Source: Oscillatoria sp. (GTDB taxonomy: Bacteria; Cyanobacteriota; Cyanobacteriia; Cyanobacteriales; Laspinemataceae). Taken from it: a DNA stretch of 64,000 nucleotides. The notes beneath the pieces are model-generated. The model had not been told where the DNA came from, ran no database searches, and saw nothing but the letters and a program-made list of their open reading frames with translations. The DNA lies in NCBI GenBank assembly GCA_011390515.1, contig JAABSJ010000001.1, positions 48,320 to 112,319 of the forward strand. The letters are read 5' to 3'. Of this stretch, positions 1 through 64,000 are shown in pieces (the stretch's first letter is position 1; every line of letters starts with the position of its first letter). Made by a program: the position numbers and the translations under genes.

Positions 1-1
1 G

Positions 2-754
2 AGTCCCATTGCCGCCATCCGAGGAGTCAGTGCATCCCTGGGATTAACCTTACTCCTGGGTGCGAGTGGTGCAGTCTTAGCCCAGGAGTTGCCGCCTCGG
101 AATAACGTGCGAGTTCCCCCCAATTCGCCCACAGAAACAGGGGATGCCAATCCGGGGGATACCCCCACAGCCAGTAATGCACGGTTTACCTGTCAAGTCG
201 TGGATGGACAGTACACCGTGATGTATGCCCCGCAAAGTCAACCGGGACAGGTGTATGAGTGGGCCAAACCCAGTACCTTGGGCGGGGGGTGGACCGAAGA
301 CCGACGCTGTAACGAAATTGCCCGTCGCTTAGAGTTTTACCGGGAAGACGGGATGCAAGAACTGGCGATCGGCTCAGAAAATGGGTATGACACCATCTGC
401 GTCACCACCGAGAAAAATCCCACCTGTCAGATTGTCCTGACGGTCCCCCCGGGAGAGAACCCCCAACTGATTCGCGATCGCGTCTTTGAAAACTTAACCG
501 TTGCCGATAGCGGTCGTCAAACCGAAGCCGTGAATGCCCTAGTGGATAACGGCCAAGGGGGGAACCTCTTGCAGACCCTAGAGGGGGTTTTCGGGATGCC
601 CATTCCCGGCAGCAGCCCCCAAACGCAAGTCCGACCCGGAAGTATCGATTTACGGCCTTTCCTAGACCCAGTAGATGGGGGGACAGGTGTACAACTGAGA
701 GAAAACAGCAGCAACGGATCCAGCCATCAGCTCAATCCTGAGAATTTTCGTTAA
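2..754 (+). CDS. COP23-domain (circadian oscillating protein-like) secreted protein, 5'-truncated by window edge
   Basis: The ORF stays open to the left edge. The translation before the listed start (GVSASLGLTLLLGASGAVLAQ) looks like a signal peptide. The body (FTCQVVDGQYTVMYAP...CNEIARRLE...ICVTTEKNPTCQIVLTVPPGENP) matches the COP23 style. Confidence 0.75.
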   Translation, partial: SPIAAIRGVSASLGLTLLLGASGAVLAQELPPRNNVRVPPNSPTETGDANPGDTPTASNARFTCQVVDGQYTVMYAPQSQPGQVYEWAKPSTLGGGWTEDRRCNEIARRLEFYREDGMQELAIGSENGYDTICVTTEKNPTCQIVLTVPPGENPQLIRDRVFENLTVADSGRQTEAVNALVDNGQGGNLLQTLEGVFGMPIPGSSPQTQVRPGSIDLRPFLDPVDGGTGVQLRENSSNGSSHQLNPENFR

Positions 755-961
755 AGCTGGGGGACGGGGTAAGGGCTGACAACGGTAGATTTTTTACGGT
801 AAACGGCACCTGATGGTCCCCTCCCCTTGGCAAGGGGAGGGTTAGGGTGGGGTTCTTCTCCATTGAGAGGATGTAGAGAAACCCGGTTTCTAACCGATAC
901 TTTACCGACATCCTAGAAACCCGAGTTTCTTGTCCCCAGGATTTAATGCTGAACCGAAGTC

Positions 962-2695
962 CTAGTAACCTGGGGATTGCCAATAGCCCTCTTGCGGTGG
1001 AACCGTTGGCTCTGTATAGGGTTCTGTATAGGGTTCGGCGTAGGGTTCGGCGTAGGGGGCAGCGTAGGGGTCGGCGTAGGGGTCGGCGTAGGGGTCGGCG
1101 TAGGGGTCCGGCGGGGTCCAATCTCTATACTCATCGGTGACAGGAGGTTCGCCAGGGTACTCATCCGCAGCGGGTGGTTCACTAGAGTCATCGGAATAAG
1201 AGGAATCCCGTGGTGAAGAATCCTGAACCGAGGGGTCGGCATTCCGGAGATTTTGTTTCGCCAGCCAATCCCGGCCAATCTGAATCGTGATATCCGATCG
1301 CAAACTGCCGGTACTTTCCACCCGCACCTCGCCAAGGCCCAGAGCATCACGAATCGCCTGGGCACTTTCCATGTCACCATTTTGGGCAACAATGCGCGTC
1401 ACCGCTAACGGTTGGTTCCAGGGACTGGAAACAAAAACATTCCAATACCCTTGATCCGAGAGGCTATTTCGCAACAGATCCACTGCATCCCAGTCATCCG
1501 TACTATCTTGAATCGCCACCCGGACATAAGCCGGATCCACCGACTTATAATGCCTGCCATGAAGGTCGAAATCCAAATGTTCGGCGATCATCGCATCCAG
1601 GCGTTCATAGTTGGGTAACCAGTAACTGGCTTCATATTCCTCGGGAGCGCTGAAATCTCCTGGCACCATTAACATTTGCACATTAGAAGATTCTGTTTGG
1701 GCCGCAAAACCCGCTAGAGCAGCGATTTCTTCAATCGTTAAGTTCGTATCAATGAATTCTTGAACCACCGAGAGAATTTTCGGTAATCGGGTGATGGTAT
1801 TGATATTCAGGGTTTGATCCATCAGCGATCGCATCATCATTTGCTGACGCTGGATCCGACCGATATCCCCTAACTGATCGTAGCGAAACCGCAGAAATTG
1901 TAGCGCCTCTTTCCCCGCGAGATACTGCTCTCCCTGCTTGAGGTTGATGTACAGACGTTGGCTATCATCCTGGTATTTCATATCTACCGGGACATACATT
2001 TTGACCCCGCCGAGGGCATCCACTAATTTTTCGACCCCTTGAACATTGATGCGAATATAGCGGTCAATGCGAACACCACCGAGGAGTTCATTCACCGCCT
2101 TAGCGCTCAGAGCAGGGCCGCCAAAATAGTTAGCATCATTAATTTTGCGGACGCCATAGCCTTCCACTAAGGTGCGGGTATCTCTCGGGATAGAAAGAAC
2201 CGTCAACTTGTTAGCTTGGGGGTCAAAGCGGACTAATAGCATGACATCAGAGAGACCATCCAGGGAATTAACCGGGGCATGGTATCCTAATTCGGGAACA
2301 TTCTCCTCTTTGAGGTCAGAAGTTAAAACGCTAGTACCCAGGATTAAAATGTTAACTGAGCGGGTGAGCTCAGGCAATTTAAGATTGGTCCGCGCCAGAT
2401 CGCTGTTAGAAAATATGGCTGCATCTTCAGCACTGAGTCGGCTTTGCATTAAGGGGGTGCTGGACAAAGATACGGCGAGCAAGGCTCCTGCGGTTGCCGA
2501 GAGCATTGCCACACCACTTAAGCCAAAACAAAGCCAAAGCCAACGTCCCCGATTTTCTTTATTGAGCTTGTTACTCCGGGGTTTAGCGGTTGGTTCCGCC
2601 ATCGGGCGTTGCTTGGATACGTTCTGATTTGGCACGGGCTTCCTCACACACTCAACAATATATCGATCAAATCGGACGAGCATCCTCACGCTCAA
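962..2695 (-). CDS. LytR-CpsA-Psr (LCP) family protein with C-terminal DPYA repeat tail
   Basis: N-terminal TM segment; LCP core SDVMLLVRFDPQANKLTVLSIPRDTRTLVEGYG...KINDANYFGGP...RFRYDQLGDIGRIQRQQ; LytR_C-like C-terminal part; low-complexity PYADPYADPYA tail. Confidence 0.9.
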   Translation of the reverse strand: MSVRMLVRFDRYIVECVRKPVPNQNVSKQRPMAEPTAKPRSNKLNKENRGRWLWLCFGLSGVAMLSATAGALLAVSLSSTPLMQSRLSAEDAAIFSNSDLARTNLKLPELTRSVNILILGTSVLTSDLKEENVPELGYHAPVNSLDGLSDVMLLVRFDPQANKLTVLSIPRDTRTLVEGYGVRKINDANYFGGPALSAKAVNELLGGVRIDRYIRINVQGVEKLVDALGGVKMYVPVDMKYQDDSQRLYINLKQGEQYLAGKEALQFLRFRYDQLGDIGRIQRQQMMMRSLMDQTLNINTITRLPKILSVVQEFIDTNLTIEEIAALAGFAAQTESSNVQMLMVPGDFSAPEEYEASYWLPNYERLDAMIAEHLDFDLHGRHYKSVDPAYVRVAIQDSTDDWDAVDLLRNSLSDQGYWNVFVSSPWNQPLAVTRIVAQNGDMESAQAIRDALGLGEVRVESTGSLRSDITIQIGRDWLAKQNLRNADPSVQDSSPRDSSYSDDSSEPPAADEYPGEPPVTDEYRDWTPPDPYADPYADPYADPYAAPYAEPYAEPYTEPYTEPTVPPQEGYWQSPGY

Positions 2696-2878
2696 GTAGA
2701 CAAACGGCTGTGCAGGTGTTTAACACCCCATACCGTTGATGGGTTGATTGGCTATTTCCTGTTCCCTGGGATTGGGGGATCAGTCACCATCTACGCAGTC
2801 ATTCGCCGTTGTCGGATCCTCAACCTCAAGTTAGCTTGAGGCATGGCGATCGCCCGAAACGATCCTCCCATGACAGGT

Positions 2879-3427
2879 CTAGGATAAATGCTTGCCAACA
2901 ATCTCCTCAGCAACCTGTGATACTCCCGGTAATCGCAGTGGCCGACGTTGCCATAGACGAACCATCAGCCAAATATTTACCACAAAATAGCCCGAGGTTA
3001 ACAGACTACTCATTAATAACAAGGGAATGGTTAGTAATTCCGAACTTCTTGCGCCGGTTTCCAAGAAAATATATCCGAGTAGCCAACCGAAGGCTAGGGT
3101 AACAGCTAGGCGAGAGGCAGCTTTTTGTTTGCGGCTACCTTGGTGGCGATATAAGGTCCACAAGGCGGGGAAAAAGCCGAGGATGGGGAGGAAGTAGAAA
3201 AAGAGTCCTAAATGGGCGAGGTCTTTGTTTTCTAGGTCTTCCCGAGTCAGGGTTGGGGGGGGACTGTTCGAGTCCTGTTCAGTCCAACCGGATGCAGCAA
3301 AACGAGAGCGAACGCGGCGATCGCTCTCGTCTAGGATTTTAGAAGACTGGCGCTTGGGGCCAGGATTGGAATTAGGCGGAAACTGGGTCATAGCCATCAG
3401 AGTTTTAGCCATCAGCTTAATAGGCAT
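2879..3427 (-). CDS. Conserved hypothetical membrane protein
   Basis: Three or four hydrophobic segments (LGLFFYFLPILGFFPALWTLY...). The start codon overlaps the stop of the upstream S8 peptidase gene (TGATG). Confidence 0.6.
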   Translation of the reverse strand: MPIKLMAKTLMAMTQFPPNSNPGPKRQSSKILDESDRRVRSRFAASGWTEQDSNSPPPTLTREDLENKDLAHLGLFFYFLPILGFFPALWTLYRHQGSRKQKAASRLAVTLAFGWLLGYIFLETGARSSELLTIPLLLMSSLLTSGYFVVNIWLMVRLWQRRPLRLPGVSQVAEEIVGKHLS

Positions 3428-5115
3428 CAGTTTAAGCGGTTTTCAGGAGTTGGGGTCGTCCACCAAGCCAAACTGTAAGGTTGGGTGGATTCATTCACTT
3501 GATCGCGAAAGTACACCCGGATTTTATAACGGCCCGTTTGTTTAATCGGGTGATAAATATGTTCCGTACTGTCTACCTTGCTAACCGAGGACCAGACACT
3601 CTTGCGAATATCGGTTTCATCCGCAGGCATCAGATAGAGCTCCAGGTTATTTAACCCGCGATCTCGAAACTCTTCTCCAATATCATATTTGCCATTATTA
3701 TTCCCATCAACCAGATCGACCCAACGATTCCAGGTTAAAGAAATAGACAAGAACCGGCCCGCCTCTAAGGGTTCTTCTAGGACATATTCCTGGTAACTAT
3801 TCGCCTCAACCTCGCGATAATCCCAACCGATTCCCGGGACGGCATTTCCTGGACCCCACTGACCGGCACTAAACTGTTGGTAGGCCCGGTAAGCATTCAG
3901 ATGCCCCGTTCCCAGGTCTCCATCCAGGGGAATTTCCTGACTGCTATAAGCGTCGGAATCTAACCAGGTGCGGTTCTCGTTGGCAAAAACCGTGCGACTC
4001 ATTTTCAAATGCTGACCATTGCCGGGGTCTTCGATTTTTTCCGCCGAGTTCATTAACACCGCTTTCATCACCTCGTGGCGGCGAGCATCGAGGGTCCATT
4101 GGGGATTGTTGGCTTGTTGATGAAGTTGGCGATCGCCATACTCTTGTAACAGGGCGACGGTTGCCGTCACATGAGGGGCCGCAAAACTGGTGCCACTGGT
4201 CCGAGTGACTTGACCATCTAAGCTCAATAAATTCAAGTTACTACCGGGAGCCACCAAATTGATAGCGCGACGGTTATCCACATTGCCTTCTAACCCAATC
4301 AACCGACTGGTAATCCCACTAAAAGCACTGCCAATATTCGCCAGGTCTACCTTGGCAAACTTGCCCTCATAGAGCGTGCTAAAGGCGATATTCATCCCGT
4401 TATAATTATCCGTGGGAATGGGAATGCCCCCTCGCCCTTGATTTCCCGCCACCACATGAAGCACATTATGGACCCGGGCTGACCAATCCAAACATTGAGT
4501 CAGCAGGGCGTTACCATCTAAGACCGCATTGGGACGCGGATCCTGGGCCAGGGATTCTCCGAAACTGTAGTTAATCGCCCTCACATCTCCGCTATTTTGT
4601 TCAGCCAGATTTTGAGCCGCTAAACATTCTTCCGGTTGTCCACTGCGCCGCAATAAGCCAATCCCAGCCGCATAGAGGATGGCATTTGGGGCAACCCCAG
4701 TAAATGCCTTATCAGAACTAATCATCACCGAGGCCACTTGCTCGGCGTGTTGTTCAGCCGGTTTCATCTGGGGATCATCGGTGGGACTCGTTTGACGCGG
4801 TGCATCCTGCATGAAAACCTGCTGGACGGGGATTTCCCGATGCAGGTTCGCTTGTTTGTCGAGGCCAAATTTTCGAGGGCGGCCAATGTCCACTTGACCG
4901 ATCGCAATTTTTCTCCCGGTTAAGTTATAGGGCGCATCATGCAGCCGACGAGCATCAATGCCGATTTCACTAATGGAAGTAGGAAGGGCGACGGCTGGAA
5001 TTCCAATAAAAGCCATACTGACGCCGCCGACGAGTCCGCTTAACCCCGTTCTAAGTTTTAAGCGCTTCACGGTTCGGGCTCCACACACCAACCAATTATT
5101 AGGGAGTGTCTTCAT
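3427..5115 (-). CDS. S8 family serine peptidase (subtilase)
   Basis: Catalytic motifs: IAIGQVDIG (Asp), HAEQVASVMIS (His), GTSFAAPHVTATVALL (Ser); N-terminal signal-like segment. Confidence 0.9.
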   Translation of the reverse strand: MKTLPNNWLVCGARTVKRLKLRTGLSGLVGGVSMAFIGIPAVALPTSISEIGIDARRLHDAPYNLTGRKIAIGQVDIGRPRKFGLDKQANLHREIPVQQVFMQDAPRQTSPTDDPQMKPAEQHAEQVASVMISSDKAFTGVAPNAILYAAGIGLLRRSGQPEECLAAQNLAEQNSGDVRAINYSFGESLAQDPRPNAVLDGNALLTQCLDWSARVHNVLHVVAGNQGRGGIPIPTDNYNGMNIAFSTLYEGKFAKVDLANIGSAFSGITSRLIGLEGNVDNRRAINLVAPGSNLNLLSLDGQVTRTSGTSFAAPHVTATVALLQEYGDRQLHQQANNPQWTLDARRHEVMKAVLMNSAEKIEDPGNGQHLKMSRTVFANENRTWLDSDAYSSQEIPLDGDLGTGHLNAYRAYQQFSAGQWGPGNAVPGIGWDYREVEANSYQEYVLEEPLEAGRFLSISLTWNRWVDLVDGNNNGKYDIGEEFRDRGLNNLELYLMPADETDIRKSVWSSVSKVDSTEHIYHPIKQTGRYKIRVYFRDQVNESTQPYSLAWWTTPTPENRLN

Positions 5116-5148
5116 ATTTTGTTAAACTGAATACGACTTGACGGACGG

Positions 5149-5883
5149 ATGAAATATTTGTTAGCCATGACCCAAACGCAATCAAACAAACCTATTGTCG
5201 TTGCTCCCTCTATCCTATCAGCAGATTTTAGTCGTCTGGGAGAGGAAGTACAGGCCATCGATCGCGCCGGGGCAGATTGGATCCATGTTGATGTCATGGA
5301 TGGTCGGTTTGTCCCTAATATTACGATTGGCCCTCTCGTGGTCAAAGCCCTTCGTCCTGTGACATCCAAACCCTTGGATGTACATTTGATGATTGTTGAA
5401 CCGGAACGGTATGTCGAGGATTTTGCCAAAGCCGGGGCCGATATTATTTCGGTTCATGCTGAACACAATGCCTCCCCTCACCTCCACCGGACCCTCGGTC
5501 AGATTAAAGAACTCGGCAAACAAGCCGGTGTGGTCCTCAATCCTTCCACGCCGTTGGAGTTGATCGAATACGTTCTGGATCTGTGCGATTTGGTGTTGAT
5601 CATGAGCGTTAACCCCGGTTTCGGCGGTCAAAGTTTTATCCCCGGTGTGGTCCCCAAAATCCGGAAGCTGCGCCAGATGTGCGATGAGCGCGGTTTAGAC
5701 CCCTGGATTGAAGTCGATGGCGGGCTCAAAGGAAACAATTCCTGGCAAGTCATCGAAGCCGGTGCGAATGCGATTGTTGCCGGTTCTGCTGTTTTTGGTG
5801 CTCCTGACTATAAGGAGGCGATCGAGGGGATTCGCCATAGCCAGCGTCCGGCATTGGAAGCGCAACCGTTGGCATCGGTGTAG
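5149..5883 (+). CDS. rpe: Ribulose-phosphate 3-epimerase (true start probably 5167, MTQTQSNK)
   Basis: [56 protein letters not shown] motifs. Confidence 0.97.
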
Positions 5884-5920
5884 TGATCGCAGCAGATTGC
5901 TTCTAATTCGGACATAAGCG

Positions 5921-5960
5921 GGAAGCGAAACGACTCAATCGAATCGCTTCCTTTATTTTT
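5921..5960 (+). terminator. Putative rho-independent terminator after rpe
   Basis: Inverted repeat GGAAGCGA ... TCGCTTCC followed by TTTATTTTT. Confidence 0.65.
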
Positions 5961-7034
5961 AAGTAATTTTTTAAGTAATTTTTTGACAGAAATACACGGG
6001 GATAGTTCTTGAGTGCTGAGTCCTTTGACTCCCCCGATGACTTACCTATTACCTAAATAGGGATTCCCCGAAAAAATTTTCCAATTTTGACGGGAGGGAC
6101 AGGAGAATGCTTTGTCCCTCTCGGGATGAAGCAGTTGATGTTAGGATTGGCACTGGCTATTTCCCCGGGTAATTTATGAATTGTCTCTGGCGATCGCATG
6201 ACATCTGAACCCGGATGTAAGTCCTGTCATCCTTAAAAAGGAGTGGGGATATAGAATAGCAGTAAAGGAGTTTTAACCGGGGCAATCTGTTGGATAATTC
6301 CCCCTATTCCCGCCTAGAAATTGAGCGGGGCTGAGTCAATGATTCCCTGAGCTTACATTCAGCTTACATGAGGATTAATCCCTCCGGGGAGCGCCACCGG
6401 CTGACTCTAAATCTATCTTCTGAAGTATGAAAGTGAGTCTCTATCAATTGGAGAATTCTGGGAGACTCTCTTTTGCAAAAATGGAGGCATGATTCCCTTG
6501 GCTTCCCCTGAAGAATAAACCTCGGGCTTTCATTCGATGACTGCTCCCCCCAATCCCCGGCTCCCAGGGGGCTTAAGACAATCGTGCAAGAAGTCTAATG
6601 ATTTAAACGGGCCGATAGGAGTGAACGACCTCAGTGAGCCTCGATCAGTGGACCTGGAGGTGAGTGGCAGGGAAATTTGCCAAAAAAAAATGATCAGATT
6701 AGAATCAATTTCAGAAGGTGGAAATTTAGAGTAAAAAACCAAGGGAAAAACCCGGGATACATTACAGAGAAAACAAGAGAAATGGCGGAATTATTCCGCC
6801 ATTGAATAGGAACCCCTATAATGGGAATCTGTCAGTTCCTATAAAGCGTGAAAAACACGACTCTAGTGTTCTGGACCACCGAGGGGTAAAACACTCTAGG
6901 GACAGGAATACCTTCAAATCCCATGGGGAGGCGAGAGCGCTCCCCACGCTAAACTAAAAGACGTTGCTGCAAATATGGACGCGCAGGTAAGGCTCATGCT
7001 CAGAGCGCGGGCTAGCTAACTCAGAGGGCGGAAT

Positions 7035-10000
7035 ATGTTCTGGAAATTCAAGCGCTCCCTTATGCTGAATTATGGTGTTGCCCCGGGCTCGGTGGCGATC
7101 GCACTGTTGCTGACTCAACTGCTATTCCCACTGATTGAACTGACTCCCACGGTTTTGTTTGTTGCAGCGGTGGCAGTCACTGCACGCTATGGCGGAATCG
7201 GGCCCGGGTTATTTGCAACGGTACTCTCGGCAGCGACGCTGGACCATTTTTCTAAAAACGCCCCCTTTACCTGGAGCATGGGATGGGGGGATCTGCTCTG
7301 GGTCGGGGTATTGAGTTTGATCACGGTCCTGATTAGTTCCCTCAAGGAGTCTAAACAGCAAGCTGTACAGGAATTACAAAAAAAACAACTGTTTTTGCAG
7401 GTGATGACGGATTCATTACCTGTGGCCATTTCTTATGTGGATGCCTTAGAACTTTATTGTTTTAACAATCAACGCTACAAAGAGTGGTTTGGACATTCGC
7501 GGGATTCCCTGGGAGGGAAGCACCTCAAGGAGATTCTGGGAGAGTCTGCCTATCAAGTGATTCGGCCTTATGTCAAAGTGGCATTATCCGGACAGTCAGT
7601 TACCTACGAAACCAATATTCCCTATCAAGAGGGAGGGTCCCGTTATATTCGCGCTACCTACGTTCCTGACTGGGGTCCCCCTCCCCAGGTCAAAGGATTT
7701 ATTGCCTTTATCGAAGATATTACCCAGCAACGGAAGGCGGAAGAGGGCCTGCGTGAGTCCCAACAGCGGAGTAAATTAGCCTTAGATGCGGCTCAAATGG
7801 GGACTTGGGAATGGAACCTCAAAACGGGCAAAGTGAAGCGATCGGCGATGGTGGCGCGGATTTTTGGCAGCGACCAGGGCAGCTTTGATGGCACTTATGA
7901 AGCCTTTGTGCAAGGGATTTATCCCGAGGACCGCCCCAGTTTTGAGCAGGCGGTTCAACAGGCGATCGCCAATCGTGCCGATTATGAAATCGAATTTCGG
8001 GTCCCCAGAGGCAATCTGGGAATCCGTTGGGTGTTATGTAAGGGTCAAGTCTTGCCGGATCAGCAGGGGAATCCCCTACGAGCCCTCGGGGTCTGCATGG
8101 ATGTGACGGAAAGTCGGTATGCCTCAGAAGCAATCCGGGTGAGTGAAGAACGATTTCGGCATATCTATGAGTCGAACTTGATTGGATTAGTGTTTGGCGA
8201 TCGCAATGGCAATATTAGCGAAGCTAACAATGCATTTTTAAATATTGTGGGCTACACCCCGGAAGATTTGCGATCGCGTCGGGTGATTTGGCAGAATCTC
8301 AACCCCTTTGATCTTAGCGACGATGAGGACATGACCGTTGGTCTGGTGCAAGGAGTGGCGACCCCCACGGAAACCGAATTAATTCGCAAAGATGGTCGTC
8401 GCGTCCCAGTATTGATGGGCCAAGTGCCGCTCCAAGACTACACCAATATGGGGATCAGCTTTGTTCTGGACCTGAGCGAACGCAAACAAGTTCAAGCTGC
8501 CTTGAGCGAAAGTGAAGAACGACTCCGCCTCGCCTTGGAAGCGGCCCATACGGGAATGTGGGATTGGGATATCGCTACGGGCAGAATTGCCCAGTCTGAG
8601 ATTGTCGAGCGCTTATTGGGGTTGGAAGTTGGGAGTTTTGGCGGGACCTACAATAGCTTAATCAAAATCGTTCATCCCGATGATCGGGCGCGATTCAATG
8701 CTCATGCGATCGCCACGATGGAACGCGGTCAAGATTTTAATGTGGAATTCCGGGTGGTCAAACCCGATCGCACGGTTGCCTGGGTCGCCAGTATTGGCAA
8801 ACGACTCCCGGATAAAGCCAAAAATGGCGATCGCTTGATCGGGGTCTGCATGGACATCACCGAACGCAAGCAAATCGAACAGGAACTCTACCGTCGTGAA
8901 CAGGAATTCAAGGCCTTAGCCGAAAATGCCCCGGATATCATCGCCCGGATGGATTCCGAAGGTCGCTATCAGTATGTCAATCAGGCGATCGAACAGGTGA
9001 CAGGCATTTCCCAGAAAGCCTTTATCGGCAAAGCCTTGGGTGAGTTAGGATTCCCCCAGGAAATCGATGCCTTGTGGAAACAAAGCGTCAGCGAGGTCCT
9101 CACCACGGCCCGAGAGGGGATTGTCGAAGGCTATTTACCCACTCCGAAGGGAACCCGATACTATCAATCTCGTTTGGTTCCCGAACAGACTCTCGATGGC
9201 TCCCTGGACCATGCGATATGCATCAGTCGTGACATTACGGACCTCAAACAAACTCAAGAAGCCTTACGGGAAACCAATCAAACCCTCACCGCCCTGATTC
9301 AAGCTTGCCCCTTGGCCGTGATGGTCTTGGATGCCACAGGTAAGGTAAAAATGTGGAACCGCAGCGCAGAGCGGATTTTGGGCTGGAGTGAAGCCGAAGC
9401 GATCGGGCGTCAATTCCCCGGTATCCCCTCAGAAAAAACATCAGAGTTACAAGAGAATATTTCCGCTACCCTCGCGGGAAATCCCTTAATGGGCCTGGAA
9501 ACTCGTCGTCTGACGAAAGCCGGAATACAAATTGATGTCGCCATCTGGACGGCCCCCTTGCGGGATGCCAAGGGAAATGTCAGCTACCTGTCGATCTTGG
9601 CCGATATCAGCGATCGCAAGCAAGCCGAAGAAGCCCTGCGCGACAGTGAGGACCGCTTCCGCACCTTGGTCAACTCGATGGATGACATTGTATTTACCCT
9701 GGATCGTCAGGGTCGGCATACGGCGATTTTTGGCCGGTGGTTCGAGCGCACCCAGATCCTGCCGGAACACTTTCTCGGCAAAACCGCTGGGGAACTGTTG
9801 GGTCCGGAAGCGGCAGAGATTCATAACCAGGCCAATCAAAAAGCCCTAGCTGGAGAGAGCGTCATCTATGAATGGAGTTTCCAGACGGATGCTGGAACTC
9901 AATACTGTCAAACCTCCCTCTCTCCCTTGCGCGATCGCCAGGGTCGAGTCACGGGAATTGTCGGGGTGGGACGGGATATCACGCCCAGGCAGCAAGCGGA

Positions 10001-11687
10001 ACAACGGCAATATTTCCTGGCAGAAGTCTCTTCGGTTCTGGCTTCCTCCTTGGACTACCCCACCACCCTCAAGAGTTTGGCGAATCAGGTGGTGCCGACG
10101 ATCGCCGATTACTGCGTCATTTATATTGTGGAGGATGCAGGACTTCTCTCGGGATTGGCAATGGCTCATACCGATCCGGCGAAGGAGGCTTTGTTAGGTG
10201 AGATTGAACAGTATTATCCTCTGGACTTAAATCATGAGGATGGAATTGTCCAGGTTGTTTCCTCGGGTAAACCCATCCTGATTCCGGAATTGACGGATGA
10301 AATGCGAGTTGCTACAGCTCGGGACCCCGAACATCTCAGACTGATGCGGGAACTCGGCTGTCAGTCCTGCACCATTGTCCCGTTGGTGGCTCGGGGTCGG
10401 ACTTTGGGTGCGATTAGCTTTAATATCGCTGAATCCGGGCGTCGTTACAAACCCGAGGACCTGATGTTGGCGGAGGAATTGGCTCGGCGGGCGGGGTTTG
10501 CCATTGATAATGCTCGGTTGTATCGTGAGTCCCAGGAAGCTAACCGCATGAAGGATGAATTTTTGGCGATCGTCTCTCATGAGTTGCGAACGCCCCTGAA
10601 TGCCATGTTAGGTTGGGCTCAGTTACTCCGCACTCGCAAGTTTGACGCGGCGACTACGGAGCGAGCTTTGGAGACTATCGAGCGCAATGCCAGGGTGCAA
10701 ACCCAGTTGATTGAGGATTTATTAGATGTTTCCCGGATTCTGCGGGGGAAAGTGGCCCTGAGTTTGGAGCCGGTGGATTTGAGTGTGGCGATCGCCTCGG
10801 CGATTGACTCTTTGCGTCCGAGTGCTGAAGCGAAGCAGATCCAACTCATCCAGACTCTCAAAAAATCCGTGGGGGTGGTTTCTGGGGATATCACTCGGAT
10901 TCAGCAAGTGGTCTGGAATTTGCTCTCAAATGCGATTAAGTTTACCCCAAGTGAGGGACGAGTTGAGGTGCGGTTGAGGCGATCGCGCAATTTTGCCATT
11001 CTGGAAGTGGCGGATACGGGAATGGGGATCGCACCGGAGTTTTTGCCCTTTGTGTTTGAGCGGTTCCGCCAAGCGGATAGTACCACGACGCGCTCTTACG
11101 GGGGGTTGGGTTTAGGATTGGCGATCGTCCGTCATTTGTTGGAAATGCATGGAGGCAGTATTCGCGCCTACAGTGAGGGAACTGGCAAGGGCGCAACCTT
11201 TACGGTGACTTTACCCCTGTTACAACGTATCCAGGGGAATGAAGCGGTCCAGGATGTTTCTGAGCTGATTTCGGACAATTCTGACCCTGCTGATGATGAC
11301 TTTCCCTTAGCTGGGTTGCGAGTGCTGGTGGTGGAGGATGAAGCGGATACCCTGGAGTTTTTGATTGCCACTCTGGAAATGGCTGGGGCGATGGTGGTGG
11401 GGGTGTCGTCCGCAACGATCGCATTAGCGGCGATCGAGTCAGAAAAACCTGATGTCTTGGTGAGCGATATTGGAATGCCGGAATTGGATGGCTATGCTTT
11501 GATCCAGCAAGTGAGAAGTCAAGAGTCAGATTCAGAGCCTATCCTGCCCGCATTGGCACTCACCGCTTATGCTCGGGATAGCGATCGCGATCGCGCCCTG
11601 AATGCTGGCTTTCACCAACATATCTCTAAACCGATTCAACCCGATCGCCTGATTACGGTGGTCAAAAGTTTGGCGGTTCACCGATAA
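7035..11687 (+). CDS. Multi-PAS/GAF hybrid histidine kinase with DUF4118-like TM sensor and C-terminal receiver
   Basis: N-terminal TM block, repeated PAS/PAC (DITERKQ...), GAF, HisKA (FLAIVSHELRTPLNAMLGWAQLL), HATPase (NLLSNAIKFTP, GLGLAIV), REC (LVVEDEADTLEFL...VLVSDIGMPELDGY). Confidence 0.93.
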   Translation: MFWKFKRSLMLNYGVAPGSVAIALLLTQLLFPLIELTPTVLFVAAVAVTARYGGIGPGLFATVLSAATLDHFSKNAPFTWSMGWGDLLWVGVLSLITVLISSLKESKQQAVQELQKKQLFLQVMTDSLPVAISYVDALELYCFNNQRYKEWFGHSRDSLGGKHLKEILGESAYQVIRPYVKVALSGQSVTYETNIPYQEGGSRYIRATYVPDWGPPPQVKGFIAFIEDITQQRKAEEGLRESQQRSKLALDAAQMGTWEWNLKTGKVKRSAMVARIFGSDQGSFDGTYEAFVQGIYPEDRPSFEQAVQQAIANRADYEIEFRVPRGNLGIRWVLCKGQVLPDQQGNPLRALGVCMDVTESRYASEAIRVSEERFRHIYESNLIGLVFGDRNGNISEANNAFLNIVGYTPEDLRSRRVIWQNLNPFDLSDDEDMTVGLVQGVATPTETELIRKDGRRVPVLMGQVPLQDYTNMGISFVLDLSERKQVQAALSESEERLRLALEAAHTGMWDWDIATGRIAQSEIVERLLGLEVGSFGGTYNSLIKIVHPDDRARFNAHAIATMERGQDFNVEFRVVKPDRTVAWVASIGKRLPDKAKNGDRLIGVCMDITERKQIEQELYRREQEFKALAENAPDIIARMDSEGRYQYVNQAIEQVTGISQKAFIGKALGELGFPQEIDALWKQSVSEVLTTAREGIVEGYLPTPKGTRYYQSRLVPEQTLDGSLDHAICISRDITDLKQTQEALRETNQTLTALIQACPLAVMVLDATGKVKMWNRSAERILGWSEAEAIGRQFPGIPSEKTSELQENISATLAGNPLMGLETRRLTKAGIQIDVAIWTAPLRDAKGNVSYLSILADISDRKQAEEALRDSEDRFRTLVNSMDDIVFTLDRQGRHTAIFGRWFERTQILPEHFLGKTAGELLGPEAAEIHNQANQKALAGESVIYEWSFQTDAGTQYCQTSLSPLRDRQGRVTGIVGVGRDITPRQQAEQRQYFLAEVSSVLASSLDYPTTLKSLANQVVPTIADYCVIYIVEDAGLLSGLAMAHTDPAKEALLGEIEQYYPLDLNHEDGIVQVVSSGKPILIPELTDEMRVATARDPEHLRLMRELGCQSCTIVPLVARGRTLGAISFNIAESGRRYKPEDLMLAEELARRAGFAIDNARLYRESQEANRMKDEFLAIVSHELRTPLNAMLGWAQLLRTRKFDAATTERALETIERNARVQTQLIEDLLDVSRILRGKVALSLEPVDLSVAIASAIDSLRPSAEAKQIQLIQTLKKSVGVVSGDITRIQQVVWNLLSNAIKFTPSEGRVEVRLRRSRNFAILEVADTGMGIAPEFLPFVFERFRQADSTTTRSYGGLGLGLAIVRHLLEMHGGSIRAYSEGTGKGATFTVTLPLLQRIQGNEAVQDVSELISDNSDPADDDFPLAGLRVLVVEDEADTLEFLIATLEMAGAMVVGVSSATIALAAIESEKPDVLVSDIGMPELDGYALIQQVRSQESDSEPILPALALTAYARDSDRDRALNAGFHQHISKPIQPDRLITVVKSLAVHR

Positions 11688-11834
11688 AGCCGGTACCACC
11701 GATGGCCGGGGTTTGAACCCGATCAGGAAAAACCTCCTACAGCCTTGAAGGTGATCAGAGCAGATTTCTGTTTCTGGCCCTGGGTTGAGAGTTGTTAAAT
11801 CTGAGACAATCGGAACAGAATGCTCTGTCCAAAT

Positions 11835-12028
11835 TAGCCCTCTTGCAAAAAAAAGGATTGATCCCCCTTTCCCCCCCTGATTATCCCCCTCCCGTCCCCC
11901 TGATTATCCCCCTCCCGTCCCCCTTCCCAAGGGGGAAGCCAGAGGAATGAATGTTTATTTAACGGGGGAAGCCAGAGGAATAAATATTTAGTTCCAGGGG
12001 GGCTTTAAAGAATTTTGCAAGAGGTCTA
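11835..12028. mobile_element. MITE-like element, family 1 (long form, internal duplication)
   Basis: Termini TAGCCCTCTTGCAAAA ... TTTTGCAAGAGGTCTA are near-perfect inverted repeats shared with copies at 24296, 26945, 28110 and 58238. Confidence 0.8.
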
Positions 12029-12136
12029 TTACACGGCATCCGGTTCTCGTTGGTCAAACCAACACTCCTCTAGGACTGAAGTTGGCGATGCGGCTATCCG
12101 GCCAAAGCCCCCAACCGGGGCTAACCTCCAACCCAG

Positions 12137-14740
12137 TTGGTGACAGACGGATTTGTCTTACACCCTCATTGTAGCGATGATTTCATGATACCCCAGTTTC
12201 GTAAAGGCTTGCAAATCTTCGGGGCGATCGCTCTGATTCTCTCGGTTACCATCGCCTCCCTTACCTTATATTGGGTGACGGATTCTTGGCCGCAACAATC
12301 GGGCCAGATTCTGTTACCCCAATTGAGCGATCGCGTTGAGGTGCGACGGGATGCCTATGGAATTCCCCATATTTATGCCTCCAATGAGCATGATTTATTT
12401 CTAGCACAAGGGTACATTCACGCCCAAGACCGCTTTTGGCAAATGGATTTTTGGCGACATCTCGGTGCCGGTCGTCTTTCAGAACTGTTCGGTGAATCCC
12501 AACTCAAAACCGATCAGTTTTTACGCACCCTAGGATGGGCCAGAATTGCTCAACAAGAAGTGCAAACCCTACCGGATGAATTCCTAGCTCCTTTAACCGC
12601 TTATGCTGAAGGGGTGAATGCCTATCTCCAGGAACATCAGAACACCGATTTAAGTTTGGAATATGGCGTTCTAAAGGTGATGAATTCCAGTTATCAACCG
12701 GAACCTTGGCAACCGGAACATACCCTCACCTGGGCGAAGGTGATGGCCTGGGATTTAGGCACAAATATGGATGAAGAAATCGAGCGGGCTATCTTACTTC
12801 AAACCTATTCTCCGGAACAGGTGGATGAGCTATTTCCCCCCTATTCTAATCAAGCCCCGTTTATTCTGCCCGATTGGAAAATTGCTCAAGGAAAACCGGA
12901 TTTAATCGGGAAGCAGTTGGGGGAAATTACATCGGAAGATGCCCCTGTTTCTATAGCGGCGATCGCCGAGCAGCTTTCCCCCACTTTCAATTCAGTTTCT
13001 GAACAAATATCCGCCCTGGAAACTCTCACCGGCCCCCGAGGCGGGGAAATTGGGTCAAACAGTTGGGTGGTTTCCGGTGCCAAAACTGCTACCGGAAAAC
13101 CCCTGTTAGCCAATGACCCTCATTTAGGAATCCAAATGCCTTCAATTTGGTATGAAATGGGTTTACATTGTCATGCTAAAACCCCAGATTGTCCCTACGA
13201 TATCACAGGATTTTCTTTTGCGGGCATGGTGGGAGTCATTATTGGTCATACCGATCGCATCGCCTGGGGATTTACCAATGTGGGTGCCGATACGATGGAC
13301 CTATATCTCGAAAAAATTAATCCCGACAACCCCAATCAGTATGAAGTAAATGGCAAATGGGTGGACATGGAGCAAGTCCCTGAAACTATCCAAATTGCGG
13401 GGGGAAAAACCTGGTTAGAAACCGTGCGTTACACCCGACATGGACCCATTATCTCCTCAACTTATTCCAAGGTCAAACCCTTGCTGGTTCCGGATCTAAC
13501 CCGCAGTAACCCGGACATTTATGCAATTGCTTTGCGCTGGACGGGTTTAGAACCGGCCCGTCTATTTCCCGCGATTATCCAACTGAATCAAGCCCAAAAT
13601 TGGCAGGATTTCCGCAAGGCTGCCCAGGATTTTGATATTATCCCACAAAATCTGGTCTATGCTGATATTGACGGAAATATCGGCTATCAAATGCCCGGTA
13701 AAATTCCAATTAGAACCCAGAGTGATGGTCGCTATCCGGTACCCGGTTGGACTGATGAACAGGAGTGGAAGGGCTATATTCCTTTTGAGCAACTCCCCTT
13801 TACGTTCAATCCTCCTGCGGGTTATATTGTCACAGCTAATAATGCCGTCGTTGATGAGAGTTATCCCTATCTGATTACCAAGGATTGGGACTATGGATTT
13901 CGTGCTCAACGGATTCTGGAACTGTTGAACGCCAAGGAAGCGGGGTTTGATGTTGAATCCTTCCGGGAAATTCAAGGAGATAATAAAAATCTCAATGCTG
14001 AAAAGTTAGTCCCCATTTTGCTCAATCAGCCCTTTGAAGATTCCCACCTAGAAAGGATTCGTGACTTATTACAGGGTTGGGATTTTCAGGCGGAGGAAAC
14101 GAGTCCGGAAGCGGCTATTTTTGAAGGATTTTGGAAACAGCTACTTGCAGCAACGTTTCATGACAATTTGCTGTTGGACTTTTGGCCGAATGGCGGTCAT
14201 CGCTGGATCAAAGTAATCGGCGATTTAGTGGATTATCCTGATAGTTTTTGGTGGGATAATGTACTCACACCGGAAGTAGAAGACCGCGATTTTATCTTTC
14301 AACAAGCCTTTGCTGAAGCGGTGGCAGACCTGGAAAATCGCTTAGGCAAAAATCCCCAACGCTGGCAATGGGGCGATTTGCATCGGGCGACTTTTAGAAA
14401 TCAAAGTTTAGGTCAGTCAGGAATTGCTCCGATTGAGGCGATTTTTAATCGGGGTGGCGTACCAATATCCGGTGGGAATGCTATAGTGAATGCAACCGCC
14501 TGGAATGCTCGAAATTCCTTTGAGGTAACCTGGATTCCATCCATGCGGATGATTCTGGATTTGAGCGATTTGAATGCGTCGGTTGCGGTGATGTCCACAG
14601 GGCAATCCGGTCATGCTTTCCACCGTCATTATAGTGATTTGATACCCCTGTGGCGCAATCTGTATTATCACCCAATGGTGAGTAGTCCTACAGGGGTAGA
14701 AGCAAGTACGAGAGATACCCTGATTTTGCTCCCGAATTAG
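12137..14740 (+). CDS. Penicillin acylase family protein (Ntn hydrolase); possible alternate start at 12185
   Basis: VEVRRDAYGIPHIYASNEHDLFLAQGYIHAQDRFWQMD; predicted autoprocessing/nucleophile segment GGEIGSNSWVVSGAKTATGKPLLANDPHL; HTDRIAWGFTNVGAD. Confidence 0.92.
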   Translation: MVTDGFVLHPHCSDDFMIPQFRKGLQIFGAIALILSVTIASLTLYWVTDSWPQQSGQILLPQLSDRVEVRRDAYGIPHIYASNEHDLFLAQGYIHAQDRFWQMDFWRHLGAGRLSELFGESQLKTDQFLRTLGWARIAQQEVQTLPDEFLAPLTAYAEGVNAYLQEHQNTDLSLEYGVLKVMNSSYQPEPWQPEHTLTWAKVMAWDLGTNMDEEIERAILLQTYSPEQVDELFPPYSNQAPFILPDWKIAQGKPDLIGKQLGEITSEDAPVSIAAIAEQLSPTFNSVSEQISALETLTGPRGGEIGSNSWVVSGAKTATGKPLLANDPHLGIQMPSIWYEMGLHCHAKTPDCPYDITGFSFAGMVGVIIGHTDRIAWGFTNVGADTMDLYLEKINPDNPNQYEVNGKWVDMEQVPETIQIAGGKTWLETVRYTRHGPIISSTYSKVKPLLVPDLTRSNPDIYAIALRWTGLEPARLFPAIIQLNQAQNWQDFRKAAQDFDIIPQNLVYADIDGNIGYQMPGKIPIRTQSDGRYPVPGWTDEQEWKGYIPFEQLPFTFNPPAGYIVTANNAVVDESYPYLITKDWDYGFRAQRILELLNAKEAGFDVESFREIQGDNKNLNAEKLVPILLNQPFEDSHLERIRDLLQGWDFQAEETSPEAAIFEGFWKQLLAATFHDNLLLDFWPNGGHRWIKVIGDLVDYPDSFWWDNVLTPEVEDRDFIFQQAFAEAVADLENRLGKNPQRWQWGDLHRATFRNQSLGQSGIAPIEAIFNRGGVPISGGNAIVNATAWNARNSFEVTWIPSMRMILDLSDLNASVAVMSTGQSGHAFHRHYSDLIPLWRNLYYHPMVSSPTGVEASTRDTLILLPN

Positions 14741-15029
14741 AGCATTCTTCCCTGAGAAAGAGGAGGCGATCGGTCCAAGGGTGAAGGGTGATCCCAAGTT
14801 TTGGGGTCAGTCCCTAGAGTGGCTGGGTTGTGGTCAACCGTTGATTTGAAGGGACATCCATCTACTCTTGGCCGATCGCCTGTAAATTAAACTTAATCGC
14901 TATTAATAAATTGATTTTTTACCATAAAGACCCGGTTTCATCGATTCTCAGATTATGGGTATTACAGATCCTAAAATTAGGGCAAAAATCTGCTAAAATA
15001 TAAAAGTCATTCCAGCGATGGTAGCGACT

Positions 15030-15137
15030 ATAGCAGTCCTAAATGATTTGTACCTCACCCGATGTCCCCTCGGATGCTTTGGGCCGCCGACGGTTGGGGC
15101 CGCCGACGTCTTCCACAACTGATTTAGGATTGCTATA
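15030..15137. repeat. Repeat family 7 copy a (IR-bounded)
   Basis: Bounded by TATAGCAGTCCTAAATGATTTGT ... ACAACTGATTTAGGATTGCTATA. Contains a 38-bp arm (15051-15088) perfectly inverted at 15386-15423. Confidence 0.75.
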
Positions 15138-15334
15138 TCTTCTAAGTCGAAAGCGGTATTCCGTCACGGAATGGAAGGGCAAAACCGGACAAAATAGGAA
15201 AGAAAATGAACCGATGGAGGGGCAGAATTGACCCAAATAATTTAATCCAATCAGAGAAGATTTACCCCTTTATTCCTTGGGATCGGGGAAACCGCAGGCA
15301 ACGGAATCGCCCCGAAAAACTCATAAATCTGGAT

Positions 15335-15447
15335 ATAACAATCCTTGCGTGCCGTTCTGGAAGACGTCGGCGGCCCCCTACATCAGGCGGCCCAAAGCAT
15401 CCGAGGGGACATCGGGTGAGGTATAAATCTTGCAAGGAATGCTATAT
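15335..15447. repeat. Repeat family 7 copy b (inverted relative to copy a)
   Basis: GGCGGCCCAAAGCATCCGAGGGGACATCGGGTGAGGTA is the exact reverse complement of 15051-15088. Confidence 0.75.
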
Positions 15448-15550
15448 AGCCTTTCTCATGTCCATAAGGTACATCCCTCACCCCAAACCCCTCTCCCGTT
15501 CTGGGAGAGGGGCTTTGAAAAGTACCTCATCAGTCCGGGAACCGCTATAG
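15442..15550. repeat. Repeat family 5 copy (GCTATA ... GTAC / GTACCTCATCAGTCCGGGAACCGCTATA)
   Basis: The right terminus GTACCTCATCAGTCCGGGAACCGCTATAG recurs at 46273-46426 and 51486-51508. Internal hairpin CCCCTCTCCCGTTCTGGGAGAGGGG. Confidence 0.65.
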
Positions 15551-15715
15551 AATGCGAAAATAAGATTTTAAGTTTCATTTTAAGTTGAAAATTTTTACGG
15601 CATTTTCTCTCAAAAGTGATGTACTTTTTACGCCTATTATAACTATCGCATCTCTATGATTTTTAGGGCAGGACTCACAAAAGTTAGAAGCATTGTCAAG
15701 AAAAAGTGAAAGCTT

Positions 15716-18295
15716 ATGAAACGAGATCTCGCCGATGAATGGGAATTCAACTTCGCAGGTCCAGGTAGAGTGATAGTCTGGACCAGTCCTTGCCTAGTCT
15801 GGTTAGGACTATTCCAAGTCAGGGTTTTACCGAAGGCGATCGCCCTGGCCCCCGTCCGGGAGTTGGGGTGGGTCTTGAGTTTAGCCCTCACAACTCTGGC
15901 ATTGCTTTATCTGGCGATCGCCCGCTACCGAAAATCAAGCTTAACCGCCACAGCACAACAGGATACTCTCCCAGAGGATCTCGCCAAAGCTCAATCTGTC
16001 CCCCGGGAAAACTCTCCGGTCCTTCTTGAGCCTCGGGATGGGGGAGAACTCAGTTTTCTCCTAAATATAGCACAAGGAACAGCAGAACAGTTGTCTCAAA
16101 CTTTGTCCCCTGGGGTAGAATCGCCTCAAATCAACCCCTTGTTCCCGCAGATCGTCCAATCCGGAGAGCCCGGTCTAGAATTCTTGCAACTCCATATCCA
16201 GCGAATGCCCCTCGCCCATATTCTCTTTGATGCCGAAGGTCGCTTTCTCGCTTGGAATGCTGGGGCCGAAAGACTATTTGGCTATAGTCGTCAGGAAATC
16301 ATCGGCCAGACCCCGGATCCGATTGTCCCCCCCCAGACGCGATCGCAGGTTGCCCAAATTTTGCAACGTCTCACCCAAGGAGACCTCACGGCCCATAGCA
16401 TTAACGAAAATATCACCAAGTCGGGCCAAACCATTGTTTGTGAGTGGTATAACACCCCCTTGTTTACTGCCCAAGGTCAGTTTGCCGGGATTCTTTCAAT
16501 GGTGCAAGACATCACCGATCGCTGGCAGAGTGAGCTAAACCTGGAATCGATGAATACGGAAATGACCACCCTGTTAAATGCAATTAACGAAGTGGTCCTG
16601 CTGTTTGATGCCCAAGGATGCTATCTGAAAATTCTGCCGACGGATTCTCCCTTGCTGGAACGTGCCGCATCCCAACTCGTGGGCAAAACCCTCCATGATA
16701 TTTTTGAGTCTCCCTTAGCCGATCGCTTTTTAAACTACATCCAAAGAACAATCCGGGAACAAAAGTCCTTTGATCTGGAGTATGAACTCTCCCTGGGCGA
16801 TCGCCCAATGGCATTTTCCGCCAAAGTCTCCCCCCTCAATGGCGATCAGGTCCTGTGGGTGGCCCGGGATATCACCGATCGCAAACATATCCAAGATCTC
16901 CTCCGGCGCTATGCCTTCACCGATCCCCTGACGGGATTGGCGAACCGCTGTTCATTCGTGAGATTTCTGGGGATCGCCATGCAGAATGCTCACAATCACC
17001 TCCGCACGACCGCATCCACCGGGGAGGCGTCCACCGGGGAGGTGCGATCGTCCAAAGTCGCAGTCCTGTTACTGGATATCGACCGCTTCCGAATCGTCAA
17101 ATATAGCCTCGGTCATTGGGTAGCCGATCGCCTGCTGGTTGCCACCGCACAACGCCTCCAGTCCTGTTTAAATCCCGGGGCCACCCTCGCTCGCATTGGG
17201 GGGGACGAGTTCGCCATTTTGGTCGATGATATCACCTGCCTCGCCGATGTTACCCAGCTTGCCGATCGGATCCAATCCGCCATGCGGTTTCCCTTTTCCC
17301 TCGATGAACATGAAATTTTTTCCTCCGTGAGTATCGGGATTGCTCTGGATAACGGCAGCTATCAGCGATCGGGGGAACTGCTGCGCGACGCTGATACCGC
17401 CCTTCATTACGCCAAACAGCAAGGTCAGGGCCAGTATGTCCCCTTTGCCCAGGATATGCATGAAGGGGCGATCGCTCGCTTACAGTTGGAAACCGATTTG
17501 CAACGGGCGATCGCTCATACCGCCCATCCCACCCCCCCAGAAAGCCAGCCTTTTCAAGTGTACTATCAGCCCATCGTTTCCCTCGCTACGGGCAACATTG
17601 TGGGATTTGAAGCCCTCGTGCGCTGGCATCACCCGACTCGGGGTTTGGTCTCTCCCGGTGAATTTATCCCCGTAGCCGAGGAAACCGGACAGATTGGCGC
17701 GATCGACCGCTGGGTGATGACCGAAGCCTGCCGTCAGTTGGGGTGCTGGCAACAGCGATATCCGGCAGCCGCTGATTTGACCATGAGCGTAAATGTTTCC
17801 GGGCTCAACTTTGGTCAAATCGGTATCATCGAACGGATTGAGCAGACCCTTCGTTCCAGTGGGATTTGTGGCCGTTACTTAAAGTTGGAAATTACTGAAA
17901 GTGTGATTCTCAAAAATACTGGGGCCGCCTTAGCACTTCTGGACCGAATTAAAGCCTTGGGAATTAATCTATCCATTGATGATTTTGGGACAGGTTACTC
18001 TTCCTTGGCTCGGTTACATGAATTACCCATCAATACCCTCAAAATTGACCGCAGTTTTGTCAGTCGAATGCGTGGATTGGATGAAAGTTGTGAAATCGTT
18101 CATACCACCATTGCTTTAGCTCACACCCTCGGTTTGGATGCGATCGCCGAAGGGGTCGAAACCGCCCAACAGGTCGAACTCCTGCGAACCCTAGATTGTG
18201 ATTACGCTCAAGGATACTTTTTCTCTAAACCTGTAAACAGTGAAGCCGCTTTAAACCTAATTCTAGCCGAACGTCAGCTTTTTAAGAACGGATAA
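15716..18295 (+). CDS. PAS-GGDEF-EAL bifunctional cyclic-di-GMP signalling protein
   Basis: N-terminal TM, two PAS domains, DPLTGLANR...ARIGGDEFAIL, FQVYYQPIVSLATGNIVGFEALVRWHHP, LEITESV, IDDFGTGYSSL, EGVET. Confidence 0.94.
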   Translation: MKRDLADEWEFNFAGPGRVIVWTSPCLVWLGLFQVRVLPKAIALAPVRELGWVLSLALTTLALLYLAIARYRKSSLTATAQQDTLPEDLAKAQSVPRENSPVLLEPRDGGELSFLLNIAQGTAEQLSQTLSPGVESPQINPLFPQIVQSGEPGLEFLQLHIQRMPLAHILFDAEGRFLAWNAGAERLFGYSRQEIIGQTPDPIVPPQTRSQVAQILQRLTQGDLTAHSINENITKSGQTIVCEWYNTPLFTAQGQFAGILSMVQDITDRWQSELNLESMNTEMTTLLNAINEVVLLFDAQGCYLKILPTDSPLLERAASQLVGKTLHDIFESPLADRFLNYIQRTIREQKSFDLEYELSLGDRPMAFSAKVSPLNGDQVLWVARDITDRKHIQDLLRRYAFTDPLTGLANRCSFVRFLGIAMQNAHNHLRTTASTGEASTGEVRSSKVAVLLLDIDRFRIVKYSLGHWVADRLLVATAQRLQSCLNPGATLARIGGDEFAILVDDITCLADVTQLADRIQSAMRFPFSLDEHEIFSSVSIGIALDNGSYQRSGELLRDADTALHYAKQQGQGQYVPFAQDMHEGAIARLQLETDLQRAIAHTAHPTPPESQPFQVYYQPIVSLATGNIVGFEALVRWHHPTRGLVSPGEFIPVAEETGQIGAIDRWVMTEACRQLGCWQQRYPAAADLTMSVNVSGLNFGQIGIIERIEQTLRSSGICGRYLKLEITESVILKNTGAALALLDRIKALGINLSIDDFGTGYSSLARLHELPINTLKIDRSFVSRMRGLDESCEIVHTTIALAHTLGLDAIAEGVETAQQVELLRTLDCDYAQGYFFSKPVNSEAALNLILAERQLFKNG

Positions 18296-18454
18296 CCTCT
18301 TCCCCTCGGTCCCAAATTCTGACCCCGAAGTGACCCAATCCGCTCAACTTCCTAATCCCACTCGGGTTTTTTCCTGCCCTGAGTCCGACAATCGGCTATA
18401 ATTTTGAAGAACTGAATAAGCAATCATAAAGGCGATTTTAGGTAGAATTAAATC

Positions 18455-19276
18455 ATGCTAGAACTTCACTGTCACACGACCTATTCCGATGGTACTTTGA
18501 CCCCGACTGAACTGGTGAAACAGGCAGTAGCCGCAGGGGTCCGGGCCTTAGCGATTACGGACCATGATACCATGTCCGGATGGCCCGAAGCGATCGCCGC
18601 TGCCCAATCTTTGGCGATCGAAATCGTTCCCGGACTGGAACTGAGTACGGTGCATAACGGGCGATCGCTGCATATTTTAGGCTTTTATCCCGACCGAGAA
18701 AAATTACAAGAACCCTTAAACGAACGACTCCAAGGCCGAATTGACCGTGCACAACAAACCCTCGACAAATTAGCCGCCCTCGGCTATCCCGTGGAGTTAC
18801 CCCCTTCAAAAGGCGGCATGGCCCCCGGACGTCCCCACATCGCTGCCGCCTTACTCAAAGCCGGTTATATTAAAACTTGTCAAGAAGCCTTTGAACGCTG
18901 GATTGGAGAAGACAAACCCGCCTACGTTCATTATGAAAAATTTTCCATTCAAGATGGGATTAATCTCTTGCGGAGTTGTGGTGCAGTTCCTGTCTGGGCA
19001 CATCCCTATTTGTTTCGCGGTGGACCATTGGAAACGGTCTTAAAAGAAATGGTCGAAGCCGGTTTAATGGGGGTTGAAGTCTATCATCCTCATCATACCC
19101 CCCACCAAGTCCAGAAATTAGAACAATTTTGTGCAGAATATGGGCTATTGATGACCGGCGGCAGTGACTATCATGGACCGAGTATTGATGGGAAAGAATC
19201 CAGCCACCTCAATCAATTTAATTTATCCTTAGAGTTGCTGGAACCCATCAAAACTGCCGCTCAACAATTGCGTTAA
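18455..19276 (+). CDS. PHP domain metal-dependent phosphoesterase (TrpH/YciV-like)
   Basis: LELHCHTTYSDGTLTPTELV, ITDHDTMSGWPEA, PGLELS, RPHIAAALLKAGY, VWAHP, GSDYHG. Confidence 0.92.
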   Translation: MLELHCHTTYSDGTLTPTELVKQAVAAGVRALAITDHDTMSGWPEAIAAAQSLAIEIVPGLELSTVHNGRSLHILGFYPDREKLQEPLNERLQGRIDRAQQTLDKLAALGYPVELPPSKGGMAPGRPHIAAALLKAGYIKTCQEAFERWIGEDKPAYVHYEKFSIQDGINLLRSCGAVPVWAHPYLFRGGPLETVLKEMVEAGLMGVEVYHPHHTPHQVQKLEQFCAEYGLLMTGGSDYHGPSIDGKESSHLNQFNLSLELLEPIKTAAQQLR

Positions 19277-19292
19277 ATTTGGCTAAAATTCG

Positions 19293-19631
19293 ATGAAAAT
19301 TACATCCTTAAACCATCTCCCCCTAGAATCGGTTTCCCATAATCCGGCCATTCAAAAAAAAGTAATGCTCAAGGCGGGAGATCTGCCCCACCTTACCAAT
19401 TTTTCTCAGGCCAAATTTGCCCCCGGTCAAGTGGCTGCAGCCCATGCTCATGCTGATATGTGTGAGGTATTTTTTGTCTCCCAAGGTTCCGGATTAATTC
19501 GTGTCAATGGCACAGATTATCCGATAGGAATGGGGACTTGCATTGCTATAGAACCAGGAGATGTTCATGAGGTAGTCAATAATAGTTTGCAGGATTTAAT
19601 TCTAACTTATTTTGGCTTAAAAGTTGGATGA
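19293..19631 (+). CDS. Cupin domain protein
   Basis: FAPGQVAAAHAHADMCEVFFVSQGSGLIRVNG...IEPGDVHEV. Confidence 0.85.
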   Translation: MKITSLNHLPLESVSHNPAIQKKVMLKAGDLPHLTNFSQAKFAPGQVAAAHAHADMCEVFFVSQGSGLIRVNGTDYPIGMGTCIAIEPGDVHEVVNNSLQDLILTYFGLKVG

Positions 19632-19667
19632 ATTTAGAGTAAGAGATTTCCATAAAAAAATTCTGCA

Positions 19668-19762
19668 TTAGAAGTTTTGCAGAATTGGAAAAGCCGATTG
19701 GCGTTCTCTTTTGGGGGTTGGGGGGATCTCTCCTAGAAGATTTTATTTTGGGGAGTTCCCTA
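19668..19762. repeat. Repeat family 2 copy (TTAGAAGTTTTGCAGAATTGGAAAA...GGGAGTTCCCT)
   Basis: Shares both ends with 27083-27182 and, inverted, with 29451-29597. Confidence 0.65.
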
Positions 19763-20522
19763 ATTCTGCGGGATTTAGAGTCAGTCACCGAGGTTAAGAT
19801 GGGGATTTTACAAAAATCTGCCAGGAGATTACTTCTAGATGATCTCACGAAACAGATTTCGGTCAAAGATTGACCAGGGGGGAACAGACAGTGGAGCCAC
19901 TGTAGCCCGGGTCAGGCGATCGCCTCCCCCGTGAACCCCACGCCCACCGAGGGACCCATCCCCAGAATCTGCATCATTGGGTGGGGAACATCCGATGGCG
20001 GAAAAACATCTATGAGAAGTTGCCCTTGGCGATCGCCAGTTGGCCGTGGAACTGCTCACCCCATTGAGCGAGGATAGCAAACCGAATCGGGAAGATGCTA
20101 CTCACGCTCTAATTCAGGGCGATGCCGTCACCCTCGGGGGTCAGGCGCAGCCAATGCCAGGGGAAGTGCCCCCATTGCGGCGATCGCCATGCCTTCATTA
20201 GCAGCGAACCTAGAAAAGCAAGCCAAAGATAGTAATTTTAAGGAGGCCAAGGAACTGGTAGGACGACTGACAACGATTTTAAACCAAATTGAGAAATGGG
20301 TGAGGCATTGGCCCGTTTAACCCCTTGTCCAACCCAAGCGATCGCCTGGATAAAGATGCGCCACCCCCCCCAAATAAGGGCCGATCATCAATTGAAATTT
20401 GAATAAAAATCAGAAAAAATGTACAGTGAAGAAGGGTTTAGGCTTTATTGTCATTGGTCCTTTGTCCTTTATCCTTGGTTGATTGTCCTTTGTCCTTTGT
20501 CCAATTTCCCCGGCACCTACTC

Positions 20523-22607
20523 ATGTCAAAAATACTCGTTATAGATGATGATGGAGTAACGCGCTTACTCCTGAAACGGATCCTCAAAATGCAGGGATAT
20601 GATGTAACCTTGGCTAAAAATGGAGCCGAAGGACTGCAACTGGCCGAAGAACTGCGTCCGGATTTAATCGTCTGCGACTGGATGATGCCCCTTGTGGATG
20701 GCGTGGAAGTCTGTCGCCAGATCAAAGCCCACCCCATCTTAGCCACCACCTTTTTTATCCTCCTCACCGTGCGGGGACAAGTCGATGATCGGATTCAAGG
20801 TCTCGATGCGGGAGCCGATGAATTCCTCTCCAAACCGATAGAAAGTGATGAATTACTGGCCCGAGTTCGGGCAGGATTGCGACTGCGCCAGTTAACCCAG
20901 CAATTAAGCCAAGCCAATCAACAATTATCGGCCCTGGTGGAAGTTCAACAACAGTTATTAAGTGCCGTAGATTCCACCCACGAAGAAGCCAATTCCTCCT
21001 ATATCGAGTTACTCGCCCCCCTTGGACAAGCGGCGCAAGCGAGTCGCGCTTATATGAGTGAACTCTATCAGGATCAGGCGGGAATCGAACCTCTGGTGTT
21101 ATGCGAGTGGTTTGCAAAGGACCAAAGGAAGAATCCCATGCAACAGAATTCCCAAGAATTTGAGGGTGTAATCCCGCCCAACCCCTTACCCTCCCGTTGG
21201 ATCGAAATCTTCAATAAGGGCGAAATTGTCGCGGGGAAATTGAGCGATTTTCCCGAAGCCGAACGAGAGATATTGGAGCAAGCGCACCTGAATTCCTTGT
21301 TGATGTTACCCCTCACCCTCAAGGATGAATTAGTCGGATTTATCGGATTTGAGAATTGTGCGATCGCCGATTTGGATTCTCTGCTGCCGATTTTGCGGGC
21401 GGCAGCCGCAGCGATTTGCCTGCATCGCGATCGATCTGCCGCTATACTCGCACTGAGAGCCAGTGAAGCCCGCTATCGGGCGATTATAGAAGACCAAACT
21501 GAATTTATTTGTCGCTTTGCTCCTGATGGGACCGTTACCTTCGTCAATGATGCCTACTGTCGGTATTTTACCATGACCCGAGAGGAACTGATGAACGGAT
21601 CCGTGCTTCCCTTTCGCCCCGACTTCGATCGCGATTTTGTCAACTGTCCTGTCATCAATCGGGAAGAAGCAGCAGTGTTACCCAATGGAGAAGTGCGATG
21701 GCATCATTGGACCGAACGGGCCGTCTTTTCCGAAGATGAACTCGTTGAGTTTCAAGCCGTCGGGCGCGATATTACCGAACGGAAGCAAGCCGAAGAGGAA
21801 ACCCTCAAAGCCCTGGCGAAAGAAAAAGAACTCAATCAGCTTAAAACTCACTTCGTATCAATGGTCTCCCATGAATTTCGCACCCCCCTCACTACTATTC
21901 TCTCCTCCGCTGACTTGCTGGAATATTACCAAGAAGACTTTCCCGACTCCAAAGCTGATAAAAAGCTCCAAGCCATCCAACGGATTCAAAGTGTTTCCGT
22001 CAATATGACCCAAATGATTGATGATGTCCTGTTAATCGGTCATGCCGAATCCGGAAACCTACAATGTAATCGCCATCCGTTAGAATTGGTCGGGTTTTGT
22101 CAGCAATTAGTTGAGGATATGCAGTTTATTAATAACGGATTACATGGGATTGAGCTAATCCTTTCTAAACCGAGTCTCTCCGCCTGTATGGATGAAAAAT
22201 TACTGCGGCATATCCTGACAAATTTACTCTCCAATGCCCTCAAATATTCACCAGCAGGAATGGCAGTTCACCTGGAACTGTGCGCTCGACAAAACCTGGC
22301 CATCTTTCACGTCAAAGATTGCGGAATCGGCATTCCCCCAGAAGACCTGCCCCATCTGTTTGAGCCATTCCAACGCTGCCGGAATGTCGGTAAAATTTCC
22401 GGGACCGGCATGGGACTAGCCATTGTCAAAAAGTGTGTGGAAATTCATGGCGGAGAAATCTCCGTACAGAGTGAAGTTAGCACGGAAGAACGACCGGGCG
22501 GCACAACCTTAACCGTCATCTTACCTCGGTTTCCCATGAATAACCTCACCCCCAGCCTAACCGATCAACTTCTCGAAATCTATCCAGCCAAAACAGCCGA
22601 TGAATAA
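20523..22607 (+). CDS. REC-GAF-PAS histidine kinase (hybrid)
   Basis: [21 protein letters not shown]...[75 protein letters not shown]. The listed start at 20448 lies inside a heptamer repeat, so the start is re-assigned. Confidence 0.92.
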
Positions 22608-22742
22608 GCCTTAACCCAGGCCATTCCCCGTGCAATCCTGCCAACTTTTATGCCCATTTAAACTGGAATGGTCTCAAATTTAAAACCATGATAATATGAA
22701 ACATAGACCGCCTCAAAATTATGATAAATTATGCTAAATCCT

Positions 22743-23999
22743 ATGGATAAAATTCTGGTCATAGATGATGATTCTGCGACTCGCTTACTCCTCAAACGGG
22801 ACTTAAAATTAGAAGGCCATGAAGTCACCGTTGCCAAAGATGGGCAAGAAGGGATAAAACTCGCCCTAGAACTTCATCCGGCCTTAATTATTTGCGATTG
22901 GGTGATGCCTTATTTTGATGGTGTAGAAGTCTGTCGGATCGTCAAATCTAACCCAGAATTAGCCCAAACCTTTTTTATTTTACTCACCTCCAAAGTTGAT
23001 TTAGAAGACCGCATTCAAGGCCTCGATGCCGGGGCCGATGATTTTCTCTCCAAACCCGTCAATCCAGCCGAACTCTTAGCAAGGGTCAGGGCGGGACTAA
23101 GACTGTATCATTCCCAGCAACAATTAAGCCAATCCAATCAACAACTCAGCCAAACTTTACGGGATTTGCAACAAACCCAGGCTCAGTTAATTCAAAGCGA
23201 AAAAATGTCCTCCATCGGTCAAATGGTCGCGGGAATTGCTCATGAAATTAACAATCCCGTCACCTTTATTGATGGCAATTTGAATCATGCCGGAAAATAT
23301 ATTCAAGAATTGCTAGACTTTATTCAACTCTTTCAAAAACACTATCCCAATCCTCTGCCAGAAATGAAAGAAGCAGCAGAGGAATTAGATTTAGAATTTT
23401 TAATGGTCGATTTTCCTCCCCTCGTAGAATCTATGAAACGAGGAGCCAAACGGATTCGAGAAATCGTCGAATCCTTACGAACCTTTTCTCATTTGGATGA
23501 AGCCGAAATCAAAGATGTGGATCTCCATGAAGGATTGGATAGTACCCTCTCTATTTTAAAAAGTCGTTTAGAAGGGATTGAAACCGAGATTAACTATGGA
23601 AAATTACCTCGTGTGGAATGCTATGCCAGTGATATCAATCAAGTATTTTTTCACCTTCTGAACAATGCGATCGATGCCGTAGGAAAACGCACCCCTCTAC
23701 ACAATTTCCCTCCCGCACCTCCCCGGATTCGGATTTGTACCGAAACCCACACCCCTTCCCATGCGGTGATTCGGATCTTCGATAATGGCATCGGCATTCC
23801 CAAAGAGACAGTCCCTAATATTTTTAACCCCTTTTTCACCACTAAAGATGTCGGTGCAGGAAAAGGACTCGGATTAAGCATTTCCTATCAAATTATCGTA
23901 GATAAACACGGAGGAAAATTAGAAGTTCATTCCGAACCCGGTCAAGAAACAGAATTCGCCATCATCATCCCCATCCATCCCCCCAAAAAGTCACTTTAA
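22743..23999 (+). CDS. REC-histidine kinase (HisKA/HATPase)
   Basis: [21 protein letters not shown]...LIICDWVMPYFDG, MVAGIAHEINNPVTFI, LLNNAIDAV, GKGLGLSIS. Confidence 0.92.
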   Translation: MDKILVIDDDSATRLLLKRDLKLEGHEVTVAKDGQEGIKLALELHPALIICDWVMPYFDGVEVCRIVKSNPELAQTFFILLTSKVDLEDRIQGLDAGADDFLSKPVNPAELLARVRAGLRLYHSQQQLSQSNQQLSQTLRDLQQTQAQLIQSEKMSSIGQMVAGIAHEINNPVTFIDGNLNHAGKYIQELLDFIQLFQKHYPNPLPEMKEAAEELDLEFLMVDFPPLVESMKRGAKRIREIVESLRTFSHLDEAEIKDVDLHEGLDSTLSILKSRLEGIETEINYGKLPRVECYASDINQVFFHLLNNAIDAVGKRTPLHNFPPAPPRIRICTETHTPSHAVIRIFDNGIGIPKETVPNIFNPFFTTKDVGAGKGLGLSISYQIIVDKHGGKLEVHSEPGQETEFAIIIPIHPPKKSL

Positions 24000-24043
24000 A
24001 TTCAACCTCTACATCCCCCTCAATGTTCTTAGTAAAAACTTTA

Positions 24044-24160
24044 GTCGTTATCTTGTCTTGGTTCGTAGTAACGACTTCAGTCGTTATCTTGTCTTGGTTC
24101 GTAGTAACGACTTCAGTCGTTATCTTGTCTTGGTTCGTAGTAACGACTTCAGTCGTTATC
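24044..24160. repeat. 36-bp tandem repeat, 3 full units plus partial
   Basis: Unit GTCGTTATCTTGTCTTGGTTCGTAGTAACGACTTCA repeated exactly. It contains the near-palindrome GTAACGACTTCAGTCGTTA. Confidence 0.95.
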
Positions 24161-24295
24161 CTTCATAAGTTCCCTGCCCTAAATTCAGTCGTCATGTTCT
24201 TAACCCCTAGTCCTAGATCTAATTGTTTTTTGGGTAACAATTGCAGTTATTTTTTATCCCAGATTAAAGCTAGAATCATTTCATTGTATCAACAA

Positions 24296-24375
24296 TAGAC
24301 CTCTTGCAAAAAAAGGATTGATCCCCCCAACCCCCCTTAAGAAGGGGGGCTTTAAAGAATTTTGCAAGAGGTCTA
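24296..24375. mobile_element. MITE-like element, family 1 (short form, 80 bp)
   Basis: TAGACCTCTTGCAAAA ... TTTTGCAAGAGGTCTA perfect TIRs; internal palindrome CCCCCCTTAAGAAGGGGGG. Confidence 0.88.
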
Positions 24376-24444
24376 ATAATTACAGCCCAGAAACAAGCTT
24401 AAAAACCCGATCAACCCAAAGCCTAAAGAACCATTGTTTTTGAT

Positions 24445-25122
24445 ATGAAAATCTTGTTGATTGAAGATGATATTCGCATTTCGGAGGCCATTGCCGAAGC
24501 TTTAAGAGATCGCCGCTATGTAGTAGAAATCGCCCGGGATGGTGAATTGGGGTTAACTTTTGCCGAAACCGATACCTTTGACTTAATCATTCTAGATCTA
24601 ATGCTGCCTAAACTCGATGGTATTTCCGTATGTCGGCAGCTAAGAAACGCCAGAAATAAAACCCCCATTTTGATGCTGACCGCCCGAGATACCAGTAGTG
24701 ATAAAGTGTTGGGATTGGATGTCGGGGCCGATGACTATGTGGTAAAGCCCTTTGATTTACCAGAGTTGTTAGCCCGAATTCGCGCGCTGTTGCGACGACA
24801 AACTGTAACATTTTCGCCAATTTTGGAGTGGGAAAAACTAAAGCTAAATCCCAATGAATGTCAGGTGATGTATGAAGACAAGCCCCTAAATATCACCCCG
24901 AAAGAGTACGCTTTGTTAGAGTTGTTTTTACGCAATGGCAGTCGCGTTCTCAGCCGCAGCGTTATTTTAGAAAGAGTCTGGGCTTTTGAAGATATGCCCG
25001 GAGAAGAAACCGTCAAAGTGCATTTACGCAGCCTCCGCCAAAAGCTGAAGGCGGCAGGGGCTCCCGCAAATTTCATTGAAAATGTTTATGGTTTGGGATA
25101 TCGACTCAATGCCAATCTCTAA
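24445..25122 (+). CDS. OmpR/PhoB-type winged-helix response regulator (RppA-like)
   Basis: MKILLIEDDIRISEAIAEAL...DLIILDLMLPKLDGISV...ADDYVVKPFDLPELLARI; C-terminal KEYALLELFLRNGSRVLSR...VKVHLRSLRQKL. Confidence 0.93.
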   Translation: MKILLIEDDIRISEAIAEALRDRRYVVEIARDGELGLTFAETDTFDLIILDLMLPKLDGISVCRQLRNARNKTPILMLTARDTSSDKVLGLDVGADDYVVKPFDLPELLARIRALLRRQTVTFSPILEWEKLKLNPNECQVMYEDKPLNITPKEYALLELFLRNGSRVLSRSVILERVWAFEDMPGEETVKVHLRSLRQKLKAAGAPANFIENVYGLGYRLNANL

Positions 25123-26500
25123 GCCAATCTCTAAGCTAATCTCTCCCGGGCAGTTTAGCCGGTTACAAACTCGGCTGTTGCTGTCGTATTTATTGGTAAT
25201 TGCCACGACTTTAGGGGCGTTTTGTACAGCGGTTTATGCTATGGTTGCCCGGGACCTCAATCAACAATTAAATGCCTCTTTGCATCAGATTGCCGGGACA
25301 TCTGCCAGTACCTTAGAAATTATTCAACATGAATATGAAGAGGTAACTACAGAAGACGAATATCAAGGATATATTCCCAGGAAGGCTGATGGCACTTTTG
25401 GACCCATTAGCTTATCTCAACTGATGGATAAATATCGAGTTTACTCCATTCCCGCTTTTGTGCCTAATCCCCTAATATCTGACGACCAAGGGGTTGAATG
25501 GTTTGATAGCAAACAACAGTTAATGGTGCGAGAAGGAAACTTTTTTCCCACCCAATCTTTGCCGAAAATTGTAGCGCCCAAAGGACAAATTCTTGAAGAG
25601 GGAAATATTAGGAGTTTCATTTTGCCGGTTTATGCGGGGGCAAAATCAGAGCAATTATTAGGCTATGTGCGAGCTACCAAATCAATGGATTTGTTAAACG
25701 CTGAGTTGCGCCGGTTCCAGCAAGGGTTAATGGCTGGAGTGGCGATTGTTTCTGGACTGGTGACAATGGGCGGCTTTTGGCTCACTCGCGAGTCACTCAA
25801 GCCAATTTTGCGGAGTGTTGAGCAACTGAAACAGTTTACCTCGGATGCTTCCCATGAATTGCGAAGCCCCTTGACGGCAATTCGGGCATCGATCGCAGTG
25901 ATGCAAAGTCACCCAGAACGAGTTCATCCGGCTGATGTGGAAAAGCTGAAGGCGATCGCCAGTGCGTCAGCGCAAATGAGCCAACTGGTGGATGATTTGC
26001 TCCTATTGGCTCGCCTGGATCGCCAAGCCCCCGATCTCGCGGTATGGCGACAAATTGCCCTTGATGAAATATTGGAAGACTTAGTAGATTTGTACAGCGA
26101 TCGGGCTGAGTCGGCGAACCTAAATTTGCAATCTAAACTTATCCCTAACCTAGAAGTTTATGCCGATCCCTCTGAGTTATCTCGCCTCTTCACCAATCTG
26201 TTAGCTAATGCCCTGCAATATACCCCATCTGGGGGCACCGTCACCGTTTCATTGCAGCGCAACCGCACCCATGTCTTAATTCAGATTGAAGACACCGGCA
26301 TTGGCATCGACTCTGACCAATTATCACATATTTTCGATCGCTTTTGGCGGGCTGACCAAGCCAGAAGCCAACATCAAGGGGGATCGGGTTTAGGACTGGC
26401 GATCGCCAAAACCATCGCCCAGACTCATGGCGGTGACATCACCGTACAGAGTCAACTCGGTCAAGGAAGCTGTTTTCAGGTGAAAATCCCCCTACCGTGA
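25109..26500 (+). CDS. Sensor histidine kinase, overlapping and presumably coupled to the upstream RR (RppB-like)
   Basis: Two TM segments, FTSDASHELRSPLTAIRASIAVM, LFTNLLANALQYTP, GSGLGLAIAKTIAQTHGG. ATG at 25109 overlaps the RR stop by 14 nt. Confidence 0.9.
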   Translation: MPISKPISKLISPGQFSRLQTRLLLSYLLVIATTLGAFCTAVYAMVARDLNQQLNASLHQIAGTSASTLEIIQHEYEEVTTEDEYQGYIPRKADGTFGPISLSQLMDKYRVYSIPAFVPNPLISDDQGVEWFDSKQQLMVREGNFFPTQSLPKIVAPKGQILEEGNIRSFILPVYAGAKSEQLLGYVRATKSMDLLNAELRRFQQGLMAGVAIVSGLVTMGGFWLTRESLKPILRSVEQLKQFTSDASHELRSPLTAIRASIAVMQSHPERVHPADVEKLKAIASASAQMSQLVDDLLLLARLDRQAPDLAVWRQIALDEILEDLVDLYSDRAESANLNLQSKLIPNLEVYADPSELSRLFTNLLANALQYTPSGGTVTVSLQRNRTHVLIQIEDTGIGIDSDQLSHIFDRFWRADQARSQHQGGSGLGLAIAKTIAQTHGGDITVQSQLGQGSCFQVKIPLP

Positions 26501-26684
26501 CCACTGCGATCGCGCAAAAACCGGGGCGGGGCCTAGAAACCGGGTTTCCTAATTCAATCTCGGTGTTCAGCCAAAGTTATTGCAGAAACCCGGTTTCTTT
26601 TCTTTCCCAGATTTTTACTATTTGTTTCCTAAAATCACCTTATGATCACTTCTGACCAATAATAATCACGCTCACAAATTGGCT

Positions 26685-26918
26685 ATGAAATCTAAAGCTG
26701 TTGCACTATTTCTCAGTCTTGGCCTCGCGACAACCGTGGCGGCCTGTGCCGGTCAGCCCGGTGATGAGACAGAAGGAGAACAAACTCCCCCAGCTCCTAC
26801 CATTCAAGATGATGGAGAAGAGGGCGGCGCTCCTCCAGGCGCAACTGAAGATGGCGAAGATGGCGAAGATGGCGAAGATGGCGAAGATGGCGAAGATGGC
26901 GAAGGTGGCGAATCTTAG
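26685..26918 (+). CDS. Small putative lipoprotein with acidic (GED)n repeat tail
   Basis: MKSKAVALFLSLGLATTVAAC lipobox-like signal; 9-bp tandem repeat encoding GEDGEDGEDGED. Confidence 0.65.
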   Translation: MKSKAVALFLSLGLATTVAACAGQPGDETEGEQTPPAPTIQDDGEEGGAPPGATEDGEDGEDGEDGEDGEDGEGGES

Positions 26919-26944
26919 GGATTTGCATAAAAAAAATTCTGCAT

Positions 26945-27081
26945 TAGACCTCTTGCAAAAAAAAGGATTGATCCCCCCAACCCCCCGGGAGATCCCCCTC
27001 CCGTCCCCCTTCTTAAGGGGGAGGCCAGAGGAATAAATATTTAGTTTCAGGGGGGCTTTAAAGAATTTTGCAAGAGGTCTA
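26945..27081. mobile_element. MITE-like element, family 1 (long form)
   Basis: TAGACCTCTTGCAAAA ... TTTTGCAAGAGGTCTA perfect TIRs; abuts a family-2 repeat. Confidence 0.88.
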
Positions 27082-27082
27082 T

Positions 27083-27182
27083 TAGAAGTTGGGTAGAAGT
27101 GGAAAAGCCCCCCTTAATAAGGGGGGTTGGGGGGATCTCTTCGTCAAAGATTTTGAAGAATTTATTGTTTGGAGTTCCCTTA
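27083..27182. repeat. Repeat family 2 copy
   Basis: TTAGAAGTTGGGTAGAAGTGGAAAAGCCCCCC...TTGTTTGGAGTTCCCT; cf. 19668-19762. Confidence 0.6.
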
Positions 27183-27274
27183 AGGTCGATATTTTTTTAA
27201 CTTCAGGATTTTTTTAGTCAAAGCACATCCACTGTATTATAATTGTCAGTTAACTCAATCAAAAACGAAAAAAT

Positions 27275-28081
27275 ATGACCCTAGAAACCTATTCACCTCC
27301 AGTCAACCAATTGCTCACCTTCGGGGATTGTTTTAAAATTAAGAATGATACCAATTATCTCAAAAAATTTGGGTTTACAGCGGAACATATTCCGGAATTG
27401 ATCCGCATGGCCGTTGATGAAGAATTAAACTGGGCGGATTCAGAGAGTCTAGAAGTATGGGCCCCAGTTCATGCATGGCGATCTCTGGGTCAATTACGCG
27501 CAGAGGCGGCGATCGACCCCTTGATTTCCCTATTTGATGAAATAGAGGATATTGATTGGACCAGTAGCGAAATGCCGCCCGTTTTTAAACAAATTGGTCC
27601 GGCAGCGATTCCCAGTCTATCGGCGTATTTAGACAAGCCCGGGCCGGATGAATCTCACCTAGAAATCGCTGGGTCTTCCTTAACCGAGATCGGCACAGAG
27701 TATCCCGAAACTCGGGAGGAATGTGTCAAAATTTTGACAAAAAAATTGGCAACATTTGAGGAAAACCCCCCGATTTTAAATGGGTTTTTAGTATCAAATT
27801 TAATCGATTTAGATGCAGTAGAATCAGCCTCGCTGATTCAAAGTGCTTTTGCTGTGGATTGCGTTGATGAGTTCGTTGTGGGCGACTGGGATGAGGTCCA
27901 GTTCTTACTGGGTTTAGGACCCCGGAAACCCAGGCAAAACATCTATCAATCTGAGATAGAGCAAAGTATAATGGAATTTTTGAAAAATCGAAATGATGCT
28001 CGCGATCAACCCGCTAAAGGGTTTTCCTCCTCTATTAAAAAGACTTCCCAGAAAAAGAGCAAGAAAAAAAAGCGCAAATAG
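27275..28081 (+). CDS. HEAT-repeat-like/DUF1186-type conserved protein, paralog A
   Basis: Closely similar to 28501-29300 across its length (AEHIPELIRMAVDEELNWADSE...HAWRSLGQLRAEAAIDPLISLFD); Lys-rich tail. Domain name tentative. Confidence 0.75.
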   Translation: MTLETYSPPVNQLLTFGDCFKIKNDTNYLKKFGFTAEHIPELIRMAVDEELNWADSESLEVWAPVHAWRSLGQLRAEAAIDPLISLFDEIEDIDWTSSEMPPVFKQIGPAAIPSLSAYLDKPGPDESHLEIAGSSLTEIGTEYPETREECVKILTKKLATFEENPPILNGFLVSNLIDLDAVESASLIQSAFAVDCVDEFVVGDWDEVQFLLGLGPRKPRQNIYQSEIEQSIMEFLKNRNDARDQPAKGFSSSIKKTSQKKSKKKKRK

Positions 28082-28109
28082 ACTTGGGCGATCGCCAACT
28101 TAGACTCAA

Positions 28110-28247
28110 TAGACCTCTTGCAAAAAAAAGGATTGATCCCCCCAACCCCCCTTAGAGATCCCCCTCCCGTCCCCCTTCCCAAGGGGGAAGCCAGAGGAAT
28201 AAATGTTTAATTCCTGGGGGGCTTTAAAGAATTTTGCAAGAGGTCTA
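28110..28247. mobile_element. MITE-like element, family 1 (long form), between paralogs A and B
   Basis: TAGACCTCTTGCAAAA ... TTTTGCAAGAGGTCTA perfect TIRs. Confidence 0.88.
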
Positions 28248-28500
28248 ATCAATCGGGAGATCCATTTAAGTTGTCCTCTGACCCCACATCACCCATCATC
28301 CTGCCGGGTAAAATTGGGGACAATGGCAAGCAAATCTCTGAAAATGTCAAGTTGCGATCGCCCTTCGATTGTTTCCAAAGTGTCTAACATGACACTCATC
28401 GAAACGGGGAAACCTAGGGTATCTGGCCGTATTTTTTATGGAAAAGTGCCTAACCTGTATTATAATTGCCAGCTAACTCAATCGACCAGGAGAAAAAACA

Positions 28501-29300
28501 TGACAGTAGAAACCTATTCACATCCCGTTAACCAATTGCTCACCTTCGGGGATTGTAGAGAAATTAAAGAAGATACCAATTATATTGAAAAATTTGGGTT
28601 TACACCGGAACATATTCCGGAATTGATCCGCATGGCTGTTGATGAAGAATTAAACTGGGGGGATTCAGAGGGTCTGGAAATATGGGGACCGATTCATGCA
28701 TGGCGATCGCTGGGTCAATTACGCGCAGAGGCGGCGATCGAACCCTTGATTTCCATATTTGATGCACTGGAAGAGATTGAGTGGACCAGTAGCGAAATGC
28801 CCATCGTTTTTGGCAAAATTGGTCCGGCAGCAATTCCCAGTCTAGCGGCCTATTTAGCCAATCCAGATCCAAATAGATATCACCTGTCGGTCGCTGCGTC
28901 TTGTTTACGGGGGATCGGCACAGAGCATCCAGACAGTCGGGATGAATGTGTCAAAATCCTGACGGAAAAACTGGAAAAGTTTCAGGAGAATGACCCGACC
29001 TTCAATGGGTTTTTACTTGTAGATTTAGTCAAGTTAAAGGCAGTAGAATCAGCCCCGGTAATTGAAAGTGCTTTTGCGGCGGATTGCATTGATCACTCGA
29101 TTATCGGCGACTGGTATGAGGTCCATTTCCAACTGGGTTTGGGACCCCGAAAACCCCCGGAAAACATCCGTAAAGCTAAGGCTCACGAAGAGATGATGAA
29201 ATTGTTGAAAAATCAAGGCGAGGCTCAACCCTCTAAGGGTTTTTCCTCTTCTATTAAAAAGACCCCAAAGAAAGGCCAGAAGAAGAAAAAGGGCAAATAG
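28501..29300 (+). CDS. HEAT-repeat-like/DUF1186-type conserved protein, paralog B
   Basis: MTVETYSHPVNQLLTFGDCREIKEDTNYIEKFGFTPEHIPELIRMAVDEELNW. The ORF-track start at 28203 is inside the MITE, so it is re-assigned to 28501. Confidence 0.78.
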
Positions 29301-29450
29301 ACTGAAGGGGCGATCGCCGTTCCTAAAATGAGGTAAACACAAGGGTTCAGCGATCGCCAGAATGAGGTGTGATGTCCGCGAGTTTGTTGGATTTCTTGGA
29401 GAATTTCCGGTAAGCGCTCAATCTCTTCATCAGACAAATTGCGTCCAGGT

Positions 29451-29597
29451 TAAGGGAACTCCAAAAAATAAAATCTTCTATCAGAGATCCCCGCAACCCC
29501 CCTTAGATCCCCCTCCCGTCCCCCTTAAGAAGGGGGAAGCCAGAGGAATAAATGTTTAATTCCAGGGGGGTTTTTCCAATTCTGCAAAACTTCTAAT
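29451..29597. repeat. Repeat family 2 copy, long form
   Basis: AAGGGAACTCCAAAAAATAAAATCTTC ... CCAATTCTGCAAAACTTCTAAT, inverted relative to 19668-19762. Shares its core with long-form family 1. Confidence 0.65.
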
Positions 29598-29725
29598 GCC
29601 CCACTTTATTTATGGAAATCCCTAAGAACAAAGACAGACGAAAAACAAGACAACAAAATGTATCTATGAAGTGACAATTCAGAGGATTAACGACTTGCTG
29701 TCGTGACGTTGAACAGGCGATCGCC

Positions 29726-30964
29726 TTACTTTTTGAGATGGCGTACCTCTTTTTCTGTAAAGGAGTTGGCGGTTGCTTTGGCGATCGCCGCAATCCCAAA
29801 TCCGGGGGGATAACTTCCCTCTTCTTTAATCTGCTGAATTTGTTCGCGCTGGATGGGTAGATTCAATTTTTTCCCAACGGTGGCGACAATATCGCCGCGA
29901 TCGATAATTCCGGAGACGGCACCGGCTGGGGAAAGCACAGTAATATAAGGTAAATTTTCGATTTCCATCCGATTAATCACCTCGACTAGGGTGCTATTTT
30001 CCTCTACGGTAATAATCTCAGACAGGGGATGGACAATTTCTAACAAGGTTTGAGTCTGCCACTGACTGCGTTCGATTGAGCGTAAATCGTCTAGGGAAAT
30101 CATGCCTCGATAGCGGCCATCGGAGGCGGCAAAATAGGCGGCGTAACGCTGCTCAGTTTGCAGGTAGTCCCCGGCAAATTGATTTAAGGTCATTTTGGCA
30201 TCGACGACCCGAAAGTGACGGGTCATGGCATCCTGAGCTTGAAGTTGGAGTAGAGCCTGTTGTAAGGAGGCTAGGCGATCGTAGGCGTTGGCGTTGCGGA
30301 CGGCAAACCAGCCAATTAAGGCAATCCAAATCCCCCCAAAGCTATTGGCGAGGAACAAGAGGGAAAGTCCCAGGGCGATCGCAGTAAAACCGAGGGTTTT
30401 TCCCGCCTGGGCTGCCCAATGCACGGCTTGAAAGCGGTTCCCACTGATTTTCCAAATGATCGCTTTTAAAATTTGCCCGCCATCGAGGGGGAGTCCGGGA
30501 ATCAGGTTAAATAATGCCAAGACCAGGTTAATCGCGGATAAATCCCGGGCGACGACGGCAACGGGTGAGGTCCCGGGGAGGAGTCCGCCGATGACTCCGA
30601 GGATGGCAAATAAGGTAAAACTCACCGCAGGGCCAGCGATCGCCACTTGAAAGGCTTCTTCTGGGGTTTTGGATTCCTGTTCGATGGAGGCGACACCCCC
30701 AAAAATAAACAGGGTAATTGAGTTCACCTTGATTCCTTGAGATTGAGCCACTAAACTATGCCCGAGTTCATGGAGTAACACAGAAGCAAACAGCAGGAGG
30801 GCTAATCCTAACCCGGTTGCCCAGGCGATCGCAGGCTCCCATTGTTGTTGTTCTGAATACTGCCCCGCATTTAATACCGTGACTAAAGAGAGGATAATCA
30901 ACCATGAATAATCTATATAAAGCGGGATGCCAAATACCATCCCAATTCGCCAACCAGGTTGCAT
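29726..30964 (-). CDS. Site-2 protease family (M50) metalloprotease with CBS domains
   Basis: LLHELGHSLVAQSQG (HExxH), NLIPGLPLDGGQILKA, multiple TMs, C-terminal CBS pair. Start MQPGWRIG chosen. Confidence 0.92.
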   Translation of the reverse strand: MQPGWRIGMVFGIPLYIDYSWLIILSLVTVLNAGQYSEQQQWEPAIAWATGLGLALLLFASVLLHELGHSLVAQSQGIKVNSITLFIFGGVASIEQESKTPEEAFQVAIAGPAVSFTLFAILGVIGGLLPGTSPVAVVARDLSAINLVLALFNLIPGLPLDGGQILKAIIWKISGNRFQAVHWAAQAGKTLGFTAIALGLSLLFLANSFGGIWIALIGWFAVRNANAYDRLASLQQALLQLQAQDAMTRHFRVVDAKMTLNQFAGDYLQTEQRYAAYFAASDGRYRGMISLDDLRSIERSQWQTQTLLEIVHPLSEIITVEENSTLVEVINRMEIENLPYITVLSPAGAVSGIIDRGDIVATVGKKLNLPIQREQIQQIKEEGSYPPGFGIAAIAKATANSFTEKEVRHLKK

Positions 30965-31731
30965 AAAATTTTCCTTAATTTTTAGTGATGTTGTTTGCCT
31001 TGATCCGGCACATCGCGATCGAGCCAATCTGAGAATTCAATCCGGCTTTCTTCTATTCTACTAATTTTCAGGGCGCAACTGACTGGTAGGGCGTGGGTAC
31101 AGTGGAGGGGTTGCAGGGGAGAGGCTTGAAAAAATGGATGGGGCGATTCTTTTCTAATTTTTTGGAAAGGATCGCTCAGTTTTTAGGGAGATGAACGATA
31201 ATTTTTTTTGAGGAAAGCAGAAACAATCCCATCGCAGTTGTTTCCTGGAGTTCCAAGGATGTTAGGGGGGTTGATTGCAGAGGAATGGAACCGTTGGGGA
31301 ACCCTAACGACTTTTCAGTTGTATTCGATGACGCTTGCTATCGGCCAGTCTAAATCATGATGGTCATAAAATTTATCCGGGGGAGCATCTTGCTCCCTGA
31401 TCGGAGTAGGGTGGAAGATGCTCCCACTCCTTATGCCTGCGTCCGAGTAGGGAGCAAGATGCTCCCACTCCTTATGTAGAATTGTAGAATTAAAATTGTC
31501 CAGTTCCGACAAGAGGCGCGATAAAGACTACACTTCTGGGGGTGCGATCGCCTCCATCTGTATCGGAGAAACGAGAGGGCCGCCCGAGGACTGGGTAAAG
31601 GTTCAGCTCAAAAGGATGACGATCGCCCCAGGAGGAACCCCGGTAATCCCCGGTTCACTCTGGGGCGATCGGTGAATTTGAGGCGGTTCTGGGTTGCGCT
31701 GACTCATCCGAGTTTTACGCTTCAATGTTCC

Positions 31732-32007
31732 TTACAGAACACCTGAATTGCTTAAACCTAAGATCAATCCAGCACCGAGAAGGTGACCGAAACTCAGAGT
31801 AGCCAGCAGTTCAGGGAAACCAAATTTCTTAAGGACTGGAGGCATTCCCACGGGCAAACCTGGCCCTTTGCCTGGATTTTGGATGGCTCGGTAGCCAATG
31901 ATGATGGCAAATAGATTAGCCAGGATCATCACCAGTCCAACCGATGGAGACCAGTTTGGGGTCGGGGGTACGTTTGAGGCAACTGCGATAATGGTTGTGT
32001 AAAGCAA
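31732..32007 (-). CDS. psaK: Photosystem I reaction center subunit PsaK
   Basis: TPNWSPSVGLVMILANLFAIIIGYRAIQNPGKGPGLP...FGFPELLATLSFGHLLGAGLILGL. Confidence 0.94.
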   Translation of the reverse strand: MLYTTIIAVASNVPPTPNWSPSVGLVMILANLFAIIIGYRAIQNPGKGPGLPVGMPPVLKKFGFPELLATLSFGHLLGAGLILGLSNSGVL

Positions 32008-32151
32008 GTTTGTATCTCCTTTGTGGATAAATCAGTTCAATGACTGGAATTATAAGAATTTATCGGCAAAAAAGAAAATTTTGTATTAATCCTTTACAAA
32101 GGCTTAGACTTTTGAAACAAATTGTCATAATTTGCAGGAGAATGACCTGGG

Positions 32152-32811
32152 ATGCGCGTTAAAATTTGCGGAATTACGAAACCGGAGCAGGGTGTGGCGA
32201 TCGCCGATTTGGGGGCGACGGCCCTGGGTTTCGTATGTGTGCCGACTTCCCCTCGCTATGTGACGGATTTACAGATTCAGCAGGTGGTTCAGGCTCTGGA
32301 AGGGATGCCGGTGGATTTGATTGGGGTGTTTGCAAGTACCACACATGAGATAATTTGTCAAGCGGTTGAAGTGGGAGGATTAACTGGAGTGCAACTGCAT
32401 GGCGGGGAATCCTTGGAGTTTTGCGATCGCCTACGCCAAGGGTTACCCGAAGCGGTGGAAATCCTCAAAGCTATCCGCGTCAAAGCGGCAACGGATTTGG
32501 CGCAAGCTAGGGATTATCTCTCGGTTGTGGATACATTGCTGCTGGATGCTTACCATCCCGGATTGCTGGGGGGAACGGGACAAACCCTGGACTGGAATTT
32601 ATTGCAACAGTTTAACCCCGGTTGCCCCTGGCTGTTAGCTGGGGGACTGACCCCGGAGAATATCCAAGGGGCGATCGCCCAAGTCAAACCCCCCGGTATC
32701 GACCTCTCCAGTGGAGTAGAGCGATCGCCGGGGGACAAGGACCTCGCCAAAGTTGCTGAATTGTTCTTCAAGCTCAAATTGTCCGTCAGTTGCCTATCGG
32801 AATCCGCTTGA
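32152..32811 (+). CDS. trpF: Phosphoribosylanthranilate isomerase
   Basis: [76 protein letters not shown]. Confidence 0.96.
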
Positions 32812-32852
32812 CAACTCAGCCGTTACCCTGTAAAATCCTTTCTTTAAAAGAT

Positions 32853-33578
32853 TTAAAAGAAAGAGGGTTGATGACGAATCAGGTTGAGAAACTCTTCCCG
32901 AGTCTTTTGCTCTTCCTGAAACTGACCGACCATCGCACTGGTGACCGTCCAGGAACCGGGTTTTTGGACACCTCGCATGACCATACACATATGAGTGGCT
33001 TCCATGACTACTGCCACCCCTTTCGGTTCTAAAATGCTTTGAATGGCTTCGGCGACTTGGCGGGTGAGGCGCTCTTGCACCTGGAGTCGCCGACTGTACA
33101 TCTCGACAATCCGGGCGAGTTTGCTCAATCCCACAACTTTTTCATTGGGGATATAGGCAACATGGGCGCGGCCCATAAACGGGAGCATATGGTGTTCGCA
33201 GAGGCTGAAGAAATTAATGTCTCGCACCAGTACCATCTCGTTATGCCCTTCGTCAAAGATGGCACCATTCAACAACTCTTCCAACGATTGATTGTAACCG
33301 CTCGTCAGAAAACGCATGGCATCCGCCGCCCGTTTCGGGGTCTTAAGCAACCCTTCCCGTTCTGGATTTTCCCCAACCCCGAGGAGCACTTCGCGGAACG
33401 CATCCTTCATCCGATCGGCGCTTTCGGCAGGGGGTTGATGAATATTGGGTTGAGCACCATTTAAGGTATTGCGATCAGGTCGCGTCTCGATGCGGGGGTT
33501 TTTGTCTGAGGTTTGGGCGGATTTAGTACCATTTCCAGTCTGGGGTGATTGAGATCCGTGGGAAGCAGCAATAGTCAT
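32853..33578 (-). CDS. folE: GTP cyclohydrolase I
   Basis: [66 protein letters not shown]. Confidence 0.97.
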
Positions 33579-33787
33579 AAAAGATGTATGAGAGTGAGAG
33601 AGGTTTACAGATACTTCAACTGCAACATTTAACCTGATAAAATCTGCTCATCACTGAACATTTCCAAGAATAGTATGGCATCACCACCAAGGGTGAAGGC
33701 AGATGAGAAGCAAAGTCTTGCTTAAACACAAGACGCTTTGTTTACTTTGGTTTGGAGACTTTATCTGTCTACTTTCCTCGCACTTTG

Positions 33788-33941
33788 ATACCAAATCCGC
33801 TACTCTTAGGTTGGCTTTAAAGAACACCCTATGAGGGTGGAGGCTCACAGGACGTAGACCCAGCAACTGCTTAGAGGCGGGTAGCCTGCCCCAGAAGACG
33901 GCTTATTGAAAAACTTGACTTTTTACAACTGGATTTGGCAT
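33788..33941. repeat. Degenerate repeat family 3 copy
   Basis: Bounded by ATACCAAATCCG ... GACTTTTTACAACTGGATTTGGCAT; internal CACCCTATGAGGGTG hairpin. Confidence 0.45.
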
Positions 33942-34501
33942 GACTTCACTCAGTCAATTATTTAACGTCGCTTAACTTACGACCAGCTATGAATTTAATA
34001 GCTTTTAGTTCTTCGTCGGGCGAGGGTTTTCGCTGGTTAAATAAGTTAATAACCCTTGAAATTGTAACACAATTTTACGGCTTGGACTAGAGTTTAAGTG
34101 AACTTTAGTCAAGTTGGATGAGCTTGAGAGCGTGGAGCAACCCCATCTAAAAATAAGAGTTGGCTCAGAAGACTCGCTAAACGTAAAGTTTTGTTACTGA
34201 TTAAAAGTATATCATCCAATGGGATAGTTTGTTGATCTCGCCCCAATTCTTTTACGCTGGAAATTCAGGATTAGCCACCCGTCATGTTGGAGCGATCGCC
34301 CCTGGTCTTGGCGGGGGTCAGATGGTAGCTGAAAAATGAACCAGGGACAAGGATTGACCCGGTTCCTCGGTCCATGTCATGGGTTCTATTTGGGAATTTT
34401 TTCGGGCGATCGCCCCTGACCCATATAGAGTGAACTGATTGATCCGGCTTAGAAAAACAAATGGTAAACCGCCTCAATCTCAGCCCAGGAATAGAGCCAA
34501 C

Positions 34502-35482
34502 TTAGGCAGGCACTTCTGCAAACACCCCAATCCGGCGAAACTTCTGATAGCGCAGTTCCCGGCGTTGCTGACTGCTTAAAGCAGACAATTCGTCTAAATT
34601 CTTTAATAACGCTTCCTTCAGACTAGAAGCGGCCTGTAGGGGATTGGAATGAGCGCCCCCCAAAGGTTCGGGCAGGATTTCGTCGAGAATCCCCAGGTTT
34701 TTTAAATCCCAGGAGGTAATTTTCAGGGCTTCAGCAGCGCGAGGGGCCTTGGAGGCATCTTTCCAGAGAATGGCGGCACAAGCTTCGGGAGTGGCGACGG
34801 TGTAAACTGCGTGTTCAAACATCAGGAGGCGATCGCCTACCCCAATCCCCAACGCCCCACCGGAACCCCCTTCACCAATTACGGTAGAAATAATCGGCAC
34901 ATCCAAACGGAACATTTCCCGCAGATTGTAGGCGATCGCCTCTCCCTGACCTTGATGTTCTGCCTCTACCCCCGCCCAAGCGCCGGGAGTATCAATAAAC
35001 GTAAAAATCGGCATTCCGAAGCGGTTCGCATGGTCCATCAACCGCATCGCCTTGCGATAACCCCCAGGGGAAGCCATCCCAAAATTGCGGGTGACATTAT
35101 CTTTGGTATCCCGACCTTTCTGATGACCGAGAATGACCGCCGGAATGCCGCCAATCCGGGCCATCCCACCGACTAAAGCCGGGTCATCATATCCCCCGCG
35201 ATCGCCATGCAGTTCCATCCATTCATCGGTAATCGCTTGAATGTAATCTAAGGTACTGGGCCTCCGGGGATGACGGGCTAACTGCAACCGCTGATAGGGC
35301 GTTAACGTGGAAAAAATTTCCTGGCGCAGTTGGTTAGCGCGCGCTTCCAACTGGCGGATTTCCTCGGAGACATCCACCCCATTTTCTTCGGCGAGTTCTC
35401 GGATTTGTTGAATCCGCCCTTCCAGTTCGGCTAGGGGCTTTTCAAAATCTAAAAGGAAAGTTCTGCGTTCGGGAGTTGCCAT
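34502..35482 (-). CDS. accA: Acetyl-CoA carboxylase carboxyltransferase subunit alpha
   Basis: [31 protein letters not shown]...[14 protein letters not shown]...[15 protein letters not shown]...[11 protein letters not shown]...[15 protein letters not shown]. Start re-assigned downstream of a low-complexity repeat. Confidence 0.96.
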
Positions 35483-35667
35483 AACAGGTGGGGAGTTAGA
35501 GAGAGGAGGGAGATCCGGGAGATAGGGGAGATGGGGGAGAGATGGGAGATAGGGCAGATAGGGCAGATAGGGGAGAGACGGGAGTTGGGGGAGGTGGGGA
35601 AGAGGGGAACGACTGAAGTCGTTACTACAAACAGCCTTTCCATCCTCCCCTATTCCCAACCTAGAGA

Positions 35668-36696
35668 CTAACGAGGCTCAAGCAGCAGGGGTTGAAAGCC
35701 ATGCTTAATCGACCATTCGCCGATCATTGCCATCTTCTGCACCGAAATTTGATTACGTCCCCAGGAGAAATTCGTATAGATTTTTTCAAATTCCAGGAGC
35801 ATAGACTCGGCAAAGCAAGCAAAAAGCTGACGTGCGGGGACATCCATACTGACGATTTGCATAATTCGCCAATCGATATCTAGGGTATGTTCGACAATCC
35901 CACCTTTAAGGACAGAAACCTCCGGGTGTTGAAACTGGGTCTCCAGGTTTTTGGGATACCCGCCATCAATGAGCAAACAAGGATGCTTTAAGGAATTGGC
36001 ATCAATTTGCACCCCTTTGGGCATACTGGCCACCCAGACGACAATATCGGCTTGGGGGAGAGCTTCTTCCAAGCCCATAATTTTGCCGCGTCCTAAATCT
36101 TCTTGCAAGAGCCGCAATCGTTCGCGATCGCGGGCGATTAGCAGGAGTTCTGCAACATCCGTTCGACTGTTCAACCAGCGACAGACGGCACTCCCGATAT
36201 CTCCGGTGGCTCCACAAACTGCCACGGTTGCCTTCGACAAGTTGATGCCAAGCTGTTTTGAGGCTTGTTCTACCTGCTGACAGATAATATAGGCGGTGTG
36301 GGTGTTTCCTGTGGTAAAACGTTCAAACTCTAGCTTGATATTGCGAACTTGCTCGAATTGCTGCAAGTTAAAGTTTTCAAAGATAATTGAGGAAAAGCCC
36401 CCAAGTGCCGTGATGTTAATGCCATGTTTTTGGGCGTGAGCCATCGCGTTAAGGATTTTCCGCGTTGCCGCCTTGATGCGCCGGGAGGCGAGCATCTCTG
36501 GCAGAAAGCAGGATTCCACATACCGTCCTTCAATAATCTGGCCGGTGGCACTGGTAACAGTGATGTTATCGACTATCTGCGGTGGGGCGGAACACCAGAA
36601 ATCCAACCCTTGATCGGCATATTCCGGGTAACCCAGATCTCTAGCAACAGACTGGGCGTGAGCCAAACTGGTAAGGTGACCGATGAGACCAAACAT
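35668..36696 (-). CDS. aar: Long-chain acyl-[acyl-carrier-protein] reductase (AAR, alkane biosynthesis)
   Basis: [43 protein letters not shown]...[18 protein letters not shown]; adjacent to ado and accA. Confidence 0.94.
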
Positions 36697-36888
36697 TAAG
36701 CGTTTTAGGGTAGCCTTTGAATCAGGCGCAGTAGGGTTAAAGGAAAAGATTCGTTAAGAATATCTTTAAATAGTACACCAAGACTGCACGGGAGTCCCGG
36801 TAGCCTTGTCTGTTTCCCTGGGGTTGGATGCATCAAAAAATCCTAGCCCTGTCAAGGTGGTAAATTTAATCACGAAAAATCGTTATTT

Positions 36889-36922
36889 CTTGTAGGGGCG
36901 CTTCTCGAAGCGCCCCTACAAG
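36889..36922. repeat. Perfect palindrome, 15-bp arms
   Basis: CTTGTAGGGGCGCTT-CTCG-AAGCGCCCCTACAAG. Confidence 0.95.
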
Positions 36923-36955
36923 AGGTAAATTTAATCACGAAAAATCATTGTTTCT

Positions 36956-37004
36956 TGTCGGAGTAAATGCTTGCGCCCCAAGGGCGCAAGCATTTACTCC
37001 GACA
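36956..37004. repeat. Repeat family 4: 49-bp perfect palindrome, 23-bp arms
   Basis: TGTCGGAGTAAATGCTTGCGCCC-CAA-GGGCGCAAGCATTTACTCCGACA; second copy at 38463-38511. Confidence 0.95.
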
Positions 37005-37008
37005 AATC

Positions 37009-37130
37009 ATACGGAATCCGGTTGTCAAAGGTCTGTAAAAACCCGCACCCTGAAGGGTGGGGCTATACGGACGAAGCCCGCCTGCGCGGGCTAAGAAAGA
37101 AAACCGACTTTTAACAACCGGATTTGGTAT
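37009..37130. repeat. Repeat family 3 copy
   Basis: ATACGGAATCCGGTTGTCAAAGGTC ... ACTTTTAACAACCGGATTTGGTAT imperfect TIRs; inverted relative to 38562-38683. Confidence 0.85.
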
Positions 37131-37371
37131 CAATACACCTTGACAGGGCTAATCAAAAAATCCTGAACTACTGCCAAAACTGACCTCGGTTGTCAGGGTT
37201 TTACCAATTTTGAGGCGGGATGGTGACGGGGAGGAAGATCTGGGAGTTCGGGGTTGGACTGTGCATCTTTGGCGGAGGTGTCCGCTGGGACCCCAATCAT
37301 AGCTTCACCCCCGACGGAAGCAAAAATTGACTTCTATCGAGGGCGATCGCCAGTGGGTTGAAGGGGTGAAT

Positions 37372-38070
37372 TTAGGCTCCGGTGAGTCCGTAAGCAGACA
37401 TCCGCATAATATCGCGAGTGGTAAACCCAATCGTGCTGAGGGCTTCGCCGTAAGCGATCATAAAGTCTTCCACGAGGGCTTCTTTTTCCATTCCCAGGAC
37501 CTTAGCATCCTTGTCCACCTGATTGAGCATCTTCCAGACGATGGGGAGGTTCTGGCGGTTGGCTTGTTCGAGTTCAGTTTTAGAATCTTCAAAATGAGCT
37601 TGCAGCCATTTTTCCCCAAAATTGAGGTGGCTGTATTCGTCTTTGACGACGCCTTCGGTAATTTTCCGTGCAAAGGGGTCTGCCACGGGGATATAAATGT
37701 TGTATGCGGCGATCGCAAAGCTTTCGATAATTAACGCTTGAATTAACAAACAGGTGACGACATTGCCAGAGGCTGCTGCCGTTTGGAAATTTTGGTGCAA
37801 CCCGGAAAAAAATTCCTGGGCAAACTCCATGTCAGGTTCTACCTCTAAATTCCGCCCACAGGCTTGGAACCCTTTCTTGTGGCGGATTTCCATTTTCGCC
37901 AAGCTAATCAATTCGTCTTTAGAATCCGGCAGCATTTCAGCCAGTTTAATATAGTTATCATTGGCCTCCTGTTCGCCTTCGATCACGATTGCGTTAATTC
38001 GGCTGTAAGCGTCTTTATAGTTGGCGCTTTGGAAGTCAAAGGTGGTGCTGGTAGCCTCAAGCTGGGGCAT
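37372..38070 (-). CDS. ado: Aldehyde-deformylating oxygenase (ADO, alkane biosynthesis)
   Basis: [75 protein letters not shown]...[15 protein letters not shown] (ferritin-like di-iron ligands). Confidence 0.96.
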
Positions 38071-38325
38071 AGCTGTGTTTTCTCCTGATGATATGGTCGC
38101 CGACGTTCCTAGAACTGACCTAATTTGTGATTTAAGGTCAAGGTTCAACTGGTTAACACCAATTAAATGTCTTTTATTTTACTTTACCGTTCGTTATATA
38201 ACTTTACCATTTTTTCAGGAAATCGCCAATCAAGGTCAACTCTGCCCACAATCAGGTTATCCGGGATGCCCAACTGGGGGCCTGCTCTCAGGGAACTCCA
38301 AAAAATAATATCTCCAAAACCTTCG

Positions 38326-38460
38326 TTCGTAGTGACGCAACGGAGTAGCCCCGTCAATCGTTCGTAGTGACGCAACGGAGTAGCCCCGTCAATCGTTCGT
38401 GGTGACGCAACGGAGTAGCCCCGTCAATCGTTCGTAGTGACGCAACGGAGTAGCCCCGTC
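38326..38460. repeat. 35-bp tandem repeat, 4 units
   Basis: Unit TTCGTAGTGACGCAACGGAGTAGCCCCGTCAATCG; one unit has a single A to G change. Confidence 0.95.
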
Positions 38461-38462
38461 AC

Positions 38463-38511
38463 TGTCGGAGTAAATGCTTGCGCCCCTGGGGCGCAAGCAT
38501 TTACTCCGACA
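38463..38511. repeat. Repeat family 4: 49-bp perfect palindrome, 24-bp arms
   Basis: TGTCGGAGTAAATGCTTGCGCCCC-T-GGGGCGCAAGCATTTACTCCGACA. Confidence 0.95.
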
Positions 38512-38561
38512 GATACCTTTTTTGCAGAGACTCAGATCAAGGATGACGCTTGGATTTAATA

Positions 38562-38683
38562 ATACCAAATCCGGTTGTTAAAAGTCGGTTTTCGCTTTTA
38601 GCCCGCGCAGGCGGGCTTCGTCCGTATAGCCCCACCCTTTAGGGTGCGGGTTTTTATAGACCTTTGACAACCGAATTCCCTAT
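38562..38683. repeat. Repeat family 3 copy
   Basis: ATACCAAATCCGGTTGTTAAAAGTCGG ... GACCTTTGACAACCGAATTCCCTA; internal GCCCGCGCAGGCGGGC and CACCCTTTAGGGTG hairpins. Confidence 0.85.
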
Positions 38684-38721
38684 AAAAGGCGATCGCAGCC
38701 CCCACCATCCATCGGTCAAGT

Positions 38722-39840
38722 TCACTTGCACGGCAGCCTCACCGTAAACGTTGTGCCGACATCCTGAATACTCTCCACAGAAATGGTCCCACCGTGGGCA
38801 TCTACACATTTTTTGACAATGGCCAATCCCAACCCGGTTCCGGGAATACTCCCTACATTAGTAGCCCGCTCAAACGACTCAAATAATTGATCCAGTTCTT
38901 CAGCCGGAATGCCAATCCCCCGATCTTGAATTTCAAAAACAACTTGATTATCTTTCCCGGTGATGATAAAATTAACATCCTCTCCATTGGGAGAATATTT
39001 AATCGCATTGGAGAGCAAGTTGGTCAGAATATGGCGTAACAGGTTTTCGTCAAATCGCCAACCCTCGGGAAAATATCCCCGAAGGGTGATACGAATCCGT
39101 TGGTCAGTTCTATTCCCCAGTTCCTGTTCTTCCGCCAGGTTTTGACAGAAAATCACTAAATTCACAGGTTGGGGATTAAACGGAAGTTTACCCGATTCTG
39201 CCTTCCCGATCATCAGGACTTCATCTAATAAATTCGTCATCCGCTTAACCGCATCTTTAATCCGCTGATAGTGGATCAGTTTTTTCTCATCAGTCCAGCG
39301 ATGACTGTAATATTGCAATAACTCAGTAGACCCTTGAATCGTGGTCATCGGGGTCCGAAATTCATGGGAAGTCATCGAAATATAGCGACTTTTGACCTCA
39401 GCTAATCGTTCTGCTTCTTGGCGGAGAGCCTCAGAGATTTCCAAATTTTCCCGCATCTTCTGTTCGACTTGATGTCGTCGCAAAGCAATCTGAATCGAAC
39501 TATGGATTTCCCGTTCATCAAAGGGTTTAAGCAAGTATCCAAAAGGTTCGGTAATTCCCGCCCGTTGCAAGGTCTCTTCATCGGAGTAGGCGGTCAAAAA
39601 AATCACCGGAATATTGTATAGTTGACGAATTATATTCGCCAAGTTTATTCCATCTAGTGTTCCCTTTAAGATAATATCCATCAGTACCAAATCAGGCTGA
39701 ATCTTAGAGACTTCTTCCAGGGCGTCTTCGGCGCAATCAACCGTTGCAGATACAGTATAACCTAGAGATTTTAAGGACTGGTTCAAATCTCGGGCTGTAA
39801 TGGGTTCATCCTCAACCACTAAAATTTTAATCGGTTCCAT
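38722..39840 (-). CDS. REC-histidine kinase
   Basis: MEPIKILVVEDEPITARDLNQSLKSLGY...[71 protein letters not shown]. Confidence 0.93.
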   Translation of the reverse strand: MEPIKILVVEDEPITARDLNQSLKSLGYTVSATVDCAEDALEEVSKIQPDLVLMDIILKGTLDGINLANIIRQLYNIPVIFLTAYSDEETLQRAGITEPFGYLLKPFDEREIHSSIQIALRRHQVEQKMRENLEISEALRQEAERLAEVKSRYISMTSHEFRTPMTTIQGSTELLQYYSHRWTDEKKLIHYQRIKDAVKRMTNLLDEVLMIGKAESGKLPFNPQPVNLVIFCQNLAEEQELGNRTDQRIRITLRGYFPEGWRFDENLLRHILTNLLSNAIKYSPNGEDVNFIITGKDNQVVFEIQDRGIGIPAEELDQLFESFERATNVGSIPGTGLGLAIVKKCVDAHGGTISVESIQDVGTTFTVRLPCK

Positions 39841-39844
39841 TTTT

Positions 39845-42800
39845 TTAAGTCCTCTTCTTATAATTAAGCTCTTTGAAGCGAATGATAAACTTGGTTCCTG
39901 GGGTGGGAGCCAGTTCAATCGTGCCATCCAGTTGTTTCGTACAATCGCAGATTAATTGCAACCCCAGAGAAGGAGTATTCCTAAAGTCAAGATTGGGGGG
40001 GAGTCCCATGCCATCATCGCCAACAATCAGGTTAAAATTGGCATCTTCATCAACTGAAAATTCTACAAAAATTTTACCGCCTTGCCCTTCCGGGAAGGCA
40101 TATTTCAAGGAATTACTAATAATTTCATTGAGAATTAAACCGCAAGGGAGGGCTGTATCAATCCCCAATTCAATCGGGTTCGCGTTCACTTCTATGGCAA
40201 TGGAGCGAGTTCCTACATCATAAGCGCGTAATAATATCCGGGTAAAATTCTGGATATATTCAGAAAAGTTAATCCGGGATAGCTGAGGAGACCGATACAA
40301 TAAATCGTGAATCAAAGCCATTGAGCGGATTCGATTCTGGCTATCTCGGAACATCTGAAGGGCATGGGCATCCTTGGTGTAATTAGATTGTAAGCGCAAC
40401 AGACTCTGAATAATTTGCAGATTATTTTTCACCCGATGGTGAATTTCTTTGAGCAGTACCTCTTTTTCCTTGAGAGAGGCTTTAATTTGGTCAGAGGCTT
40501 GTTTGCGTTCAGAAATATCGCGACCGACGCAGATGGTCCCGATGCCAGAAATTCGCGTGAAGGAGATTTCTTGAGCAAAAGTCCGGCCATGAAAGGTTTT
40601 AGCCGTTGCTTCACCTTGCCAGTTGCCTAGGGTAGTTAGCTGGGAAAAAACCTCTTGGTTCAGGCGTTCGATTTCATCGGCATTGTACAACTCATGCCAG
40701 GTTTTACCGAGGAGGAGATGAGGACTGTCGTACTCGAATAACTTAAGGTGAGCGGAATTCACATAAATAAACTCATGATGCTCATTGAGGATCGCGATCG
40801 CATCGGTGGCGGCTTCCACTGCCGCCAGTTGTCTTTCTAAGGCTTCCTGAATCAACTGCCGCTCTTTCGCCACAGAAATCGCTCCGGCAATGGAATTTAA
40901 CAAATCAATTTCTAAAGCATCCCATTCCCGAGAGGAGTGACAATTATCAAACCCAATAAACCCGAAAAATTCCCCCTTCACGATCAAGGGTAAAATTAAA
41001 ATGGCCTGGATATCCTGGGGCTCTAAAATTTCCCGTTCCGACTCGGGAAAATCGGCGACAAAGCCCTGCACTATCTTTCCTTGAGATAAACTTTCCACCC
41101 AGCGCGGAAAAAATTCATCGTAGGGGAGATTTTGCAAGCGGGGGTTATTGATTTCTGGGGCAATATTCTCAGCGCACCACTCGGCTTTTTGACTCATGAA
41201 CAGTTGGGATTGAGCATTCCGGTGGTTTTCAAAGATGTAAATCCGGCTGGCTTGGACAAGGGGTCCGAGGATATTGAGAATGTTCTGGTAGGAGTCGGGG
41301 TCCACTGAATTCGTTAAGAGCTGTCGTTGCGCTGCAACTAAAGCATTAGAATAGAGATCCCGTCTGGCCAGCTTCGCCTCGACTTGTTTGCGGGCGGTGA
41401 TATCAAACAGCACCCCATCCACCCACAAGGGGTCACCCTTTTCGCTTAAAATCACTTTCCCCCGTTCACTGATCCATCGCGGATTGCCATCACCGTGCAC
41501 AATCCGATATTCTATTTCAAAGGTTGTATCGGATGTACATAACCGGGCGAGGAGATTTTCCACGGAAGGGAGGTCCTCGGGATGGATAATGCTGGCATAA
41601 CTGCGACGATGATTTAAGATAAAATCCGCCGCAGGGTAACCGGAAATGGCTTGAATTTCTTCCCCAATCAACTCCATCGTCCAGCAATCTAACAAACAGA
41701 GTTTGCGATAAACTGCCCCAGGAATATTCGCCACCAAAGAACTATACCGCTCTTGACTTTGGTAGAGTGCCTGTTCTGCGAGTTTGCGCTCACTAATATC
41801 GCTCCAAGAACCCACAATTTCACCGGGAAGATTATTCTCATCCCGCATCAGTTTCATATCATCTCGAATCCACAAGTACATTCCCGAGATATGGCGCAGG
41901 CGATATTCCCGGTAGACATAACCCCGATCGCCGACTTCAATGAGTCCGGATCTCGCCCGTTCCCGATCTTCAGGATGAATTAAATCGACCCAAAAATCGG
42001 GATTAGAGAGAAATTCCCCGGCCTTGTATCCGGCGATCGCGCTGATGTTTTCGCTGATGAAAGTCATCGGGTAACTTCCCGTAACTTTTCGGCTGTAAAT
42101 CACTGTCGGATTAGAGGAAAGCAGATACTCCAAACGATTTTTTGTCACTTGCAAAACCCGCTGTGCTCGCTTGCGTTCCGTAATGTCCCGAGTGACGGTG
42201 GCCAAATTCAGGGCTTGACCTGTTTCCGGGTCTTTGAGGACAAAGATGTTCCACAACACGGGAATCGATTGGCCTGTTTGGAAATGCCTGAAATGAATTT
42301 CCCCTTCCCAATGTCCGCGTTGGAGTACGCTCGGGAGAATTCGCCTTTGAATGGTGGCGCGGTCTTCCGGAGGAAAGTAGTCTAAAATAGTCGTGTTTTG
42401 GACCGCTTCGATGCCATCTAATCCCACCAGCTTTTGACCTGCCGGGTTGAGATAGATTGCTTCCCCATCAAGGTTGGCAATGCTGATGAAGTCAGAACTA
42501 TTCTTGACCACGGAGGCTAACTGTTGCCGTTGCGCCTCGATGGCCTTGCGATCGCTGATATCACTGGCAATCCCCACGGCTCCAATGGTGTTACCCTTGT
42601 CATCGCGCAACGGAGTCAGGGAGAGTTCCACGGGAAAGCAAGAGCCATCTTTGCGCCGGTAGATCCATTCCCGCTCGCTAGAGACTCCCTGGGTGAGGGA
42701 GGACAGCATTTGCAAACAGTCGGGGATTTGTTGCGCTTCAATAAAGCTCTGGGGGGTGAGCTTGCCGATCGCCTCTTCTGGACTGTATCCGAGGAGTCGT

Positions 42801-45622
42801 TGAGCGCTTCTATTAAAGGTTTGAACAAACCCATCGGCATCGGTCGAAATAATCATCGAGTTCGCACCATCGAGAATGGCCTGTTGCAGTTGAGTCACTT
42901 TCTGCAATTGGGCTTCAGCAGCCTTGCGATCGCTAATATCCATCAAGACCCCATTCCAAATCACCCGGCCATCAGCTTGCACTTCCGGGCGAGAAATCGC
43001 TTCAATCCATTTGAGACGCCCCGAGGGGGTCACGATCCGCGCGCAGTAATACAATTGCTCTAGGGCTTCTTGAGAACCCTGGATGGTGTCGCGTAGCTGC
43101 AACTGATCCTCTGGATGAATTAAACTCCACAGGCAGGCTGAGTTTTGCAGCACTTGCTCCGACTCGACCTCAAAGATTTCTTGGCAGACGGAACTCACAT
43201 AAGTAAATTCTTCCCGCAGATCGGGATGAAGGCAATATTGATAAATCATCCCCGGAACATTGGCCGCCATCTTTTGGAAGAGTGCTTCACTTTGGCTTAA
43301 TGCGGCTTCTGCCTGCTTGCGTTTCGTGATATCTTCGGCAATTCCGGCGAGGCGGTAGGGCCCGAAGGCTGGATCTTGGACAAAAGCCGTCGCCACGGCA
43401 ATCCACCGCACCGTTCCATCGGGATGCAGGATTCGATATTCCTCATCGATTTCTCCATGATTTTCGCCCAATTGTTCAAAAATAGCAATGATTCGATTGC
43501 GATCCCCGGGATGAATTGAGTCAAACCAGGATTGGGGTTGGTCGTAAAGGCTTTGGCAAGAACGGCCCCAAATGGTCTGATAACAAGGACTGATGTAAAT
43601 CAGAGACTGGAGATCAGCGGAGAATAGAAAGAACGTTTCATGGATGGTTTCTGCTAGTTGCCTAAATTGTTCTTCGCTTTGCATCAAAGCAAGTTCGGTT
43701 TGTTTGCGATCGGTAATGTCCAGAGTCGAACCAACGATTTCCAGAATCTCTCCGCCAGGGTCATGAATCAGGCTGGCTTGATCCCGCAACCACCGATAGC
43801 TGCCATCGGCATGGCGAAAGCGATACTCACAGATGTGGTACTGGGTTTCAAATAAACGGGGTTTTTCAGCCAGGATCCGTTGTAGGTCCTCGGGATGAAC
43901 CCGCTCAATCCAGAAATTGGCATCTTCTATATACTGTCGAGGTTCATATCCGAGGATGGTTTGACAATTATCACTGACAAAGGTCGTCTGACAATCCGCA
44001 TCACAGCTATAAATGATCGTGGAACTGCGGGCGAGTAAATATTGCAATCGTTCCGCTTGGCGCTGTTGTTCTCGTTCGGCTCGTTCCCGTTCAGCGATTT
44101 CTTGATGGAGGCGATCAATAGTATTGGCTAATTCCCGAGTCCGTTCTTGAACCCGGAGTTCTAGCTCTTGATTGAGTTGTTGCAGGGCATTTTCGGCGCG
44201 AATGCGATCGCTAATATCCGTCAGGGTGCCGACATAAGAGATAATCTCTCCCTCGGCGTTTCTTTCCGGGACCGCTTGACCGAAGACCCAGGACACTTCC
44301 CCATTAGGTTTGACAAAACGATACTCCCCCTCAAAGGGGAAATTTTCCCTAACCGATCGCTCCCATACAGCGAGAATCCCTTGGTCCTCCGGGTGTAATC
44401 TCCGGGCCCACCCATCCCCTATCCCCGCCTCTAGGGAAATTCCCATTATATCTAGAGCGCGTTGGTTGAGAAAGGTACAGTTTCCCGCTTGGTCCGTGCG
44501 AAAAATGCCCACGGGAGAGACGGCAGCTAAACTCGCGTACCGATGCTCACTCTCGCGCAGGGCAATTTCTGAGCGCAAGCGTTGGGTGACATCTTGTCCT
44601 AAGACTAATCGGGCGGGTTTTCCCAACCAGGTGATGGCATTAGAACTGAGTTCGACATCAATGAGGGTGCCATCTTTCTGCCGTTGCTTGACCACTCCGG
44701 TATGGCTATAACCTTGATCTCGGACCCGCGAGACAGTCTGGCTGGCCTCTTCCCGGGAGTCGGACCCTCGCAGATCTGTCAGGGTCATCCCCAGAAACTC
44801 TTCGCGGGAATAACCATACAGGGAAATCGCCGCCTGATTGACCGCGAGAATGGAGAGGGTTTGGAGGTCATAAACCCACATCGGATTGGGGTTGCTCTCA
44901 AATAAGCGGCGATATTGGGCCTCGGAGGACTGGAGTACCTTGTCCATCCGTTGGCGTTGGATCAGTTCGGTTTTAACTTGTTCGTAAAGTTCAGCTTGTT
45001 GGATGGCGATCGCAATTTGCACCGCCAGTTGTTCTAAAAAATCGATTTCTAGCTCATGCCATTCCCTCGGTTGTTGACATTGATTGGCAACCAGCCATCC
45101 CCAGAGTGGGTTCGCTGAGGAGGGATCGTCTCGATGCCTCACAATTGGAATCGCCAGATGGGCTCTAATCTCGAAGCGGGTGAAGAGTTCTCGGCACTCT
45201 GGGGATAATGAAATGCTATCAACATCAGGGAGGGCTTGAGTACCTTTGTAGAGTTCCGCTAGGTTCTGGGGAGAGTCACTAAAAATCTGAGCGCCCACGA
45301 TGGACATCTGCTGGGGATCCACGGATTCGGCAATAATTTGGCCCTGCCCTGTGGGGTTGAAGCGATACACCCAAACGCGATCGCATCTTAATAGCTCCCT
45401 GACTTCTACCACCGTGGCATTCAGGATTTGATCAACATCGAGAGATTCCCGGATTCGTAAAGCCACTTGAGTCAAGAGGCGCTGGCGTTCGTGCTGTTGT
45501 TTGAGAGTGGGGAGAGAGCTTAAAGGGTCAATAGGAGGCATGGCATTGAGGGTGATATTCAACAAGAGCAGTAGGAGATCAGAGGAGATATCGACCGAGT
45601 TTTTCCAGGGATCAGTGGTCAC
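39845..45622 (-). CDS. Giant multi-PAS/GAF histidine kinase with HisKA_2-type domain (likely start 45541)
   Basis: N-terminal phytochrome-like GAF, many PAS/PAC units (DISDRKxAE...), second GAF, LLKEIHHRVKNNLQIIQSLLRLQ (HisKA_2), HATPase (GDDGMGLPP). Confidence 0.93.
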   Translation of the reverse strand: MTTDPWKNSVDISSDLLLLLLNITLNAMPPIDPLSSLPTLKQQHERQRLLTQVALRIRESLDVDQILNATVVEVRELLRCDRVWVYRFNPTGQGQIIAESVDPQQMSIVGAQIFSDSPQNLAELYKGTQALPDVDSISLSPECRELFTRFEIRAHLAIPIVRHRDDPSSANPLWGWLVANQCQQPREWHELEIDFLEQLAVQIAIAIQQAELYEQVKTELIQRQRMDKVLQSSEAQYRRLFESNPNPMWVYDLQTLSILAVNQAAISLYGYSREEFLGMTLTDLRGSDSREEASQTVSRVRDQGYSHTGVVKQRQKDGTLIDVELSSNAITWLGKPARLVLGQDVTQRLRSEIALRESEHRYASLAAVSPVGIFRTDQAGNCTFLNQRALDIMGISLEAGIGDGWARRLHPEDQGILAVWERSVRENFPFEGEYRFVKPNGEVSWVFGQAVPERNAEGEIISYVGTLTDISDRIRAENALQQLNQELELRVQERTRELANTIDRLHQEIAERERAEREQQRQAERLQYLLARSSTIIYSCDADCQTTFVSDNCQTILGYEPRQYIEDANFWIERVHPEDLQRILAEKPRLFETQYHICEYRFRHADGSYRWLRDQASLIHDPGGEILEIVGSTLDITDRKQTELALMQSEEQFRQLAETIHETFFLFSADLQSLIYISPCYQTIWGRSCQSLYDQPQSWFDSIHPGDRNRIIAIFEQLGENHGEIDEEYRILHPDGTVRWIAVATAFVQDPAFGPYRLAGIAEDITKRKQAEAALSQSEALFQKMAANVPGMIYQYCLHPDLREEFTYVSSVCQEIFEVESEQVLQNSACLWSLIHPEDQLQLRDTIQGSQEALEQLYYCARIVTPSGRLKWIEAISRPEVQADGRVIWNGVLMDISDRKAAEAQLQKVTQLQQAILDGANSMIISTDADGFVQTFNRSAQRLLGYSPEEAIGKLTPQSFIEAQQIPDCLQMLSSLTQGVSSEREWIYRRKDGSCFPVELSLTPLRDDKGNTIGAVGIASDISDRKAIEAQRQQLASVVKNSSDFISIANLDGEAIYLNPAGQKLVGLDGIEAVQNTTILDYFPPEDRATIQRRILPSVLQRGHWEGEIHFRHFQTGQSIPVLWNIFVLKDPETGQALNLATVTRDITERKRAQRVLQVTKNRLEYLLSSNPTVIYSRKVTGSYPMTFISENISAIAGYKAGEFLSNPDFWVDLIHPEDRERARSGLIEVGDRGYVYREYRLRHISGMYLWIRDDMKLMRDENNLPGEIVGSWSDISERKLAEQALYQSQERYSSLVANIPGAVYRKLCLLDCWTMELIGEEIQAISGYPAADFILNHRRSYASIIHPEDLPSVENLLARLCTSDTTFEIEYRIVHGDGNPRWISERGKVILSEKGDPLWVDGVLFDITARKQVEAKLARRDLYSNALVAAQRQLLTNSVDPDSYQNILNILGPLVQASRIYIFENHRNAQSQLFMSQKAEWCAENIAPEINNPRLQNLPYDEFFPRWVESLSQGKIVQGFVADFPESEREILEPQDIQAILILPLIVKGEFFGFIGFDNCHSSREWDALEIDLLNSIAGAISVAKERQLIQEALERQLAAVEAATDAIAILNEHHEFIYVNSAHLKLFEYDSPHLLLGKTWHELYNADEIERLNQEVFSQLTTLGNWQGEATAKTFHGRTFAQEISFTRISGIGTICVGRDISERKQASDQIKASLKEKEVLLKEIHHRVKNNLQIIQSLLRLQSNYTKDAHALQMFRDSQNRIRSMALIHDLLYRSPQLSRINFSEYIQNFTRILLRAYDVGTRSIAIEVNANPIELGIDTALPCGLILNEIISNSLKYAFPEGQGGKIFVEFSVDEDANFNLIVGDDGMGLPPNLDFRNTPSLGLQLICDCTKQLDGTIELAPTPGTKFIIRFKELNYKKRT

Positions 45623-46272
45623 GTCACCTTTGGCGCTTCATCGGGATATTGACCCAAGGAACGTCATTTTTGACTAGATCACAAATCGGGTTGGGGCCAG
45701 GGTTTGTATTGACTTAGTTTTAAATGATTTTAATTTTACACTTGATTTGAGGTCGGGTCACCAATTTTCCCAGTTGAACCCAGGGGTTCATCTCCCTCTG
45801 ACCCAAGGTAAATCCTCCTCTATGTTCATGATAGCATTCCGGCTCATACAGCAGCTCGAAACCTGAAGGTGAGAGTTGGATCAACATATCCCTTGGCCGT
45901 TGCGAGTCCTTGGAGCAAAAATCGGTACTGGATATCACATCAACCCATTCAAGCTCTGACTAACCGGGGAAGCTCGAAAGAGATTTAATTAAATTTACGG
46001 ATTGTTTATTATAAACATTCAGGTAATAAAATCATAAAAATTCCGTTCAACGGTTAGCAAAACCCGAATTAAGTTCCAGAATACCGGGTGGTCAAATCAG
46101 AGCTTTACCTCATGAGTTAGCTTTGAGAAACTGCGCCGCAGCAAGAATTAACCCGTTAAAACCTCCTTTGCCCAAGGGCTGAGGCGGTGGAGTTCATGGG
46201 GTCTCTAATCCCTCTAAATTCACGGTCAAAACTCGCCTCGGATAGGCTAGTATTTTTACGCAGGAAAATCCG

Positions 46273-46426
46273 ATATCGCGGTTCCCGGACTGGTGGGGTA
46301 CAGATATCTCTAGGAGTGCGGTAAGCGAACCTATGCCGTAGGCTTTGCATCTTGCTCGCTATTGTCGATAGCGAGCAAGATGCTCGCACTCCCAAAACGT
46401 ACCTCATAACTGTGGGAACCGCTATA
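46273..46426. repeat. Repeat family 5 copy with internal palindrome
   Basis: ATATCGCGGTTCCCGGACTGGTGGGGTAC ... GTACCTCATAACTGTGGGAACCGCTATAT. Internal 46347-46383 GCATCTTGCTCGCTAT-TGTCG-ATAGCGAGCAAGATGC. Confidence 0.75.
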
Positions 46427-46434
46427 TTGCAGTG

Positions 46435-46609
46435 ATACGGAATTCGGTTGCTGTAGGTCTATAAAAACCCACAGGCTGTAGCCCGGGGCACTTGCGGACG
46501 AAGCCCGCACTTCGACCCCCCCTTCGACTGGCTCAGGACAGGCTTTACTCAGCACAGGCCTGCGCGGGCTGCGGAGCGAAAACTGACTTTTAACAACCGG
46601 ATTTGGTAT
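46435..46609. repeat. Repeat family 3 copy carrying a nested CCTTCGACTGGCTCAGGACAGGC-type insertion
   Basis: ATACGGAATTCGGTTGCTGTAGGTC ... ACTTTTAACAACCGGATTTGGTAT; interior interrupted by CCTTCGACTGGCTCAGGACAGGCTTTACTCAGCAC. Confidence 0.8.
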
Positions 46610-46669
46610 GACTACAGTCAGCCGGTACATTTTGGGGAGTGCCTCTAGGGAAGGAAAAGCGCAGCAAAA

Positions 46670-46693
46670 ACCCGCACCCTAGAGGGTGCGGGT
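46670..46693 (-). terminator. Putative rho-independent terminator downstream of 46712-47767
   Basis: Hairpin ACCCGCACCCT-AG-AGGGTGCGGGT followed on the minus strand by TTTTT. Confidence 0.55.
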
Positions 46694-46711
46694 GAGGGTT
46701 CCAAAAGAAGA

Positions 46712-47767
46712 TTACTCGGGCTGAGAATCGCTGAGGATTTGCAAGCGAATCGTGCGATCGCCTTCATCCCCCAGGGGCACCTCAATTACTTGACCCGCTA
46801 ATCGGTCCAAACAGGTCAACAGCATCCGCAAATGGGGGGTGCTGGCTCCTGTATCCACATAGAGGCGATCGGTCAGACTGCCCAAACGTCGCCAAGTGGT
46901 GTAAAGTTTGGCAACGGTTTGTTCTATTTGGGACGCTTGTTTGACCAAATCTGCTGCTGTGTTCAGACAACCCATGCGCAGTGCTTCTTCTAAGGCCATT
47001 TCTACATCAATGGAACTGGCGGCGATCGCCTGCACCTGGGCCGCTGCATCTAAATATTTTGACAAACTCCGCGCATCGGAAGTCAGTTGCTTCACCGTAT
47101 CCACATCAGGATTGATTGACGCTTCCTCCCGAATCGAAACCTGGTGAGTGGGGGGGAGTTTCTCCATTTCCCGGACCAATGGCGCGAGATAACGGGGGGG
47201 AAGAGAACCGGCAGTGGCCTTTTCTTTGACCTCTTCCGGCAGCAATTCCGACGTCATGGCGGTCCATTCGTCCGAGAGTTGGCGCACTTCCCTGCGGGTG
47301 ATGCGATCGCCATCTCGGGCGGCCTGAGTGACCATTTGCTGCACTTCCGGGGCCGATTTGGCGGTTTCCACAAACGCCCGTTTGCTAAATTTATTAATGG
47401 TTTCCGGGTCCAAATCCCCCTGACTTAAGAGGGTATCGGCACTATTTGCCAGTTCAATCAGGGAGTATGCCTGACTTTTGCTGATTTCCCGGTCCTTGAG
47501 CCAGTTAAGGAAGCCCCTGCCGCGTCCTTCTCCGCCAATTTTCTCGCGATCGCGCACCGCACTCAGGATCCGTCCACGCCAAATATCCGTTTGCAAATCA
47601 AAATGGTCGCAAACTTTCCAGGCATTATCCACCTGATGCTCAAAATCAGGCTCTGAAATGTCCTCATCTTCCGGGTCCGGAAGGTTAAAATTCAGGTCCG
47701 TGATGTTTTCTAAAACCGCAGCAAGTTCTTCCGGGGATTGGGGTCGTTCAGCCATTGACAGCAGCAA
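46712..47767 (-). CDS. Conserved hypothetical protein with helix-turn-helix-like segment
   Basis: Long ORF with cyanobacterial codon use; GFLNWLKDREISKSQAYSLIELA and DRITRREVRQLSDEW resemble HTH/ParB-type helices (tentative). Confidence 0.6.
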   Translation of the reverse strand: MLLSMAERPQSPEELAAVLENITDLNFNLPDPEDEDISEPDFEHQVDNAWKVCDHFDLQTDIWRGRILSAVRDREKIGGEGRGRGFLNWLKDREISKSQAYSLIELANSADTLLSQGDLDPETINKFSKRAFVETAKSAPEVQQMVTQAARDGDRITRREVRQLSDEWTAMTSELLPEEVKEKATAGSLPPRYLAPLVREMEKLPPTHQVSIREEASINPDVDTVKQLTSDARSLSKYLDAAAQVQAIAASSIDVEMALEEALRMGCLNTAADLVKQASQIEQTVAKLYTTWRRLGSLTDRLYVDTGASTPHLRMLLTCLDRLAGQVIEVPLGDEGDRTIRLQILSDSQPE

Positions 47768-48048
47768 GTTTGTTGGGCGACAGCCGACTTATTATGGCAT
47801 GAGTTGGGTCTAGTCCATGCATTGTTTTGGCCGAAGAAACCCCAGCGGGTCCTTCCTGTTCAGCCCCGGGGAACTCCGGGTCCCCAGAGCGTTTTTGAGA
47901 GAGTGCCTGAGAATCCTTTGCCGGTTCAGGGTCATCAGTCCGGTCCAGGTTAGAAACCGGGTTTTTTGAGCAAATCTCTGCCCCAAACGCCACCAAGTCT
48001 GGATAAAAACCCGGTTTCTGGTCTGCTGGACTTAATCCTGTACCCGGG

Positions 48049-50109
48049 TCAAGAGCGAGATTTCATTTCTGCTAGTGCACCTCTAGCCATATCGGCGATC
48101 GCCCGGTCCGTGGCCTTGGGTAAACTATAATATCGACCCCCTGCCGCTTTGGCCAACTCTTTCGCAAACCCCGTAGAAACGAACTTATTCTCTGTATCAA
48201 TCATCAACAACTGCATTCCCACCCCGCGAATTTTACCGGCAATGTTGAGCAATTCCCCCTTAATATCCGGTTTCTCACCTTCGATTGGCGGTTCACCCAA
48301 GGACCGAGACAAGGGAACATTTCCCCGTCCATCGGTAATGGCCACGATCGCCACTTGACCGATATCCCCCGATTGTTGAGCATTTAACCCCACCCGCACT
48401 GCCGTACTTAACCCATGTGCTAAAGGTGATCCACCGCCACAGGGCAAGCGTTCCAACCGTCTGCGGGCGGAAGTAATCGATCGCGTCGGAGGTAGCAACA
48501 CATCCGCCTGTTCTCCCCGAAACGGAATCAAGGCGATTTGGTCGCGGTTTTGATACGCTTCTGTCAGCAGTTGTAAGACAGCCCCTTTCGCCGATTGCAT
48601 CCGGTTGAGTGCCATCGAACCCGAGGCATCCACCACAAAAATAATTAAAGACCCGGCTTTTCTCGCCAAGCGCTTCGATCGCAAATCTCCCTGTTCTACA
48701 ATTACCTTGCGGTCCGGTTGCTTTTCCCGACGGGCTTTTTGATAGGGGGCAGCAGCGCGTAATGTCGCATCCACCGCCACCCGTTGCACCTTGCCCTTGG
48801 GTAACATTGGCTTAATATACCGTCCGCGATCGTCAGAAAAAATAATGCTGCGACTGCCTGACTTACCTTGCCGCTTCGCCATTTGTGCGAAATACAGCAC
48901 ACTCGGGTCCATAATCACCCCTTCAGGATCGAACAAAAACTCCTCGGGAATACTTTGTTCCTGTTCCGGTTGTTCCTGTTCTTCCTGTTCTTCCTGTTCT
49001 TCCGGTTCTTCCTCCTCCGGTTCATCTTGTTGCTGATCCGAGTTGTCTTGCTGCGGTGGCGGTGGCGGTGGCGGTGGCGGTTGTTCCTCCTCCGGTGGGG
49101 TTTGGACAATCGTTGAACGGGGGACAATCACCAATTCCACCGCCCGACGCAGGTCCTCGGCATTGACTGCGGTGCGACCATCCAGGGCCGCTGATGCCTT
49201 GGCGACGCGCAGGGCAAATAATTCGGCGCGATGTCCCTGAACGCCGCCTCGGAGGGCTTCATTGACGAGATAGGCGATTTGGTCCGAGTTAATTTCTACA
49301 TCTTTTAACCATTCTCGGGCGAGGAGAATTTGGGTTTTCAGGTTGTCGATATCTTCGGTGTATTGGTGTAAGAATGCCTGGGGAGAGGCGGAGTAAGATA
49401 AGGCTTGTTCCACCGCTTCCACGCGCTGATCGAGGCCGAGGACCCCATCTGCGGAGAGGGTAATGGCAATGCGATCGAGCAGATGTTCGCGCAGGGACCC
49501 TTCCTCGGGGTTATAGGTGGCGATAAACAGGGGTCGGCAGGGATGTTGGAAGCTAATCCCTTCCCGTTCGATTTGGTTGCGTCCATCGGTGAGGACGCTT
49601 AACAGCAGGTTGGCAATTTGGTCATCGAGGAGGTTGATTTCATCGATATAGAGTACCCCCCGATGCGCTTGGGCGAGTAAACCCGGTTGAAATACGGTGT
49701 CTCCTTGCTTGACCGACTGTTCCACATCCACGGACCCTAAGAGGCGGTCTTCGGTGACTCCGAGGGGGATTTGGACAAAGGGGGCGGGAATGATTTGGGT
49801 GGGAACCTCATCCGGGGTAGTGCCGTTGGTCCCTTGGGTCGGATAAGTTTCTCGGGTGAGGTCGTCCCATTCATCGGGATTGCTGGGATTGCAGTTGGCG
49901 AGGGAGTCTTTGACGACTTCAATTGGGGGTAACAGGGCGTGGATGGCACGCGCCATCACGGATTTGGCGGTTCCCCGACGACCGGCGATCGCCAGTCCTC
50001 CCAATCCGGGGTCTACTGCGGTTAACAGTAGGGCGAGTTTAATCGCCTCCTGACCGACAACTGCTGTCAGAGGAAATGCTGTGAGGGTAGAGGTGCTGGG
50101 CGCGGGCAT
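48049..50109 (-). CDS. chlD: Magnesium chelatase ATPase subunit D
   Basis: [48 protein letters not shown]; Pro- and Glu-rich linker; C-terminal [20 protein letters not shown]. Confidence 0.97.
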
Positions 50110-50286
50110 GGTTTGAATAATTGCTAGTCCAATGGTTCAGAATATCAAAAAAGCGGGCGGGTCCGGGGATTTTTTACTGGGTAGGGGCAGTTGCCTGCCC
50201 TAAAATCGCGGCCCCTCTCCCCATTTCGCAGAGGTCATGGGCTATATTCCTAAAGGAAAGTTTATTATCGCGCGCGAGCAACACCT

Positions 50287-51372
50287 GTGAAATTTGGTCA
50301 ATGGCTGGGGTTTGTTGCCATTCTGATTTCCCTTTATATTCTGTGGGAAATTCGGCAATTGTTGTTACTGTTATTTGTTGCGGTTGTTTTTGCTACTGCT
50401 TTAAATAGTATTGCCAAGCAGTTCCAGAAGCGATTACGTCTCAACCGCACGGTTGCTATTTTCATCACTCTCTCTTTGACGGTTTTGTTCAATGTGCTGT
50501 TTATTTGGCTGGTGGTTCCTCAGTTTCTGGAACAATCCCAACGGATGATTGAGCTATTACCGCAAGTGTTTCTAGCGTTGCGGGTTTGGCTGCGATCGCT
50601 GGAGACTCAGTTGCCCCTTTGGTTACCGCAACCCCCGAGTCTGGCTGAGTTGATTGTGCAGTTGCAGCCATTTGTTCTGCGATCGGTCACGAATTTTTTC
50701 GATTTCTTCTCTAATTCCTTTAGAATTGCCCTTCAATTTTTATTTGTGATTGTGCTGACTTTAATGCTGTTAGCCAATCCGTTGGAATATCGGCAGGCAT
50801 TTGTCCGGCTATTTCCCTCTTTTTATCGCCGTCGTACCCATGAAATTTTAGATGAATGTGAAATTGCTTTAGGAAACTGGTTGGCCGGAATTACGATTAA
50901 TTGTATTTTTATCGGGAGTTTAAGTGGAATCGGCCTCTGGATCTTAAAAGTGGATCTGGTTTTAGTTCATGCGTTGATGGCAGGGCTTTTTAATTTTATT
51001 CCCAATATTGGCCCAACCATGAGCGCGGTTTTTCCCTTGATGATTGCGTTATTAGATGCCCCTTGGAAAGCCTTGGCCGTGTTGATTTGGTATATCATCA
51101 TTCAACAGATTGAAAGTTATTGGCTGACCCCTACGGTGATGGCCAAACAAGTGTCTTTGTTACCGGCGGTGACCTTGGTAGCACAAATTTTCTTTGCCAG
51201 TATTTTTGGAGTGTTGGGATTATTGTTAGCTCTCCCGTTGACCGTAGTCGCTCAAATTTGGATTCAAGAGTTATATTTTAAGGATATTATGGATAAATGG
51301 AAAAAGAGACCTTCTAAATATGAATTGGAGGGGGGCGATCGCCAGGGTGAAAGGGCTACCGAATCCATATAA
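50287..51372 (+). CDS. AI-2E family transporter/permease
   Basis: LLLLFVAVVFATALNSIAKQFQKRLRLNRTVAIFITLS; NFIPNIGPTMSAVFPLMIALLDAPWKALAVLIWYIIIQQIESYWLTPTVMAKQVSLLPAV. Confidence 0.93.
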   Translation: MKFGQWLGFVAILISLYILWEIRQLLLLLFVAVVFATALNSIAKQFQKRLRLNRTVAIFITLSLTVLFNVLFIWLVVPQFLEQSQRMIELLPQVFLALRVWLRSLETQLPLWLPQPPSLAELIVQLQPFVLRSVTNFFDFFSNSFRIALQFLFVIVLTLMLLANPLEYRQAFVRLFPSFYRRRTHEILDECEIALGNWLAGITINCIFIGSLSGIGLWILKVDLVLVHALMAGLFNFIPNIGPTMSAVFPLMIALLDAPWKALAVLIWYIIIQQIESYWLTPTVMAKQVSLLPAVTLVAQIFFASIFGVLGLLLALPLTVVAQIWIQELYFKDIMDKWKKRPSKYELEGGDRQGERATESI

Positions 51373-51387
51373 AATCATCCAGAGTGA

Positions 51388-53181
51388 TTAACATAAGACC
51401 TCTTGCTTTGATTCGGTGATCGATCCCCCTTTCCCCCCCTTAGATCCCCCTCCCCTCCCCCTTGAGAAGGGGGAGGCCAGAGGAATATAGCGGTTCCCGG
51501 ACTGAGGAAATCGGGTAATCAGAACCGGGACTGGCGATCGTCGCACAATCCGATCAATTACGTTGCCAAAGAAATTTTCCCGATAGGTAGAGAATCCTTT
51601 CCACCCACAGATAATTAAGGTGGCATTGCGTTCCGAGGCGATGCGAACAATTCCCCCGGCGATCGCTGCATCAATTCGACCAATCGTTTCCACGGCTACC
51701 GTTGCCGCATGAGCAATGGTTTCTGCCGCTGCTAATAACTGGGTTTGTTGAATTCTTTGTTCGGGAAAAATCGTGCCATTTCTGTCCGAAAGAACGTGCA
51801 AGGGGAGCAAGGTTCCTTTGGAGTTTTTGGCCAACAAAATCGCCAAATTTAACAGATTATCTTCTGTACTGGGGTTGGCAACGGGAACTAAAACGCGATC
51901 GGTCAACCCTGCTGTTTCACGGGGGGTCGTTTTCTCCTCGGGTTTGACTCCTTTTCCCCATTTGGCAGTAATCCAGGGAGAAGCAATACAACTCACCAGA
52001 ATCATCGCAATAATCCCATTCACGGTGACTTCATCCACCAGTTCTATCTCATAAGCAACCGTCACAGCAGCTAAAGTGGAAGCGGCTTGAGCAACGGATA
52101 AACCAAATACGACCATTGTACTGGGAAAGGTCCAGCCAAATAGCTTCCCTGAACCCCATGCCGCTATATATTTAGCAATAAATTCAGCAGCAATCATGAC
52201 CCCGGCGACTAGGAGCGATCGCGGTTCACTAATCAGAATCATCGGGTCAATTAACATCCCCACAGACAGCAGAAAGAAGGGGACAAAGAGCGTATTTCCA
52301 ATAAACTGAATCCGATTCATTAACGGACTCAAAGCCGGAATCAGTTGAGTAATCGCCACCCCCGCTAAAAATGCTCCAATAATGGCCTCAATTTCAATCA
52401 GTTGCGCCACATAAGAAACCACCAGCAAGGTAGCCACAACAAAGGTAAATTCTGCCCCTTCATCATGACCAAATTTTCTAAAAAACCATCGCCCCAGTTT
52501 GGGAACTCCCCACAAGGTGGCAACGGTATAAATTGCCAAGGCAGGGATGAGAAACAGCCAAAATTCTAGGGTTAATTCACCCCCGTATGCTTTGACAACA
52601 ACGGCTAATACTAACAACGCCAGGACGTTCGTGATTAAGGTTCCGCCCAAGGTAGCCGTTACCGCTTGGGCGCGCATGATTCCCAGGCGGGTCAAAACGG
52701 GCAATGCCAGCAGGGTATGAGAGGCAAAACAAGAGGCAACAAGAATTGAGGCTAACCAACTATATCCTAGCAACAACATCGCCCCCGTTCCTAATACCAT
52801 CGGAATGGCAAAGGTAGACAACCCAAAAACAATGGCTTGATCAGCATTGAGTTTGAGGTCACCTAAACTGGTTTCTAACCCTGCCATAAACATTAAAAAT
52901 AGTAACCCCACTGTGCCTAATAGCACAATCGTTTCATCCCGGGCTAATAGTCCCAAACCGTAGGGTCCGATGACGACTCCAGCTAGAATTAAACCCACAA
53001 TTCCCGGCATTTTTAACCGCTCAAACACCAAAGGCGCGACGAGCATCATCGCCATAATAATCAAAAAAATGGCAACGGGGTCTTTAATGGGGCCGCTTAA
53101 AACTTGAGCCAAGGGAGTTTCTATCAACACCCTGGTGATTTCTCCCCCATTCGTTTCAATGAACAGCCAAAGGTTTGCCAT
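51388..53181 (-). CDS. Cation:proton antiporter (CPA2/Kef-type) with C-terminal universal-stress domain and repeat-derived tail
   Basis: LKMPGIVGLILAGVVIGPYGLGLL; multi-TM; USP-like VLVPVANPSTEDNLLNLA...NVIDRIVRRSPVPVLITRF. The last ~32 codons lie in repeat family 1/5 sequence. Confidence 0.92.
   Translation of the reverse strand: MANLWLFIETNGGEITRVLIETPLAQVLSGPIKDPVAIFLIIMAMMLVAPLVFERLKMPGIVGLILAGVVIGPYGLGLLARDETIVLLGTVGLLFLMFMAGLETSLGDLKLNADQAIVFGLSTFAIPMVLGTGAMLLLGYSWLASILVASCFASHTLLALPVLTRLGIMRAQAVTATLGGTLITNVLALLVLAVVVKAYGGELTLEFWLFLIPALAIYTVATLWGVPKLGRWFFRKFGHDEGAEFTFVVATLLVVSYVAQLIEIEAIIGAFLAGVAITQLIPALSPLMNRIQFIGNTLFVPFFLLSVGMLIDPMILISEPRSLLVAGVMIAAEFIAKYIAAWGSGKLFGWTFPSTMVVFGLSVAQAASTLAAVTVAYEIELVDEVTVNGIIAMILVSCIASPWITAKWGKGVKPEEKTTPRETAGLTDRVLVPVANPSTEDNLLNLAILLAKNSKGTLLPLHVLSDRNGTIFPEQRIQQTQLLAAAETIAHAATVAVETIGRIDAAIAGGIVRIASERNATLIICGWKGFSTYRENFFGNVIDRIVRRSPVPVLITRFPQSGNRYIPLASPFSRGRGGGSKGGKGGSITESKQEVLC
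51394..51508. repeat. Chimeric repeat: family-1 left half fused to family-5 terminus
   Basis: TAAGACCTCTTGC...GATCCCCCTCCCCTCCCCCTTGAGAAGGGGGAGGCCAGAGGAA then TATAGCGGTTCCCGGACTGAGG. Confidence 0.75.
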
Positions 53182-53317
53182 AAACGAACTCCGGGTAATC
53201 GTATTTGTAAAAAGGTGATTTTCTGTGTTTCAGTTTATAACATATTTTTTGTTTTTATGCTTTTGTGGAAAGTTGAGGGGCATTTTAAAAATCAGGATAA
53301 ATATTAAAAAAAAAATA

Positions 53318-53385
53318 TGGGAGCATCTCAATTTTGAAAAGAAACCTAACCCCCCAGCCCCCTTTTTAAAATTGAGATGCTCCCA
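53318..53385. repeat. Hairpin with 18-bp perfect arms
   Basis: TGGGAGCATCTCAATTTT ... AAAATTGAGATGCTCCCA. Confidence 0.9.
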
Positions 53386-53522
53386 TCGCCCCTGACTTCA
53401 CCCCTGATTGAGTCGAGCACTCCTAGCTGAAATTCCCAACTTAGACGAGCGATCGCCCCTAACTCCCAGCAGCTTTGTTAAACTGAAACCGAGGCTGTAC
53501 AAAGGGATGACTGAGTAGCAAC

Positions 53523-54326
53523 ATGAAGATTTCCGAGATCATTCAATGGTTTGAAGGCTGGGCAAACCCAGCATGGCAAGAAAAATGGGATAATTGTGGT
53601 TGGCAAATCGAACCGGGAATTTTACCCGAACCGGCGCGGGTGTTAGTCTGTTTAACTCCCACCTTAGCCGTCATGGAAGAAGCCGTCGCCCTCCAACAAA
53701 CCGATGAACCTGTTAATTTAATCTTTGCTCACCATCCCCTGATTTTTGGAGGAGTCAATTCCCTCTGTAGCGGTGAGGCAATTGGTGAGATGGCAAAACT
53801 TGCCTTTACCCATCGCATCGGCATTTACAGCGCTCACACCAACTTTGACCAAGTGAATCATGGGACTGCTGATGTCTTAGCACAATGGTTAAATCTTAAA
53901 CAAGTCAAGGCGGTTGTCCCTACCCAACCGGGACTCGGTTATGGAAGAATCGGACAACTAGAACCGGCACTTCCCCTCCAGGATTTGTTAACCCTAATTC
54001 AAGAAAAATTGCAGCCGCCAGAACTGATTGTTTCTCCGGCTGACCCCCAGAAGCGCATCCGCAGGGTAGCGGTTTTAGGCGGTTCGGGAGCGAGTTATAT
54101 CGATGCCGTGGTCGAAGCCGGTGCCGAGGCTTATCTCACCTCAGATTGCAAATTTCATCAATTCCAGGAAGCGCGCGATCGCGGCTTAGTCCTAATTGAC
54201 GCCGGTCATTATGCCACCGAACGCCCCGCCTGCGATCGGCTGGTGGAAAAATTAAGTAAAGCGGGAGTAGACTCGGTAAAATTGAGTACCCAAGATGAAG
54301 ATTTCCGCCAGTTTTTCCGGAGATAG
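53523..54326 (+). CDS. Nif3-like dinuclear metal center hexameric protein
   Basis: WDNCGWQIEP; VNLIFAHHPLIFGGV; IYSAHTNFDQVNHGTADVLAQWL; VAVLGGSGASYIDAVVEAGAEAYLTSDCKFHQ. Confidence 0.94.
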   Translation: MKISEIIQWFEGWANPAWQEKWDNCGWQIEPGILPEPARVLVCLTPTLAVMEEAVALQQTDEPVNLIFAHHPLIFGGVNSLCSGEAIGEMAKLAFTHRIGIYSAHTNFDQVNHGTADVLAQWLNLKQVKAVVPTQPGLGYGRIGQLEPALPLQDLLTLIQEKLQPPELIVSPADPQKRIRRVAVLGGSGASYIDAVVEAGAEAYLTSDCKFHQFQEARDRGLVLIDAGHYATERPACDRLVEKLSKAGVDSVKLSTQDEDFRQFFRR

Positions 54327-54490
54327 GTCCGGCAAACATCCCCTACTGAGTAGAGGAGTTTTCTAGAGAAATTAAGCCGTTGATGGGAGTTGACAAGTGT
54401 CAATATCAAAAAACCCGCTTGCTCTCAAAGAAATCATCTAGGGTTTCCCCTAGTGATTCGCGTAGAATTTGTCCATTATGAAAACGAGTT

Positions 54491-55378
54491 TTAACAATCA
54501 GATTTGGGATCAGAACCCTCATTTGAGTCTTTCCCACACCCCAGATCTGGGTTAGCGAATGGGTTAGCGAAGCGGTTGATTTCCTCCCATTCACTCTCAG
54601 AAAGAGGTTGAGGAATCAACTGCACCCCGAAACAACCCGAAGCAGACTCCACCAAGGAGGCGATCGCCCGTTCCCGGATCACCTCCAACGGCAAAGACAG
54701 CACCGACAACCCCGAATGCACCCGTCCTTCCGTTCCAAACACCTCAGAAAACAACTCCGGCGACGGATTTAACTGCATCGAACCCTGCTGCAAAAGAGCC
54801 CCATTACGCCGGAGTTGAGCACTGCCAATAAACTTCTCCCCCGATGGCAACACCAAATCCGCACCCGTTGCCGTCGCGAAACAATTCGCCGTCTGCCGGT
54901 ATCCCCGTCTTGCCTGACCATACCCCAACTCCACCCCCAAACTGCGCCAACCCGCGATTAAAAACTCACAAATCGCCTCATATCCCGGCACAGGAGAGCG
55001 TTTCGCCCCAATCCCCTCCCCCACATCCGGATCCGACATCACCACCATATAAGTCAAATCCCCGTGATGCAACACCGCCCGACCCCCAGTCGGACGCCGC
55101 ACCAACTCAATCGGCATCCCCTGCCACCTTAAATCCTCCCACCGTTGGGGCCAGCGCCGTTGATGGTAACCCAGAGAAATCGCCACCGGGTCCCAGGTAT
55201 AAAATCGCAACACCGGGGGATGATTCCCCGAGACATACTGGTCTAGTAACCATAAATCGATGGTCATCTGCATGGAACCGCTCACCTGAATCGGTGGAAT
55301 CAATCGCCAAAGGGGACTGTGCATCAGTAAAGAATTAAGAGTGCTTTGGATCGGGTAGGAGCCTGTAGACAACATCAA
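54491..55378 (-). CDS. Lipoate--protein ligase A family (biotin/lipoate A/B ligase)
   Basis: LRFYTWDPVAISLGYHQ; VRRPTGGRAVLHHGDLTYMVV; GEKFIGSAQLRRNGALLQQGSMQL. Confidence 0.9.
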   Translation of the reverse strand: MMLSTGSYPIQSTLNSLLMHSPLWRLIPPIQVSGSMQMTIDLWLLDQYVSGNHPPVLRFYTWDPVAISLGYHQRRWPQRWEDLRWQGMPIELVRRPTGGRAVLHHGDLTYMVVMSDPDVGEGIGAKRSPVPGYEAICEFLIAGWRSLGVELGYGQARRGYRQTANCFATATGADLVLPSGEKFIGSAQLRRNGALLQQGSMQLNPSPELFSEVFGTEGRVHSGLSVLSLPLEVIRERAIASLVESASGCFGVQLIPQPLSESEWEEINRFANPFANPDLGCGKDSNEGSDPKSDC

Positions 55379-55567
55379 GGTCGTTACATATCTTACCTCC
55401 CTTTAACCCACTCATTCCTGGGGGAAGGTTAACGGCTTTTGCTGTTGACTCGAACAACTCCCAGAAACCTGTTAAATCCATGCTTGAACAGGGGAAGGAA
55501 TATTTGCTAGACTGAATTAACCAAAGAGCAAAAATTATCCTATAAAAATGGCGGAGGAACTAACCCC

Positions 55568-55792
55568 ATGAACTTAGAACAGGCCGTTTTAGAAAAGTTG
55601 CGGACATTAACCCCTGACAAGCAGCAAGAAGTCTTAGATTTTGCGGAATTTCTTCACCAAAAGAACCCGCATAAACGACCGTTGAAGAGTGTCAAAGGAT
55701 TGTGGGCTGATTTAAAAGTTGATATTACGGAAGAAGACATTGCCCAAGCCCGAAAAGAAATGTGGGGAAATTTTCCCCGGGAGGATATTTAA
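55568..55792 (+). CDS. DUF2281/VapB-like antitoxin
   Basis: MNLEQAVLEKLRTLTPDKQQEVLDFAEFLHQK; overlaps the PIN-domain ORF by 1 nt. Confidence 0.78.
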   Translation: MNLEQAVLEKLRTLTPDKQQEVLDFAEFLHQKNPHKRPLKSVKGLWADLKVDITEEDIAQARKEMWGNFPREDI

Positions 55793-56196
55793 TGACCGCC
55801 GTTGTAGCTGACACTCATACAATTATTTGGTATTTGCGTGAAAATGCCCTATTATCCGCATCAGCCCTAAATGCTTTGGATAATGCATTAGACCGAGAAT
55901 CTCCAATTTATGTGTCAGCAATTTCCATAGTAGAAGTAAGCTATCTAGTAGAAAGGTATCGATTACCCGAAGAGGCATTTGGGCAATTGATTAATGCTCT
56001 ATCGGATGCTGGAACGGGTTTAGCAGTAGCTTCACTGGATTTAATTACGGCACAAACTTTACGACAGATTCCCCGAGATGTAGTGCCAGATATGCCAGAC
56101 CGGATTATTGCGGCGACTGCTTTATCTTTAAATCTTCCCTTAGTCACCCGTGACCGAAAAATTCAGGCATTAAGGACGATTCAGACGATTTGGTAA
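55792..56196 (+). CDS. PIN-domain (VapC-like) toxin
   Basis: VVADTHTIIWYL; VSAISIVEVSYLVER; DMPDRIIAATALSLNLPLVTRDRKIQAL. Confidence 0.88.
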   Translation: MTAVVADTHTIIWYLRENALLSASALNALDNALDRESPIYVSAISIVEVSYLVERYRLPEEAFGQLINALSDAGTGLAVASLDLITAQTLRQIPRDVVPDMPDRIIAATALSLNLPLVTRDRKIQALRTIQTIW

Positions 56197-56209
56197 TTCC
56201 TACAATCGA

Positions 56210-56352
56210 TGGTCATTGGTCCTTGGTCATTGGTCCTTGGTCCTTGGTTCTTGGGCCTTGGGCCTTGGGCCTTGGTCCTTAGTATTCAAAAATCCAAATG
56301 ACAAATGACCAATGACCAATGACAAATAACAAATGACCAATGACCAATGACC
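56210..56352. repeat. Heptamer (TTGGTCA/TTGGTCC)n repeats in inverted arrangement
   Basis: GGTCATTGGTCCTTGGTCATTGGTCC... then ...AATGACCAATGACCAATGACAAATAACAAATGACC. Confidence 0.9.
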
Positions 56353-56360
56353 CTCTACAC

Positions 56361-56837
56361 CTATTGTCCGTATTCCGCCAGCAGTTTTTCATCATTTTCA
56401 TCAGCGATCGCCGCTACGATGGTGACGCATCGCGAAATTTCGCTGGGATTGAGGTCCATGACGGTGCGACTACAGAGGACCGTCACTCGGTCGTCCACAA
56501 TGCCAAAGTGGGCTTCATAAGTGGTTAACCAGTTCATTTCCAATAACTTCCGCATTAACTCCGGTTCATTCTTGGCGGGGAGTTGGAGGACGAAGGACCA
56601 AACCGTTAAAGTATCCTCATCACTGGTCCCGGACAGTTGCACGAACACCTCAACGGTACCGTATTTGAATTTCCAAAGATGACCCGATTCGTTGAGCGCG
56701 AACATCACCTTTTGGTCCTGAGCCAAACTGCCAATGACGGTTTCAAGTTCCTCTACGAGGTTAGTCTCTGAAGGCTCCTCTAATAACTCTTCCGTAGAAG
56801 GGATGGGAGTGCATTCGGTTTCTAAGTCTGTTGTCAT
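56361..56837 (-). CDS. YbjN domain-containing protein
   Basis: TNLVEELETVIGSLAQDQKVMFALNESGHLWKFKYGTVEVFVQLSG...LPAKNEPELMRKLLEMNWLTTYEAHFGIVDDRVTVLCSR. Confidence 0.75.
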   Translation of the reverse strand: MTTDLETECTPIPSTEELLEEPSETNLVEELETVIGSLAQDQKVMFALNESGHLWKFKYGTVEVFVQLSGTSDEDTLTVWSFVLQLPAKNEPELMRKLLEMNWLTTYEAHFGIVDDRVTVLCSRTVMDLNPSEISRCVTIVAAIADENDEKLLAEYGQ

Positions 56838-57040
56838 GATCAGGTTCCTACTGGTGCATCGTTGGGTTTTTCTTAGACCTTGTATAGCGTATCCATGCCG
56901 TTTCTGTCTACTCTCCAAGGACTGATAGATTGCGGTGGCATTGATAATTCTGAGCTAAGGATGACTGAGGGTGGCGGCTGATTGGATGGGGGCGATCGCC
57001 TCAGCCATAAAAGGCGATCGCCCAGTTCAAGTCGCCCCAC

Positions 57041-58108
57041 CTATTCACTCAAGTGAGGTTTTCGGGCGGTCCAATATTTACTCATGAAATGGGTTTCCGT
57101 TTGAATATCCGTAAACCCGGCTGTTTCTAACCGATGGACTAAATCATCCTGGATATAATTGCGGTAATAGGGTTCATGAAACATCTGAGGAAAGTTCTCC
57201 ATAACCTCTTTAAATTCAGGAGAATCACTGACTTGAATGGAATCACAAAGGGTCAAACTTCCCCCCGGTTGCAGCACTCGAAAACATTCATTAATCACTG
57301 TTTGTCGAGCGTGGGCCGGAAGTTCATGAAACAGGAAAACGCTGGTTACACCATGAAAATAACTATCTCGATAGGGTATTTCCTCTGCATTTGCCTGAGA
57401 GAGTTGGGGTAATTCCCCGGGAATTTGAGACAGGATTTTATTCGCTTTTCGCAAATAAGCCGGGGATAAATCGATGCCAAAAAGAGCAGCTTTTGGGAGC
57501 ATTCCTCGGAGGAATTTTAGGGTGCGTCCGGTGCCACAGGCCACATCTAAAATGCGGAGTTGATTTTGAGGAATGGCAGGCGACGTATTGAGCGATCGCT
57601 TTAAAGGGGCCAAAATTCTCCGACGCATGGCATCGGCAGACCCATTAAATAACAGTTCCACCTGTAAATCATATAAGTTCGCCGAATTTTCACTTAAGTA
57701 TCCATCGGTTTGGTGATGGAAGTTTTGCAGGTAGTAGGCCGGATAGCTGCTGGTATCGATGTCTGAGGGAAATTCCTGATGCTTGTTTTGTTGCGATCGC
57801 ATCCAGACCTGGGGCAAGTCTAAACAGAGCAATGGATACTGGCGCAAAAAATCTTCCCAGGGATGATCAAACAGCAGGTCCGTGGGATAGATACCCCGTT
57901 CTGCATCATTCCAGTCCGTTTCGATTAGGCGATCGAGTCGTTCCCGAATCAGCATTAATAGCTTGGGGGAGATGGGATTCGTCCTAGATTCGCGGGGGGG
58001 TGCGAAGGTTTTGAGTAACTGGGTGCTGATAGATTTATGAGCCAGACTAAAATAGGTTTTGCTGTTTTGAACCGTTTGGTAGGCTACTTTAGTGAGATAA
58101 TCCGTCAT
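57041..58108 (-). CDS. Class I SAM-dependent methyltransferase
   Basis: LRILDVACGTGRTLKFLRGMLPKAALFGIDLSPAYLRKA...VTSVFLFHELP...ECFRVLQPGGSLTLCDSI. Confidence 0.9.
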   Translation of the reverse strand: MTDYLTKVAYQTVQNSKTYFSLAHKSISTQLLKTFAPPRESRTNPISPKLLMLIRERLDRLIETDWNDAERGIYPTDLLFDHPWEDFLRQYPLLCLDLPQVWMRSQQNKHQEFPSDIDTSSYPAYYLQNFHHQTDGYLSENSANLYDLQVELLFNGSADAMRRRILAPLKRSLNTSPAIPQNQLRILDVACGTGRTLKFLRGMLPKAALFGIDLSPAYLRKANKILSQIPGELPQLSQANAEEIPYRDSYFHGVTSVFLFHELPAHARQTVINECFRVLQPGGSLTLCDSIQVSDSPEFKEVMENFPQMFHEPYYRNYIQDDLVHRLETAGFTDIQTETHFMSKYWTARKPHLSE

Positions 58109-58198
58109 GGTAGGGGTGAATCAATGCGATCGATGATGTTGTTATATAAATAATTGTAACGAAAACCCCAGTCAACCCGCTTGTTTTCCGTGAATTCA

Positions 58199-58236
58199 CG
58201 AAAAAGGGCCACCCGCTTAGGGTGGCCCTTTTTTAA
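58199..58236 (-). terminator. Rho-independent terminator, probably of glnA
   Basis: AAAAAGGGCCACCC-GCTTA-GGGTGGCCCTTTTTT. Confidence 0.8.
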
Positions 58237-58237
58237 T

Positions 58238-58318
58238 TAGACCTCTTGCAAAATTCCGGATTGATCCCCCCAACCCCCCTTAAGAAGGGGGGCTTTTTAG
58301 AATTTTGCAAGAGGTCTA
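58238..58318. mobile_element. MITE-like element, family 1 (short form, 81 bp)
   Basis: TAGACCTCTTGCAAAATTC ... GAATTTTGCAAGAGGTCTA; internal CCCCCCTTAAGAAGGGGGG. Confidence 0.88.
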
Positions 58319-58349
58319 TTAATTCGCCAAGGGGATGTAACCCAAGGGA

Positions 58350-59771
58350 TTAACAATCGTAGTAGAGTGCAAACTCATAGGGGTGAGGACGCAGACGCAT
58401 CGGGTTCACTTCATTATCGAGTTTGTACTCAATCCAGCTAGTGATGAAATCTTCCGTAAACACACCGCCTGCCGTCAGGAACTCGTGATCTGCTTCCAGG
58501 GCCTTGAGGGCATCCAGCAGAGAGCCAGGAGTAGAGGGGACCTTCGCCAACTCTTCAGGGCTCAAGTCATAGATATCCACATCCAAAGGATCACCGGGAT
58601 CAATTTGATTCTTAATCCCATCAATGCCAGCGCAGAGCATCGCCGCAAACGCCAAGTAAGGATTACAGGTGGCATCAGGACAACGGAACTCCATGCGTTT
58701 CGCCTTCGGATTCGGTCCAGAAAGGGGAATCCGGATCGAGGCGGAACGGTTACCTTGGGAATAAGCCAAGTTCACTGGGGCTTCAAAACCAGGAACCAAC
58801 CGCTTATAAGAGTTGGTGGTGGGGTTAGTAATCGCTAACAAAGCTGGTGCGTGTTTGAGCAAACCGCCAATGTAATATAGGGCACTCTTGCTCAAAGAAG
58901 CATACTCATTCCCGGCGAAGGTGGGTTGACCATCTTTCCAGATGGACTGGTGGGTGTGCATCCCGGAGCCATTATCGTTAAATAAAGGCTTTGGCATAAA
59001 CGTCACCGTCTTGCCATATTTCTTGGCAACGTTTTTGATGACATACTTGTAGGTCATCAAATAGTCAGCCGCTTGCACCAAGGGAGCAAAGCGAATCCCC
59101 AGTTCATTTTGTCCGCCGGTGGCGACTTCATGGTGATGCTTTTCAATGGGGACACCGCAATCGGCCATCGTCAGCAGCATTTCGGTCCGCATATCTTGGA
59201 GGGTATCCGTTGGCGCAACGGGGAAATACCCTTGTTTGTAGCCCGGTTTATAGCCGAGGTTCCCACCAGCTTCTTCCTTACCAGAGTTCCAGCGTCCTTC
59301 TACAGAATCGACATAGTAATAGCCGGTGTTTTCAGTTTGATCGAAGCGAACATCATCAAACACAAAGAATTCAGCTTCTGGGCCGACGAAAGCCATATCG
59401 CCCAAACCTGTTGCAATCAGATAGTCCAAGGATTTTTGAGCGATGGTGCGGGGGTCGCGGCTGTACCATTCGCCGGTGCGGGGTTCCTTGATGCTGCAAA
59501 TCATGCTGAGAGTTTTCTCAGCCATGAAAGGGTCCATCCAGGCCGTTGTGGGGTCGGGGACCATTGACATATCCGATTCATTGATGGCTTTCCAACCCCG
59601 GATGCTGGAACCATCGAAGGCGACGCCTTCATCGAAGGCACTTTCGTCAATCAAGTCACGATAGAAGGAGCAGTGCTGCCAGATTCCTGGCGTATCGATG
59701 AACTTGAGATCGATGATCTTGATGTCTTGCTCGCGGATATAATTTAAAACTTCTTGTGGAGTCTGAAACAT
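58350..59771 (-). CDS. glnA: Glutamine synthetase type I
   Basis: [96 protein letters not shown]. Confidence 0.98.
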
Positions 59772-60165
59772 TAATATCTCCTCTGTTCTAGGTTAGTGTC
59801 AATCGACTTCAGGGAACGAGCGTGCTTACAGGGGGCAGGATGTCAAAGCGGTTTGGGTACGAACCTAGATCTAGCCGGATCTGTTTCCGGGTCAGGTTTA
59901 GTGGGAAGAGAGGCATTCGGGGTGCGCCCGCGAACTTCGAGGATTCAGATCTATCGGTCTATTTCGATGGCAAAGTCGGTGCCGATCGCCAGGAACAATG
60001 CAGGGTCCATACATTGCAAAATTCCCCTTTGTCGCTTGATTTGATAGCGCATCTGCTCCCTTGTTTTATGGCGTAGGCGATCGCGGATTAGCACGGTGCA
60101 GATCCGCCGGTGTGCAGCACCATCGCTCGTCAGGCTCCAAGATTCAGTTGCGTTATCCCTGAATC

Positions 60166-60207
60166 ATCCTAGGGATTGACTTAGGGTTTTTTTGTATCGA
60201 GCGATAC
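60166..60207 (-). promoter_or_regulatory. NtcA-type class II promoter of glnA
   Basis: Minus strand: GTATCGCTCGATAC (GTAN8TAC, 60194-60207), 22 nt, TAGGAT (TAN3T, 60166-60171). Confidence 0.85.
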
Positions 60208-60296
60208 AAAAGCCTGTTTCCTGAGTATTCTGGACAACTCTGGTTGGATTTAAGCACAATTCTGATTCTCTACGAATAGAGAAAATATTAAGGATT

Positions 60297-60635
60297 TCAT
60301 TGGTCATTGGTCCTTGGTCATTGGTCCTTGGTCATTGGTCCTTGGTCATTGGTCCTTGGGGGAGATTGTTCAACGTCCCGACTTCAGTCGTTGCCAAGAG
60401 TGTCATGGTGTCCGCCATGACACTTACCATGATCGGCTTAAGCACCTATTTGGGGACTGGAGCGATCGCCTCCAAAGGGGCGCGTTAATTGGCCGATGCC
60501 AATTAACGCGGTAACGACTGAAGTCGTTACTACAAACATTCTCCCAATGACCAATGACCAATGACCAATGACCAATGACCAATGACCAATAACCAATGAC
60601 CAATGACCAATGACCAATGACCAATGACCCCTCGC
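60297..60635. repeat. Nested inverted-repeat structure with heptamer arms
   Basis: Arms (TTGGTCATTGGTCC)n and (AATGACC)n; inner CGACTTCAGTCGTT / AACGACTGAAGTCG; core hairpins AGTGTCATGG..CCATGACACT and CGCGTTAATTGGC..GCCAATTAACGCG. Confidence 0.9.
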
Positions 60636-61212
60636 CTTTCTTTGGATTACTCAATGGCCTGTTCCTGGGTATCGCTTTGTAGTAGACTACAAACGTTGGA
60701 GCATCTGACGTCCGAGGGGAAGCAAAGGCCAATTTGCCTCACTCCCTCCTAAGTATTCTTGCTCATTAAAGGAGTAAAAATACTCGGCGATCGGTCCTGT
60801 TGTTGCCCGAATCTGGATAACGCACAACACTCTCATTGACACAAGAGTAAGGATTTAATCCGAGATTTCCCCGGCATTCCCGGCAATCGGGTAAAATATC
60901 CCACAAGAGTTGAAAATGGATCCGCTAAGGAGCGCCCTCCATAATATTTTTCCGCCCTACCGTTGAGACTTCCTTGCTTGGTTGCCGAGGTTGGGGTGGA
61001 TTCTTGAGTCTAAGAGGGTACGAGTCTAATCATCCGAATCGACCTTAAACCATCAAGCGCTTTTGGAATCTTTCTAAAAGCTTTGCGGGATACCGCCATA
61101 ATCACGTTAAATGGTGATAGTGCCATCGCTGCATTGTCCAGCAATAGCCGGACTTTTGTCGCGTAAATGTATCAGTAAACCATCTGTTGACACTGTTAGG
61201 AGAAGAAATTTA

Positions 61213-61722
61213 ATGCGGGACGCAATCACAAGTCTGATAAAAAACTATGACGTCACAGGTCGCTATCTCGATCGCGACGCCATTGATAACCTGAAGACCT
61301 ATTTTCAAACCGGGACTGTCCGGGTACAAGCGGCTGGAATTATTAATGCCAATGCAGCCGAACTGGTTAAACTAGCCGGGATCCGTTTATTTGCGGATTT
61401 ACCTGAGTTGATTCGTCCCGGTGGAAATGCCTATACGACCCGTCGCTATGCGGCCTGCCTGCGGGATATGGACTATTATCTGCGCTATGCCAGTTATGCC
61501 TTAGTTGCAGGAAATACCGATGTTCTTGATGAACGAGTTCTGCAAGGATTGCGCGAAACTTACAATTCTTTAGGCGTTCCCATTGGACCGACTGTGGTCG
61601 GGATTCAAATCCTCAAGGAAATGGTCAGAGAAAAGATCACCGAAGCTGGGATTCAACCGGGTGATTGGGTAGATCAACCCTTTGATCATATTAGTCGCGA
61701 GTTAAGCGAACGCGACATCTAG
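61213..61722 (+). CDS. apcF: Allophycocyanin beta-18 subunit (core-linker-type phycobiliprotein)
   Basis: MRDAITSLIKNYDVTGRYLDRDAIDNLKTYFQTGTVRVQAAGIINANAAELVKLAGIRLFADLPELIRPGGNAYTTRRYAACLRDMDYYLRYASYALVAGNTDVLDERVLQGL. Confidence 0.92.
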   Translation: MRDAITSLIKNYDVTGRYLDRDAIDNLKTYFQTGTVRVQAAGIINANAAELVKLAGIRLFADLPELIRPGGNAYTTRRYAACLRDMDYYLRYASYALVAGNTDVLDERVLQGLRETYNSLGVPIGPTVVGIQILKEMVREKITEAGIQPGDWVDQPFDHISRELSERDI

Positions 61723-61757
61723 TCGTCAGACTTTAAAACCGAATTTTGAATCTCGGG

Positions 61758-61788
61758 AAGTCCGCATTGGCGGACTTTATATTTTTTG
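61758..61788 (+). terminator. Rho-independent terminator after apcF
   Basis: AAGTCCGC-CATTG-like loop-GCGGACTT followed by TATATTTTTT. Confidence 0.75.
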
Positions 61789-61986
61789 GGGTTAGAGGTC
61801 GTAAAGCCTTAATTTTTCCCTGATTAGCTTAATAAAAAGGTTAATCAGGGAAATCCCCCATCCGGCTTAGTAACCTTCTAGCTGAATTTTATATCCTTAC
61901 ACTGCTGGAGATATGGATCATTTCTACATCTTCTGGTGAGTTCCGGTGATCTCCACCGGATTTTGGATGACTCGCTATCCCTTTTT

Positions 61987-62184
61987 TTAAAAAGCCGCCA
62001 GGTCACCCCAGACCTGACAACGCTGAAGTAGGTTTTTAATCCGCGATCGCTCTAAAAATTGACTGGCGATCGCTTCTACTTTGCCATTGGGATAAACAAT
62101 ATAAATGCTATCTCCACTCAGAACCGCTAAGGGATTTTCTGAGGGGTTGAAGGAATCGCGGTCGGTCGCTTGTAAGAAGGCCAT
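61987..62184 (-). CDS. Small conserved hypothetical protein
   Basis: 65-aa ORF with ordinary composition (LAVLSGDSIYIVYPNGKVEAIASQFLERSRIKNLLQRCQVWGDLAAF). Confidence 0.5.
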   Translation of the reverse strand: MAFLQATDRDSFNPSENPLAVLSGDSIYIVYPNGKVEAIASQFLERSRIKNLLQRCQVWGDLAAF

Positions 62185-62534
62185 ACCTGAATTTGCCTAG
62201 AACGTCAATATTGGTTCTGAAATTGTTGCCTATCTCAATCATCAAGCCATTTCTGGATTTGCTAAGTGATCGTACTTAGTCCATGAAGCGATCGCAAACA
62301 TCTACAAAGGCGATCGCGATCGTTTCTAAAATGGACAATCTCTGGTATAGACGAAAAAAGTTCCCGGACTTCTAAACCCCAGGAGGATTCCCCGACTCCA
62401 TCCAAGGTCACACCCTTGTCAGGGTATAACGTTCAGACAGAAGGGCTAGATGACCTGGGCTGATTTTAAAAACGGATTTTGTGATGTTATCAAAGGGGCA
62501 AGGGGATTTTCAGTCTATAGATAGATTTAAACCA

Positions 62535-63038
62535 TTAATAAGTATCGTTTTGCGCCAGTACACTCCAGGGCGTGAGTGTTTCCACCTGCGCCAATTGGGT
62601 TTCCGGGACGGTTTGAACCGTGACTAGGGGAATGAGTCCACAGAGAAAAGAGGTGAAGACAACCAGGGAAATGGTGAGGAATCGATTCGGGCGATCGCCC
62701 GCAACATCATTCCAACGGTGTTGATGTCCTGAATTTTCTCCCGTTAAATGGCACTCATTTAGTAATAATTCCAGAGACGGATGCTCGGTGGAACCCGGGA
62801 TTTCTCTGGGTAAAACAGAGACTGTGACTTCGGTTTTGGCGATCGCCACCGCTGCGAGTTCTTTTAATTGTTGCAAGGCTTCAAAAATTTCGCGATCGCT
62901 ATAAGGATGGTCCCGATATTCTGCTGTCCAGGCTTTAAAATCTTGCAAATCTACCTTAACGGGTGTTTCCCCGCTTCCTCTGCGCTGAATCCAGCCATAC
63001 AACAAATTGGCGCAGGGGTTGAGTTTTGCTTCTAACAT
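62535..63038 (-). CDS. Hypothetical protein with C-terminal TM segment
   Basis: MLEAKLNPCANLLYGWIQRRGSGETPVKVDLQDFKAWTAEYR...RFLTISLVVFTSFLCGLIPLVTV. Confidence 0.6.
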   Translation of the reverse strand: MLEAKLNPCANLLYGWIQRRGSGETPVKVDLQDFKAWTAEYRDHPYSDREIFEALQQLKELAAVAIAKTEVTVSVLPREIPGSTEHPSLELLLNECHLTGENSGHQHRWNDVAGDRPNRFLTISLVVFTSFLCGLIPLVTVQTVPETQLAQVETLTPWSVLAQNDTY

Positions 63039-63441
63039 TGAATGCCTCTCCACTGTAAATTCAACTGCGGATCCAAGCTAATTCCTCGTGGATGAAGAAC
63101 ATTGGTCATTTTTCTTGGATTTCTCCTTAATGGTAACATTAGTTACAATCTCGTCAATAATTCTGTGCATGATTTTTCGTAAAAAAATATGAAGCATTCA
63201 GCTTTGACCGCTTCTATCGAGCTTTTGCAGAATCAGGCTCCTCCCTGGTCCCTCCGTTTTTAATGAACAGTTCGGGAAAGATGTAAAACGTTCAATTGTC
63301 ATAAATCCTTGACAATTCAAAATTATTAATGATTCATGACTGATAAAAATTTATCCCTCTTGATCCAGTGCCTGAAACCTGATTGACTGACAAAAGAATC
63401 AGAGGAGAAGGCTGAAGAATTTGCTAGACATCTCCTCCTAA

Positions 63442-63759
63442 CTGAGATCGGTCTGTGTCCTTTCTCGCCTCTGCTTTGTTCTGGCTTTGGCTATTTATGT
63501 CCCGGCTCAGGGTCTTGATGTTGTCCATTCTGGCCAGCTTCGATGGGTTGACCCTCATTGGTTTCGGGGGAATAGCTATTTTCGTCTGGGTCTTGAGTGG
63601 GTTCGCTGTGTTCTTGCCCAAGGTTTGCGCTTCCTTCGACCCGTTGTTTTTACTTCTAATTCTGACCCTGACCCGGCTATGGCTTCTCGCGCTGAGTATG
63701 GGCTTCGCTCTCAACGGCTTGAGTTCCAGGTCTGCTCTTTTTCTTACTCCCCTGAGTGA
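63442..63759 (+). pseudogene. Probable C-terminal remnant of an IS4-type transposase
   Basis: Frame 1: LSRLCFVLALAIYVPAQGLDVVHSGQLRWVDPHWFRGNSYFRLGLEWVRCVLAQGLRFLRPVVFTSNSDPDPAMASRAEYGLRSQRLEFQV, which resembles cyanobacterial transposase C-termini. An in-frame stop at 63439 precludes a full gene. Confidence 0.5.
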
Positions 63760-63963
63760 TCTTGTGTCAGTCAATCAGATCAACAGGACAACGAGTGGAT
63801 TCGTGCCACCTGAAACACTCAGCCCCCCTATAGTTGTATTACATCCGCAACAAATTAAGCCACTCATCAAATTGATGAGCTTGGGCTTTGTTAGGACGTA
63901 ATTTGTATTTATAGGCTATTATCATGTTATCGATTATAGCCTAAAGCTATACAAATATCACTC

Positions 63964-64000
63964 ATGAATCAAATTAATTTTCGAGCGACAGATGAAGAGT
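63964..64000 (+). CDS. Start of an unidentified small gene (MNQINFRATDEE...), cut by window edge
   Basis: ATG followed by an open frame; N-terminus resembles ribbon-helix-helix/antitoxin-type proteins; imperfect inverted repeat at 63901-63956 just upstream. Confidence 0.3.
   Translation, partial: MNQINFRATDEE

Follow-up and report, generated by a model that had tools for sequence, protein, structure and literature searches.

The IS4 family of insertion sequences has been defined and its subgroups, IS4 and IS231 among them, have been reviewed (PMC2266710). Prokaryotic MITEs (reviewed in PMC10969869) are short, gene-less elements with terminal inverted repeats (TIRs) and a target duplication, and they share their ends with an autonomous IS. 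The mobile group II intron RmInt1 is at home in a multicopy transposable element, ISRm2011-2 (PMC4238363). We identified an element between the genes ado and aar of an Oscillatoria sp. that is almost certainly a MITE of an IS4-like IS with a second element nested in it, and whose parent is known from Oscillatoria sp. HE19RPO. This reading is based on the identical TIRs, the target duplications, the empty sites of sister copies and the parent IS itself.

The element lies in a 64-kb stretch of DNA (the window) on contig C1 of the host genome (G000), a 5.97-Mb draft in 376 contigs. It was placed between ado and aar in the first-pass annotation and indeed lies in their 675-bp spacer. Both genes are on the minus strand; ~135 bp separate the element from the aar ATG, which is downstream of it, and ~210 bp from the ado stop, which is upstream of it. 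Its parts, in window coordinates, are as follows.

36832-36843, no strand: left 12-bp target-site duplication ATCAAAAAATCC, an exact match to the right copy
36844-36859, plus strand: left terminal inverted repeat TAGCCCTGTCAAGGTG, with 74 perfect copies in the genome and the same as the ends of the parent IS
36859-36881, plus strand: module repeat 1, GGTAAATTTAATCACGAAAAATC, 23 bp, from direct-repeat comparison
36889-36922, no strand: palindrome 1 (CTTGTAGGGGCGCTTC / GAAGCGCCCCTACAAG), a hairpin on folding
36924-36946, plus strand: module repeat 2, the second 23-bp copy, 65 bp from module repeat 1
36955-37005, no strand: palindrome 2, with 24-bp arms that are 100% complementary and standalone relatives elsewhere in the genome
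37007-37009, no strand: left TCA duplication of the nested element, a triplet match with the right copy
37010-37129, plus strand: nested 120-bp family-3 element TACGG...TGGTA, an unrelated dispersed element; the empty version is found in the MITE copies L002 and L004
37130-37132, no strand: right TCA duplication of the nested element, a triplet match with the left copy
37136-37151, minus strand: right terminal inverted repeat CACCTTGACAGGGCTA, the exact complement of the left one
37152-37163, no strand: right 12-bp target-site duplication ATCAAAAAATCC, an exact match to the left copy

The perfect 16-bp TIRs, the perfect 12-bp direct repeats beside them, the two palindromes and the 23-bp direct repeats (36859, 36924) had all been described in the first-pass annotation, and each of them is real. 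An exact 16-bp inverted pair no more than 600 bp apart with an exact 12-bp flanking repeat is unique within the window, and this arrangement was found in none of 20 Markov-shuffled windows. The element is short (308 bp, or 185 bp without the nested element), and its interior had been considered to lack a credible ORF, which agrees with a longest frame of only 62 aa with a TTG start. The MITE interior is a gene-less series of ~65-bp palindrome modules, variable in number. Similar palindromes are also found outside MITEs, which gives the interior a separate history. At 38464-38512 of the window, a standalone perfect palindrome differs very little from palindrome 2 of the MITE and has no TIR nearby. 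It adjoins a tandem array (~38328-38460) with the unit CGTTCGTAGTGACGCAACGGAGTAGCCCCGTCAAT.

The exact TIR occurs 74 times in the host genome (41 forward, 33 reverse), compared with no occurrences of a reversed control. Among the assembled elements shorter than 600 bp (n=29, 97-447 bp long), 24 are flanked by a duplication of 10-13 bp with no more than two mismatches. The duplication is perfect in 13 and its sequence is different each time. By inspection only, the duplications tend to start with G and end with C around a T/A-rich middle. The TIR is also present in seven of seven congeners, with 1 to 152 copies in each. The first-pass annotation would have counted a lack of other genomic copies, together with an ancestral state in distant ado-aar spacers, as a refutation, which fails given these dozens of dispersed copies. 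The flanking repeats of one copy, L036 (G000:C31:5586-5768), are inverted and not direct (GTCTATAAAAAC / GTTTTTATATAG), a pattern that recombination or inversion between copies would leave.

We joined the flanks of 12 copies over one duplication and searched for the joined sequences in the seven congeners. Uninterrupted sites were identified for six copies other than the one at ado-aar. Four of these (L086, L091, L097 and L087) are clean with one target copy, with a few mismatches in L086 and L091, while small differences occur beside the target at the L085 site and mismatches within it at the L031 site. The empty sites of sister copies are direct evidence that insertion duplicates the target. 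An ado-aar spacer with a single ATCAAAAAATCC had also been anticipated in sister strains. However, no clean empty site at this locus was found among the congeners, because those without the element have rearranged spacers.

A parent IS was located among the PF01609 loci of the congeners. This IS (L175; G003:C508:186-2144, NZ_JAMXOT010000069.1), from Oscillatoria sp. HE19RPO, has a length of 1959 bp, with a perfect copy of the MITE TIR at each end and the 12-bp duplication GTTTTATCGCCC on both sides. Its transposase is an intact 468-codon frame with an IS4-like DDE. The ends of the MITE match those of the IS over 16-34 bp, while the interiors are without a match. An autonomous IS with the same TIRs, which the first-pass annotation had proposed to look for, thus exists in a congener and not in the host draft. 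Three right ends of the parent IS, 84-88% identical, are found in the host draft at the borders of contigs C325, C242 and C81, and its transposase gene is absent from that assembly. This absence, an end match of 16-34 bp only, the lack of a clean empty site at ado-aar and the similar palindromes outside MITEs count against our reading. The host's own PF01609 loci were rejected as parents, as none has these TIRs. A PDB sequence search with the transposase returned nothing relevant.

Homologous ISs with transposases 54-63% identical occur in five further cyanobacteria, all with the identical perfect TIR: Nostoc sp. CHAB 5836 (1454 bp, 10-bp duplication), Lyngbya sp. CCAP 1446/10 (1596 bp, 12-bp duplication), a Nostocaceae MAG (1507 bp, 11-bp duplication), a Microcoleus MAG (1499 bp) and Nostoc mirabile (1455 bp, frame broken). 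The exact end sequence is therefore kept between ISs whose transposases share only this degree of identity. More distant relatives have variant TIRs, for example CAGCCCTTTCAAGGTG and TACCCCTGTTAAGGTG, so the ends and the enzyme change together. A relative of the transposase is missing, at E <= 1e-5, from the complete genome G005, the congener with 152 TIRs, and the MITEs of this genome look to be orphaned now.

The composite is present at the same site in HE19RPO, where the flanking aar part is 98.2% and the ado part 96.6% identical. One TIR base is mutated in the HE19RPO copy. In addition, the left arm of its palindrome 2 carries palindrome 1 sequence (L216/L253, compared with window 36947-37005), which suggests conversion between the modules. 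The insertion had been judged recent from its perfect TIRs and repeats. These are indeed perfect, but the insertion is not very recent, as HE19RPO has the whole composite at the same site. The ado-aar spacers of three other congeners (G002, G006 and G007) are short, and that of G004 contains no copy. The G001 spacer contains the end of a different MITE copy (L255), and the ado-aar spacer has therefore been hit more than once.

Each of the two genes, ado and aar, has its own promoter in Synechocystis (PMC4094844). The aligned congeners share a conserved block of ~110 bp in front of aar, and the insertion is beyond that block. Given its position upstream of this conserved sequence, the element is probably neutral at this site. 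A sigma-70 scan identified nothing, and terminator-like sites were near chance.

The first-pass annotation treated the 308 bp as a single element with a complete family-3 repeat inside. The repeat is complete, but it is a separate 120-bp element and not part of the MITE proper, which is 185 bp long and was interrupted by an insertion that has a separate TCA duplication. The sister copies L002 and L004 have this length of 185 bp and a junction that reads GACAAATCAATACACC (one base allowed in L002), and the counterpart in the window is GACAAATCA-[TACGG...TGGTA]-TCAATACACC. Removal of the 120-bp element and one TCA gives the length of these copies (308 - 123 = 185 bp). Approximately 20 further family-3 copies are flanked by matching T-N-A triplets. 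The 3-bp TNA duplication of the nested element is one that we take to resemble those of the IS1031 group of the IS5 family. That the 308 bp form one element, with the family-3 part gained by internal evolution, is very unlikely. While the composite is found in both sister species and family-3 sequence occurs in several other MITEs, within the palindromes of L067, L075 and L082, its positions there are unlike that in the window. Moreover, family-3 has ends of its own and TNA duplications at the other places, and taking it out restores the exact sister form. The case of the MITE and family-3 shows that small elements nest in one another. The reverse nesting is seen at L038 (G000:C36), where a MITE copy lies within a family-3 element with the duplication GGCTATACGGAC. 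A second 120-bp family-3 copy is found at 38562-38683 of the window, on the opposite strand and upstream of ado. An Rfam match to CRISPR-DR28 within family-3 (36.4 bits, threshold 35) was dismissed as chance, as this is a dispersed repeat without an array.

The fold of the minus strand of the element is very strong (-173.6 kcal/mol, z -17), and the sequence recurs at this place in HE19RPO. Both would suit an intergenic structure of ancestral origin (a regulatory RNA or a terminator) with repeats due to chance or to local duplication. However, the TIRs and palindromes account for the fold, the sequence is missing from the spacers of the other congeners, dozens of copies elsewhere have different duplicated flanks, and sister copies have empty sites. 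We find such an origin barely conceivable, and the strong folding of this spacer is a caution against reading it as a regulatory RNA. It is extremely unlikely that the element is a REP/BIME-like repeat that owes its spread to the action of a Y1 transposase (RAYT, IS200/IS605-like) on the palindromes, with the TIRs as passengers. The interior palindromes are each preceded by short direct repeats, and similar ones stand alone elsewhere, as at 38464-38512, which is consistent with such a repeat. However, DDE transposition is marked by TIRs that are long and perfect, by duplications of 10-13 bp and by clean empty sites, and the owner of these TIRs encodes a DDE transposase. The REP/BIME idea may still bear on the origin of the palindromes.

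The element is thus real and well supported as a MITE of an IS4-like IS; it is a composite, and its age is greater than first assumed. The transposase would bind the TIRs and excise the element, which would be joined to target strands cut about one helix turn apart. Gap repair would then leave duplications of 10-13 bp, mostly 12. The parent IS of HE19RPO or a close relative would have moved the ado-aar copy. The 120-bp element, with its 3-bp TNA duplication, inserted into the MITE. Both insertions are older than the split from HE19RPO.

The most interesting part is the association of this MITE with group II introns in the relative G005. TIR-bounded units of 2.65-2.73 kb in this genome were considered as the autonomous element and rejected, as they carry group II introns instead, with an RT/maturase (TIGR04416) and domains V/VI (RF00029). 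All 15 copies examined of this lineage (L342-L356) occupy one and the same position in the MITE's palindrome module. The intron is preceded by AATGACGAA or ATGACGAA in 14 of the 15 and by AATGACCCC in one, and it is followed by AAAT in every case. One G005 MITE (L141/L344/L351) has two modules with an intron in each. The 23-bp repeat of the window is one base apart from the G005 integration site TAAATTTAATGACGAA^AAATC (C for G at -6).

EBS1 of L342 (TTCGTC) pairs 6/6 with GACGAA. The window's own genome contains an 88%-identical intron outside any MITE, L357 (G000:C310:18900-22100), whose EBS1 GTATGT pairs 6/6 with its own IBS1 ACATAC. Pairing is 5/6 in L347 and 3-4 of 6 in L356 and L358, and none was recognized for L360. 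Due to the poor fit in L356 and L358 and the lack of one in L360, retargeting of the intron is suggestive, not proven. There is perhaps an even chance that the MITE family serves as a dedicated, self-multiplying landing pad for this intron lineage. The EBS would be complementary to the MITE module, each MITE jump would provide a new intron home, and the IS4-like transposase may still move the MITE with the intron in it (~2.7 kb).

No paper turned up when the literature was searched literally for the TIR sequence, and searches on the MITE and the intron in Oscillatoria gave nothing specific. Within the scope of the searches made here, the MITE is apparently a new family member, and this cyanobacterial family now has a parent transposase and testable empty sites. 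Like other prokaryotic MITEs (PMC10969869), its members are short and gene-less, have TIRs and a target duplication, and share their ends with an autonomous IS. Unlike in those, the interior here consists of variable-number palindrome modules unrelated to the interior of the IS.

The parent IS resembles the IS4 family (PMC2266710) in its single ORF, its size, its 10-12 bp duplications and the spacing of both D-69-D-106-E and Y-2-R-3-E. The transposase matches PF01609 at 4e-10, its spacers of 69 and 106 are within D(60-110)D(100-150)E, and the duplications of 10, 11 and 12 bp at four ISs are about one helix turn. However, the lysine of Y(2)R(3)E(6)K is a threonine in the type copy, the ends TAGCCCTG match no tabulated subgroup consensus ends, and the curated model NF033592, although the best match by far, scores 95.7 bits against a cut-off of 115. 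We label the IS as IS4-like and do not file it as a member because the YREK lysine is missing and this cut-off is not reached; it is next to the classical IS4 family, not squarely inside it. The earlier proposal of an IS4-family transposase acting in trans came close: it agrees with the IS4-type DDE, the identical TIRs and the 10-12 bp duplications, but not with the absent lysine. The introns of G005 resemble RmInt1 in ISRm2011-2 (PMC4238363) in that a mobile group II intron is at home in a multicopy transposable element. However, RmInt1 interrupts a transposase gene, whereas in this one genome the examined intron copies all sit in the module of a gene-less MITE.
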